Source: Alligator mississippiensis
Lineage: Eukaryota > Chordata > Crocodylia > Alligatoridae
Length of the DNA stretch: 64,000 nucleotides
Direction: 5' to 3'
Assembly: GCF_030867095.1 (NCBI RefSeq)
Contig: NC_081824.1
Span: forward strand, 251,721,956-251,785,955
The notes under the pieces: generated by a model
Databases searched by the model: none
What the model was told of the DNA's origin: nothing
What the model saw: only the letters and a program-made list of their open reading frames with translations
Position numbers and translations under genes: made by a program
Shown here: positions 1-64,000 of the stretch, one piece after another
Layout of the letters: every line of letters starts with the position of its first letter
Position numbering within the stretch: position 1 is the stretch's first letter

Positions 1-3000
1 ACAGTGAAGTGGCAGTGAGTGAGCAGCATTCAGCAACAAAGAAACCAGAGTGTTTTATCACCTCACTATGAGAACATAAGAGGGACGAGGACCAACATAA
101 AGAGACAAATGCTAAGTAACTGGGACCCTTAATGACAACTAAGCAGCTCTGAGCATGAAAGGAATCAAATACAATGGAGACTCTGAGTGAAACTGTGAGA
201 GTGATTGGCTATGTAAGCAGAGATAAGGGACAGTGTCTAGTGTGGAGGAGTCCTCATTCCCCCAGCAGAGGAGAGGTAGCTGGGGCATTGGCCAGACATA
301 GAGGAGCCTCAGAGAAAGAGGTGACCATTGAGACAGATGTGTGAGCAGTATTTAAAGCACAAGTGTCTGTACTGTGGGGAAGGGATTGTCTCTCATACTT
401 CTAGAGGAAGACTCCTCCTGATCAAACCTCAAGAACCCTCTAATCGTACCTTGAAGACCATCGGTACTCACAGAGGAGGAAGGTTTTGGGACTAATGAGC
501 CACCCTCTCCAAAAAGAACAACCCAAACCCTGAGCTGGCAGGAGACTTATTTATTTGTTGGCTTATTTATATTATGGTTCTGTTCTGCCCATTCTCTATT
601 TTCTAGCCTGGATCATCTGACCTGTTTCTGAAGAATGAGAATTTTTCCCCTGCCATACTAAACTCTTTCAGCTCCTACAGAGGAATGGCAGATTTTGTGT
701 TCCCTGCTGAAATGTCATATGTTTCATGCTCCCTGCAGGGGTTTTAACTAGTGTCTTAAACCAGCAAAATAATCAGAAGCACAGTAATGAGGGGAGTAAG
801 TTTCAAGGAAAGAAAGTTATTGTATGTGGTAGGCATGGATGAAACTAAGGCTGTGCCAAGTTTCCCAGCCCCCAGCAGGTGCCTTGTGGGCTGAATGTAT
901 ACAGGCAGCCACCCCCTCAGAAGACAGACCCCAAGGAATCTTGGGAAGCTTCCAAGAAAAGGACAGCCTATTTGAGGGGTAGACATGGGCTTTGTTCTCT
1001 TATGCATAGAAGTCAGTAGCAAAACTCCTCCTTCACTTCAATGGGAGTTGGATGAGGGCCAGGGTGTTAAGGAGTTGGGGCGGGGTGAAGAAAGAAGCAA
1101 GAAGAGTCATATCTGAGCAAAGGGCATGAAAAATAAAGAGATGGGTTGCAAACAGAGATTCCTGAGTTTGACTTCAGTCAGTGCTCATCCTCATTGCTGA
1201 TGGGCCATCCCATTGGCCATCTCAGCTTGGAGAAGAAATGAATGGGTCACAGAGACTGAACTCCCCTCCTGTCCCTTGAAAGAGCTCTTCAGGGGCAGCA
1301 GCCTGGACTGCCAGGGGACAATGCTGTACCATTGCCCATGCTTCCCCTGTCTTATATGGAGAGGTCTTCAGTCTCTAAGATGGTCACTTACCTGGAATCT
1401 GTCCTTCCTTTCTCACCTGATGAGGGGCTGGGGTAGGTCTGCCATTCTGCTGGGCTCTGCTCACCAACCTGAATCATCCAATAAACTGTCTCCTAAATTC
1501 ACATTGCTTTTAATAAATGGGCAAGAGAAGCAAAATGAAAGAACTAATTTAGCATCTTCCATGTTCACCTGATGGGAAGGCAGGACCTCTATCAACAACG
1601 GAAAGGAAGTGACAGTGTTCAGTAACTCCCTAGACTTCAGCTAAGGAAAACTTAAGTTCAAAGTTGGCTAAGTAAAACAATAGAGCCACTTCAAGTACCT
1701 AAGAGGTAGTATTTATTGGGCCCTCATCACCCCTTTTGTCAGTCAATATAGGTAATATCAGTTCCCTAGGTGAAACAAGCTATGCCATTGAAAGTATAAT
1801 TGCTTCCACATTAGGGCTTTGTTGGCATAGCTGCTGACAAAAAATATACATTGGCAGGAAGATCACAGCCCTATCCCACAGGGCTCTGCTGGCAATGCTT
1901 TTAATAGAGATCAGGCCTAAGTGGTAGAGCCAGAAACTAAACCCAGATTCTCTTCATGACAGTCCAGGGTCCCCAGTCAATGTTGTTTCTACTTCTGCTA
2001 GACTGTGTGTCTACTAGGGAGCAACCATTTAGAACTATCCAGTGTAATGGATTGTTTCTTGGTAGACCAGACCCAGTTCAGCAGGGAGGGCTAGCTGTCA
2101 TGTAGGAATTCAAGTAGGTTTGCAGAGCTATGGAGAAGCCAATGGCTTGAAGAGCAATAGGTACCTTAGGTTAGGATGGCTGTGCATTAGCAGAGTTTGC
2201 AAGTGAGGGGTCACAAGAGTGGAGCAGCAGTGGGAGCTACAGATCAGCTTGAAATTGCATAGTCAATGCTGGGAAGCTGCCTAAAGTGCCAGGAAAGGCA
2301 TCTCACCACCTGGTTTTAACTAGCATCTTAGTGTCTGCCTTTCACATTCTCAAAGACTTATCAGATTCAGTAAACAATGAATATTATTAACCTTTCCTGT
2401 TCCAGAAAATAATATCATCAAGAAAGAGAATGTCAAGGAAGTCATTTTTAATGGTTATTTATTTATAATGAATGGTACTAGAGTATTATTAAACATGATG
2501 TGAAAGAACAGTGCAATGTGGATGTGTTGACTTATTTACAGTACAGGCAGTGACTGCCTTCCAAAAAAATACAGTAACTGCTACTATGGGAGAAGCTGCC
2601 CTCATTCTAAACTATGGGATTCCCAAGGGCAGGACTCCACTTGCATGTTTTCTCCTACGACAGCTATGAGGGAAGGGCAAGCAAAATTATTGTGCAATTT
2701 CAAACCTCTGGGATGTGGCAGACACATATATTGTCTAAATTCCATAGCTCATGTCAACTCAGTGCCAGCCTGTCCTTTGCATGACACAGTCCTTAAGGCT
2801 GGTAGCAACCCAAACTGAAATAGAAGCATAAAAAGTGCAGCTGAAAGGTTGCTCACCCTTAGGAAGCTATCACTGATGAGTGTCCTTAGGGTAAAAATGT
2901 AATGTCACTATGGAAATGGGTGAGTAGATAAATGGCAGGTGATGTATGGATGTGCAAGGAGAAGGCAGAATAAGGAAAGGATGCATAAAGCTGAAAACCT

Positions 3001-3207
3001 GGTCCTTCTCCCTCTGAAACCTTTCTTCCCTGAGTTCTCCTGAACACTGCATTTCACATATGTTTCACAGACTATTCTAGAACTGAGGCCCATGTTGGAC
3101 TCCAAGGCAGTGTTATGTCTAAGCTGTGTGGTGTGCCTGGCAGCATGGCATGAGCCTGCCTACAAGGTCGTGCAGGCTATGCAGCTTAGAGGGAACCCTG
3201 CTCCAAG
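1..3207. other. Intergenic DNA, no gene recognised
   Basis: No exon with a recognisable protein match and splice sites was found on either strand. The short open frames here have no family resemblance. An AATAAA hexamer at 1480-1485 could be the 3' end of an unseen upstream gene, but nothing else supports that. The only repeat I can name is a MIR relic near 1918-2005. Confidence 0.5.
1918..2005 (+). repeat. MIR (CORE-SINE) 3' relic
   Basis: The stretch reads like the 3' half of a MIR: 'gtggtagagccagaaact', then 'aacccagattctcttcatga', then a CAGTCCAGGGT-like block. The order matches the MIR consensus (…tggcagagccaggatt…aacccaggtct…). It is old and diverged. The assignment is from memory of the consensus, not from an alignment. 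Confidence 0.45.
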
Positions 3208-3653
3208 GGTGCCTATAGACATGCAGCAAGACTGCTCTGATGCGCTGTAATTACAGTGCATTGGAGCAGAGTTGAGTAATCAATTAATCAAAGCTGCTGG
3301 AGCATGGTAATTACCATGCTCCAGCAGACAAGCTTTAGTTAAAGCACCCCCACCACCATTTTTCAGCACGGGGACAATGATACATGTGACGCTTCAGGTG
3401 CTTTAATTAGAGCAGCTCTCAGAACTGCTCTAATTAAAGCACCCTGCTGCCATGCCCTCCCCCCCCCAGCGCTCCAGAAGCACATATATAAACGCCCCAA
3501 AGCACTAACAGCATTTCACCACTTACACAACTGCATGCAACACAGCACACTCTGGCACATCACTGAACCAAAGAGTAGGTGTAAAAGTGCCCCATGATAC
3601 TAGATTTAATGTGCATTAATTAAAGCACATTAATGCACATGTAGATACACCCC
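3208..3653. mobile_element. Palindrome-rich MITE, copy 1
   Basis: The block is bounded by a GGGTGCCTATAGACATG-like left end and, inverted, the right end 'gtagatacaccc'. It holds stacked hairpins: a perfect 34-bp palindrome at about 3296-3329 centred on GGTAATTACC, a hairpin with arms GGTGCTTTAATTAGAGCAG near 3400-3445, and ATGTGCATTAAT/ATTAATGCACAT near 3610-3640. There is no coding capacity. Such palindromic non-autonomous elements are known in crocodilians (for example the Chompy MITEs). The family name for this copy is a guess, and the outer limits may belong to two neighbouring copies. Confidence 0.5.
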
Positions 3654-3790
3654 ATGCTATTTAGTTAATGTGCATTAAAATAGGCAAATGTGCATTAACT
3701 GTCACTTAAAAAACATTGGTTAATGCCCATCTTTAGTTAATGCCCTTTAAGACAGCATAATGCACATTTTCCTTGTACCCTCACAATGGA

Positions 3791-4122
3791 GGGCAATTTT
3801 ACAAGTGCTCCAGGGGGGCAGTGCTTTAATTAGACCAGCTCCACAAGCCGCTCTAATTAAAGCATCACGGTGTCTCATGTGTCAGTATCCCCAAGCTTCC
3901 AAATGGTGGTGGGAGCACTTGAACTAAAGCTTGTTTGACAAGCTTCAGTTCAAGTACCCCCCGCCACCATTTTGAAGCACAAGGATACTGATACATGAGA
4001 CAGGAGAGGCTGCTGGACCATGGTAATTGCCATGCTCCAGTAGACTTGATTAATTGAGTCTGCTCTGACATATTGTAATTACAACGCATTGGAGCAGCCT
4101 CTGTGCTCGTGTACAGGCACCC
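3791..4122. mobile_element. Palindrome-rich MITE, copy 2
   Basis: About 330 bp, running from 'gggcaattttacaagtgctc' to 'gtgtacaggcaccc'. It contains in order an arm pair GTGCTTTAATTAGA/TCTAATTAAAGC, an arm pair around AAGCTTGTTTGACAAGCTT, a CATGGTAATTGCCATG hairpin, and a TTGTAATTACAA hairpin. The same block order recurs at 42213-42919, so these are two copies of one family. It has no protein-coding content. Confidence 0.55.
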
Positions 4123-4125
4123 AGA

Positions 4126-4176
4126 GGTACTAGATTTAATGTGCATTAACTAAAGTATGTTAATGCATGTGTAGAT
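4126..4176. repeat. Partial MITE end, direct repeat of 3598-3653
   Basis: 'ggtactagatttaatgtgca…' through 'gtagatgcacccc' repeats 3598-3653 in the same orientation with a few substitutions. Copy 2 (3791-4122) sits between the two similar pieces, so this may be the displaced end of an element interrupted by later insertions. Confidence 0.4.
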
Positions 4177-4179
4177 GCA

Positions 4180-7100
4180 CCCCTCATGACTCATGAGCCC
4201 TCCTTCATGAGTTACTGGTCCTACAATAACACGTTGCCCACTTTCACCATTCACTATCAGCAAGACAGGTTGGGCCAGTTCCCCCTGGAGAGAAGCTCTA
4301 GCATTCAGGGCTACCCAGTCCTGCTGAAGGGAAACCCTCCCTTTGATTGGCTGCCTGCTTCACTTCCCCACCACCTGAGGACAAGCAGACAAACAGAGCT
4401 GCTGTAGAAGGTAGGCAGAAGTCTTTCCTCCTCCCCACAGTCACCTGGAAGGGTGTTTGGGGAGAGGAGAATGAATAGGCCATTTAATTCTGATCATCTA
4501 CAGGGCAGGGAGCAGAAAGAGCTCAGCAGCTCAGGGTGAATCTCCTCCCTGTCCTCTGTCTGTCCCCTCTCTTTTCTCCCCATCCCTGCAGTACCAGCTC
4601 TTGGGGAGAACAGCTGCTCCCCAAGCCTGGGGTGTTATGCAGTTGTGCAGGAGAAGCAGAGTGCACTTAGGAGAATGGTCAGATGTGGGGATGTGAGCCA
4701 GAAGTAATGGAGGGCTAGATAGAATGCAAGAATGAATGCATGGGCTAGGGAGTGAGCAGAAGGGGGCTGTCATGCTTACACTGAAGTTCAAAAATCAGAA
4801 GGCTAAAACATGATACAATCTTTAAAAAAAGAAATCCCATGATGTTGGGGTCAGACTCACAGATTTTGAGCTTTGGGGAGCTGGCAGTACTTTAGTAACA
4901 ATCATTCTGTAACTTCATTCTCCTACTGGCTTCCAAAGTGCTTTCCAAGCTGTCTTAGCTACAAGAAAATGTTTGAATGCACTGTTCTCCATGCAGCATT
5001 ATTCACAAGTGGGGCTGTGCACAGTGAGCAAAGTCTTCCTGCCAACCCCTCCTGCTGGGGACTGGAGGCTGGGAGATCTCTCAGCAGGCAGCCAGGCTGT
5101 TTCCTCCTCCTCTTCCCTTTCCAGTTGCTCCCTCCACTGCCTCCTTTGCTCCCACCATGCTCAGAGTAGGGAGAAGATTAGACAGACAGCAGGGGGCTTC
5201 CTGGCCCTTCCACCTTCCTAAGGCAGCCACAGTGTCTGAGAGACAGAGCCGGAAACAAGCCAAAAGGCAGAAATTCACGAAGGGGGAAAAGGAGGTGGTG
5301 GTGAGATGGTGAAACAGGGATGAGCCAATCTGGGAAAAGGGTAAAGTGCAAGGAGAATGGCAGCAAGAGAAGGGAAAGACTGAAACAAAACACTTCAGTC
5401 ACAAACAGGGGAAGGATGGTTGTGTGACTAATGAACTCCTGGAGTGGGAGTGGGAGCCAGAACTCCTGGGTTGTATTCCCAGCTCTGCTGCTGATTCACC
5501 ATTTAGCTTGGGGAAGGTAAGGGACATGCACCAAAATGCCTGCCGTGTCCCCAGATCAACACAGATCACATCATCCCTGGACTTAAAACAAGGAGTACAA
5601 CATCCAAGGTTCATTCGCCTGCAACTCTACCAACATCATATACACCATCACCTGCTTAAGTGTCCCTCTACTGTCTACTTTGGACAGGTAGGGTGATCTC
5701 TACGTGTAATAATGAATAAACACTGATCTGGCATCAGCTGCAGAAAAACACAAAAGCCTGTGGCTTCAACCTCCCTGTGCTGACCTCAGGATTGCTGTTC
5801 TCAGGCAGAAGAATTTTAAAAACCAGTTTGGAAAACTGCAGAACAAAAACTCACCCACAAAGTGGGCTGTTAACCGTGGTTTAAAGAGGGACTATGGAGT
5901 CTTAGCTCATTACCTGGATTAGTTTATCTGACCCCTTGGTTTCTATGGGCTATGGGTTTAATGTTTGCTTGTCTCTCCTAGCACTGCTCTCTTCCCCCCC
6001 TCAAATAACTCCTATACTCCCAACTCAACCAAGGACAAAGGACACACGGGTGCCAGAGGAAATGCTTCAAGGACACCCTCAAGGAGAAAATTAAGAATGT
6101 TTGTGGGGCATTGACACCACAAACTGGGAAAAACTAGACCAAGACAGGGTTACAAATAGCGATGGTTTGTGAAAGAAGGTACATCTTTGAGGAAAACATC
6201 ACTGTGGAGGCAGAAAAAACAACAGAAATGGAAGGAAAGGAAAGGAAACAAAACCAAGAAATCTGCGGTTGGTCCCACGCTTTAACCACCATCTGTGGCA
6301 TCTGCCAGAGAGTCTGGACTTATCTACAATCCTTTACTTGACCCCTGGGAGTAATCCTCAAATGTGAGGGATCACTGCCGATGAGGAGTTAGTTTATAAA
6401 AGTATATATCTACACTGCCTTCTGACATCAACTCTCTGTCACTTGGTTTTCCCCATCTGCAATTGACCCACTTCACAGAGACGCAAGGATATTTTAACAT
6501 CCTTTGCAAGGACAAATTAGTAATGGTTTAATATTAGACATAGGAGGGCAGGGAAGCTACAGAAACATCCTTTAAAGAGCTAAATAAGATGTCCTAGTGA
6601 TGCAAATAGGGCCTGTGCTGGCTGATCAGCAGGGCCCTGGTCAAAGGAACAAAGTGGGGGGAAAACCCTGTCAGAAGGCACCCAAAACTTCCTTCCCACC
6701 TTGAGCAGGCAACTAACAAAAACTGTTCTTAAGAAAGATGGACGTAGGCAGCTGAGGGCTTTTACACAGCACCTAAAGCGGCTCTCCCATTCCTTTGCTT
6801 GCTCCATGGTGGGGACCAAGGTGGAATCCTGCCCGCCCTCTCACAGCCCCTCACCCTTCTCTATGCCTCCCCACCAGAGCCGTGATCCACTGTGCCGATC
6901 AGGCGTAGGTGTAGATCAGGAGAGCTAAACCAGACAGGAGAAATGCACTTAGCAGAAATTTTGAAAAGAGTCCTCAGGTATTTAATTCAAAACTAAAAAA
7001 TCCATGACGAGATCCCCCCTCATTGCAGTACAATAAAGAGGGACACTTCATGGGCATGCGGCCCTCCCTGAAGCAGTTACTGCACTGCCTTTAATTAAGG

Positions 7101-9074
7101 AGCTAGGCCTGGGCTATCTATTGGTCGTGCACCCCTGGGAATGCACTTCACCAACTGCTGTGCTGCTTTTCAGTAGGAAATGAGGTCTGGTATAGGGTTC
7201 ATGAGGAGAGAGGGAGAGCATGCAAAGGAAAGTGAAAAAGAATGAATCTTATTAAATGGTGCAAGGCACTTTTCTTGCTCTCTCATCACGTTCAGGACTG
7301 ACATGAGGTGAAATTACACTTGGAAAGAGGGGGGAGGGGAAAGCCTCCCCCTCACTCTCCCTCCCTCCATCTCCCCCCAAACAGGACATCCACACTCCTT
7401 TGCACAAACTTAATTTCAAGCTCTACTGAAGATGATGTAGATGGTGTTTGCCTGCCTTTTTTTTTAATGCATTTGTTTAATTTCTCAGGCAGATGTGTGA
7501 AAATGAGAGAGATGGACCTTTGGCTGTGAAGATAGCCCTGCGCCCAGTGCTTAAATATCCAATCTAGCATTGTTTCTCCTACTGCTACTGCTGCTGCAGC
7601 TGAGCTCCATGCACCAGCCATCTCCCTCACATGCTTCACTGGAGACAGCTAATTTTTTTTTAAGTGATCCAGTTAACTTTTTAATTCCAGAAGCCCCAAG
7701 TTTTCCACTCTGTTTTCAGAGTGAAAAAGGGGTGACCTTCAGAAAAGGCACGATGGAGTCCTGTTCTCAATTCAGATCTTGACCTCAATCTTCCTCTCTG
7801 TGAGAGGGTGCATGCAAATGATGATCTGATTCAGCCATGTCAGTGAAAAAGGCTGGGGTTGGGGAGAGAGGCAGGAATACATTTTTGCTCCTACTTTGAT
7901 AGGTGCTTAAGGCAAGTATTTTGGCTGACTCAAACAACGTATGCTTAGGCATAAATGTAGATGGTTTGTCTGCTTTGCACCATGTTAGTCTGGCAAAGAA
8001 TGAGTTAATGTTCTCACTATGTAAGTATGTGGGCTAAATGATCACCAGGTGGGTCACTGCCCTCCTTGTTAGCTCTTAGTACCTGAGAACAGATACAAGA
8101 TCAGTGTTGTAACAGGTACTGAATGTGGGGTGTATCTCCTGGCAAAGCATGGGAGGTGGCTCTGGCAAATACAGTACCAGTGCAGTCTGTCCCCCATAGG
8201 ATCCAGTCCAGAGCTGTGTAATGGAGGTGACAGGTGAGGCAGAGGTTAGGTGGGGGCATGGCCAAGATGTTTCTGTTCCCTGTTATTCTGCAGTCAAAGC
8301 ATGAATCTGGGCAGTACATAAGGCTGCTCTCAGCTGCCCCAAGCCCTGAACCAGTTGCCTCTGGCAGTAACAGGACAGAGGATGCACAATCCACCATCCT
8401 TTGGTCCTTCTGCACTGTCCTTGACATCCAGGGATGAATTTCTTCCAGGCCATTGGAAAAGTATTCACCAGGGCTTGCAAGAGAGCAGTGAGTCTCTCTG
8501 CTTTACTGAGCAAAACAAGACGGAGAAGCAAAGCAAAGCACGTATTTAGGTATTAGCACAGAGAATAGAAATTCACAAGCAAGGAAAATCCAATTCTACC
8601 TTTTTTGGGTAACCCTGGAGATTACCTGCAGTGTGCTGTTTCCTACAGATGATTGGCTTTCCCCCAGCGTAAATTAGCAGCCTTTCCTTTAGCAAAGCAC
8701 CTCTTGTCTTGTGACGACAGCAGTATGAAATGATGTATCATATCATAAACCACTATGACCAAGACTTGGAAGGAACAAATGCTGTATGATGCCACGCTCT
8801 AAACAGGCATCTTGGGTCTCCTCTGACATCAGTATAAACAAGGAATGCATTCACTGGGGAAGAGACAGAAGTCAGTGATAAAATTGAGGGAATCTATGAC
8901 TGTGTTCCTCAACAACAATGCCTTCATGTCACCATATTGAGGAGATATTGAGACACAGGGTGATGCCTTTTGATGGCAAGTAGGGATGAGCCCCTAGTAT
9001 TATCCTCAGGTTGCAGATAGAAAACTAAGTTATGAAGAGGAAAGGCAGAGTCACATGCACTGAGTCAGCAACAG
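4180..9074. other. Intergenic DNA, no gene recognised
   Basis: No convincing coding exon. A MIR-like relic is at about 5437-5525. The remainder shows no motif, tandem array or RNA gene that I can support. Several open frames of 60-110 codons are unrelated to any family I know and lack exon context. Confidence 0.5.
5437..5525 (+). repeat. MIR-like SINE relic
   Basis: 'ggagccagaactcctgggtt', 'gtattcccagctctgctgct' and 'gcttggggaaggtaa' match in order the MIR 5'/core region (…agacctgggttc…aatcccagctctgccactaa…cttgggcaagt…). Diverged. Sub-family not resolved. Confidence 0.45.
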
Positions 9075-11741
9075 GAAGGATCGGGTTGGGAAGAAGGGAG
9101 GAGGTGTGGCCCTCTGTGTGAAAGAGTGGTAGCCCTCCCTGCAGGTCATGTTTGATTGCAGGGAGAGGTCCCTTGAGACCATCTGGTTCAAGATACAAAG
9201 GGGCTCAGGAGAGGGGGACCTGATGGTAGGGGTATACTATAGGCTTCCCTACCAAGAAGAGGAGAGCAATCAGGCATTCTCCAGGGAACTGACTAGGGTA
9301 GCCTGCACCAAAGACCTGATTGTCATGGGTGACTTCAACTACACTGACATCTGTTGGGAAGACCATTCAGCCAGCTCCAGCAGGTCAACCAACTTCTTGG
9401 TAGCTATTGACCTGTTCTTGACACAGGCTGTGGAAGGACTGGCAAGGGGTAAAGCCACTCTGGACCTAGTGCTAACCAAAGGGGAGGACACAGTAGGCGA
9501 CTTGAAGATTGGAGATACTCTGGGCAACAGCGATCACCATCTGATTAGATTCACCATCCACCGAAAGGCTGGGAATACTGTCAGTAGAACAGAAGTCTTA
9601 GACTTCAGAAGGGCAGACTGTGGTAAACTCAGGAATCTAGTTAGAGAGGCCCTCCACGATCAGTGACTGAATGATTTGAGAGTTCAGGAATGGTGGTTGC
9701 TTCCTTAAGGGGGCAATTTTCACTGCTCTAAAAATGGCCATCCCCACGCAGTCAAAAAGTGGGAAGGGGGCCAGGAAACCCGCTTGGTTCAACAGGGATA
9801 TTAGGGAACTTTTGAAAAAGAAGACAGAAGCATATAAGCAACAGAAAATGGTTCAGCAACCAGAAAGAAGTACATTTATGTGGCCAGGGTCTGCTGGTAT
9901 GAGACACAGAAAGCCACGGCAGGTATGGAGATCAAGCTGGCAACTGAAATAAAGGACAACAAAAAGTCCTTCTATAGGTACATAGGGAGCAAGAAAAGAA
10001 TCAAGCTCCACTGTGGGACCCCTATTGAATACTGAAGGGCAGTCCACAGTTGATCCCTGCAAAAAGGCAGAGCTTCTAAATAGTTACTTCACATCGGTAT
10101 TCCTGAAATCAGATGGGAGCTGTTCACCTGTCCAGAGGCCCAGGGACTATGGGGAAGACAACAGTCCACATGAAATCAGTCCCAAACAGGTGAGGGTACT
10201 CTTTGAATATTTGGACATCTTCAAGTCTCCTGGGCCTGACGACCTGCATCTGCGAGTCCAGAAAGAACTGGCTGAGCTCATAGCAGCACCTCTGGCAAAG
10301 CTGTTTGAAGAGCCATGGAACTTGGGAGTGGTCCCGAATGACTGGAAGAGGGCTAACGTGGTACCTATCTTTAAGAAAGAGAAGAGGGATGACCCTGAAA
10401 ACTATAGTCAGTCTGACTTTGGTCCTGAGAAAAATCTTTGAAAAAATTGTTAAGGAGGCCATAAATCACAGGCTCATAACTGATGGGGTACTGAGAAGCA
10501 ACCAACACAGCTTTATGGAGGGTAGGTCATGCCTAACAAGCCTGGTGTCCTTTTATAACCAGGTAACTAGCCAGCTGGACAAGGGACATGACATCATTTA
10601 CCTAGACTTTAGCAAGACTTTTGATTGTGTTTCCCATGAAATCCTCTCAGTTAAACTGGAGGGTACTGGCCTAGCTCAGTCTACAGTGAGGTGTGTTGGC
10701 AACTGGCTCAGAGGCCAATCCCAGAGAGTTGTAATCGATGGGATGGCCTCATCCTGGAGGACCATCTCCAGTGGTGTCCCCTAGTGATCCATGCTTGGGC
10801 CCATGCTCTTTAATGACTTTATCAATGATGATGAAGGGGTGGGAAATGCAATGATTAAGTTTGCTGATGACACCAAGCTGTGGGGAAATGTGGGCACATC
10901 AGAGGATAGGGTAAAGATCCAGGATGACCTCAACAGACTGGTTCTATGGGCTGAATGCAATCAAACGAGGTTCAATAGGGATAAGTGCCGGGTCCTTCAT
11001 CTGGGTAGAAAGAACCTTCACCATAACTATACGATGGGCAGTGCTCCACTGGCTAACACTGCATCTGAAAGGGACCTGGGGGTGACAATCAACCAGAAGA
11101 TGAATATGAGCCAACAGTATGATGACGTTGCCAGCAGGGCAAATAGAACTCTGGCGTGTATCAGCCAAGGTGTTGCGAACAGAGGTGCTCCTCCCTCTCT
11201 ATTCAGCATTAGTTAGGCCACAGCTGAAGTACTGCATCCAGTTCTGGGCACGGCACTTCAGGAAGGATGTGAATAAGCTGGAAAGGGTACAAAGAAGGGC
11301 CACCCATATGATTAGGGGCCGGGAGGATAGGCCCTATAAGGAGAGACTCTGGGAACTGGGCCTGTCCAGTCTGAGTAAGAGAAGACTGAGAGATGACTTG
11401 ATACCTGCCTACAAGCATGTCAGGGATGAACACCAAGATCTAGGGGAGAAACGTTTCAGGAAGGCACCTCAAGGGAGGATGAGGACTAATGGGCACAAGC
11501 TAATTGAGGAAAAATTCAGGCTTGACATCAGAAAAAACTTCTTTTCTGCAAGGGGAACTAGAATCTGGAACACACTCCCAGCAGAGGTGGTGCAGTCAAC
11601 ATCCTTGGAGGCATTTAAAAGGAGGTTGGACAAGCACCTTGTCAAGCTTGTTTGAACCCAATAACCTCCTACCCATGGCAGGGGACTGGACTTGATGATT
11701 TTGCAGGTCCTTTCTGGTCCTTTGATTCTATGATTCTATAA
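9075..11741 (+). mobile_element. CR1 LINE, long 5'-truncated copy
   Basis: The reading frames across this block encode, in order, the end of an AP-endonuclease domain (GDFNYTDICW at 9328-9357; SDHHLIRF at 9529-9552), the reverse transcriptase entry (SPGPDDLHLRVQKELAE near 10230-10275; FKKEKRDDPENY), the YLDFSKTFDCVSH motif (10603-10640), the catalytic FADD box (FADDTKLWG, 10860-10886) and the C-terminal CR1 tail (KRRLDKHLV). The copy ends in the CR1-type 3' octamer repeat 'gattctatgattctata'. The frame shifts several times, and an in-frame stop lies just before 10791, so it is inactive. ORF1 is absent. Confidence 0.9.
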
Positions 11742-12984
11742 CAGAGGTGGGAAAAGAAACCAAGAGTCCTGTGTCTAGTGTGGATGCGCAATACTACAGA
11801 CCCCATTACATCTCTAGTGAAGGCCCATGGGTTTTGCAGCAGTAGAATCCTAGCTGTAGCAAGATTTTATGTGCTCTACCTTTCAGTTTTTAAAAAAAAT
11901 AACTCTTCTTCCAGCTTTCATGACTGTGTGTGTGGTTAGGAAGGGCTTGAAATCATGACTTGAATGTATCAAAAGCAGGAGTGTCTACCTGAACTCATAG
12001 CCAGCCTGAAACTATAGCTTTGAGGGATGCCAAAGTCCCATCTAGCTCATCTGAAAGATGACAGTTTAAATGTCAACTCTGTCACTGCTAATCCTCTTGC
12101 CATGATTATCTGTCATGCCCCCTGACAAATTCCTGTCAGTCTCTCATCTTCCCTTAAATTTCAAGACTCATCCCTGCCACAATACTAATTGTGGCCAGGT
12201 TGGTAAGAAAGAATGACTATTCCTCCACCCTTTTGCTCCCTTTCTTCACCTCCATTTCTACCTCTAGTTCAAAAAAGCAAGACAAGAAAAAATCCATTAT
12301 ATGTAGCTGTAGGCCTCACTGGAGTATTGATTAACACAGCCATTGATCAGTACATATACAGCTTACATAAGGGTGCTGCTAAAAGCATTAACCAATATCA
12401 ATATAGGCCTCACTGGAGACAAGACTGGGCATTACTACATATCACTTATGCTGGGCTTAGTGTAGAATGGGCTGGGAAAATTAGGCTGTGCAGACTTCTC
12501 ACAAGGCTACTAGATAAGGGTGATTGATAAGACTAGTACAGGAAGCCAAAATCAGGATGGACTGTGCCAAGATTAAGATGGCCTGGTAAACATGTCTTAT
12601 TACTTGGTTAGAAATAGGATGTGTATGATGTAAATTAAAGTTTTTTGATCAATGTGTAAAGGAGCGTCTGGGAATCCTTAATACCTTGTACAAGGCTTAG
12701 AGGATGCCGGGTACAAGTTATGCCCATATTGCTCATCCAGGGCTAATACCTTGTAACCATTTGGCCATGGGAATTAGTGAGTAGGTCCTTTGTAGGTATG
12801 AACCTGACTGAGCTTTTGTCACAGAATCAAGCCTGTGGTCATTCTTTCCATAAAAGCAAGGTCTTCAGAGAATACATGCTGTCTGCAGCAGCAGCCACAT
12901 AGACAGCATCCCAGCACAAAGGCCCTAGAGAGCAATAGGAGCTAGCAAATCTGTAGCACTTATGTATGTGATTGCAGGTTATAT

Positions 12985-13016
12985 CCCCTTCCCTTCCCTT
13001 CCCTTCCCTTCCCTTC
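12985..13016. repeat. (CCCTT)n simple repeat
   Basis: Six or so uninterrupted CCCTT units, directly visible. Confidence 0.9.
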
Positions 13017-15461
13017 CACTATTTCCATCTTTAGAAAGGGCTGGTTTTGATTTTCTTGTGTTCATATAGCACTATGCACAGTGTGGCCTCAAAGAGCTGT
13101 GACCTGATGCCACCAGGAACTACTCCTTCCTCCTGGAACTATTTGCCACATCTGCAGTCACACATGTGGATCTGAAATCAGCCTCCTCATTTATCTAGGG
13201 ATTCACTAATGAGTTCCCTATTTACTGGAAGACTGTCAGTGCTGACAATAACAGGGTCTTAAACCAAACTAGAGTCTTTATGGGGGCTACAATTATGTGA
13301 ACATTGTTGTCCTTCCGGATTTGAGCAGACCGCCACAATTTGGGGTCGCATAAGTTAGTCCAGTTAAGAGAAAGAATTAGTGTTTATTTGTTTTATTTGC
13401 AATAAAACTTGTTTAGTTCTGGTTGTTTGCAAAAATATACAACGTCCTGCTTCCTGAGTGCAAAAGGAATCAGAGACAGTTTCCTTTTTTACAGCTCCAA
13501 CCTTCTTTTAGCCAGCACCCTCACACCACAGGCCCCTCTGTCAACTTCTGAGGGCCACACATCAGTGCTGGTCCATGCTTTCTTCTGTTTGTTTCTAAGC
13601 TCTCCTTCTTCATTTCAACTATCCCTCCTACATACACACACGCATGTATGTACACACACAATGACAGTCAGCAACACTGGCAGCCCTGCCTCCCCCCCTT
13701 TGTTTTGGGTGGAGATATTTTCCTTGTGTTGTGAATGTGTAGACTGCTGTTATTTCAGTTATTGGTTTTCCTAAATAATTGTCATGGCTTCCCACAGTTG
13801 TCCCAAATGCAGGGCACCCACTACATGTATCCATGTGGATGAGGTTATGTCCAAGCCACAACATCCTCCCACCTTAGCTTCACTCATCATCCTAGGGAGA
13901 CTTAAAATTGTGACACTTTAAAGCCCCTCCCAAATAGAGAACTAATAATCTTATAGTTTAGACCCATGCTTTTTGTAATCATTTTCCATCTTTAGGATGC
14001 CTGCCAGGATAACTTAATGTTATCAACACAAAATAACTTTTTACACCTCACCCAAACCACTGCATGACTGACTTTTCTTCCACAACTCTGATAACCTGAA
14101 CAGCGCCTATTGCTTCTAGGTCAATACTGGACACAAACACTAGCATCTGCATCCAATAATGAAAGAGGCTTTGAAACACGGGTCAGCCAAGACAGGGGCA
14201 TTCCCAAGAGCAATTTACAACTCTGAAAATGCCACATTTGACTTATTACTGGAACAGTTTCTCTTTCTCATCCAACTCACACAGCAATTTTGCAATACTG
14301 GCAAACCCCTAAATCAACCTTAGAGAATAGGAGTAGAGTTTGGCGCAACACCACAGGTCTGTAAGTGTCAAGGGAGCTGTCCAGTTCTGGACAGCCCCAT
14401 TTTCCTTTTGCCACTGGAAATTCCTTCAATGTTAGTTAAATGCTGAAGGCAAATTACCCCTTATTCTGGAACCACTCTGGTTTTTGGCTTGCAAATTGAT
14501 TTAATCCTAAAGACAATGATAATATTGAAGCCATAATTTGATGAGACTAGTTGTTGTCAACACTTACGATATTGTCAGATAGTTGGTGTTTTCCAAGTTC
14601 CAGATGCTGTATTTTTTCTAACAGATCGTTTTAATGCAAGTTTAAAAAAATAGCCTTCATGATTGCAAGAGAAAAAATACAACATGGGAAACATGCTAGT
14701 TAAAATGGTAAACCAGCTTCTGATAGGGGTAGCCTGTTTTGCAGGTACAGAGAATATTTTATTCATTTCAGTTCATGCCATTTAGTTCAGTTCAATAACT
14801 AGTTCATTAAAAGTTGAGAACATAGGAGTTTAAAAAGCAGGAAAGTTTGTTTTCTTCTTCTGATCTATGAAAATAAATCTAGGTGCAATAGGCTGAGGTA
14901 TACTAATTCTAAAATCATGAATGATGTGGTTATCAGAAACTAGTTCAGTTTATTAACTACAGATGGCATTTCCTGCATTCATCAAATTAATTTGTTTTTA
15001 ATGCAAAAGCTGATTTGATAAACTTTTTCCTTATGTAATCAGCAGCGTTAATATAGTTTTGTTTAACTAATAACAGTTTTATAATGACTGGTTTTCTGCC
15101 TTTCCAATTTAATTCTCGTATCTATCCAAAAGCAGCTTGATATGAATAAAAAATTAATTATCTAGTAAATATGAAATGTTGTTCACCATTTTACAACATC
15201 ATAAAAAGTAAAAACTAAAAAATATGAATAAATTTATTTATTTGAATAAACATATGTAAGTTATATAAGCAAATAAATGTTGTATACTTCTGGTCAGTAA
15301 AAAGTAGTGCCAAATTTAGTGCAAAGGCTGTATTTAATTGAATAATCAGCATGTCTTCATGGTTTCCAGCTAACGAGAATCAACTTTTCTTTAGAAAAAT
15401 AATTAATAGGTACAAAGGCAAAACAAGTTTGCTGTTGATAATTTGAATCAAAGTTTTATGC

Positions 15462-15508
15462 TTGCTGATTTAAATCACAATTTAAAATGGTGATTTAAAT
15501 CACATTAC
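15462..15508. repeat. Paired TGATTTAAATCA palindromes
   Basis: Two copies of the palindrome TGATTTAAATCA(C) lie about 30 bp apart in an AT-rich stretch. The motif is common at the ends of a short reptilian repeat. The element itself is not delimited here. Confidence 0.35.
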
Positions 15509-16189
15509 TTTTAAACAGTTCTCCCTGGGAAGAAGTCATGGGATTTTAGCCAGAGGCACTCTGCAGTATGAGCGCTGGTATGGAAAAAGTGGCTGTCAGG
15601 GTTTAATCAGGGCTGGAGTTAGCAGGGTGAGACTTGTAAAGGGAAAGAGGGGCAAAAATCAAGGGTCGAAGACAATGAGGAATGGAGAGAATCACCAGGT
15701 ACATTAATGGTGAAAAAGGGAGTGAGAGCTCAGGAGAAGTGAGCCATGCTATTGGACTGAAAGTCATGGAAAGGCAAAGTAGTAGGGCCTGACGGGAAAG
15801 GGATAATGTTGAAGGGGACCAGGTGGTGACTGGAGGATAGCAGTATGGAGGAGAGAGAGAAAGCTCTGCTTGGTGAAGATCAACTCAAGTGCACAAGATC
15901 AAGTCAGCTCTCTTGGTGGAAGTTGAACCAGGACTGAAGACCTGAGAAAACTACCAGCAACGGAGCTGGGTGGGTCACCAACCTGGAAACAGAAGTCACC
16001 AAAGATTGTTAGGCTAGCAAGTTATATTTAATGCTTTGAAATTGCACGTGCTTATAGAGTGGTGAATTATAGTATTGTTTATATTTAACCTTATTTAATC
16101 ACTGCTTAAATTTTGTATAGCCTTATTAACTTTTTTTTATTAGCTGGCCTTGAGTTGTTTTTGTATAGCTCATAGTGCTCATTATATTA

Positions 16190-16790
16190 TATCTTTCCTT
16201 TTGTATCACTGTGAGAACTTCTTTTAACATAATATAGCAATGGCCTTGTTATCAGCTCAAATTTACAGGGCTTGGCACTAACTGGATGAATCAGAGGGAT
16301 GAAAAGATTGGATACGTTAATGACAGGTGGTAAGGGAGACCAATGGACAATGCTCAAAGTAAGACCAAAGAAAATAAGATCAAAGACCAAAGAAAAAGGC
16401 CAAATTGTGCTCATGATGGGTCTGTTGAACAAAGGAATATGTTGACAGGATAAAAGATGGACACTATGCTGACCACATAGAGACCAATCTGAAAGCAAAG
16501 AGCCATAGAAGGAGTGAAGATAAAGAAAAGCAAAGAAGAGGGCAGCAAGGAAGTTAGACGTTATTGTTGTCATAAATCCATAAATCCAACAACACGCCCT
16601 TTGCTTCCAGGAACTGAGTGGCCATCTTTTCTGTTGAGCAAAGTAATATCTGTGATTGGGTGAGATCATTGTATTGAATGTTTCTCTCTCTCTGAATATA
16701 GAAACAGCTAAGATAATGCTTGTAAGTCTAATAAAGTTAGACTTTGATTTTAGGACACTGAGTTGTCTGTGTTCCTATTTCACGTTTCAT
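16190..16790 (+). mobile_element. Possible old solo LTR (endogenous retrovirus fossil)
   Basis: The stretch ends like an LTR R-U5 segment: an AATAAA within 'gtctaataaagttagac' is followed at short range by a GT-rich 'actgagttgtctgtgt' tail. No internal retroviral gene was seen next to it, so it would be a solo LTR. Limits are approximate, no target duplication was identified, and the family is not resolved. It looks old. Confidence 0.3.
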
Positions 16791-17952
16791 TTAAGGGTTA
16801 ATTGTGTTTTAATGATCCCTTAGCACTATCTGGGAGACAATGGTGCTAACAGGATGAGTGTGGGAAGACCAGAGAAGACCAGAGAGTCAAGATTTGAAAT
16901 CAGAAAGGAAAGCTAATGTGGAGGAATAGACTGCCTATGGAAGCTGGTCACTGTGTGCTTGTATTAAGATTCAAAGTGACGCATATTAATTTTTGAAGAG
17001 CTGTACATGGCTTTGGAGCCACAGGTTGGTTACCCCTGGCCTAGAAGGTGACAGGAAGCTGACAAAGCAGAGTCAACTGCAGTGCTTCTGAAGAAAAGAG
17101 AGGGAGTTGAGGGGGGAATTGAAAGTAGCAGGAATGAGAAGGGACATGGTCTGATGCAGTGCAGAGGCAGTGTCAGATGAAGGCGTCCAGCTCTCTGGGG
17201 TTACAGTCCACAGGGTCTCTAGTGGGTAGAGTCAAGGGTGGCCCAGAGGTTTCAGAAGTAAGCTGTGTTTTGGGGCACCAAAGGGCAGATCCGAAATGCA
17301 AGTCAGAGGGTGTCAGAGACCTAAAGTCAGAAACCAAGAGCCAAGCCCAGGGACTAACCAGGATCAGGATTCAGCTCTATTTGTTGTGCTGTTTAATGGG
17401 GGGCTAGGCCCACCAGGAAAATGGTTAAGCACCCTTTAATTAGGGAGGCTACTGGGAATACAGCAACAGGAGTCATGAGAAGACAAATGTGAAAGCAGGG
17501 GCAAGGGGCAAAGGTTAATAATGAGTGCTCTGGGGGTGGGCACCAAGCAGAGCACGCCAGCTGTTGTCCACAGGCCCTTGAACAAGCCCAGGGAGCCAGT
17601 GCACTCTGCCCAGTGGGACTTTTTCCGGGGATGTGAGCAGATGAGGGACAGGATGATAGCCCCAAAGTCACTGCAGGGGGGCAGTGCAGATCAAAGCCTC
17701 CTTCCTGTCCACGCAGATGGCAGGGGCTCAGTTGGCCTTGCCCAGTTGGTCACGGGTAACTGCCCTAATCACTCGGCTGCAGGGCACAAGCTGTTCACTG
17801 GGATAGCCAGGAGCTGAAGGGGGCCACGACCACGAAGAGATCAGGGAAGGCTGTAACCACAGCGCACGTCGAACAAGCACGTGCCTGTCCCCCTCCCGCC
17901 CCAAGTGCCTTCTCCCTCTGCTCCTTGCAGCGCCCGCCCCCTCCCAGCACTC

Positions 17953-17962
17953 TGATTGGCTG
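17953..17962 (-). promoter_or_regulatory. NF-Y (inverted CCAAT) site
   Basis: CTGATTGGCT matches the NF-Y consensus on the minus strand (AGCCAATCAG). It lies in the upstream part of the CpG island. Confidence 0.6.
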
Positions 17963-17975
17963 TCCGTCTCCCAGA

Positions 17976-17982
17976 GGGCGGG
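17976..17982 (+). promoter_or_regulatory. GC box (Sp1/KLF type)
   Basis: GGGCGGG, 14 bp downstream of the CCAAT box. A second and stronger cluster is at 18250-18261. Confidence 0.5.
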
Positions 17983-18100
17983 CCCAAAAGTGCAGCGCAG
18001 CCGATCAAACCCCTGTGTCCTCACCCCCGCAGCCCCTTTCCTCCCTCCCCTTCCTTCTACAGACCGGCGCTGCCCTCGGCCTCTCACAGAGCAGGCGCAG

Positions 18101-18119
18101 ACTACAACTCCCAGCAAGC
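18101..18119 (+). promoter_or_regulatory. ZNF143-type (SBS) promoter element
   Basis: ACTACAACTCCCAGCAAGC is nearly identical to the long ZNF143/THAP11 promoter element ACTACAAnTCCCAGnATGC, which is typical of CpG-island housekeeping promoters. It is the strongest single motif in the block. Confidence 0.8.
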
Positions 18120-18237
18120 AGTGCGGGAGGGCCCCTGCACCACCCGGGTCCCCCAGCTCCGCGTCGCCCCGCCTCGCGATGCAGGCCGGGAGTGGGAGTC
18201 CCGCGGAGCGAAGACGAAGCTGCCCGCCGGGGCCGCT

Positions 18238-18245
18238 ATGCAAAT
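18238..18245 (+). promoter_or_regulatory. Octamer (POU) motif
   Basis: A perfect ATGCAAAT octamer directly upstream of a GC-box cluster and probably close to the start site. Confidence 0.55.
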
Positions 18246-18249
18246 GAGC

Positions 18250-18261
18250 GGGGCGGGGCGG
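18250..18261 (+). promoter_or_regulatory. GC-box cluster
   Basis: GGGGCGGGGCGG, overlapping Sp1-type sites, next to the octamer. Confidence 0.5.
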
Positions 18262-18549
18262 CGGTTGAACGGAAGCGGCGGCCGCCGTTGCTCCTGCGGC
18301 GAGAGGGGTGAGGGCGCGGCCCCCTCTTTTCCCGGGTGGGAGGGGCCGCGGCGGGGGAGCGGCGCTGTTCTCCCTCCCCCCTGTGCGGGGGGCGCTTCTG
18401 AGCTGTTCTAGCAACCTCCCTACGCAGGCTGCTGGGCAGGGCCAGGGTGCAGCCCGGCGGGGCAGGGGCCTCTAGCAGGGGAAGGGGGTTCCTGTGCCCT
18501 GTTGCCAGGAAGGCTGAGGCACCCTGGGCTGCAGGGCAGCAACTGTCCG

Positions 18550-19102
18550 CAGGTCCAGGACAGTGATTATTCCCTTCTGTACTGTGCTGGTGAGGCCACA
18601 TCTGGAGTGCTCCTCCAGTTTTGAGCCCCCACTGCAGAAGGGGTGTGGACAAATCTTAGGAGAGCAGTGAAAATGGTTGTGGGTGGGGCTGGGGGACATG
18701 ATTGATGAGGAGAGGCTGAGGGAATTGGGTTTATTTAGTCTGGAGAAGAGAAAACAGGGGATTTGATAGCAGCCTTCAACTACCTGGAGGGGTGTTTGAA
18801 AGAGGATGGAGCTGGACTGTTCTCAGTGGTGGCAGATGACAGAACAAGGAGCAATGGTCTCAAGTTGCAGCAAGGGAGGTTTAAGTTGGATATTAGGAAA
18901 AACCTTGTCACTGGGAGGGTGGTGAAGCACTGGAACGGGTCACCCAGAGAGGCTGTGGAGTCTCCATCCTTGAAGGTGTTTAATGCCCACCTAGACAAAC
19001 CCCTGGCTGGGTTGATGTAGTTGGGGCTGGTCCTGCTTTGAGCAGGGGGTTGGACTAGGTGACCTCCTGAGGTCCCTTCCAACCCTCATTTTCTGTGATT
19101 CT
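18550..19102 (+). mobile_element. CR1 LINE 3' fragment
   Basis: The 3' end of a CR1: the region coding 'KLDIRKNLVTGRVVKHWNG', then the typical 3' UTR 'gggttggactaggtgacctc', 'ccttccaaccctcatt' and the terminal octamer-type repeat TTCTGTGATTCT. It is strongly 5' truncated. It fills most of the space between the CpG island and the first coding exon and ends only about 22 bp before that exon's acceptor. Confidence 0.9.
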
Positions 19103-19379
19103 TGCTGTTTGCTCCACTTGGCAGGTGGTACACAGAGGAGCCATCGGGGAGCGTCTTGCCATCCAAGCCGTCACCTTCTGTCCTAGGCCCGAGACGTCCC
19201 AGCGGAGCCATGAGGGAACTGCATGCAGCCCCCTGTACACCCCGGCTCGGACCCACAGCCCCCTGAGGAGCAAGAGCTTGCTGCTGCTGTCTCCACAGCT
19301 CCGTGGCAAAGATGCCAGCGTCCACTGGGAAGCACAAGGTGTAGCACGGCTGGTTCTCACTGCTGCTGGCCCCTCAGCC

Positions 19380-19617
19380 ATGTCCCTGTCTCGCGTGGAA
19401 AATCCCTGTTTTCTGCTCTTCCTCGCTGGCTTTCAAGCATTGTTTATCCTAATCCTGTACCGAGGTGGAGCAACCAGTGTGTTCCGGGGGATTTTGGAGG
19501 CACCTCGGGCCTTGGATTACTCCAGAACACACGATGTGTACTCAAACCTCAGTCTGTTCACCCGAGCACTGAACAAGGACACCATGCGATACTGCACAGC
19601 CCAGTCGCCAATATTCG
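19380..19617 (+). CDS. B4GALT3-like coding exon 1: cytoplasmic tail, TM anchor, stem
   Basis: Residues 1-79. The start is set by alignment to B4GALT3, whose N-terminus has the same pattern (short basic tail, then one membrane segment, here about residues 9-28). The context is GCCATGT, with G at -3. The anchor is followed by the stem and an N-glycosylation site, N56-L-S, inside the conserved DVYSNLS. Cys72 corresponds to the first disulphide Cys of the family. The donor is TTCG|GTGCGT. The frame is open upstream to 19095, so a longer N-terminus is possible. The likely exon boundary is the acceptor 'gctccacttggcag' ending at 19124, which gives 255 nt of 5' UTR in this exon. Confidence 0.85.
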
Positions 19618-20939
19618 GTGCGTATAAGCCACCACTGTCTGCATTTCAGCATCATGACGCTTTACGCTCTGTAAAAGTCAAATGCATGCTCTCATAGGCC
19701 TTCTCCCCTAGAAAAGGTTTGTAAAACCCAGTTGAGATGGTGCTACTTCTTGTTTTCCCTCTTTCAGCCAGCGACAGCACATTTTTGCTGATCTAGTTTC
19801 AATGCCTTTGCTGTGGGTGTGGGTTGGGGTGTTTCTGAGAAATGAGCATACTCTTTGCAAATAACTAGCTAGAAAGCGCCCTGTGTCAGTACATCTTAGT
19901 AACTTAACGTGGTCTTACTAGGCCTTTCTATTAGTAATTCTGCTCTGTAGGCCAAACTGCAGATGAAAGGAGTTAATCTAGGTATTGGAAACTGACTTTC
20001 CTGTGATAGAGACTATGAAACAGTATAGATGGTGCTGAGCAGTGTAAGCTTAGTTCCTGTCTTTGCCACTGCGCCACCAGAGTTAACGAGCAGTGAATGC
20101 TGTGATGGGCTCTAAGTACAATTTTTGACAGAAGATACTGCAGTTAGTCCTCTAACCAAGATGGAAAGTGTTTTGCTCTTTTGTGGCCTTGATGAGTGAT
20201 GCAATCTTGGATGCTACCAGTTCACAGTTTGTAAAGTTTTGCGGCATGGGTTGTACCATTTGTTTACTTAAGGAAATATCCCAACTACCCATTTAGCAGC
20301 AAGCTGAACCATTGCAACCTATTGTGCAAGCTATAGTGAAGTTTGGGCCCAACTAACTGCCATCTGGCAAAGGTTTGAAAAGGTCTGGATGATAATGGTG
20401 TTTCCTTTTTTAATCCACATTTAAAACTAGTGGTTTGGTGGAAGAGGAAGAAGTCAGCCACATGCAAACATGTTTTTCGAAAAATTCAAGTTAAAACTGT
20501 GAGCTTTGTAGCCAGGTTGGGCACAGTTGTCCTCCCTACCAGCTGTCTGCATGGTATGGTACATCTAGTCTGTAGTTCAAGGCTAGTCTGCATACATACC
20601 TGCTGTGAACTGTAGTCATTTCTCTGAGACACCATGCGCTAGTAGGTGCCCATATACTCTTAGGATGCTTATGTGAGTGCATAAATTTAGGTCCTGTGTA
20701 TCCATGTTGTGAATAAAGCTGCCATGAGTATGTAGTGCAACTGGTTGTGGTAAACTGTTTGAGTTAAACACTGCTGCACTAATACTGACAAGCCTTTAGA
20801 CTCTGTACAAGGTTTATAACAGTATTTAATTAAGCTTTGGTATTTTTTCCTGCATCACTTGAATTTAAATGAAATAAACACTGCCACCACGCAGGCAATG
20901 TATGTTGTTCTCCCATATCTTGTGCTTGTGTGCCATAAC

Positions 20940-20951
20940 TCTTCTAGAAGT
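20940..20951. repeat. Target duplication of the Penelope-like element (left)
   Basis: TCTTCTAGAAGT, repeated exactly at 22419-22430. Its inner ten bases, CTTCTAGAAG, are a perfect palindrome. Confidence 0.75.
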
Positions 20952-22418
20952 TGGGGGGTAGGTTGTAGCCAAGTTGGTCTAAGGACATAGGTAGACAAGG
21001 TTCTTTGGGTGAATCTGATATCTTTTATTAGACCAAATTAAAGAGTTGGAAAAAAATTATTAAGCAAGCTTTCGGGTTCAAAAACCCTTCATCAGGCTAA
21101 GGAAGTTTCAGCAGTTTGTGTGCTCTTCCTGGATGGAATGAAAAATAAAGAAGCCAGGCTGGGCTGGTATGCATACAAGACAGGTAGTCAGTGAAAATGT
21201 AGACTGAGGAGTCAATGGGTGAGACACAGGCTGGGGGGACGGGGGCGGGGGTGGGGGGAGAAGGGGGATGAATAGTGGAGAGATACCTGGGGAGCTGGAT
21301 GTCAGGCAGGTTATAATGTGTCATAAATCCCATGTCTATATTTAGTCTATGATTTTTAGTATCCAGGAGGTTGATGAAGTGGAGTTCATAGGCTTGTCTC
21401 TGGGAAGTGTTTTGTAAGTTTCCTTTTGAGGATCAGGACTGAGAGTTTGTAGAGAGAGTGGTTTTCTTGTGAGAAATGTGCCCCCACGGGTAATTGGGTA
21501 TTCCTGTCTTTGATAGATTTCCAGTGTGCATTCATTCTGGTGTGTAGTTGTTGTTTGGTCTCTCCTATGCATTTTTCATCAGGGCATTTGGTGCATTAGA
21601 TGAGAGATATTGTATTTCTGGAGGTGCAGCTGTAAGATCCGGGAATGCTGATGACTCTGTGGGGTGTAGTAATTGTGGGGGTGGTGGAGATGTGTGGGCA
21701 GATTTTGCATTTCTTGTCATGGCACGGTCTGGATCCATTTGGTGTGTTCTGGGCCTGAGGAAGTTTGCTTCTGCTGATGAGGTTAGCGAGGTTCGGTGCT
21801 TGTTTGAAGGCTAGGATGGGTGGCTCTGGGAAGATCTCTTTAAGAATAGAGTCTCTTTCTAGTATGGGTTGTAATTGTTTGAGGATTTTCCGTATGGGTT
21901 CAATGGAGGGGTGATATGTCATAACCAGCAGTGTGCAATTGGTGGGTGTTTTTCTTCTGTACTACAGCAGTTCTTCACGTGGTATCTGGGTGGCTCTATC
22001 AAACGTGCGATCTCTCTCTCTGTTGAGTGAGTGTCCCTGTTGAGTGAAAGCCTTTTTAAGATTGGTGAGGTGGACTAAATATAGAAATGGGATTTATGAC
22101 ACATTATAACCTGCCTGACATCCAACTCCCCAGGTATCTCTCCACTATTCAACCCCCTTCTCCTCCCACCCCCTCCACCCCCACCTGTGTCTCACCCATT
22201 GACTCCTCAATCTACATTTTCACTGACTACCTGTCTTGTATGCATACCAGCCCAGCCTGGCTTCTTTACTTTTCATTCCATCCAGGAAGAGCACACAAAC
22301 TGCTGAAACTTCCTTAGCCTGACGAAGGGTTTTTGAACCCAAAAGCTTGCTTAATAATTTTTTCCCAACTATTTAATTTGGTCTAATAAAAGATATCAGA
22401 TTCACCCAAAGAACCTTG
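20952..22418 (-). mobile_element. Penelope-like element with inverted 3' ends
   Basis: The minus strand codes pieces of a Penelope-type protein: a region with PNLANLISRSKL and the Cys-rich RPCHDKKCKICPH typical of the segment before the GIY-YIG endonuclease, then the C-terminal part. It is 5' truncated and not intact. The terminal part is present twice in opposite orientation (20993-21347 and 22073-22420, about 96% alike), a pattern known for Penelope-like elements. The insertion is flanked by the 12-bp direct repeat TCTTCTAGAAGT. It sits in intron 1 of the B4GALT3-like gene. Confidence 0.8.
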
Positions 22419-22430
22419 TCTTCTAGAAGT
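22419..22430. repeat. Target duplication of the Penelope-like element (right)
   Basis: TCTTCTAGAAGT, the partner of 20940-20951. Confidence 0.75.
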
Positions 22431-23620
22431 AACCATTTTTGGTGAGTAACTCCTTATAGTTGCTGAAATCCTTGAACCTTTTGGGCATGGATGCTAATTA
22501 TCATGGTGCCTTGATGTTCACCATTAGCTGGAACCCATCAGCTCACTTTGAGTCTTTGAATAAAGAGTGGGCTTTGGTAGTAAGGGACTTGATTTGGTGA
22601 CCTTATGATCACCAGCCATAGGCAGAGGAACATACACTTGCTACTCTCTCATCTCTCAGCAAGTTCTAACAAGGACCCCCTTCACCATCTAACAAGGTCC
22701 CCCTTCCCCATCTAAGTAGGAGACTTTATAGTAACCCCCAAGAAGAAATTGGGAATGCTATAATTTGTTTGCAAGTCATCAGACGGCAAGGAGTGATGGC
22801 TTGCTTGGAGCTATCAACAGAAGAGCAATTAAAGTTGGCTCAAAGAGATCATTCCCTCTAGAGTAATTAGCATCTGTGGAAACCTCTAAAGGAAAAGTAG
22901 AATTGAATTGTGAAATGCTTGCATTGTTAGATTAAAAAAGCAGCCTTGTGCAGTGTTGTTATGCATGCAGGTTAAGAAATAAGATTGCTTCAGTTTAATT
23001 TTTCTAACGCATAACACTTTTTTTTCCTTATTTAAAAGAAAAGCAAAAGATTTTTCCCCAAGACACTCGTGTTCTGTTCTGTACAAACCTCATCTGAGTG
23101 AACTTTCAAACGCATGCTATTATAAAAGGTGTTTATTCTCTTTAGAACTAAAATGGTATATACATTCTTAATAAACAAACCTAGATCTTTGTAAACCTCT
23201 CTCATGGGTCTCATCGCTATTCAAAATCTCACATACTGAGCAGAATCATTCTTTCTGCTAATATTCATTTCTTAGGCTCCATTTAATGAGATTTCAACTG
23301 TAATTCTTGAAGTTCTCAGCCGAAAGACTTTTAATAGACTGGTCATTTTGAGTCTGATCCAAAGCACATTGAAGTTAGTGGAAAAATACCAGTTAACCTT
23401 AGTGATCTTGGATCAGGCTTTTTATGAGCCTTTTATCAGCCCTTTCTCTCTTTCTTTGTGCTAAATATTTAATGTCTTTGTTACTACCAAGAGCAAATCC
23501 TGTATTTGTGTCTCACAGTTTGTTGTCTAAGAAAATGCCAGTTGTCTTAACTTCTTTCTTTTGAAAGTAGAGCTGATGCTCTCAACTTGAGTCCACCAGT
23601 CATAGTTGAGTACCCCTAGC

Positions 23621-23915
23621 ATGGTGGTTCTCAGCCAGGATACTATGGCACCCTGGAGTGCCTTGATATCCTTACCAGGGTGATTTAAGGCATCACACAG
23701 TGCTAGCACCGTAAAGTGTGCAAACATGATTCACAAGGTGAATGCAGATTTCAAATGGGAATCCTTAGTGTTAAAAACATCCCAACCTATTGTGGTCTCC
23801 CTGAGTTCTTTGCAACAGAAAAAGTGCTCTTAGTTTTCACTCTTTTTTTAAATACAGATAAATAAAAGCTGGCATTTTCCGAGGGGGCTTTGAGTCTATA
23901 AAGTTGAGAACAACT
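23621..23915. mobile_element. hAT-type MITE, family 1 copy a
   Basis: Short inverted ends (GGTGGTTCTCAGCC and GTTGAGAACAACT) flanked by 8-bp copies of CCCCTAGC at 23613-23620 and 23916-23923. An internal block GAGTTCTTTGCAACAGAA is shared with 45464-45744, so both belong to one family. There is no coding content. Intron 1. Confidence 0.7.
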
Positions 23916-25199
23916 CCCCTAGCATTTACCTTCTAACCTTATGTATTTCACTTTGCGCATTATGTCAGCTGAAAGCAGTTTGGCTTCGTGTACTGGCTTT
24001 TTTCAGCTCATCTGTCACTTGCACCAGAAGGAAGCATATTGCTGACAGATTCCTAGTGAGGAATTCTATTTAGAGGTATCCACTTCCTCCTTCATGTGAA
24101 GAGGCTGGATTTGGATGTAACAGGTCAGATTCCTCTCTGATATAAATGCTGAATTAAATGGGTTTATGCCAAGGATGCACTTTGTCCAATGCCCTTTTTA
24201 TAGTAGTCTTTCCTTTTACTCCCATATGTCATGGATTTCTCTGAGTAGGACCATCTGTTGTGGTGATGTGTGGTCCCCTGTTTTGTTGTCTAATTGATGC
24301 TTTTGTATTGAGGGAGGGACTTGCCTAAGGCCTTTTTTGAGAAAACGTTTTCCCCTTTAGTTGTACTTGAAGGGCCCCATTCTCTTCAGGACTTGATGCT
24401 TAAACTAAGGCTGCTTTACTACGTTTTTTTTTTTTCATCTAAACAATGATAGTCTGTGTACATGGGGAACACAGAACTAGACCAATATAACTTCGCTCTG
24501 AAAATAAGGTCTGCCAAACTCAATGCAGGTTAGCACTTTCTCCTAATAGATGCATTATATCCTCTGTGTTGCTGTACTAAAGATCTTGCTTATTCAAAAG
24601 TCCTGTTGAAGTCAGTGGAGTTGCATTTATTTATACAGCATTGGTAGTGTAAATCCTTTCCCCTCGCATTGATACAGCATAGCTTCCTGAAGAATAGCCA
24701 TTCTCTGTTTTAGCTAAACAAATGAGGAAGAGGGCAGTTGTAAGTCAACTTGAGCCTTCAAGAAGTACAAGAGGTCTCCAGGTTCACTCAAAATGGTATA
24801 AATTCTGCCAAATGCAGTAAAATCCCTTGGACAGTCTTAAGTGAATTGTTCTATTCACAGAACAAGTTGAGACTATATTCTCATTGCCACTATTGGAAAT
24901 GAAGAGCCAGGACTTAGAAACGTGGGAAGAAATGTTATGCTTTTTCATAAATATTGATTCAGTAGTTCTGAAACTTCTTTATTCTGGAATTCATTTTGTA
25001 AGCTTTATGGTTCAAGTGAGCAGTTCAGAGAGAAGAGCCCCTCTATACTTGCTTCCCTATCATTCTGCTAACCAGTGGTGGTAAACAGCAGAGATTGGAA
25101 AGCACTCTGCACATAAATGGTAACCTCCATTAAAAAGCAAGTGATAGTGTAGCCATGGCAAAGCTGTGCTTAATACTTAAAGAGAGTCAAGAATTTCTT

Positions 25200-25290
25200 A
25201 GGGTGCCAGACATTCGAAAGCTTGACTAACTTTATTCCATCTAGGTAGTTAGTCCAATAAAAAGATAACACCTAAGCAATCCTGGTCTCT
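25200..25290 (+). repeat. Penelope-like element tail fragment
   Basis: 'cgaaagcttgactaact', 'tagttagtccaataaaaaga' and 'caatcctggtctcta' match the terminal sequence seen at 20993-21080 (gctttcgggttc … ttggtctaataaaagatatc). About 90 bp, an old fragment. Confidence 0.5.
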
Positions 25291-25510
25291 AGCATGATTC
25301 CTCAACCTTCGTAACTATAACATCCCTCTAGCACCTAATACTTCAGTACATGGGGATCTTGTCTGTTTTTTCACAGCAGTTGCCCTTTACTGGGGAGCTA
25401 TGCCCTATAACCTGAGCCTTCTTTGAAAATAAAATTGCCCCGCACTTGCAGCAAAGACCTGAAATATAGACCATATTCATCCTAACTGAAGTCCTACAGA
25501 ATCTGGAACA

Positions 25511-26625
25511 CAGGTGGGTAAAATACAGGCAGCGGGCTGAATCCGGGCTGCCAGTAGATTGCATGCAGCCCGATGGCTGCCCCCCACATGGGGCTGAATC
25601 TTGCTTGCTCCCCATTCGAGGCAGTCTGTGCTTTGCTCTTGCTCTCACCCATCCTTACGCTTACCAATGGCACTACCCTAGCCAACATACACAGCTTCCC
25701 AGTGGGGCTGCTGCTGCTGCTGCCCGGGTACTGCTTGGCTCCCATCACCTCCAGTGGCTATTCTTCCTGTCCTGGCTGTGCTGCTTCAGGCAGGGGGGAA
25801 GCTGTAGCTAGGAAGCTCCTGCCCCAGTGCATGGGGCTGTAGCTCTAGTTCCCAGCTGCTTGCACCTGCCCAGTGCAATGAGCAGCCACTTGCGGATAGC
25901 CAAATGGGTGGAAGGGGGCTGACAGCTGGAGCCCTGCGCGCTGGAACAGGAGCTGCCAGACTGCTTCCCTCCTGCCTGGAGCAGCCCTGCAGGGGAAGGA
26001 GGAGGAGGAGCCACGGGAGATGCAGTGAGCCAAGTAGTTCCCCACTACAGTAGCCCCACTGTGAAGCTGTGTGCACTGTCTAGCAGTGCCATCTGCGGGT
26101 GTGGGGTGGGAGCACAATGCAGGTTGCCCTGGTTGGAGTAAGTGGGGCTCAGCCCCATGCAGAGTGCTGCAGGGGCAATCGCAAGCCAAATTGGGGAGGG
26201 ACTGAACCACACCTATAATGCACTGCCTGGGCAAGCTCTGCTGCACATGCCCTCTGGCTCCACATCTCTGCCCCCCCACCCCTGGTTGTCTCCTGGGACC
26301 TAGTGCACAGGCAGCCCCCCATGCACCCACACACTTGCACACACCCCCTACTCCCCCCGCCCCCAACCACACGATATTCAAGAGTAAGACTTTATTTTGA
26401 ACTATTATGCAATCACATATGCTACTCAAAAAAAAAAACAACAAATCGGGATACACATTTTTTTTTAATAAAATATTTTACAGTAGATGTTTGATCTTAA
26501 TATGTGATTTGTTTTTTATCTATAACTTAAAATGATATCTTCTGAAAATGTTCATGTGTGCGGCACTCAACAACTCACCAACACTTGCTAAGTGGTTCGC
26601 CAACTGAAATAATTGCCCAGTCCTG
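25511..26625. mobile_element. hAT-like non-autonomous element, family 2 copy a
   Basis: It begins CAGGTGGGTAAAATAC and ends, inverted, CAGGACTGGGCAATTA. The 8-bp flanks (TCTGGAAC and TCTAGAAT, shifted by one base) agree at 6 of 8 positions. The GC-rich core explains several unrelated open frames. The ends resemble 30098-30963. Confidence 0.55.
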
Positions 26626-26748
26626 CTCTAGAATATGGTGTTTTTTCAGTGTTCTTCCCATGGCATTGCTTTTTAGTTTCTAGCTACTCCCCCAATGTTG
26701 TTTTTGTTTCCCCATCCTACCAACAGCTGCCTTCCCTTCCCTCACAAC

Positions 26749-27421
26749 TAGAGGTGCACTGATGCAGCCAATTTTCTTTATATCAGTTCCGATCTGATAT
26801 CAGACTGACGTATCAGAAATCGGCCTAATGTGGCCGATAATTTGGCCAATAAATGCTTGTGCGTGTATGCAGAGCATGGGGAGTAGCAGCGGGGGGGCAT
26901 TGGCCCCTGAATCTGCACATGGCAGGCTGCAGCTGGGGTCAGGGGCCACACTGTGCTGCGCTCGGGGCAGGTGGCAGCGGCACAGAGCGGAGACTATGTG
27001 GGGGCCTAGGGCAAAATTTGGGGTGGGTGCAGCCCCTCCTAGCCCCCCTACCAATGCTGCCACTGTCGCCCACCCCGAGCACAGTGCAGTGTGGCCCTTG
27101 GCCTCAGCTCACCCCGTGCAGATCTGGGGGCACCCACCCCCTGTGCCCTCCTGGACAAGTGGCGGGAGCAGCAGCAAGAGCTGTCCACTTTGCCCTGGCT
27201 GGGCAGCATCTACCCCAGGCTCACTCCCTCCCTTACTGCGGAGGGTGTTGATCTGCCCCACCCCACCCCACCCCACCCCTTCCCTTGCCCTCCACTTTCA
27301 CCACAACAGACTTACCAGCTGGACTCAGCTGTATCAGAAATCAGATCTTTATGTGCTGATATGCCTTCTTAAAAACCGGCTATCGGTATCAGCTGCAAAA
27401 ATCTCTATCAGTGCACCCCTA
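26749..27421. mobile_element. hAT-like non-autonomous element, family 3
   Basis: Inverted ends TAGAGGTGCACTGAT and TAGGGGTGCACTGAT, flanked on both sides by CTCACAAC (26741-26748, 27422-27429), a perfect 8-bp duplication. A GATATCAG-rich subterminal region and a GC-rich core with a CCCCA repeat near 27256-27280. No transposase is coded. Confidence 0.8.
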
Positions 27422-30097
27422 CTCACAACTGGGGGTTAATTGGATTAACTTCCTGCACTGTTTCATGGAGCTAAACAGCATAGGATCAAGGAACCAGATC
27501 TGGAGTTCAGCTTGCAGCCAAGGACTGTGAGGGGGCCAGATATCTTGGCTCTTGTGGGTCATGTCCCCAAATTAAAAGCTTCCTCTCTCTTCTCAACCTC
27601 CCTGTTTCCTTGGAACATATTGAAAGAGAGCTTCTGAATTGGGATTACTTGAGGTCTGGAGCCAGGCAGCCATGGAGAACATAACAAATTAACTTGGAAA
27701 CAACTGGACAAATTTTAGTGTGTTTCCTTCACCAGCTGCAAGGCTGTAGGGGGAATGGAGAGCACAGAAATAAAGGCTATTATATGGCAATGGGGGGGGG
27801 AAATGACACTTCTTGGAAGTTAGGGTTTGACTATTATTGGATTCTTGCTGCAGAATCTAGTCTTGCATAGTACAGGTCCCTGATTGCACTGAAAGATGAT
27901 GATGTTTCCGAGGAGTGGTAGTAGCTATTCTTCCTATGTTTTCTGGAAGTGCCGCAGCATCGATGCAATCCAGTCTGAACATGGGGTTTCATTATCTTCT
28001 GTTCAGCCACCTCTGACTGCCACTGGAGTGCTGGTTGGAAGCATGTAGTTAAAATAACTGAGTTCTTTGAATGTTAGATATAACATTACAGATTATAGTG
28101 CAGTGTTTTTTTTTTAAGGCAGAACAGGAAACCAAAGGTTTTGTAAAGTACCCGATACAATCATAATGATCACAAAACCATAGCAAGAATAATTTGGAGC
28201 TGTGCCTCCACAGCAGAGTTTTCTGAAGAACAGCCATTGTCTATTTCAACAAAACATATGTGGCAGAAGCTTAGTAGAGCAGATCTTGGTATTGGCATCA
28301 AAATTTACTTGATAATCCAATAGTCAGAACATTTACCTGAGACATGGAAAAATCCAAATCAAACCCCTTCTTGGATTTGGGGTATTTGGACCCAGATATC
28401 TCACTTCTCAAGAGTGCCCTAACTTTTGTATTAAAAGGTCATTTGGGATAAGTGTCTTAGTCTTTCCTGTTACATCTGCATTCTGTGTAAAATGCTTAAC
28501 TGTTCATTGGAGCCGTTCAGTCATTCCCCCTCATCCAATTGACGTGCCCTAAGCACTAGGCTAGTGCCAATGCAGTCACTCCCCTCTTTGGCCACCATTA
28601 ATGCTGAGAAATGTGGTATGGGAGCAGAAAAACCCTGGAAATAAGCTCATGTTAAAAGGGATTTGATTTCCAGAGCACCTGCTTGTGTAACAGTAGACAG
28701 AGGCCATGGCGTTGGGAAACACCCCAGGTACTGCTAAAGACCAATAGGTCTTCAGACTGCTGTTGGAAAAAGAAGGACGTTTGTCTTTGGGTAATGCAGA
28801 AAGACAACGCCCTTTCAATAAGCGGAATGGATTGACTTGATGATTATGAATTGCTGATTTTTAATGGTTTAGCTTAAGATTTCTTGCTTGCTGCTTTAAA
28901 TAATTTTAGCATTGTTTAGCATTTATACATTTTAGTTATTTTCCTTATGGAAAGTGGATTCTTACTGGCTGGTAACTATTTAGACATGTTGATTGGCAGC
29001 TAAATATAACTTGTAGCTTTTCATGGCTTGTGTATTTAAGCAGTTACATAATTTAACATATGCTCATTAAGTTTTACATTTATTATGTTAAAAAAGGATG
29101 AATGACATTTCTTATTTGGCAGATGACTAATTTGTTACTTGTGATGCATGTTGACCTGGAAATTAAAATTTAATTCAGATGCAGCAAATTTGTATTTTAA
29201 AATTTCACTTTTTTTTTTTTTTTTAGCAAATGTACTAGATACAGGTTTTTGATTTTAAAACTGATTTATTAAATGAGGGTAAAGAATGACCCCCCCCCTT
29301 CCATTCCTGGTTGTCATCCTTCACTGTTTAGAACTTGTAGATCTCAGCAAGTTGCATCTAGTTGGTGTTCAGAGACTTGTAGCAGCAAAACAGTCATTCC
29401 TGCTTCTTCAGACCCCCAGTCAGTTTCTCAAATGTGAATAGGCCTGCTATTGAACTGAATTAAACTAAGATATGGAAATTACTCTCTCTTCCCTTGCAAA
29501 AGTCTGTAGCTGTCAAGCTCTTTTTCATTTCAAACCCTGGTCACAGATTTTTAGCCTGTTGCTTCCTTCCATTCCTTAATATAAGTTGTCATACTTCAAA
29601 TGTAAGTTTCAGTAGGTTTCTTTTAAAAAAAAGAAATATTTCAATTAATGTTTTTAAAAGCCAGTTAATCAACTTGCCTTCTAGCTTCCATCTACTAAAC
29701 TAATCTGGGTGTAGCCATCAAATTTCAGATATTTTTGTCCTTGAGGCTTGAAAAGAAGCAGGAGAGATGCTATCCTTTTATTTGGGGCGGGGTATAAAAC
29801 TCAGATATGCTTATTGCTTTAACTCTCCCTTCAACCATCCTGTAATGGTGAATAACTTTTTATTAAAGATATTGTTATAGTTAACATGGTACATTTTTCA
29901 TAAGTCAGGTCTTTGGTGGTAGCCTGAAAAATGGGAAGCCAGCACACGCAGAAATGAAACTGTGGAAGAACTATTGAATGAACTTACTGGCAGGTTTCAA
30001 ACTGTAGTAGGACAGAAGCTGCTCTATACCAGCCTCCACAGCTTCATGTTGCTTACAAGTTAAGTCTCTTCAGCAGCTGACATGGGAGGGTATATCC

Positions 30098-30963
30098 CAG
30101 GAGTGGACAAAACATGGTCTGCAGGCCAGATTTGGTTTGCCAAGGGATTCTATCCAGCCTGCGTGGGTCCCCCCCGCCAGGCACAGGGCACACGCAGCCA
30201 GTCCTGCTGCCCCCGGGCAGGCAGTGGGGCCGGGGCAACACAGCAGACAGATTTGGTTTCTTGACAGCCTCTGGGGTGGTGGCTCACTCAGCTCAGCTGC
30301 TGTTGCCAATATCTCCACTGCCATTGGTCCTGGCCCCACTGCCCAGGCACCCTGGCATGTCCACCCCACATCCACTGCCAGGGGCAGCAGACAGAGCCGG
30401 CAGGTGGGCAGGGTCTCCCTGGAGATTGGCCCAGGACCTCCTCTGGCAGGGTGCACTTGACTGGGCGGATGGGATGGGGCCACGGGCAGGCATGGAGGGG
30501 CGTCCAGGAGCAGGACGGGCAGTTGCGTACTGGGGCCAGGATAGTGGGGTGGTGACAGCAATGGGCTGGGGCCTGGGACAGCTGTGATCCACTCCCTGCA
30601 TGTCCCTGCCCATGGAACCAGTGCCTGTCACAGGGACGTGCGGGGAAGGGATTGCAGCTCTGCCCTGGGCCCTAGCCCTGTGCTGTCACCATCCCACGAT
30701 CGTGGGCCTACCCGCCCGGCTTACTCCTGGACATTGCCTCCCGCTCAGCCACGGCCCTGTCACATCCACCTGGCCAAGCATGCCCTGGAGACCCTGCCCT
30801 CCCACCTCGTCCAGCACCCCCAGCAGTGGGTGCAGGGCTGATGGACCTAGGGCCAGATAAGATTGATTGCTGCTGCCGCTTCTTCCCGCCCCCCCTCCCT
30901 CCCCCCTCCAGCTCACCAAAACCCCATTAAGTTGCCCCTCACCCCTGGCTTTGTTCACCCCTG
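30098..30963. mobile_element. hAT-like non-autonomous element, family 2 copy b
   Basis: Left end CAGGAGTGGACAAAAC and inverted right end CAGGGGTGAACAAAGC match at 13 of 16 positions and resemble family 2 at 25511. No target duplication could be recognised. It lies just before exon 2 (31048). Confidence 0.5.
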
Positions 30964-31047
30964 ATGGATTTGAATTGTATTTTAGAATCAAATTCTTTTA
31001 TTCACCACATTTTCACTATTTTCTTTTTCTTCCCATATTTCTTGCAG

Positions 31048-31283
31048 TTGGTCCATTAACGATCAGCTTCAATATGCTCCCCAGTGAAAGAACAATTATT
31101 AACAAAAATCCCTTTGTTCAGCCTGGTGGCCGCTACAGCCCTCCTCATTGCCTGGCTCGCTATAAATCAGCCATCATTATACCACACAAGAACCAGGAAA
31201 AGTACCTTCGACACCTTCTCTATTACCTTCATCCCTTCCTGCAGCGCCAGCAGCTCCATTATGGCATCTACTTGATTCAGCAG
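31048..31283 (+). CDS. B4GALT3-like coding exon 2: start of GT7 N-terminal domain
   Basis: 236 bp, the canonical length of B4GALT exon 2. Residues 80-158 with the family signature YLHPFLQRQQLHYGIYLI and Cys114 (the second disulphide Cys). The acceptor is 'tatttcttgcag' and the donor CAG|GTAAAC. The UDP-contact block that reads PHRxRE in B4GALT3 (P-F-R-N-R in B4GALT1) is here PHKNQE: Arg to Lys at 127 and Arg to Gln at 129. I place these by gap-free alignment with the remembered human B4GALT3 sequence. Confidence 0.9.
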
Positions 31284-31775
31284 GTAAACTGAACCCACCT
31301 ATATATTGTGCTTCAGCTAAGGATTAGCAGGGAGAGAGAGAGAGCATTGAATTAAACAGTGAAAACTGATGACTGATTGGGAAGAAGGGTACTGTATTTT
31401 GTTTGTTGCTGGTAGCTGTGCTACATTTCTGCTTTCCAGCTTCTTTTTGCAAAAAAAAGGGAGATGGGGCATAATTTGGATGCGAAGGGCTTTGTAGCTA
31501 AAAACATACCTTTGTTTCTCAAAGATGAGACTCCTTTGTATAGTTCATTGAGCAAAAGGCTCCAGTTTTCTAAAGTTTGTACAGGTGCTGGCACTACTGT
31601 GGAGACGGTGACTAAAACTTTCAAAAGTGCCTAACAACTTGAATGCTTGTTTCACTCCCCTTCAAACTGATGTCCAGGGGAGTCTTTGCCACAAGTTCAG
31701 TTTGAACCAGTTTGGGTCTTACATTGCTGTACTCCAGGACTTGGCGAGTGAATAACTGCACATATTCTCTTCCAG

Positions 31776-31966
31776 GCTGGAAATACCACATTTAACCGAG
31801 CAAAGCTCCTTAACGTTGGCGTCCGAGAAGTCCTGAAGGACGAGGACTGGGACTGCCTCCTCCTCCATGATGTGGACCTTGTTCCTGAGAATGATTATAA
31901 TCTCTACATCTGTGATGAATACTTCCCCAAACACATGGCTAGTGCTGTGGACAAGTTCCAGTACAG
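31776..31966 (+). CDS. B4GALT3-like coding exon 3: DVD motif exon
   Basis: 191 bp, residues 159-222. It contains FNRAKLLNVGVRE (UDP-contact FNR kept), Cys185 and Cys204 (second disulphide kept) and HDVDLVPEND with D190-V191-D192, the metal/UDP motif. An added glycosylation sequon is N161-T-T. The acceptor is 'attctcttccag'. The exon ends TAC AG followed by GCAAGA, that is a GC donor with otherwise perfect consensus. A weak GT donor 6 bp upstream (CCA|GTACAG) would also keep frame but would delete two residues and alter the conserved YSLPY. Confidence 0.9.
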
Positions 31967-32066
31967 GCAAGAGCCTCCATTCACATTAGGATTGGATGTT
32001 TTTGATAGAATAAATAGTCTGCTCCTTCTCTAAGGGCACAAATAGCCCAAACTTGAATGATTAGCA

Positions 32067-32278
32067 CAGGGGTTCCCAACCCCCGGTTCACAAAGGGTTG
32101 GCTGCCAGTCCGCAGGAGAGTTGGCTGCCGCAGACTGGAAGTGACCATAGACCAGCAAAAAAAGGGTTGACTGCCTGCCTGCAGCATGCTGGCACTGCTG
32201 GTCCGCAGTTTTCCAGTCCGTGGTCACTTCCGGTCTGCGATTTGTCGGTCCTCAGCATAAAAAGGTTGGGAACCCCTG
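32067..32278. mobile_element. hAT-type MITE, family 4
   Basis: Perfect 15-bp inverted ends CAGGGGTTCCCAACC / GGTTGGGAACCCCTG around 212 bp. These ends are typical of Charlie-like hAT MITEs. The flanks (…TAGCA) match only partly. Intron 3. Confidence 0.75.
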
Positions 32279-33040
32279 ATATAGCAGGACATGACCTCGC
32301 TGCATTTTCCACCTTATTGGCTGCTGCAGGGAGAACATGCTTGACCTAAATATAGCATCTTCAGTTGTTGCCTGCAGTTTGTTTTATTTGTTAGAGTACC
32401 AGTCCAATGCATTTTCCTTTGCTACTTGACACTGAGGTGTCTGTGTTAACCTTTCCTTCCAGCAGGTGCAGGATTGGGGGCATTCAGCAATATGGAGCAT
32501 CAGTGTGACCCGGTGCTCCTGCTAAGTAGAAATCTCAGTGTCAAATTGTCTTTGAGAGGTGGTAAGACTACAACCTACAGTCACTTTTGGTATCTTGGGC
32601 TGTCCTTCCCCACAGCTAGGTAGTTATTATGGATCACACCACAGCAGACCTAATCCTGGCATTAAATGAAGCTCTTTGCTGCTCTCAGTAGTTGTACAAA
32701 ACGAACTGGCACTTGCTATTCTGCAACTGATGGGTAATTAACTTTTCCTTCTTCTTTGAGCAGAGATACAGTATTTGCCTCCCAGTGGGGAAGAGAAATG
32801 CCTTTCAACTGCAGAACAGTTGATCTTTGAATTTTTCTGGGCTAGGAGAAGTAGTCTATGCTGAATTTGTTGTGCTGAACTTCATTGAAATCTTGAGGTC
32901 CTGTTATAAAAGGACTAAAGATTTCTAACAGGTACCTTCATTTGACAACTCGCACACTGTGCATACACATGTAAATACCATCCAGCTTCTTGTTTGATAC
33001 AGGTCAATAAGATGAGAGGAAGATGCACATGTCTTATTAC

Positions 33041-34715
33041 CAGGGATCTGGGTTAACCGTTTCCCACAGAAAAACACAGATTTTCCCCTGTAAAGAAGAA
33101 AAATGTGGATTTCCACCCCCCCACCTTGAAGCATGAAAACATGGGTTTCCCTTTTTGCAAACTGCTCTCTGCAGGCTGGCAGAGTTCCAGCCTGCAGCAG
33201 CTATTTGCAAAAAGGCGGGAAACCCTAAACCTTGTCCGGAGGGGGTGGGAGGTGGAGGTCTGAAAATCTCAGTTGCCAGTGCTGGCTCAGATTCATTTTC
33301 CCTCCTTTGGCCTTTGGGGTAAGTAGGGCTTTTCAGGGATGGGCTGCAGGAATGGGGGGTAGCTGAGGGCCTACTCTGGAAGGGCTGGGGGGACCCTGTA
33401 GGTTGGGTGAGGGTCATGCTGCCAGTGGGGCCAGGGCCTGCGGGGAGAGCTGGCAGGGCAGGCAGGAGGCAGGGCAGGGTTGTGTGGGTAGCAATCGCCC
33501 TGTCCTGCACCGTGGGCCAAAGCCGGGTGGGTGCAGGCTACCTCGCCCTGCTGTGGTTCATCCCAAGTGGGCTCAGGCTGGGGCTGGAGGTGCTGCCCAG
33601 CTGGGGTGGCATGGGCAGCAGCTCTGTGGGAGGGAGGGCAGGAGCATGTGCCACGCCCATTGTTACCAAGTGAGGTGCCCTCAGAGCAGGGCTAGAGGCT
33701 GGGGCTGGGGGCACTGCCCAGCCAGAGCTGTGCCCAGGCCCAGGGCTCTAGGGGGCGAGCAGTGCCCATCTGATGTGCTGGTGGCTGCTGTCCCATTTCT
33801 CACTGCACCACTGCTCCACAACCTGCCAGCCTGTGGCTGCAGCAGCTGCTGGCAGCTCTGCTGGGGCTAGGATTGGAGGCAGTGGCTGGGGGTGCACTGC
33901 ATGATGGGGTGGGGAGGGAAGGAGAGGAGTGGCATACCTAGCCCACATATTGCTCTGCCTGGCCTGAGGCCTTGCCAGCCTTCCTGGCCTTGTGGGGGAC
34001 TCCTGGTCATGGGAACTTCTAAGCGGGGGTTGTGAAGTGCCGGGGGGGAAGAATGGAGGTGGCAGCAGGGTCTGTATGTGCGTGTGATGGGCTGGGGATG
34101 GCAGCAGTGGGAGGGGTATAAGAGAGAGAGAGAAAAGGGGGGGTGGGGGGGCACTTCAAGTAAAAGCAGCCTCCAGACATGGGCCTGGAGCGCCGCTGGC
34201 CCACTAAAACAGCCTGTGCAGTGGGAGGCTGGTCTGGAAGAGAAGGGGCTTGCCTAGCCAATGATAGCCCAGCCCAGTCCCTGAGCCCCAGTCAAGGGTT
34301 TCCCAGGAAGGGCATGGGAACCACTGGGGCCTGGGTACAAGTGCGGGGAGCAGAACAGCCAGGGCTGGCACTGCTCAGAGCCACAGGGCAGCAGGCAGGA
34401 CAGCTGGAGCTGGATCCGTGACCCTGTGCAGGGGGGTTAGGAGGAGGAGCACGGGCAGGGACAGGGGCAGGGCACTGGCATATCCGTGCTGCTTAGTGCC
34501 ACAAAGCAGCTGTGGGAACAGCCGCAGCTGCACTCACATCCTGGTGAGCAAAGGGGGCAGGGCAAGCTCTGGTTTTCTATGATAAACAAAACAAAATCAA
34601 ACGCTAAAATATTTAAAATTTAGAATTTATTTTATATAATGATTGAGGCACTGGTAGACTTCCAAATTGCTTTAAAATTGTAAATATATCAATAAAACAT
34701 TGTGTTCATCTGATA

Positions 34716-34758
<43 letters not shown>

Positions 34759-34867
34759 GCCTTTCATTTTAATTGTGTAAAACTGCAGATTTGGGGGGTT
34801 TTAATCTGAGAATTTTGGGTTTTTATCAGATCATTTTGGATTTTTAAACAGAAAACTAGGATCCCTT
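33041..34867. mobile_element. hAT-like non-autonomous element, family 5 copy a (1.8 kb)
   Basis: It starts CAGGGATC and ends GATCCCTT, and is flanked by perfect 8-bp copies of CTTATTAC (33033-33040, 34868-34875). The GC-rich core accounts for many spurious open frames. It includes a (TA)n repeat at 34719-34753. It ends 76 bp before exon 4 of the B4GALT3-like gene. Confidence 0.75.
34719..34753. repeat. (TA)n microsatellite
   Basis: About 17 uninterrupted TA units inside the family 5 element. Confidence 0.9.
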
Positions 34868-34943
34868 CTTATTACAGCGTAAGGTGCTTTGAATGGTGAC
34901 TGATGTAAGCTTGTGATTTTTGACATTTTGTTCTCCTCTCCAG

Positions 34944-35063
34944 CTTGCCATATTTGTCCTTTTTTGGGGGTGTATCTGCATTGACACCAGATCATTACAT
35001 GAAGATGAATGGATTTCCTAACACCTACTGGGGTGCTGGTAGTGAAGACGACATTGCTGCAAG
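34944..35063 (+). CDS. B4GALT3-like coding exon 4: altered catalytic-loop exon
   Basis: 120 bp where the family has 123. Residues 222-262. The frame reads YSLPYLSFFGGVSALTPDHY, then MNGFPNTYWGAGSEDDIAAR. In active B4GALTs the loop is [10 protein letters not shown]. Here Trp is replaced by Ala253, Gly by Ser255, and one Asp is missing. The donor-specificity Tyr of the QYFGG motif is Phe228. Acceptor 'ttctcctctccag', donor AAG|GTACTC. The sequence is otherwise well conserved, so this is not simple decay of the whole exon. Confidence 0.9.
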
Positions 35064-36535
35064 GTACTCATGGGAAGGATGGAGCAATTTAAAAAAGGAA
35101 TCTAAAATTCTAACATAAACTTGCATTTTCTTGCACTCATCTGTAATTTCCAGAGTGCTAAAATTCAATGCCAGAAATGTTGGTGCAGGACTGCTGGTGT
35201 TGGGAGATGTTTAGATCTGTAATTTTATTAGAGGCATTTTTCTGTGAGCTTTGCACTTTGAATGGTAGAGAGCATTGCATGGTGTAATAATCCTGCATCT
35301 CCAGTGGGTTCAGGGTTCTCCTAAGAGCTCTGTAACCAACTGTCATTGACAGCTGACTGCCTCTTAACGTGACAGCTCTGTAGGAGGGAACGCACTGGCT
35401 GATGAGAGAGAAAACCCAGGAGGTAACCAAGGCATTTAGTGGATTTTGATTTAAAAGTACGGGATTTGGGACATGGTACATACTGCCCAAGAGACTTGTT
35501 TAGTAACTGTGCAGTACTTAGGAACTGAGTAACTTATGGAAGCCTGATTCCTATCTTTATGCTTGCAGACTGTGACCTATCATAAAGGCATATGTACTGT
35601 GTACTATGTGAGTCACTTTGCAAAATGTTATCATTTTTCTTGTAGCTGCTGTTGCTTAGGGAGGTGACATGATATGAGAGTTAAATTGCAGAATCTGCCT
35701 AGTGATTCTCTGCAGAGTACATGGTAAAGACCTCTTTGGCCATGTCTCCCTGGTGAGCTTTGTAGCTGTAATTCACCCTTGATACTGCTCTCTGTCTGTG
35801 GACATTAAGGCAAACTAATGGGGTGGTTATATTACTTGTTTTCTTCCTCTTACACAATGTGACAAGTTATGCAACTTCAGTGGAACATTTTGTTCAAGGA
35901 CTGTGCGAGTTTCATTAAGTATTGTGCTCCTGGGAATGGAAAGCTAGGTGTTTAACAGGAGCTTAATTGCTTTCATCAGAGAAAGGAACATACAACTTTT
36001 TTTTAGAGATTCAGCATTCACTCTAAGGAATGGGATATCAGGATAAATGGTACCTAAGCAAAAAAGAAACAGAAGATTCACACTCCACCTACCACACAAG
36101 ATCTGTTCAAAAGCCCTCATGGCTCAACATACGCTTGTAACATGGAGGGGTCAGTGGTAAAGTGCCATACAAGAGTCCTGTGAATTTCACTTTACTAACA
36201 TTAAGGAAGAAATCCATTGCGGGGGAGGAGGATTATGTTCATTTGTGTATGCTATCAAGCCTGTTGCCTTGAAAGAAAGTAAATCTCATGAAACATCCTG
36301 TGAGAATGAAGTACTTGTTATCAGCAGCCCACCCTTTAGGTGGAGATTAATCAAAGATTATTCAGACATAGAGACTAACACTTACAAAAGTCAGTAGTGA
36401 TTTTTTTAAGTGACTAGGTTGAGACCCTTAAAATGGATCCGCTCTACAAAACACTGAGGTCCTACCTTAAGGAACAACAAAAATGGACTTGAGTTTGAAA
36501 GTTAGCATGAATAAAGTTAATGTATTTCCAGTACC

Positions 36536-37439
36536 AAAAAAGAGGACACCTGACAGGGGGACACCTCACTCCCAACCTGCAGCCCCTGTCCCTGCTGCCG
36601 CCTTTCACTCCCAACCCACAGTCCCTCACCACCTCCAGGCTACGCTGGTGTCTCTCAGTCCCAACCTGCAGCCCCCCAATCCCTGCTGCTGACCCTCACT
36701 TCTGACCCACAGCCCCCTTCTCCCCTCAGCCCTGCCAGAGGGGCCCCCAGCTGCCCCTGTCCTGACTGGGCCACAGCGCGGCGAGTCCGATTCATGCAGG
36801 AGGTGGCTGAGCGAGTCCAGCCCTGGCATGGGCTGGAGGGAAGAGAGGCTGCCTGTGGCACCCCCCGCCCTGGGCTGAGGCTGCAGTACTGCGCCAAGTG
36901 GCTTAGCCACACCCTCCCTGAGCAATGTCTCTTGGCCAGCTCAGCCCTGTGAGCAGGGGCACCAGCTCTGGTGCCACCAACCTGGCCACAGAACTCCCCG
37001 TTGTCTTTAAAGGGCCCCCCTTTCCCTTTGGAGGGGCAGGTGCCTGTCTCCTGCCCTGCGCTACCACAGCCCCAGCGCTCATACACCTTCCACCAGCAGG
37101 CACCAGCCCCTCTCACGCATACGCACACATGCATGCATACACATACCCCTCGCACGCACGTGCACACACACACCCCTCCCTGGACAGTCCCCAAGCCCTA
37201 CTCCCCATAGACTTACCAGCATCCACCTGCCAGGGATGCTTCCACCACCCTGGCTACGTGTGTGTGCACGCAGACGCATGTGATGCCCCCTGTCTCCAAT
37301 TGCCTTCCCTCCCTTCCCTCCTCCCACCAGCAGAGCAAAGCAGAATCATGGATACTAGTTCTCAGACACCACCCGGACAGAGATTGGAGGATCCAAAAAG
37401 AGGACATGTCCAGGAAAACCCAGATGTATGGTAACCCTA
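36536..37439. mobile_element. Possible DNA-element fragment in intron 4
   Basis: A GC-rich island in AT-rich intron. The right end reads, inverted, AGGGTTACCATACATCTGG followed by GACATGTCCTCTTTTTGG, a terminus common in reptilian non-autonomous elements. The left end lacks the matching terminus, so it is incomplete or rearranged. Confidence 0.35.
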
Positions 37440-38824
37440 GGCATGACCCCTTGCTGTCCTTTCCTTTGCTATCAGGATTTCATATTAGACCACAACATTT
37501 AAGAGTAGACTTCAGCTACCACCATATTAACCATTAACTTGCAGTTAATATAACCAGGTAATGGTGCTCCACATTGTGTCAGCTAGTCATGGCTAAACAG
37601 CATTCCCAGAAAGTACCTTTATCCTCCACATTCACCTCCTATAAGAAGTGAATACCTTAGTCTAATTGGGACCATTTAAATGTTAGCATTATGAAACGCA
37701 GGCAATTCAGTGGAATGATCTCTCTGATTTATTTTTTAAAATAATGTATTACCTTAGCCTTTTAATATTCAAATTGCATTATTGCTGTTAAAGTAACGAT
37801 TGCAACAGCAAAGTTAGTTGAGCTTTCTGGCATGTCTCTTTCCTGGTGAAGTGTGCAGTGCTGTTTGTTAGCACTCAGAAAATACCACCCCCTGGCCATA
37901 GTCCAATTTGAGATAATGGTATTTTATCTAATGCTTAAAGATTTCCTCCTAGTGAACTAGTAACACCCATTGTGCTTTTATTATTTGATATCTTTAGTGT
38001 AACGTGAATACTTTTTGAAACTCTGGTCCCTTCCTAATGCCTTCAGAGCAGGAATGTTGCTTTGCACCTTGCTGCTGTCATCCTCCTCTGTCTTGGCTAT
38101 ACATGGAATTTCACTAAATTAAATTGGAGACACTTTAAGGGTGCTAATTGGCCAAACTTACCTGAAGGAACCATCAGCATGTTTAACAAAGATGGTGGTA
38201 GCAATGGTTTGGAAATGTGGAGCCTTATCTACACTTGAAAAGTGGTACTCCAAAGCCCCATCTTTCCCTGCATGTTAGCATAATGCATTTTCACTGGCCA
38301 CTTCACATTGCATCTGTAATACATGTTATGTACTACTGGTGTTCCACAAAGGAAATACTCCCATCACACAATTCCCATGAATGCAAAAATGAGTTCTCTT
38401 CAGAAACTACAGCTGTTAGACAAAAGACCAAGTCTAGGTAATTTTACTGACTTAGCAGTAGGAGCCCTATATTATGGAACACTGTTCTGGGGGAGTAATG
38501 TTCTTGTCTCTACACACATGGGAGCTGTTCTGTGGATGACCCTCCCCAGTCTGTTCTCTGCTTTAATGATCTTCTGTCTTCCCAGCCACCAAGCATCATA
38601 GTCATTTCTCTTCCAGTCAAAGAGTAAGTCAGTGGTGTCCTGCTGCTATATGCTTTGGGAGCATATGTAAATATTGGGTATCATTAAATGCCATTCCCTT
38701 TTCTTGGATTCAGTGAACTGCCTTTTCAGCGCTCTTTTTTTTTTGTTGTTGGTTGTGTTGATACCAGCTTAGATGTAGCAACCTTATGTATAAACACAGA
38801 TTTTGCTTTATTTCCATGTTAAAG

Positions 38825-38929
38825 GATTCAGTTAGCAGGAATGAAAATAGCCCGGACCCCCATTCATCTTGGACGCTACAAAATGATGGATCAGGAGCAA
38901 ACCGCAGGGAGGGAAGAACTCCTAAGAAG
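38825..38929 (+). CDS. B4GALT3-like coding exon 5: metal-His exon with His lost
   Basis: 105 bp, the same length as in B4GALT3. Residues 262-297. LAGMKIARTPIHLGRYKMM aligns without gaps with LAGMKISRPPTSVGHYKMV. The next family residues, KHRGDKGNEE, are replaced by DQEQTAGREE. So the metal-ligand Met is kept (M282) but the metal-ligand His is Gln285. Acceptor 'tttatttccatgttaaag', donor AAG|GTAACA. Confidence 0.88.
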
Positions 38930-39689
38930 GTAACAGCAGGCGTGCTGTATCCTCAGTATGGTGGGATTCCCGCATGAGCAATCCCTGATCTGCATGACAT
39001 GCCGATAGAACTCTTTCACCTGCCTTCCTAGATGGGACAGAAGGCCCAACCCAAGAAACTGCATCTCCCTCATGTTTGAACACTGCCATTTAAAGAAAAC
39101 TGGCTGGTTTTTCTAAGCTCATAGTTTGGGGAGTTCACCTGTTGGAAACATTTTCTTGCCTTGCATGAGTCATAATTCAGTTAAGTCAAACTCCTGTCCT
39201 TTTTTACGGGCAGCCAACAGACTAATGGAAAGGGAACATTTGCTATAGCAGAAATACTGGAAGCTAACAGTGAGTCTGAAGCCAGTTACAGCTGAACTGT
39301 ATTTTCTTCCTAAGGCTAAATAATTGAAATGTAGATTTTTCAATTGCAGTTTAACTTTGACATAGTAAGAATGATTTCAAGCATTCTCTTGAGTGATAGC
39401 TATCATTCAAGAGTTTCAGAGATTCAGATTTAAAACTATCAAATTATTCTGCATTGACCACACTCACAGTCGTCATTCAATCTGTCTTGTAATTATTTAA
39501 AGACCCTTCCCTCAAAACTCTTTACATATATCTCACATACATGTTAAATGCCCTAAAGGCCTGTACCAAGGTGTTGTAGACAAAGTGCTTGTAGACAACT
39601 TAGCTTTATGCGGACCCTTTCCAAAGTTGAGAAATTGGAAAGCTATCTTCCGAAGAAATGAGTACAGTAGTTAATTCGGACCCATTTAC

Positions 39690-40134
39690 TAGGGATGTGC
39701 AAAACGAGCCGTATTCAATTTGGATTCAGCCTGAATCGGGGACAGTGATTCGATTTGTTAATTCAGATGACTGTCTCCCATTCGATTTGACTGAATCCGA
39801 ATCGAAAAATTCAGTGCTGATTCGGAGAATGAGTGATTTGGACAGACACAGCTTTAAATGTTTTTTCTACGTACTTCAAAGTACCAGTGTGGCTCGTGAA
39901 TGCTACAATGCTGGGGCAGATGGAGCGTCCCACAGGAGCACCTGGGGGCCCCCCACATGCTCAACAGCAAACCTGGAAGTGAACTGAAAGTATTTCTGGT
40001 CCATTTCTGGGTCCGCCCCCAAGCACGTTCGGAGAGATTAAAGGGTCCTCCCATTCGATTCAAATTTGGAGATTCGGCCATCAAATTGGGCCAAATCTCC
40101 ATCGAATCAGGGACCAAAGCTTCGCATAGTCCTA
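39690..40134. mobile_element. hAT-like non-autonomous element, family 6
   Basis: Left end TAGGGATGTGCAAA, inverted right end TAGGACTATGCGAA, flanked by perfect 8-bp copies of CCATTTAC (39682-39689, 40135-40142). Subterminal repeats of ATTCGATT/GATTCGG type. Intron 5. Confidence 0.8.
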
Positions 40135-40727
40135 CCATTTACCGTTAACATGAATGCCCCCAGACCTATATACACAACAGAGTTGGGAGGTATTGGTTAA
40201 TGTATGATGGAGGCTGTACACACTGGCACTTCAGATTTTCCATTTATATTATCTTTAATGTTGAGCTCTTCTATGTGTACAAGTGAACCTGTGGTAAGCT
40301 GTGTGCAGCTCTGAATCTCTCCTCTCCACATTTGTTTCCTCAAACAAAGTCTTCAGGTTCCAAACATGCAGTATCTGCTGTTGCCAGTCTCTTTTTGCTT
40401 GTACAAAGCAGCAGCATTGCCTATCCCCTTTACCTCGAAGTCCATGGCTCATCTCCCCTTTTAGTTTCAAATCATCCTCCTTGTTTACAAGCCTTGCTAT
40501 GCAGTTGCTAGTCATCTCCTCATCACAAAGATCTCCTCTTTGTGCCTGTGTAGAGGTCTGTTTGTTTATTTATTTGATGCCTCTCTCTATGAAGATAATC
40601 TTGGGTCTTGCGAAGTAATAGCTTTCACCTCTGAAGTTCCTTCACTTAGTGTTCACTCAGATGAATGTGTGTGTCTTCATCTTTCCTTGCTGACCTCTTA
40701 TCTGAACAGGTATTCTTCTCCCTTTAG

Positions 40728-40899
40728 GCCTGCTCCACTTCACGACACCACAAAAACCTGGAGGGACGATGGAATGAATACTATAGAGTATATACTCCTT
40801 GCTAGGAAGGAGTACCCTCTGTATACCAACATCACAGTGGACATAGGATATGTTCCCCCAGTGCTTTCAAAGAGTGCAAAGAAAGGAAAAAGAGGTTGA
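40728..40899 (+). CDS. B4GALT3-like coding exon 6: C-terminus
   Basis: Residues 297-353, stop TGA at 40897-40899. The family C-terminal block WRDDGMNTIEYILLARKEY and the sequon-bearing LYTNITVDIG are intact. They are followed by a short lysine-rich tail (SKSAKKGKRG) unlike the longer proline-rich tail of human B4GALT3. Acceptor 'tattcttctccctttag'. Confidence 0.9.
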
Positions 40900-41347
40900 G
40901 TTACTAGGGTAGTCAGTGGCAAGAGTGAAGTCCAGGAGCTTCCAGTCTGCATCTAGTCAGGAAGATGATGTCCATAAAGACTCTTGAAAAACTGTTTAGA
41001 AGAGAGGTGAAGTGTAGAGCAGACTGAAGGAACACACAAGGTTAGAAGAAAAATCCACAGGAACGAGGCACAACTACTACTTTATGGGATTTGGCCTATT
41101 GTAGAGAATCCCTTTAAAGCTTTGTCAAATGTGATGTCTACTGAGCCACATGCACGTCCCACCCCTTAGCTGTAGCCTAGAGGTGTAAATTCTAGTCACA
41201 ACCAGACAAGTCCTCTGAGCTAGAGACTCCTGAGCACTGCATCCCACTGCTGGAGAGCTGAATGCCAGGTACCTCTGACTGTCCTGCTGCTTACTATTTG
41301 AAACGGTAACTGGGATGGAAGCCATCTATAAGTGTTCTATTTTGGTT

Positions 41348-41400
41348 GGGGGGGGGGGGGGGGGAAACAATCCCAGATTTTGGGGGGTGGGGGAGGGGGA
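41348..41400 (+). repeat. G-rich tract in the 3' UTR
   Basis: A run of 17 G (41348-41364) is followed within 20 bp by a second tract of GGGGGG, GGGGG and GGGG runs. It lies before the candidate poly(A) signal, so it would be transcribed and could fold as a G-quadruplex. Confidence 0.7.
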
Positions 41401-41477
41401 AGAGTCTGTACAGAAAAAAAGTATTACTATATTTCCACCTGTTATATGTTTTGTAAATATTTTGTTCAGAAAAGTTA

Positions 41478-41483
41478 ATTAAA
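41478..41483 (+). promoter_or_regulatory. Candidate poly(A) signal of the B4GALT3-like gene
   Basis: ATTAAA about 580 nt after the stop codon, followed by a T-rich stretch near 41550. No AATAAA was seen between the stop and this site. Confidence 0.45.
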
Positions 41484-42212
41484 AGAGTTAAAGTCACCAG
41501 TGATCTTAAGGTGCCTATTGGATATGAAGTTTGAAAAGTTTCTCTACAGTGGTTTTTTTTTTTTAAAGGTTTGTCTACAAACTATTAGGGTGAGAATGTG
41601 GGCGCTGGACTCCTTGATTCTGTTGCTGACTCAGCAGTTGTTGTAATTGAGATCGGTGAATAAGGTGCGTTTTTTTTTGTTTTTTTTTTTAATGGATTTT
41701 GTCTGGGATTCTGCTAGGAAAGTTGTCATCAGCCATCTATACAACACATCCTTTGAGAGGGTATTTTTTGATTCCTATAAGAAAAAAAACATTCCAGGTA
41801 GCTCTGACAGCTAGAAAAGGGTTATCTTAGACTTTGGTTTATACCTGCAGGGAAGGGTTTTTGCTCTCATTGTTGCTAAGTTAAACAGTTTTCAATAATA
41901 AGCCTGGAAAAATGCATGGATATGACCAGTGTGGTAGGTGTAATGGACCAGATTGCTTCCTACAGTATGTGATGTTTTCCAAAGTACCAGCTTCCCCAAA
42001 CTCCTGCCCCTGGAGCACCTGCTAAAGGTGAAACAGAGCCATCTCCCTGGTCCATGCACGCAATCTTTGGCATATATCTGAGACTGCAGCAAAGGGGGCT
42101 TGTTACTTTTGTGATGGGGATGCTCACCATTTGAGAACTAGTTAAATAAGAAGGTGTTTTGGGCAGGTACTGACTAACCTATTTCAGACACTGCAACCTG
42201 AGTAAAAACTTA

Positions 42213-42919
42213 GGGTGTTTATTCACGTGCTCCAGGAGTACTGGGGGGGGGCACACTTTAATTAGAGTGATTCCAAGAGCTGCTCTCATTAAAATGCCTG
42301 GAGCGTCACATGTATCAGTGTCCCTGCACTGAAAAATGGCGGCAGGGGCACTTTAACTAAAGCTCATCAAACGAACAAGCCATTTTTCATCACAGGGACA
42401 CATGCATGATGCTGGAGTCTGCTGGAGCATGGTAATTACTAGGGCTGTGTGAAGTTTTGCCAGCTGTTTTGGTTTGACACTGTTTCGACCAATTTTGAGG
42501 TCGAAACAGCAAAATCAAAACAAAACAAAGGCCCTTTAAACAACCTCAAAACAAGGCTGGCAGAAATGTTTTGACCATAGGCTGGGGATGGGAACTCAGT
42601 CCAGCTGGGCTGCTTAACTACCCCTGGCACCATCTAGTGCTGGGGATGGGAACTCAGCCCAGCTGGTCTGACTGCGTCCCCAGCGAAACTCGAAACAGCC
42701 TTTCTGTTTCAACAGAACAGAACAGCTGTTTCAACTCAAAATGAAATTCAAGACGAAACACTGTTCCATCGAACCGTCAAAACTCAAGGCACAACAGAAC
42801 AGTGCCGTTTTGCACAGCCCTAGTAATTACTGTGCTCTGGCAGACTCAGTTAATCGAGTCTGCTCCGTGCTGTAATTGCAGCACGTTGGAGCAGCCTTGC
42901 TTCATGTGTACAGGTGCCC
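42213..42919. mobile_element. Palindrome-rich MITE, copy 3, interrupted
   Basis: It has the same block order as 3791-4122: GTGCTCCAGG end, CTTTAATTAGAG/CTCATTAAA hairpin, CACTGAAAAATGGCG block, CATGGTAATTAC half-palindrome, TGCTGTAATTGCAGCA hairpin, and the GTGTACAGGTGCCC end. Without the inserted element and one target copy (391 bp) it would be about 316 bp, close to copy 2. It lies between the two gene 3' ends. Confidence 0.6.
42440..42822. mobile_element. hAT-like MITE nested in MITE copy 3
   Basis: Inverted ends TAGGGCTGTGTGAA / TAGGGCTGTGCAAA around 383 bp rich in TCGAAAC and TTTTG motifs. It is flanked by perfect 8-bp copies of GTAATTAC (42432-42439, 42823-42830). Removing the insert restores the host MITE's sequence. 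Confidence 0.85.
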
Positions 42920-43397
42920 ATAAAGACCAGATTTCTGCCCCCTTCCCCCCACCAGTCCCCCATGCATTTATTTTCACAGGCCACATCTTATTCAGCTGAT
43001 GAATTAAGCCTCCTTTTTCCCTGGATTCCTTATGTATTGATGTAGTCTAGTCAGCCTTTTATTTTTAACCTGACTGCACAAAAGACTTGTCAAATCTAAA
43101 ATCTCTTTTTTATTATAGCTCTAAGAGCATCTAAGATGAGGTTAAGCACATTCACTTTCCCAGAAAATAGGTTAAGTCCCTTCTTCCACTTCCAGTCATC
43201 CAGGCACTCTGCTAACTGTGTAACTTGGGGGGAAGAAGAGGTGTTGGGGGAGGTTGGGAAGGAACAGCATTGCTAAACAGCTGCAAGGTGACCGTTGGGT
43301 CTAGCCAACAATAAAAGGCTTAGACCAATTGATGATGTTTTGGTTGTACAATCCTAATTGGCAGCTGAAGACAGACCTTCATCCTTCATTATAAAAA

Positions 43398-43475
43398 TAA
43401 GGCTGGAAGGGCCCTCATGAGGTCAACTAGTCCAGCCCTTTTGCACAAGGTAGGATCAGCCTGTCTAAAGCATTT
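43398..43475 (-). repeat. CR1 3' end relic
   Basis: 'ggctggaagggccctcatga' and 'ggtcaactagtccagccc' match the inverted CR1 3' UTR. Short and diverged. Confidence 0.5.
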
Positions 43476-44030
43476 CATGCTACCTTCTGTTCTGGATCCC
43501 TTCTGTTACAGGATTGGAGAAAGATACCCTTATGAAGAAAAAAATTCATAATATGAATAGATGCTGGCAAATAAGAGGTAGGAGAGGAATAAGTGCCCAG
43601 AGCTAGAATTACTGGGCTGTCTGACTGTCTACACCATCTAAAATGGATCTTGGCCTATTTATGAAGTGCAATCTCTACATAACTTTCAGTAAAAATCCCC
43701 TTGGTTATTGTGTGCTATTACCTAATGCAAACTCAATTTTTTCCTCACCAGTCCCAAAGTCTACCAGCTATCTCTTCCAAACAGAAACCATATACTGGTG
43801 TGTTGTGTTGTCCTGATGACCCTTCTAATGGAATAAAAGTCAAGAAACGGAGCCTTTGATGGAGATCATGTGTCTCCATTGGTGCTGAGCGTGCGGGCGC
43901 CCAACAGCCTTGGCCCTCCTCTGGAAGCCCATCTCTAATTGAGTGGGACAGTCTTGAAATGGGAACATCAGGTCCCAGTCCCAGCTGCATGACTCTGGGA
44001 CAGCATTTGTTCTGGATTCCCAGTATTGTG

Positions 44031-44760
44031 CAGGGATCTGGATTTTCTGTTCACTGCAGAAAAACATGGGAAATGGTGGCTGGCAGAGTTCCAGCTTGCA
44101 AGGGGCTACAGGGAGCAGGATGCAGGGCACCACATGCATATGTAGACATATGCACATGGTCAGGAATACAGCCCCAGGCAGCAGTGAAGCACAACTCTTG
44201 CAGCTGCCTGCAGATGTGTCTCGAGCAGGTGGAGGGGCACACTGAGGCCCCCAAGGTGAGGGAGGGAGTAGGACAAGGTTTGGGCCTGGGGTTCTGCCCA
44301 GCCAGGGCGTTGCATGGGATCTGGGGTGGGGATCAGGACAGAGCCACAGGCAGCCTGTCCAGGGATCAGGGGGTGTGGACTGACTCTGCCACACAGTCCT
44401 GGGGAGGGGGCAAGGGGAGCCCCATGCCAGCCACACTGCCAAGGCATAGCACCCCCTGCCCACCCGGCAGTAGCAGGGATGGTGTCAGCAGCACAGAGTT
44501 GTACCCCCCCCCCCCCCCCACTGCTGCTGGATGAGTAGGGGGCACCTCACCATGGTGGTGCAGCTGGCATGGGGCTTCCAGGGGAAGGGCAGCAGGACGG
44601 GGCCCCAAGGCCACAGCGGGTAGTCTTCATCCACCTTTTGCAGGCTCCGCTCAGCTCTGCTCTGGCCATGCCTCGTAGGGCTTGGGGGCATGATTTTAGG
44701 CACCCCTTGGCAAAAATAAAAGTTGGCACCTACACCTATCTCTCACCTGTCAACCTGTTG
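44031..44760. mobile_element. Possible family 5 element, copy b
   Basis: It begins CAGGGATCTGGATTTTCTG and continues with GCAGAAAAACATGGG, like the start of 33041-34867 and the inverse of its right end. A GC-rich core follows. The right end is not clear, so the limit is approximate. Confidence 0.35.
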
Positions 44761-45463
44761 GTCTTTAAAAGGAATAATGTCCCACCTGAGTTCAGGTACT
44801 TGCTTTTCTTTTGAACTTCACCTAGTGATTGAAGTCTTGTTTCTTTTTTAAAAAAAGGCCTTTGGGGCTTGATTAACTAGGAGCACTTTTGTGCCCAACT
44901 CAGCTTCCCACCTTGCATAAATGCACCTGTCCCTAGAGAAGCCTGATTATTCTCGCTCTGGATACAGGTGAAACTATCCACTTCTTGTTTATTCTCAGCA
45001 GCTCGGTGCTGATCTTGCACCTCAGCCCAGGCAAGACTCACAAAAGGCATCCTACGCCCCTCGTGCATGATCTGGAAGGAGATGGTGCTCTTTTCTCCCA
45101 CTGGGGGACTCTGGTCCAAGGTTTCTTTCCACCTGAATCAAAGCAGGAACTTGAGTTTAGGCCCTCTGCATCTCATCTAACTCCTGGGCCACTTGGGTCT
45201 CCCCACCCCTCCTATGAACCTTTTCTACTTGATATCAAACGAGCATTTAGTACATCAGAGCCTGTACTTGAGCCATTATTGCTGCAGTGTTTGGGGTGAA
45301 CAGAAGATGGCACCAAAGACAGGCATTTCATTCACACAAGGTTGACAGAGGGCCAGCATCTGGGAGCAGATGCCTGCTGTAGTTAATATCACAAACCCTT
45401 TTTCACATTTGTTACTTTTTTTAAAAACAGAAAAATTTCAGGATCAAATGAATGCACTAAGTG

Positions 45464-45744
45464 CAGTAATTCTCAACCAACCAGTGCTATGCAAGCCTTT
45501 TAAAGGTGCAGTGGAATTGCAGTGTTATTAGGTATGCAAACACTTATTCTGTGAATCTTATAAGTCTAGAGATTTCAAATAGAATGATTTTGATACAGTG
45601 GAAATACTGACCTGTTGTGGTCTCTGAGTTCTTTGCAACAGAAGAACTGTTTTATTCTTTTTTCTTAGTCAAGATGTGAGTGAATGCTTAGGAGCTAGTA
45701 TTTTCTACATGATGCCTTGAGTCTGAACAAGCTGAGAACCACTG
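45464..45744. mobile_element. hAT-type MITE, family 1 copy b
   Basis: Ends CAGTAATTCTCAACC and GCTGAGAACCACTG. Flanks are ACTAAGTG (45456-45463) and ACTTAGTG (45745-45752), 7 of 8 alike. It shares TGTGGTCTC and GAGTTCTTTGCAACAGAA with 23621-23915. Confidence 0.75.
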
Positions 45745-46610
45745 ACTTAGTGACTGGCTAAAGGAAATCTATAAACCTGATGCAAGGATTTTCACATGTA
45801 CATTTCTAAGCAATACATTAATGCTTTCTAGGAGACCTGGGGCCAGATTCTATTCTATCTGTTAGGCATATAAGTGGACTTAGGCACCTAAATGCAATAC
45901 TATTCTACTCTGCTTGAGTCCCTGAAAAACAGTTCATGCAAAAGGTGGGTGGGTTCTCCTCCTTGTTACTTTTTGTGACTGTATCTTACAGGTGAGTTGA
46001 TAGTGTGTTACAAAAGAAACAGAGTGGTATAGAATATGGTCCTTGTTCCCAATAGACAAGAGTATCAAAGTTTTTCTTGTGGCAAAAGGTAGTAGAAACT
46101 CCCTGATCTTTTCTTCCGATTGCAACCACTGGGTACCCTCAAGCAAGTGCAAACACCATATTAAGTAGTGCTGTGGAGAAGTTACTTACACTACTCACCA
46201 CACTTTTGCAGTAGAAAACTTAGAGGTTACTGGAAGTAATCTCCAGTTTATCCACAAATCCTCACCCATTTTCTAAAGCAAGAACTGCAAAAATTTAAGT
46301 ATTTACCATGCTGGATGTTTCTACTGTGGTGAGAACGAAGCTAACTGAATATCCTTGGATATAAAGAACTGTAGAAAGCAATCTAATGCTATTTTATATA
46401 CAGATGACTGCTGTTTTCCTATGTTCCTCAATGTCCTCCCCAGGCTAGTGCAGGATGAAGGTGACAACTTTTCTGTTGTCTGTATTACAGCCTTTCTGCA
46501 GAACTGAGTGAGCCTTTTCTATATCCTTGGGACTCTTAAGCACTCCTGCTGGGCACTGAAATCGAGCCAATTAAGGACAACGGATTCCTTTTGAATGAAA
46601 TGGGTTGTAC

Positions 46611-46616
46611 TTTATT
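46611..46616 (-). promoter_or_regulatory. B4GALT4: Poly(A) signal of B4GALT4
   Basis: AATAAA on the minus strand, 582 nt downstream of the stop codon. It implies a 3' UTR of about 600 nt ending near 46590. Confidence 0.6.
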
Positions 46617-47197
46617 GCAAATTTTTACATTCCTTTCATTGTGGCTGTGGTTAACATGATTACTTCCCTCACACGCAAGTAAGCTGAAAGAAGAGAGTTT
46701 TTTTTTTTCTTTCAGCAAAACTGCAGACTATGAAAATGTTCTTGTGCTTTGGAAGAAAAAAAGGTCTTGCTCCTTTCGAGAGCACAGGAGTGTTGGCCTC
46801 TGTATTAGATTCTCCTTGTACTACAGATGAGAAGCTGAGAAACAGCTATTTGAGCTGAAAGCTTTCAGAGCATGTAGTTTAGGCTTCCACTGGGACCAGG
46901 GATCAAGCCAGCAATCCAGGCAAGACGACATTCTAAACAACCCAACAGAAACAAATAACCAGACAGCTCATTCCTAGGGTAAACCTGGGTCTCCAGCTCA
47001 ATACACATGGCTGTCCTGCAACCTCAAAATGCAATTCTTTAACCAAATACTTAGGAATGGATGAAGCCATTTTCTCTGCATTGGCTCTGCAATGCTGGGG
47101 TACCCTTCTAGCACAAGGCTGAGGGTCCAGTCACTGCACCAGTGACCACAGGCAGAAGATCTATTCCCTCTTCCTTGAGTCTCCAGGCAGCGCAATG

Positions 47198-47339
47198 TTA
47201 TGAGACCTTGGGCTGCATGCTGAAGTCTACTGTGACATTGATGTATAAGGGGTTGTGTTCCACCGAGAGCAGCTTATAGGAACAGGAGTTGAGCCCATCT
47301 GTCTTCCATACCCGGGACACCTGTCGCAATAGCTTCATC
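47198..47339 (-). CDS. B4GALT4: B4GALT4 last coding exon
   Basis: It codes MKLLRQVSRVWKTDGLNSCS, then YKLLSVEHNPLYINVTVDFS and a short tail MQPKVS, stop TAA at 47200-47198. The sequon N-V-T is present. The tail after DF differs from the mammalian protein. Acceptor 'ctttgctgtgcctgcag'. Confidence 0.95.
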
Positions 47340-47866
47340 CTGCAGGCACAGCAAAGGAAAAGTATTCTTTGAAGTACAGCAGAAATGTGGGAGCACTGAG
47401 CTGTATCCCATGCCCTGGTAATACGTCCCTACCCTTGCAAGTTCACCTATATTTTCTTGTATGCCAGAAGTATTGGGAAGCACCAAGCCCTGCTTTCCTT
47501 TCCTTTGGTAAACCCACACATCCATCCCCAAGAGCTGATAAGCTCTCAGGAAAGCCTAGCTTTTTAAGTTTTCTAACATCCTTGCAGAGTCATACATGAT
47601 CAAACCATGGCTGCCTATCCATGGTGTCTGCCACATCTTAACTTTGCTTTAAAGTTTTTTGTGGTTACTTACATACACAGTTTTGGGAAATGCTAAGCCA
47701 TGAAAAGAGAGCCCCACTTATGAGCCTCATTTGCTAGGCTCACAGTAGTGTCTGTCAGGGGCTCAAGCTAATGACTCCTTATGTGCATGTAAGCACAAGG
47801 CAACAACCAGCTCCAGGTTCCTCTTGCACTGGGTCTCCTGGCTGCCCAAGATGAAGATGCACTCAC

Positions 47867-47971
47867 CTCTCTCCATTCTCCTCATTGCCTCTGTCTCTGG
47901 TGTGGAAGATCATGGTGTACTTGGCTACATCAGGGGATGGCCGCATCACTTTCATCTTCTGTATCTCAACC
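47867..47971 (-). CDS. B4GALT4: B4GALT4 coding exon with metal-binding His
   Basis: 105 bp. It codes VEIQKMKVMRPSPDVAKYTM, then IFHTRDRGNEENGER. The metal-ligand Met and His (M-I-F-H) are intact. Acceptor 'gactgtttccag', donor GAG|GTGAGT. Confidence 0.95.
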
Positions 47972-50900
47972 CTGGAAACAGTCATACTGCAGTTAAAAGA
48001 AGCCAGTAGTCACAGCAAGGAGAAAGCTGGAGACTAATTCTTGTAGAGGGCACCTAGACACCATGGTGAGGGGACAGCACATGTGGTTTAGTAGCACAGA
48101 GACTGGCTGACACCAGCCTCAACACATGCATCCTCACCAACACTACACCATATGCACGCATGAAGCCCACAGCCTCTTGTGTTCCTACAGCAGTTGACTG
48201 GAGCTACAGCCACCCCCTCTTCTGAAGGCAGATGATCAGCTGTTGCCCTGGCATCTGTCATGGGTGTAACAGACATTATATAAGAACTTACAGCTTAAAC
48301 AGGCACTGCCAGACCTAGCTCTTGTGGATTGTATTCATTCAGGGAATCTCGAGCCGGGCCACATACATCCTGCAGCCAACCTATCTTAACTTCTGGGGCA
48401 AGGCCCCTGGATTCTCTGCCTCCAGTAGGGTATCCTAGAGACTTTGGTCTCATCAAGTAAGTTAAAAATTACAGCAACTTCTTTTCTGTCCTGGTTGTAT
48501 AACTGACTTAACTGCAGTAACTGAATGTATAATGCAGTTAAATTCTATTACTTTTAATTTGATATTTGATTCATAGTTTTATGAAGTCCTCACATGTTCA
48601 GTGGGCTGTGGAACTGTACATGAAATGCACAACAGCACTGGCAAAACTGGCAAAGGGAAGCTGAAAGCAACCAGAGTAGCATGGAAGAACTGTGAATTTT
48701 GGCAACAGCAGAGGCAGGAGAAATCCATTAGCAATTTGTTTCTGTTCAAAGGACCAAGGAACGTGGAAAAGGAATATCTGCAATATTTTGGCTGAAGTCC
48801 TGGCCCACAGAAGTCTATAGATTGCCAGTTAAATTAGCATCATGAGGCTTCAAGGAAAATATTTTTATTGAGATGAACTGAGCAGTTGACACCCCTCCAT
48901 CCTACTTCTCGAGGCAGTCTGCTGTATTTGGACACACCTCAGTTTGAACACTTTCTACACTTGGAGGATTTTCTTTGCCACAGCAAATGCTAGAACCATG
49001 CAAGGCTGGTGTATGGATTTAAGGGCATAATGATCAAGTTAAAACCTTAAAAAAAGCAATCTATGGAGCACAATTCATCTGCAAACTGCGAGATCCAGAA
49101 CAAATCTCAAAGACAGAAACTGGAGTGCACACAGGGCTGTATTTGCCACAAAAGCAGCATATAGTTATGCAGTAAGAAGCTATAGTGTCTAAGGCCTTTG
49201 ACTCAAGATAGCAGTAAATTGTCCTCATAAGCTTTATTTTAGAAAGAGGCCCACAGGTTAGGAACATATTAAATATAGAAGCAAAGATGTAACTGCTTCC
49301 ACAGCATACTTGAAGATGATGCTACAGGGGACGCTGCCATCTTCTGGAAACAAAAGAAAACAGCACTGAAGAGCAGTCTCAGATCTAATGGTTCTGCTCT
49401 TAGAGAAGCAGATTCTCTATCACTCCCTGAGCACAGCTGTGTAAGTGCCCCAGTGCCAGGGCAAATCAAGCTGAACACCACTTTGATTCCAGCAACTAGT
49501 GGCATGCTGAGGTCAGTAGCACAATAACTACTCCATGCTGCCAGATGGCCTTCCACAATAATACCCATGCCTGCCCTCTTACAGCACTTTTGATTTTGTA
49601 TGGAATTGGGGAAGAGGAGACTGGACAAGGTATTGCTTGCCATAAAGAAAAGCTTAGGTCTTGAGGCAACATCAGTGAGCCTGTAATAGAAAGATCCTGT
49701 AATAAAACAGAATAATGTTTATTCCACAGCAGAGCTGTTAAATTGCTTGAACCTCAGGACTGGGAGTGATAAACTGTCCAGATTATGTCTACCAAAGAAA
49801 CATCTTTGGAAATTCTTGCCTTTGCATTTCATAGCCTTCATTACATCAATCCTAGGGATTCACAGTTAATTTCCTGGAAACATTTATCTGTCTCTGGCTT
49901 TGCTTTAAGGAAACAAGGGAAAGTTCAAGAGCTCCTCAGTTTGCAAGCTTCCTAGTTGTGGCTGCAGCTTGTAAATGCCATTCTCCAAAGCTAATGGTTG
50001 GATGGAAGTACAGAGATGCTCTGAGCTCCTTCACTCTAAACTAGGCAGAACAAGTTCAGCACGCAAACTACACCCGCACCTTGCTCCAAAGCTGTTAAAC
50101 CTCAAGCTTGCAAGCCCTCCTGCTTGAGCAGCCGAGTTTCTAAAATTCATGAAGACAGACAGCTATACTGTTAATTCCTTGGACACACAAACACCTGCAA
50201 GAGAACAGAAACTATTTTGTCACCCCTGTTGCAGCCCCTATAATCACATGCTCAAGGAAAATATAGGGGCCTGAGGAAATGCACCAACTTTCCCTGTCTG
50301 CAGAGTGCTGGCACTCAGTCGGTTGGTCCTTCTTTCAGCAAAACCTACCACAGACTTTGCTCTTATTCATTTTTATACCTATCCCCAAGCAAGCATCCAC
50401 AGGCATGTTTCCATGGAGGGCCTGGTAAAAATGCTCCAGATGTGAGGACAAGGGGGTGCCAATAAGCTCTGCTCAGAGAGGCAATTATAAAATAATGTCA
50501 GCCTAACCAACCACTAACTGTCCTTCAAGGCAGACAAAAGATTGGAAAGAAATCACCAGATAGTGTCAGATCATTGCTCCAGTCACTCTCCTTGGACAGA
50601 GAGCAAGGGTAAGTAACCAAGAGTGCAGGAACCTAGTTAATCACAAGGTGGTACAAAGAATTCAGCACACAGTAGCAATTGACCCAGAACCTGCACAAGC
50701 CAGATAATCTAGCCTAGAAAGAAAATGTATCAGAAAGGTACTAGTCTGAGGTCATCAGAATAATTGGGGTAATAAGGGTAACCTCATCAACCTCTTCTTT
50801 TTATTCTGTCCTTTACAATTTGAGAGCAAGGAGACTGTAGCCACACAATACAGATAGGTAACAACCAGTTAAGGAAACAATAGTCAACACAATCTGTCCC

Positions 50901-51452
50901 AACCCAGGGGATCAAAGGAAATATGCTGCCTATATCTGGCCCTCCAAGGTATGAGTTACAATTAGGTTTCCATTGGGCACGAGAAGCCAAGACAGGCTGG
51001 ACACATTTCGTGATGTGTAATTCCAGTCCTAGCTCTGTGAGCTAAGAGGACAAGCAAACAACCCTGATGATGGCCCATCAGCAATGTTTCACACCTCCAT
51101 GTTTACACTCACTCACCAGCTGAACCAGGGGCTTTTAAGTTTATTCATCTTAATTGGTTAGAAAGGAATGCATACCCAGTGAAAAAAACATATACAAAAA
51201 ATGGATGTCAACTTGTCTCGATTGTGGTTTTTAAAAAAAATGTGGGCCTATTGTTCTGGTTTCACACAGAGAAAAGCTGTGTTCAGAGCTGCAACTTGCA
51301 TACTAGCTTATTCCAAATCTCTTGGGGCATTCAGCAAGGGAATCCCTTCCCCAGTCTAGCTGCACTGGAATCCACATAAGAAGTTACACATTAGCAGCCT
51401 CCGCAGAAATACAAATCACCCCTCCCATGCCATGCACACGTGCTTTCCTTAC
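47972..51452 (-). other. B4GALT4 intron, nothing recognised inside
   Basis: Between the two internal B4GALT4 exons. No further exon, RNA gene or nameable repeat was found on either strand. Confidence 0.5.
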
Positions 51453-51575
51453 CGGATTCGGAGGTCGTCGTCCTCACCACCCCAACCCCAGTAGTTGTTA
51501 GAGAATCCATTCACCTTGGAGAACTGGTCCCTGGTTAGAGCAGTCACTCCACCAAAATATCCTCGGTAACGTAAC
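51453..51575 (-). CDS. B4GALT4: B4GALT4 coding exon with GWGGEDDD loop
   Basis: 123 bp, the usual length. It codes [18 protein letters not shown], then [19 protein letters not shown]. The donor-specificity Tyr (GYFGG) and all loop residues are intact. Acceptor 'tgtgtctctag', donor CCG|GTAAGG. Confidence 0.95.
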
Positions 51576-51785
51576 CTAGAGACACACAAAAGGTGGTGAC
51601 ATGAGAGGTGAATAACGCTGAAAGTAGAAAAACTGCCCAGACAGTGTGGGTCTGAGCTGCAGGAGTCTGAATATCCCCATGCCCAAGCTGCTCACTCCCT
51701 GAAATGCAATTCACTTCAGGGTGCATGGCATGAAGGAAGGAAGGAGAGTTCTTTTCTGAACAGTTGGTTATTAGCTGTTTACCTG

Positions 51786-51846
51786 AATATAAGACAAGGC
51801 TTCCCCCCACCAATCAGCATGGGAAAAAAGCCCCTTGTCTTATATT
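51786..51846. repeat. Hairpin AATATAAGACAAGG / CCTTGTCTTATATT
   Basis: Perfect 14-bp arms with a 33-bp loop. The same kind of terminus is seen in reptilian DNA elements. A related CTTATATTTGAGTAAA lies at about 59818-59834 in the opposite sense. Confidence 0.45.
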
Positions 51847-52119
51847 TGCATACCAGCAACTCCACCCCTTCAATACCACTGGCTATCATTACACTGCTGC
51901 TAGAAGCAGGACATCCTGAGTCATGGAAACCAACTATGAAGTTGACTGAATGCAGCCAATACTGACCAAGTCCATAAAACACCTTTTTATGATGAAAGTG
52001 TCTTTACCATGCTCTTAAGCATACACACTTATACTCCCACACTTTAGTCTCTTTGGTTCACTTTAGTATTCCCTTAAGTTCATAACACTTTAACCTGGGT
52101 AGGTCAAGCCAGTATTCAG

Positions 52120-55100
52120 AAAAAAAAAAGTTTGTTTCTCCAGTGCCCCGTTACAGGAGCACCTCCAATTGCCGCCCCACTCAGCCTCCTTTATAACCCA
52201 TCTCCTTCAACACCACTACAAGAATCCAACTCCTTGTACGCATAAAAAACAATATTAAAAAGGCTTAATAGTCTTCTAAAACCTTTACGTGTTTTAAGAA
52301 CTCATATAACACTTATTTAACAATCGCATCAGTAAAAGCTCATTACATTCTTAAAAGCCCCTTATCAAAATTCTTTCACCAGTTAAAATATTCCATTCTT
52401 AGTGGTCTGTGACCACAAAAGAGACCAATCCATTCTCCTTCAGCTTCTAATTCCATCTTATTCTTGGTCCTCTTCATAGTCTTGGCTTGGGTAGAAACTC
52501 AGCTCATGTACCGCCAGTCTAATACAGTCTTTTTTTGGTAAAAGCCAGTCCCTTAAAAATAAGCAGGTTTCTCAGTTTCCAAATGCTCATATTAAAAACA
52601 CTAAAATTGCTCTGACAAATTTCATCTACAGCCCTTTCACAATGAGGCCAAATAAAACCATGTCCCGTGTCGCCCTCCATCCATCTGTCTTTACTTCTAT
52701 AAAATGTGGCACCCTCTCCACACACCTTGTACAAATCCACACTCCCAGAAGAAGTGATTGATCCACCGTTTCCTTTGCACTACACAGTTATCGTGGACAC
52801 CTCCCTGTCTTCCCCAGGCCCCACCTCTACTGGAGGGCCTGCACTGGTAAAATTCCCCTTGCCACTGCCCATAGGCATTCCGCATGCTCACCAATCAGGT
52901 ATCTGTTTGTCATCCCTTCCCATGCCCTCTATGTTCTGGGGCTTGGGGAATTCCTTACCGGTGTGATCACGTCCTTTTCCTGGACTCTCTTTATCAGCTT
53001 CTTATGATCTCTTGGGATTTCCAGTTTCTGTTTTTCAGTACTGTATTCTTTTAAAAACTCCCCTATCCTTTTTCGAAAAAGCTGGCAGCCACAATGCCCA
53101 TGGGTTTATTGCTGGGCCTTTGAGTACACCCCATCATCTTAAAAGAGACCCCAACAAAATAGTGGGTAAAACACCCTGCTACTGAATTCTCCTCCACCAT
53201 CTGGCATACCACCTTGATGTAATTAGCATACACAAAAAGCACCATGTCTGGGAGGGTCCACCCCCCAACTTTCCTTTCTTTATACAACTCTACTTGTGCC
53301 AGGCACTCCCTCTTCCTCTTCCAGAAAAAGGTACACAGTTTTCTCTGCATTTGTCTTGCTTGTACTTTTGACAGTGGAAACACCACCCCATATATAAAAT
53401 AATTGAGAGTAAAACTGCTTTTACTGTTCTCACTCTGTGAGTGACCTCAGACCACACTTGTTGTACTCCTGCCCTCACCTTTCCCCACACCACTTTCCCA
53501 GATACTTCTTTATCCATTAAAACTCCAAGGATTTTAATATTTGAGTCCTCCACCTTCACTCTGAGTATCCATCTCCCCCATCTTCCCAAACATCATAATT
53601 GTGCATTTTTCCTTATCAAGTTTTGCCTCAGCCACTTTCCCACACCTCCCTCTGTGCCATAATATTCTTTCCAACGAAAGCTTCTTTTTCACAGCCACAT
53701 TAATGTCATCTGTGTAGAGCAGGCAGTGCAGCTGTCACCCATCCCCTCCCAATACATGTATGCCACTGAGCACTGGATCTTTCCTTATGCGCTGCGCCAA
53801 CAGTTCTATTGTACACGTAAATAAGACGGTGGACAGCCCTAACATAGCCCTGATAAAAATCTTCAGTCTTGCTTAATATGCTCCTTGATAAAAATACTAC
53901 TTTCCACTCATTCATATAAACCGCTAATCCACCTGATTAGCTTTCCCCAAAACCCCATCATGCTTAAAACCTTAAATAAAAAAAAAAATATCACAATTCA
54001 CTCTATCGTATGCCTTTTCTAGATCCAAGTTTGAGCACCACGTCCAATCCCCTTTCTTTACAAAACTGTAAGCTATCTCATAAGACTTTAATATATCTGC
54101 AAGTTGGTGCTCTAGGACTGCTCATGCCTGATCTTCATATATCACATCAGGCAATACTCCCCATATTCTTAAAACCAATAACTTTGCTAATAACTTATAA
54201 TCAGTGTTTAAAAGTATAATCAGGCACTAATTCTTAAAAACGCCTTATCCCCCTTTTTATATAGCAAAATGATAACCCCTGACATAATATCCTTCTCCAT
54301 GAAACCCTTATTTAAAATTTCTCTAAAATGATCTTCCAGATATGATTCTATGATATGGTCCAATTAAATTCCAAAATTTCATATAAAATTCTGCCAGGAG
54401 CCCATCTTTCCTTGGGGCCTCCCCTTTCTTGAAGGTCTTTAGGCATTTCTCTTTCCATTTTACTCGCCTCCTCCTTTCCCACCTTTCTCTCTATATTCCC
54501 CAGAAATTCATTCCTTTCTCCTCTTCCCCACTCTTCTTTTGGTATAATTTATTTGGTATAATATAATATTTTTGGTACAATAAAGAACCACTGCACCACT
54601 TCTAATATCTCTCTCTGCTCCTCCTTTCATTCACCTCCCTCCTCTATAACTACTGTCATTTTCCTTCTCTCTGACTTCACTTGGGCAGAGAAGTATGGGG
54701 ACCAGCCCTCATGCTTCTCTGTCCACGGGACTTCTGCTAAAAATATTTTCTCCCATTCTTTATTTAAGAACCATTCTTCCATCTGTCTCTATATCCTCCC
54801 CTTCACCTCCTCTACTCCTTCCACTTCCATCAATATCTGCTGCATTTCCCATTGCAGCTTTTTATATCATAGGGTTGGAAGGGACCTCGAAAGATCATCA
54901 AGTCCAACCCCCGCCCCTGTTCTGGACAGGGATACTGCTGAGATCAAATGATCCCAGCAAGGTGTCTGTCCAGTCTCCTCTTGAGGACTTCCAAGGTTGG
55001 GGACCGCGCCACCTCCCTGGGAAGTCTATTCCAGATTCTGGTCACCCTTACCATAAAGAAGTTCTTTCTTGCATCCAACCTTAAACCATACTCTAACAAT

Positions 55101-58100
55101 TTATGCCCATTGCTCCTGGTCCTTCCCTGAGGCACCCTAGTGAACAGTTTCTCCCAGCTCCCAATATTCATTCCTTACATACTTATAAATGGCCACCCTC
55201 AGTCTTCTCTTCCCCAGGCTGAACAGTCTCAGGTCCCTTAGTCTTTCCTCATAAGGGTTGTCCTCCAGGTCCTTTCTCTGGACCCCTTCAAGATTCTCCT
55301 CATCTTTTTTGAAGCTGGACACAGTACTTCACCTAGGGTCTCACCAGTGCCGAATAGAGAGGAAGTATCACTTCCTTAGCCCTGCTCATGACACCTCAGT
55401 TAATGCATCCCAGTATGTTATTAGCTCTGTTGACTACAGCGTTGCATGGTCATCCTGTGATCAACCGTAACCCCAAGGTCCCTTTCATCCATCATGCTGG
55501 CCAGGACATCTCCTCCTAACCTATATTCACGTCATTGGTTACTTCTCGCCAGATGAAGCACTCTGCGTTTATCCCCACTGAACTGCATCTGGTTCTGCTC
55601 CACCCACCTTTCCAGCTTGTCCAGGTCCGCTTGGATCCGCATCCTATCCCCTAGCATGGCCGCTTTCCCAATAACTTAGTATCATCTGCAAACTTGGCCA
55701 GCATGCTTTCCATAGCCTCATCTAAATCGTTGATAAAGATGTTGAATAGCACGGGGCCAAGAACCAAACCCTGCAGGACACCACTGGCCACCTCCCACTA
55801 AGAAGCGAGTCCAAATCCTTCCCATCTCTTCCTTGCTTGCCTTTGCCCTTCTCTCAAATAAAACGCTTTATTCTTTTCGTTACTGTTGGCCATTCCTGTA
55901 CTAATTTAAAACAATTTTTCAGTGTCCTCCAACTTTCGCACCTCTCCTAAAACCTTTGGCAGCATTCCTCCTCTTGTAGTAAATGCACATTTAACTGCCA
56001 TACCCCTGCCTCCCTTGTCTGACAATTACCAATTTGTAAAATCATGTTAAGCATAAAATGATCTGTAAATACCACTAGTCAAATACTTCCACCCCCTTTG
56101 ACATATAAAAAGAAAACCAATTCTTGATTGGCTCCTCCCCAAGATCTATTCTCATAAAACCTTCTCCCCTCTCCACACTTCCATTAAAAGGTCTGCTTTT
56201 AAAATCTGGTTTTAAATGCTTCAATGTGCTTTCTATTCCAGCATTTTCCATGCTTCCCTTCCAGTCACCTTCCTCTAAGATATAATTAATATCACCTGTT
56301 ATGATCCGCAGCCTCCATCCCAACATGTTAACTGCTAATTTTTTAAAAAATTCACTGTGTGCCTCCCTCTCTGCTGGGACATAGACATTAAAAAACTCCA
56401 CCACTGTTTCTTTTACCTTTAATGTAAGGTACAGCAACCTCTCACATACTACCTCCTCCACTCCTGCCACCTGAATTTCCAGGTTTCTTATTAAAGTCAC
56501 CACACCTGCCACTATGTTCTCATTGGTCCCTGACCAAAATGACGGGCCCTACTTCCACCTGCTTTCAAATCTTAGGTACTCTTTGCCACCAGGAATTCCC
56601 CATTCCTGCAAACATAAAACGTCTGTATTTATCTGGTTTAAAAACGGTTCCACACGTGCCCACCTTCTTTTTAAAACATTTCTCACATTTAAAGATGCCA
56701 CCACCATCACCACCAATAAAATACTTATCAAAATTATCTTACATCTATATAACATCTTCACTACTTAAAATAGGGCAAAGTTGTCTCTTCTTCTGTCCTC
56801 ATCCCTGTTGCAAATAAAAACATCTGTATTTGTGCTGCATGTAAAAAACCTTCCACCACTTTACTCTCTTGGTATTTAAAAATCTCCTCTGCCCACTCTG
56901 GGCTAGACGCTGAGGTGACCACAAGCAAGAAACTTAGTTCCTTTTTCCTTCTTTCTAGGCTTGTCTTAAGTTTCTTTGCTTCTTTCTTTTTTCCTTTCCC
57001 CAATGCAACATGGCTCCCCCTTTCCACCACCATTTCTCCTCTCTGCTTTTCCTCACTCACCTCCTCCTCCTCTTCCTCATTTCTCTCATCTTCCTCCCAT
57101 CCCTTCTTCATACTCTGCACAGACTCAATCACACTTCCACTTTTTTGCCACCACCTTCTGCTTCCTTTCCTTCCTTCTCCACCATCTCCTCCTGTGGGGT
57201 CTCTGAGACTACACTCTGTTTTACCCTTCTCTCTCCTTCCTTTCCCTCCTGCTTTCCCCTCTCTCCTTGCTATGCCTCTCTTTCCTCTTTCGCCTCTCTG
57301 ATCTCACTCGTCTGGGTTCATACTCTGTGAATGACGTTGGACAAGTCATGAACACGTCACACAGTTTACTCTTCCAAGGGGCTTTGCCATCACCTGCAAT
57401 ATGACCCCACTTCCCACATTTAAAACATATTGTCTCTGCACAATTTACAGCTATATGCCCTTCCTACATTGGCTGCACCTCACTAGTTGTCTGAAATATA
57501 TTTACCCTTAAAATTACTCTTCCCCTCCAGGACCTTGTCTACACTCCATATTGATCCCAAATTTTGTCAACCCATTGCACTTTTTCCATTTTCCCTTACA
57601 AACACATTTTTTTTTTACATCTTCTGCCACTATCAGATCTGAAAACATACACAACACTACTGCTCTCTTCTAGACTGCCTCATCAGATTAAAACTTGTAA
57701 AATTTTAACACAGCACTTAGTGTATTCTTTATATGAATCCCAAAAACAATTGTAACTCTCAGTCATGTAAAACGTGCATTTCCCCCACACACTTATTTGT
57801 GAATCTGATTAAGCTGCTCAACTTGTCAGGCCTCACTTTTAAAACTCCCAACAAAATATCTTCCATATCAGCTTTTCTCTGACCTGTTACCCTCTGTTTT
57901 TTCCTCTGCCAAAACCACCTTAACCAACAACGATTGCTGTTCTGTTGCTTTTCTTGCCTTTTCCCTTTCTCACACATGTCCAGTTGTCTGCTCACTGCCA
58001 TCTGTCTACCCACTTCGTCATCTTGTTCTCCGCAACATCTCATCCTCCAGTTGCCCTTGTCCATGCTCTACCTGCCATGTTCCTCCTACCATCCGCTGTT

Positions 58101-58350
58101 GTTCATTCTTCCACCATCAGTTCTGCCTTTACAGTCTTCCATCGGCACCTATTAACCGTTTCCCAACCATCACCTGTTGCCAAATCATCCACCACTGATG
58201 TCCATCCTCTGTCACAATATTATCCAGTCCAAAGAAGTGATCCACTGGCACCCTCTGCTCCCACTGCTCTAGTGATCTCATTCCTCCAGTGTAGATCAAG
58301 CCTCTGTCTGGCCTTTGTGAAAAAGCCAAGAAGCAATGTACTGGGAACAT
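52120..58350 (-). mobile_element. Degraded APE-type LINE, L1/Tx1-like, nearly full span
   Basis: Read on the minus strand from the high end: an ORF1-like part with a CCHC zinc knuckle (CFKCGKWGHIAGD, about 57400-57450) and an acidic/lysine-rich segment. Then comes an AP-endonuclease (SLNVRNVLKRRWARVEPFL … TDVLCLQEWG, 56549-56761; ITGDINYILE near 56280). Then a reverse transcriptase C-terminal part (IKILGVLMDKEVSGKVVWGK, about 53480-53530; KVGGWTLPDM near 53250) and a terminal domain (RWINHFFWECGFVQGVWR, about 52710-52770). Stops and shifts are many, so it is inactive. The clade call rests on these motifs and is moderate. Both outer limits are approximate. It lies in the B4GALT4 upstream intron. 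Confidence 0.65.
54864..55799 (-). mobile_element. CR1 LINE fragment nested in the older LINE
   Basis: Read on the minus strand it gives the CR1 RT region (FADDT coding near 55690), the C-terminal block KNFFMVRVTRIWNRLPREVA and RRLDRHLAGI (54960-55070), and the 3' UTR 'gggttggacttgatgatctt', 'aggtcccttccaaccctatg'. It is 5' truncated. LINE sequence resumes on both sides, so CR1 inserted second. Confidence 0.85.
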
Positions 58351-58359
58351 TTTTTTTTG

Positions 58360-61300
58360 TGGCCCTTAAAAAAAAAAAAAAAAGCAGGTATGGAAGTACC
58401 CACAGGGAACTGGCACCAGGCCCAGAACCATCAAGCCAGCATCAGGAGAGCCAGAGCCAGCAGCAACATGCTCCCCTTTGCACCAAAAATGCCACATTTT
58501 TGATATGCTGATGGGAACCCAACACAAGGCTAAGTTAAGGCAACCCAACTAAATCATAGTGCTCAATGTGCTCAGCTCCCTTCAGTGTCAACTCTTTTTC
58601 AAGGCATGCTGAACCTCTACAAATATATTTTGATTTCCTCTTCGATCCCACAGCTGAGCAGTACCTTTCTTTCCCATTTTCAATGATTTCTGTTTCTGCA
58701 TCAGCCTTAAATGTCTTGCAATCATCACCAAACTTCTGTGTAGCTGAGAGGCTCTGTCACCCCAGTCTCAGCCTGTTGCATGTGATTAGTGTGGTACCTT
58801 CTCTATGGGGTGGAAACAGACCAGGTAGCCCTGGGCCTCATCAGCATATACAGGTTTGAAGCATCCCAGAACTCAGTGCAAGAACACCTGGTTCCACTCA
58901 TGAGCAGGGGCTAAATAGCATATGGATCCTTTTGGTGTGGCAGGGAAAGCAATACCTGGAGTACACACACATAGTGAGCAGAGCTGGGCTGTGGGGTCAC
59001 CATGGCTTGAAACACTGTTGACTCTGCTGGGGTGCAGTCCAATGACCTACATGATAAGTCATGAGGCTTTTTGCTCTAAATTAATATGCATGGCTTGTTC
59101 TTGCTCCTGCATATGGCGGAGGGCAAGCAAAACTTGGGGACATCCAAACCCCAAGTCTCCGGGCTTGGGTCTGCACATAGGATGCCTGCCAAATGATTTG
59201 GAAGCAGCTGAAGCCCCAGGCAGGGGTGGAGGATGTTTGCTGGTAGCAGGGCCACATATGGTTCTTGAATGACTCACAGATTTGGAACTGATTTGGCTTG
59301 GAACTCAAAAAATGTTCCTTAAAAAAAAAAAAAAAAAAAAGCATGGTTTGTACTATCTATGAGTAGGTGTAAAACAGCACTCAAAACTGTGTTTAGGGTG
59401 TACCTGTGCTGAAACCTGTAGTACTCGGTGTCGGGGCCAGAAGACCTACAGTAGTCTTCCGCTCTCACCTGCTTGCCCTCTGCAGTTTCTGTCCTTTTTC
59501 TGCCCCCACTCTCCATTACTGTCATGTGCAGCTCATTTCAACATTGTACTTAGGAGGGAGCAGAGCCTAAGCAGTGTCTGACAATAAAGAGGGGCAGGAA
59601 GGCTGCAGAAGGAAAAGTTGGGGGGGTGGGGGGGGAGGGCGCAGAGAGCAAGGGGGACACCGGACACCTGACCCCTCCCCCCCTGCCACTATTTTCCTTG
59701 CTGTAGCAGTGGGAGGGGGTTGAATTCAAGACAACTCTTTGATAATCAGACTAAACACTTGGAAAATTGTAACAAATTTATAGATTTTCCATATACAGAA
59801 TCTAATTATTAGAGTCATCTTATATTTGAGTAAACATGGTTTTAATATTACATTTTACAGGAAACTTTCAAAGCACAAAGTGCAAACTAGCATGGGGAGA
59901 TTAAAGTTTATCCTTACACAGATACAGATGCTGCAGAACAAATCCAGAGGGGACACATACAGTCATTGAACTTACGCACAGTAAATTAGTATAATTGAGC
60001 TGGACTCAAAAGGGAGATTCAATTACAACCTCCTCTAGTTCCTGCAACCTGGAAATGATGCCTATTTAAAGTAGGGGGTGACATACTTGGTCACTTTCTT
60101 ATGTTTTCTGTTTAGTTACCTATCCTGTTAGGCTGCTGTGGACCTCCATGGTGTGGGTTACAATAAGGCTTCCCTTGGCCTCTAAAAGCCAAATTCAAAA
60201 GAAAGGTGCTAGTGGCTGAAAGTTACATGTTGACCTGTAGATATGAACAAGACTTAAAAAGTGAAAGAGGCGGAAGCAGCTGTCCACTACATCAGTTCTT
60301 GTGACAGAGGCAAATCCAACTGACTCGAAGAGAGGCAGGAGCTATTTCATGTTTCTGAATTGTGGCTATCATTGAACAGCGCATCACCACTGACAAAGAT
60401 ATATGGGTTCACACCCATTCCCCAACATTTTCTTGCTCCTTTCTTGAGCTTGGATGATTTGGGCTGGTCCACTGGGAAGCCAGGAGGGGAAGGTATGTGG
60501 GGCTTCTGTTTAGGGCCAAGCACATTTGAAAATGTAAATCTCTCCATTCTAGCGTATGCACTGCAGAGGATCCCAAACAGGACAGTGGACTGTGCTTGCC
60601 CAGCTGTGAGCTTGATAAAACATGCCCTTCCAGGTCAGGTAGAGTCAAGCACGAGGTTCACTTCAGATTACTGGAGCTAGATCAGTGCCAAATAAGTAAA
60701 GAATATAATTAGGCCCTGAAGCTGGACACAATGCCTATCTCCCTATCAGGCTTTGCACTCTGTCTCCAGACTAAGTCTCTGGACTCCCTGACACAGTCTT
60801 GTCCATAATAATGATGCCCACTGCTCAGCATAATCCATGTTTGCTGGAACAGCACACAGGGGCTTGCAGCCCTTGCCTTTTAATGGGGAAAAATCTGTGT
60901 TGCTTGCTCCTTTGAAGCAAACAAGCTCCCTTGGCACAGTCCCAGGCTCCCTGCCTCAACCCAGGCCCCTAAGAACAGCAAATGTGTAATGTTAATTACT
61001 GTGCACAGCATAAAGGCTAATAGAGTTCCTCCTTACCTGCTCTTTGTCAGTGAATCTTTCTTGGATCACCTGACCAGTGACCCCAAGGGCTGTAAAGCTT
61101 CCAACAGCTTGTTAGAACCAGAAAAGCAGTAAGGCTCATTCTTTCTGTGAATGGCCCATTAACAAACAGTATGACGTGACATACTTCTCCTAATGACCAA
61201 GTTGCATGGTTTGAGCAACTTCTGATGGGGCTGGGGCTGGCAGTTCTCTCCCTGGAGAAGTAACAGTAGTCTCATTTGGATTTTTATCACTAGACTGGGA

Positions 61301-61770
61301 AAAACACCTCAGGGCCATGTACAATGCAGAACCACTGTGTTCTGAGCCAAAGCAGGTGGGCTGTCTTGAGCAGGAAGTTTTTCCATCTTTGTTTGCTGGG
61401 ATGCAATATTGCAAGTTTGCTAGGTGGAAAAAAATTCTTCCCATTTCTGAATTATTAACTGTACAACTACAGCACTCCTAGGACATAGCTACCTCTCCAG
61501 GGGTGAACAACAGCTGAGCAGTCTGCACATTGCACAACAGTAGGGGATAAGGAGAAAGCTGGTCTCAGGCCACTGGGGCAAACCCCTCCTCTTCCAAAAA
61601 GCTTTCCATAGGTTCTTAGGCACCTGTGAAAAACAGACAACTGAGGTTTTGGAGGTCTTGCCTTGAAGATGAGGACATGATAAACTGCCTTGTTTGCCAA
61701 CCTCAGCAGAACAGAAGCCTGAATCAACCCTGCTGGGGTTTCAAGATGTGGTTCCATGCTGTCTGAGCGC
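58360..61770. other. B4GALT4 upstream region, no exon recognised
   Basis: A-rich runs at 58367-58383 and 59319-59340 and a G-rich tract at about 59618-59640 are the only clear structures. I looked for the DVD-motif exon of B4GALT4 on the minus strand and did not find it. Confidence 0.45.
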
Positions 61771-61773
61771 CAC

Positions 61774-61845
61774 AGGGGCAGAGTGGCTGAGGCATCTCAT
61801 TAGGGCTCCAGACTTGCAGAGAAGGCAACCCCAGCTGTGAATGGT
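61774..61845 (+). other. Possible tRNA-Leu-like relic
   Basis: 'ggcagagtggctgaggcatc' followed by 'gggctccagact' and a GGCAACCCC block resembles the A box, anticodon arm and variable region of a tRNA-Leu. No clean acceptor stem or B box is present. If real, it is a pseudogene or a SINE head. Confidence 0.25.
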
Positions 61846-62079
61846 TGCCTAGTTGTTCAGGCCAGGGAGTCAAAAGTGCCTGGATGTGACAGTGGCTCCA
61901 CCATTCCCTTGTGTGCTACTGGCTACAGAATTTGGTGTGTACATTAACCACTAGCTTCAGGGTGACTTTTGAAGGAGTCAGGAGTTTTCCCTCTAGGCTG
62001 TCTAGAGCACTAGGTTTTTTGAGAGCATACAAGTGAGATCTTTCACATATGTTCACAAATTTCCTTAGAGGTAGCTGCC

Positions 62080-62165
62080 ATTTCAGATGGGCAAATAGAG
62101 GCAATGACTTGCCCCAGGTCACAGGAGAAGCATGACCAGAGCAAGATCTGGACCCAGACCACCTC
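62080..62165 (+). repeat. MIR (CORE-SINE) relic
   Basis: 'agatgggcaaatagaggcaa', 'tgacttgccccaggtcacag' and 'gatctggacccagacc' follow the MIR core and 3' region in order (…gaggcacagagaggttaag…cttgcccaaggtcacacag…). Confidence 0.65.
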
Positions 62166-62437
62166 CTGACAGACCAGTTTCCAAACCAAAGGTTCACTCA
62201 TCTGACTGAAAACTAACAGCTATAAACTCTTGAATAGTAATTGCAAAAGCACCTCAAATAAGAGAAAAGTTTAATCTGTAAAATTCACTGGTCAAAACAG
62301 ATGCAGTAACTAAGGCATATGGGGTCATTAGAATGCCTTGAGGTTCACTTCATTGTTCCTAGTCTGGAATCTTTCTGTTACATACCTGGAGCGACTGCTT
62401 CCACTTTGTTGGTCAGTGGGTTGAAGGCTAGACCCAC

Positions 62438-62625
62438 CACTGAAGGCTGGTTCCAAAGAGGGTGGAGATAGACTGTTCTCAGTGGTGGCAGATGACAGAA
62501 CAAGGAGCAGTGGTCTCAAGTTGCAGCAAGGGAAGTTTAGGTTAGATATTAGGAAAAACTCTCACTAGGAGGGTAGTAAAACACTGGAATGGGTTACCCA
62601 GAGAGATTATGCACTCTCCATCCTT
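62438..62625 (+). mobile_element. CR1 LINE 3' fragment
   Basis: It is close to 18800-18970 of this window: 'tgttctcagtggtggcagat', 'gttgcagcaaggga', 'ttaggttagatattaggaaa', 'aacactggaatgggttaccc'. It is truncated at both ends. Confidence 0.85.
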
Positions 62626-62629
62626 GTGC

Positions 62630-64000
62630 TCCCAGGACTCCGTCTGCACCCATCCAGTCTCGTATAGGCGCTTTCTAGCAACCTTAGAGCACACACCCAG
62701 TTCTGGCCACAGGGTGTGCCCCCAGGACCTGTGCACTGGGTCATGTTCACCACCGAGGGGGACCCCTACACTCGCCTGTCACGACTTGATCTTCTTTTCT
62801 TCAGTGGTGGGGCTCCTCCTCGAGGATTCTCACAGACCAGGTGCTGCCCTTTGCAGGCATTCTTGGGGTTCCACTTCCCCTACACCCCAGCCATACTCCA
62901 GCCCTCTGGACAGCTGGATGATGGATTGCTGGCCTGTCCCCCTTGATGTTCTCACCTACTGTCTTCTCTCCTTGTCTGTCCCTCAAAGCCCCTTTACCCT
63001 GGATAACTGTGGGGTGCATGACCATCCTCATCACTGCATCTACTCCCCCCCTGAGACGTTGTGGTCCATTGTGTTGCCTCAGCTCCATCTCTTGATCCAA
63101 GGTCACATGGAGATTCCTTCCCTGGTCTGGGCTCTATGCACCCTCTGAAATAACGAATAAAAGAAGAAAAAAAAAAAAGGAAGGAAGGAATTGGCAGGGT
63201 ACAGGCCTCAGCCCGCCCCACTCACAGATCCGGCTTCTGTGGTCCTTGGGATCCCTCAATGCCTTCCTTCTTGGCCCGGCTGCCCTGCTGTGCCAGTCTG
63301 GTACTTCTTTTAATGGATCCAGGACCCCTCCTGTGGGTCCCTGTCTGGCCCCTTGCCGAGCTGCCAACACTGCCGATGTGCAGCCCGGGTAGCAGCTTCG
63401 CCTTCTGACTCCAGCGTTGCTGCCCCCACTTCCATTTCCCTGCCACTGGCTTTTAAATCAGCCGGGCGGCGGTTTTTGATGACATCATCAACCGTTCGCC
63501 ATTCCCAGCCAGCAATAAAAGTGGCTGATGAACTGCACTGGTGACTCTTCTCGGAGTGGCTCTGTTTCTCCTAAAAGTGGTAAGTGTGCCCTCTTTTCAG
63601 GGCTTTCCATTTCTTTCTTTGGGCAGGTCAGCCCTGCCTCGGGTCCTGCCGTAGGAGGGTGCTCCATGGCCTCCGTTTGTGTCCCCCTGTGACACTGTCA
63701 CAGGCCTGATTTTCATTTGCTGCAATTTTGGAGAATTAAACCACCCCCATGGAAATAAACTGTTTTGTGTAAAGACCTGCACACAGTGACCCCCTGCTCT
63801 GCTCTCTTCTCTTTAAAACATGCATAAGATAGTTTTATTTTAAAGCACATTGCAAGTCAGCTTCTAAGAAACACCTTTATTCTTTAACATTTGGACTGTC
63901 ATGCTACAAAGGGAAGTAAGTCTTGGAAGGAAAGACCAGGCCTACTCGAACAGCTCTTGTTACACATGGCCAATTTAAGGGGCTCCTTTATCTGACATGA
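62630..64000. other. No gene recognised at the window end
   Basis: A GC-rich stretch with an AATAAAAG (63510-63517) and a second AATAAA near 63155. It could be part of a repeat, but no family could be assigned and no exon was found. Confidence 0.4.

Follow-up and report, generated by a model that had tools for sequence, protein, structure and literature searches.

A B4GALT3-Like Gene of Alligator mississippiensis and the Apparent Loss of Galactosyltransferase Activity in Its Sauropsid Clade

A B4GALT3-like gene (3L) of Alligator mississippiensis has lost catalytic residues of its family with its reading frame still open and, judged from its sequence and those of its relatives, it is an ancient pseudoenzyme shared among sauropsids, not a single odd crocodile gene. 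It is of a known kind, the inactive glycosyltransferase paralogue kept by selection, and the sauropsid 3L clade appears to be a new variant of that kind. None of the papers listed from an open-access library, which mostly lacks subscription papers, deals with a B4GALT3-like pseudoenzyme.

Gene Model and Locus

The window, meaning the whole stretch of 64,000 nt of Alligator mississippiensis DNA that was analysed, was studied together with a genome assembly of 2.35 Gb in 195 contigs. The 3L gene occupies 19380–40899 of the window on the + strand (~21.5 kb), and its six exons join into 1062 nt of coding sequence for 353 amino acids without an internal stop (Table 1). The preliminary description had reported the six exons, the length, the open frame and usable splice sites correctly, and its coordinates of 34944–38929 cover exons 4 and 5 of the longer gene. 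All splice sites of the five introns are usable, and they are of the GT-AG type apart from intron 3, whose GC donor at 31967 is of a rare yet accepted kind.

Table 1. Coordinates of features in the window (B4GALT4 bounds are from tblastn and approximate)
Feature	Positions	Strand	Content
Non-LTR retrotransposon pieces	9148–10781	+	Exo_endo_phos_2 and RVT_1 domains
3L exon 1	19380–19617	+	cytoplasmic tail, transmembrane (TM) helix, stem; ATG 19380; donor GT 19618
3L exon 2	31048–31283	+	start of catalytic domain; P-H-K-N-Q (bovine 187–191 P-F-R-N-R); C114
3L exon 3	31776–31966	+	FNRAKL, DVD (190–192), C185, C204; GC donor at end (31967)
3L exon 4	34944–35063	+	Trp loop GAGSEDD (Ala in place of W314, minus one codon); FFGGV with Y289F
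3L exon 5	38825–38929	+	lid; Met282 kept; H347 to Gln285, D350 to Thr288, N353 to Arg291
3L exon 6	40728–40899	+	C-terminal strands, NITVDIG, stop TGA
B4GALT4 last coding exon	47207–47341	−	
B4GALT4 lid exon	47866–47979	−	His kept (MIFHTRDRGNEENGER)
B4GALT4 Trp-loop exon	51452–51574	−	GWGGEDDD intact

Exon 1 is 98–99% identical to the gharial protein, and the structural model predicts a helix at 9–38. Both glycosyltransferase domains are found in the window protein (Glyco_transf_7N at 188.6 bits and 7C at 73.7 bits, against Pfam cut-offs of 27 and 23), as are the B4GALT1-type GT-A fold and the four cysteines that go with it. The closest of the matches listed is the gharial protein (E 6.3e-241, 99% identity across all 353 residues), which is annotated as beta-1,4-galactosyltransferase 3, without the suffix “-like”. 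No further copy of the 3L gene occurs among the genome matches listed, in which counts are lower bounds. A recent duplicate or retrocopy was considered and rejected on account of the six exons, the lack of a second copy among those matches and the age of the clade.

The 3L gene lies tail to tail with a convergent neighbour on the − strand, which we take from its sequence style to be B4GALT4 and whose upstream exons the genome search places just outside the window. Neither a tRNA nor any Rfam family above its gathering cut-off was found in the window.

Homologues and Kinship

Two protein searches, the best 120 matches of each combined, gave 152 listed homologues. Single sites were counted in 77 of these 152 rows (25 sauropsid 3L, 28 active-motif 3L and 24 canonical B4GALT3) together with the window protein and bovine B4GALT1; the 26 analysed sauropsid rows are the 25 clusters plus the window. 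The shorter sauropsid rows P0014, P0062 and P0100 were retained in these counts, which omit P0001 (a 99% copy of the window protein), another 20 sauropsid 3L models that are truncated or spliced differently, and 54 other rows. The loop Trp was counted over all 152 rows, and the 40 sauropsid rows of that count include isoforms and fragments, in places several per species.

In a tree of 71 rows, the window gene and 26 other sauropsid rows form one clade with an SH-aLRT support of 100. This clade sits within a wider 3L clade (91) that also holds amphibians, chimaera, sharks, ray, gar, bowfin and bichir, and that is sister to canonical B4GALT3 (86). It could be asked whether the active-site columns themselves force the sauropsid clade, which would make the tree circular; this was rejected, since the same clade returns in a 68-row tree without the Trp-loop, lid and donor-site columns (sauropsid 3L 100/99, canonical B4GALT3 100/100). 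The window gene groups with sauropsid 3L within the 3L clade and not with canonical B4GALT3, and these trees identify it as the B4GALT3-like orthologue of a crocodilian, B4GALT3-like being itself a paralogue of B4GALT3 found in vertebrates.

Cartilaginous fish stand on both the 3L and the canonical side, which suggests that the split predates the last common ancestor of jawed vertebrates. It probably arose in the early whole-genome duplications. No named mammals are among the matches listed in either protein search; because a mammalian 3L conserved to the usual degree should outrank the canonical rows, this points to a likely loss of 3L in mammals.

State of the Active Site

Active-site positions are given below in bovine B4GALT1 numbering, with R189, D318 and Y289 in the roles that we take them to have. 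The lists of ligands come from portions of PMC6198961 and PMC7565966, the latter of which names D254, M344 and H347 as the Mn ligands.

In the window protein the Trp loop GWGGEDDD reads GAGSEDD, with Ala at 314 and one codon deleted; exon 4 has 120 nt, compared with the 123 nt that aligned lengths suggest for the family. Lys127 and Gln129 align with R189 and R191, and Gln285 with H347, which leaves D254 and M344 of the full set of Mn ligands. The four cysteines (72, 114, 185 and 204) align with C134, C176, C247 and C266, each of which is present in 26/26 sauropsid rows, and the DVD at 190–192 is intact. These assignments agree with the preliminary description, which had named the same loop, metal-ligand His, Arg pair, fold cysteines and DVD.

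It had also to be asked whether the losses are a private decay of the crocodilian copy. They are not: the Trp is absent in 40/40 loop-bearing sauropsid 3L rows among the 152 listed (crocodilian, turtle, bird, tuatara, lizard and snake), and the metal-ligand His in 25 of the 26 analysed rows, all in one clade. A further six sauropsid 3L rows of the 152 have no Trp-loop segment. GWGGEDD stands in all 106 remaining listed homologues, including 3L of amphibians, sharks, gar and bichir. The lid pattern with His fails in four of these 106 (P0075 with Gln, P0080 and P0081 with the segment missing, and the distant P0142). P0075, a canonical B4GALT3 model of Pyxicephalus with MVKQ at the metal-His site, is a single row and possibly an error.

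Retention among the 26 sauropsid rows is graded. It is nearly nil at W314 (0), N353 (0/23), H347 (1) and D350 (1), partial at R191 (7), M344 (10), D318 (12/25), D252 (16) and R189 (18), and high at D254 (21), E317 (23), R228 (25) and R359 (25), with F226, G292 and L255 kept in every row. The one analysed row with His347 is the gecko cluster P0007, in which W314 is missing and Val stands at E317; its His may be either a reversal or a retention.

On the tree made without active-site columns, the minimum number of changes is 1 for W314 and N353, 2 for H347, D350 and P187, 3 for Y289 and D254, 4 for R191 and D252, 5 for R189 and M344, and 6 for D318; Y289 is variable in 2/42 other rows too. By these counts, the losses of W314, H347, D350, N353 and Y289 fall on the sauropsid 3L stem or close to it, and R191, R189, D318, M344, D252 and D254 were lost afterwards, repeatedly and in separate lineages. 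There seem, therefore, to have been two phases, first an ancestral hit on the Trp loop and lid and then recurrent losses, each independent of the others, at donor, metal and catalytic residues.

Of 19 contact residues, each sauropsid row has between 4 and 8 (the window 4) in a state unseen in active-motif rows. For active-motif rows taken one by one, the same measure has a mean of 0.15, with P0042 reaching 4, three of them gaps. Changes are enriched at contact residues of the list published in PMC6198961 at three cut-offs (p 0.045, 0.007 and 0.009), which is weaker than the loop test described below.

An ordinary but slow beta-1,4-galactosyltransferase that tolerates such changes is highly improbable. 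Several contact residues are left, and a change at the Mn site, M340E, cuts activity by 94% and not fully (PMC6198961, in part); against this, W314, H347 and R191 are jointly lost, the loop is shortened in the window, and the Trp loop is, according to the same paper, strictly conserved in B4GalT1–7 and animal orthologues. Sauropsid 3L breaks that strict conservation, apparently once and with the fold kept.

The sauropsid lid has also gained conserved residues, namely Asp346 (21/26), Tyr347 (17/26) and Pro360 (21/26), at which the window has Asp, Gln and Pro (residues 284, 285 and 298), and Phe289 is found in 25/26 rows. Y289 sets the donor preference of B4GALT1. A transferase of altered chemistry, using a shifted metal ligand (Asp346 with Tyr347) and Phe289 for another donor, acceptor or metal, would account for these residues; we regard it as quite unlikely, since position 314 varies freely (Asp in 8 rows, Arg in 6, Ser in 4, His in 4 and four others once each) and Asp318 is so often gone, unlike in a selected active site, and D254 is lost in 5/26.

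The residues that remain could instead mean that a catalytically dead GT-A domain is kept as a binder, lectin-like or as a sensor of nucleotide sugars, with its uracil/ribose and sugar pocket partly left and binding itself selected. The near-complete retention of F226, L255, G292, R228, R359 and E317 fits such a role, as does the DxD motif, whole in 15/26 rows that include the window crocodilian, both turtle rows and 10/11 bird rows. The loss of R191 in 19/26, of D252 in 10/26 and of W314 in 26/26, the replacement of the lid acceptor residues F360 and I363 in most rows, and the independent decay that binding residues still undergo make it unlikely, although less so than an altered chemistry.

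Constraint on the Rest of the Protein

Outside three loops, the catalytic domain has a mean pairwise identity of 0.77 among 12 sauropsid representatives, compared with 0.73 among 8 motif-intact amphibian 3L, 0.75 among 7 fish 3L and 0.87 in sauropsid canonical B4GALT3, relative to which sauropsid 3L evolves faster. The sauropsid and amphibian sets are taken to be of similar age. The two differ at the Trp loop (0.64 in sauropsids vs 0.94 in amphibians) and the lid (0.41 vs 0.65), there is no fall at loop1 (0.75 vs 0.73), and the tail and TM segment are more alike in sauropsids (0.84 vs 0.59; canonical B4GALT3 0.88). Overlapping stretches with an equal drop number 17/261 for the Trp loop, 7/243 for the lid and 141/254 for loop1; stretch by stretch, this is only suggestive of a release of the Trp loop and lid, with none at loop1.

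The 53 active-motif rows have 108 invariant columns, and 63 of these are unchanged in all sauropsid rows that carry any residue at the position, 59 of them gap-free. Columns kept in fewer than half of the sauropsid rows make up 8/18 in the Trp loop and lid and 3/90 elsewhere (Fisher p 1.5e-5, a descriptive reading because columns are not independent).

Between the sauropsid ancestor and the window gene, ~93–102 amino-acid changes have built up, along with which neutral evolution would be expected to leave ~5 stops and, if indels are assumed to have a share of 10%, ~9–10 frameshifts. The window has none of either (P 0.006–0.009, stops alone). This test of frame survival needs one genome only, averages over the entire period and is distinct from dN/dS. 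Intactness across species is biased upward, as protein databases under-list genes that bear stops. Purifying selection on sauropsid 3L is supported at the protein level and by frame survival, in line with the earlier proposal that selection holds the protein for something beyond ordinary galactose transfer. Catalytic loss shared by orthologues and constraint on the rest, which together mark a conserved pseudoenzyme, are both found here.

The faster evolution relative to canonical B4GALT3, truncated or oddly spliced models in birds and lizards, and the lack of named mammals among the matches listed might also suggest slow pseudogenisation, that is, a gene under relaxed constraint that is being lost and is perhaps already gone in mammals. 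This is very unlikely when the core is as conserved as in amphibian 3L, the window frame is intact where ~5 stops are expected, near-full-length clusters exist in crocodilian, turtles, birds, tuatara, lizards and snakes, and the losses cluster at the donor site and within two of the loops.

Transcripts and Isoforms

Transcripts across the junctions, named as a check in the preliminary description, probably exist in a bird and, in part, in a turtle-like contig. P0008, a row of 361 aa that adjoins a grouse protein in the 71-row tree, has as its only source “lgn”, presumably an SRA contig assembly; its longest contig of 2349 nt covers 97% of the query unbroken. Set against a gene of 21.5 kb, this is best explained as an assembled cDNA, although P0008 may be a retrocopy. 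P0011, a row from goose and others with 15 contigs of up to 2357 nt, points the same way, and its source is perhaps genome annotation. In the turtle-like contig P0076 (1054 nt), exons 1–3 are joined and read-through follows.

Five bird models of 301–304 aa (P0023, P0024, P0031, P0039 and P0049) lack an in-frame exon-4 segment that includes the Trp loop; these may be either true exon skipping or prediction noise.

Proposed Explanation

In the cycle of human B4GalT1, the Trp flips inward, the lid closes, and Asp, Met and His hold Mn (PMC6198961, in part). On the sauropsid stem or close to it, the Trp, the His that is a strong Mn ligand, D350 and N353 were lost and Y289 was exchanged for Phe, and other donor, metal and catalytic residues later decayed repeatedly, lineage by lineage, with the tail, TM segment, cysteines and GT-A core kept meanwhile and the window frame open. 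Such a protein would be unable to close its lid over Mn-UDP-Gal and acceptor. Without D350, N353, the Trp and the His, and with variable loops, sauropsid 3L should be unable to run the B4GalT1 cycle, and we strongly infer that it has lost ordinary beta-1,4-galactosyltransferase activity. It would then be an ancient Golgi type II pseudoenzyme. Many donor-site residues are left, the DxD among them in 15/26 rows, so binding of a nucleotide sugar or weak activity is possible.

The most likely use of sauropsid 3L, a conjecture to which we give slightly less than even weight, is as the non-catalytic member of a pair whose other member is an active glycosyltransferase. It would pair through its conserved core and TM segment, with an active B4GALT as the first candidate, and would stabilise the partner or tune its specificity, in the manner of CHPF with CHSY1/3. 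This partner role is favoured because the TM segment, cysteines and core are kept, because homomers of B4GALT-type enzymes form chiefly through catalytic domains (PMC6198961, in part), and because CHPF offers a precedent. The dimer salt-bridge residues named in that portion of PMC6198961 (bovine E317 and R334) are kept in 23/26 and 25/26 sauropsid rows. The same source reports that H343A in human B4GalT1 abolishes homodimers; since the H343 equivalent is lost and F360 and I363 are mostly replaced, a dimer of the B4GalT1 type is perhaps weakened in sauropsid 3L. In its fullest form, the proposal is that an active Golgi glycosyltransferase has its stability or specificity set by a galactosyltransferase pseudoenzyme that dates from stem Sauropsida and acts as a dedicated, non-catalytic subunit, and that mammals are without this subunit by gene loss; this is tentative, and we think it possible but doubtful.

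If true, the dedicated subunit would mean a layer of glycan control in reptiles and birds that is absent in mammals. Sauropsid 3L also offers a natural experiment in which an enzyme dies but its gene survives, and the 3L proteins of amphibians and fish, with their motifs intact, form the sister set to compare it with. In databases sauropsid 3L goes under the names “beta-1,4-galactosyltransferase 3” or “3-like”, which hides the active-site loss, and predictions of bird and reptile glycans made from names may therefore overcount by one enzyme.

Comparison with Known Systems

Canonical B4GALT3 (GT7) is the closest paralogue, at 54–59% identity to window 3L among the matches listed, and its tail, TM segment and stem are of the same style. 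Its gene lies on a separate contig (C15) of the Alligator mississippiensis genome, where the Alligator sinensis protein matches in six exon-wise segments at 92–100% identity. Unlike 3L, it keeps GWGGEDDD, has the His in 24 aligned rows, carries a long C-terminal tail (523 aa in Alligator sinensis) and forms a clade of its own. The b4galt3-like proteins of amphibians and fish, such as “b4galt3-like 1” of Xenopus laevis, belong to the orthologous clade and are mostly of ~350 aa like the window protein; they differ from sauropsid 3L in having W314 and H347 in 28/28 aligned rows.

The best PDB sequence match is the bovine B4GALT1 mutant W314A (1pzt, 1pzy), which shares Ala at 314 with window 3L; it is engineered, and at the lid, His and Arg positions it matches the enzyme. 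A search of the open-access literature found no W314A papers. COSMC (C1GALT1C1), the chaperone of C1GALT1, is an inactive paralogue of a Golgi glycosyltransferase, as 3L appears to be, and likened by description only, it is of another family and has a known client.

CHPF and CHPF2, the GT31 plus GT7 partners of CHSY1/3, are likewise compared by description only. They are large two-domain proteins with a middle domain and a known partner, unlike 3L. The donor-binding residues of CHSY3 (Pro, Arg, DxD, Glu, Asp and His), which probably correspond to B4GALT positions, are not conserved in the GT7 domain of CHPF/CHPF2, and these proteins are described as essential if the complex is to form, probably because they stabilise it, according to portions of PMC12748766. 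They resemble 3L, on that account, in having a GT7 domain with its donor residues lost, and theirs is kept as a stabilising partner.
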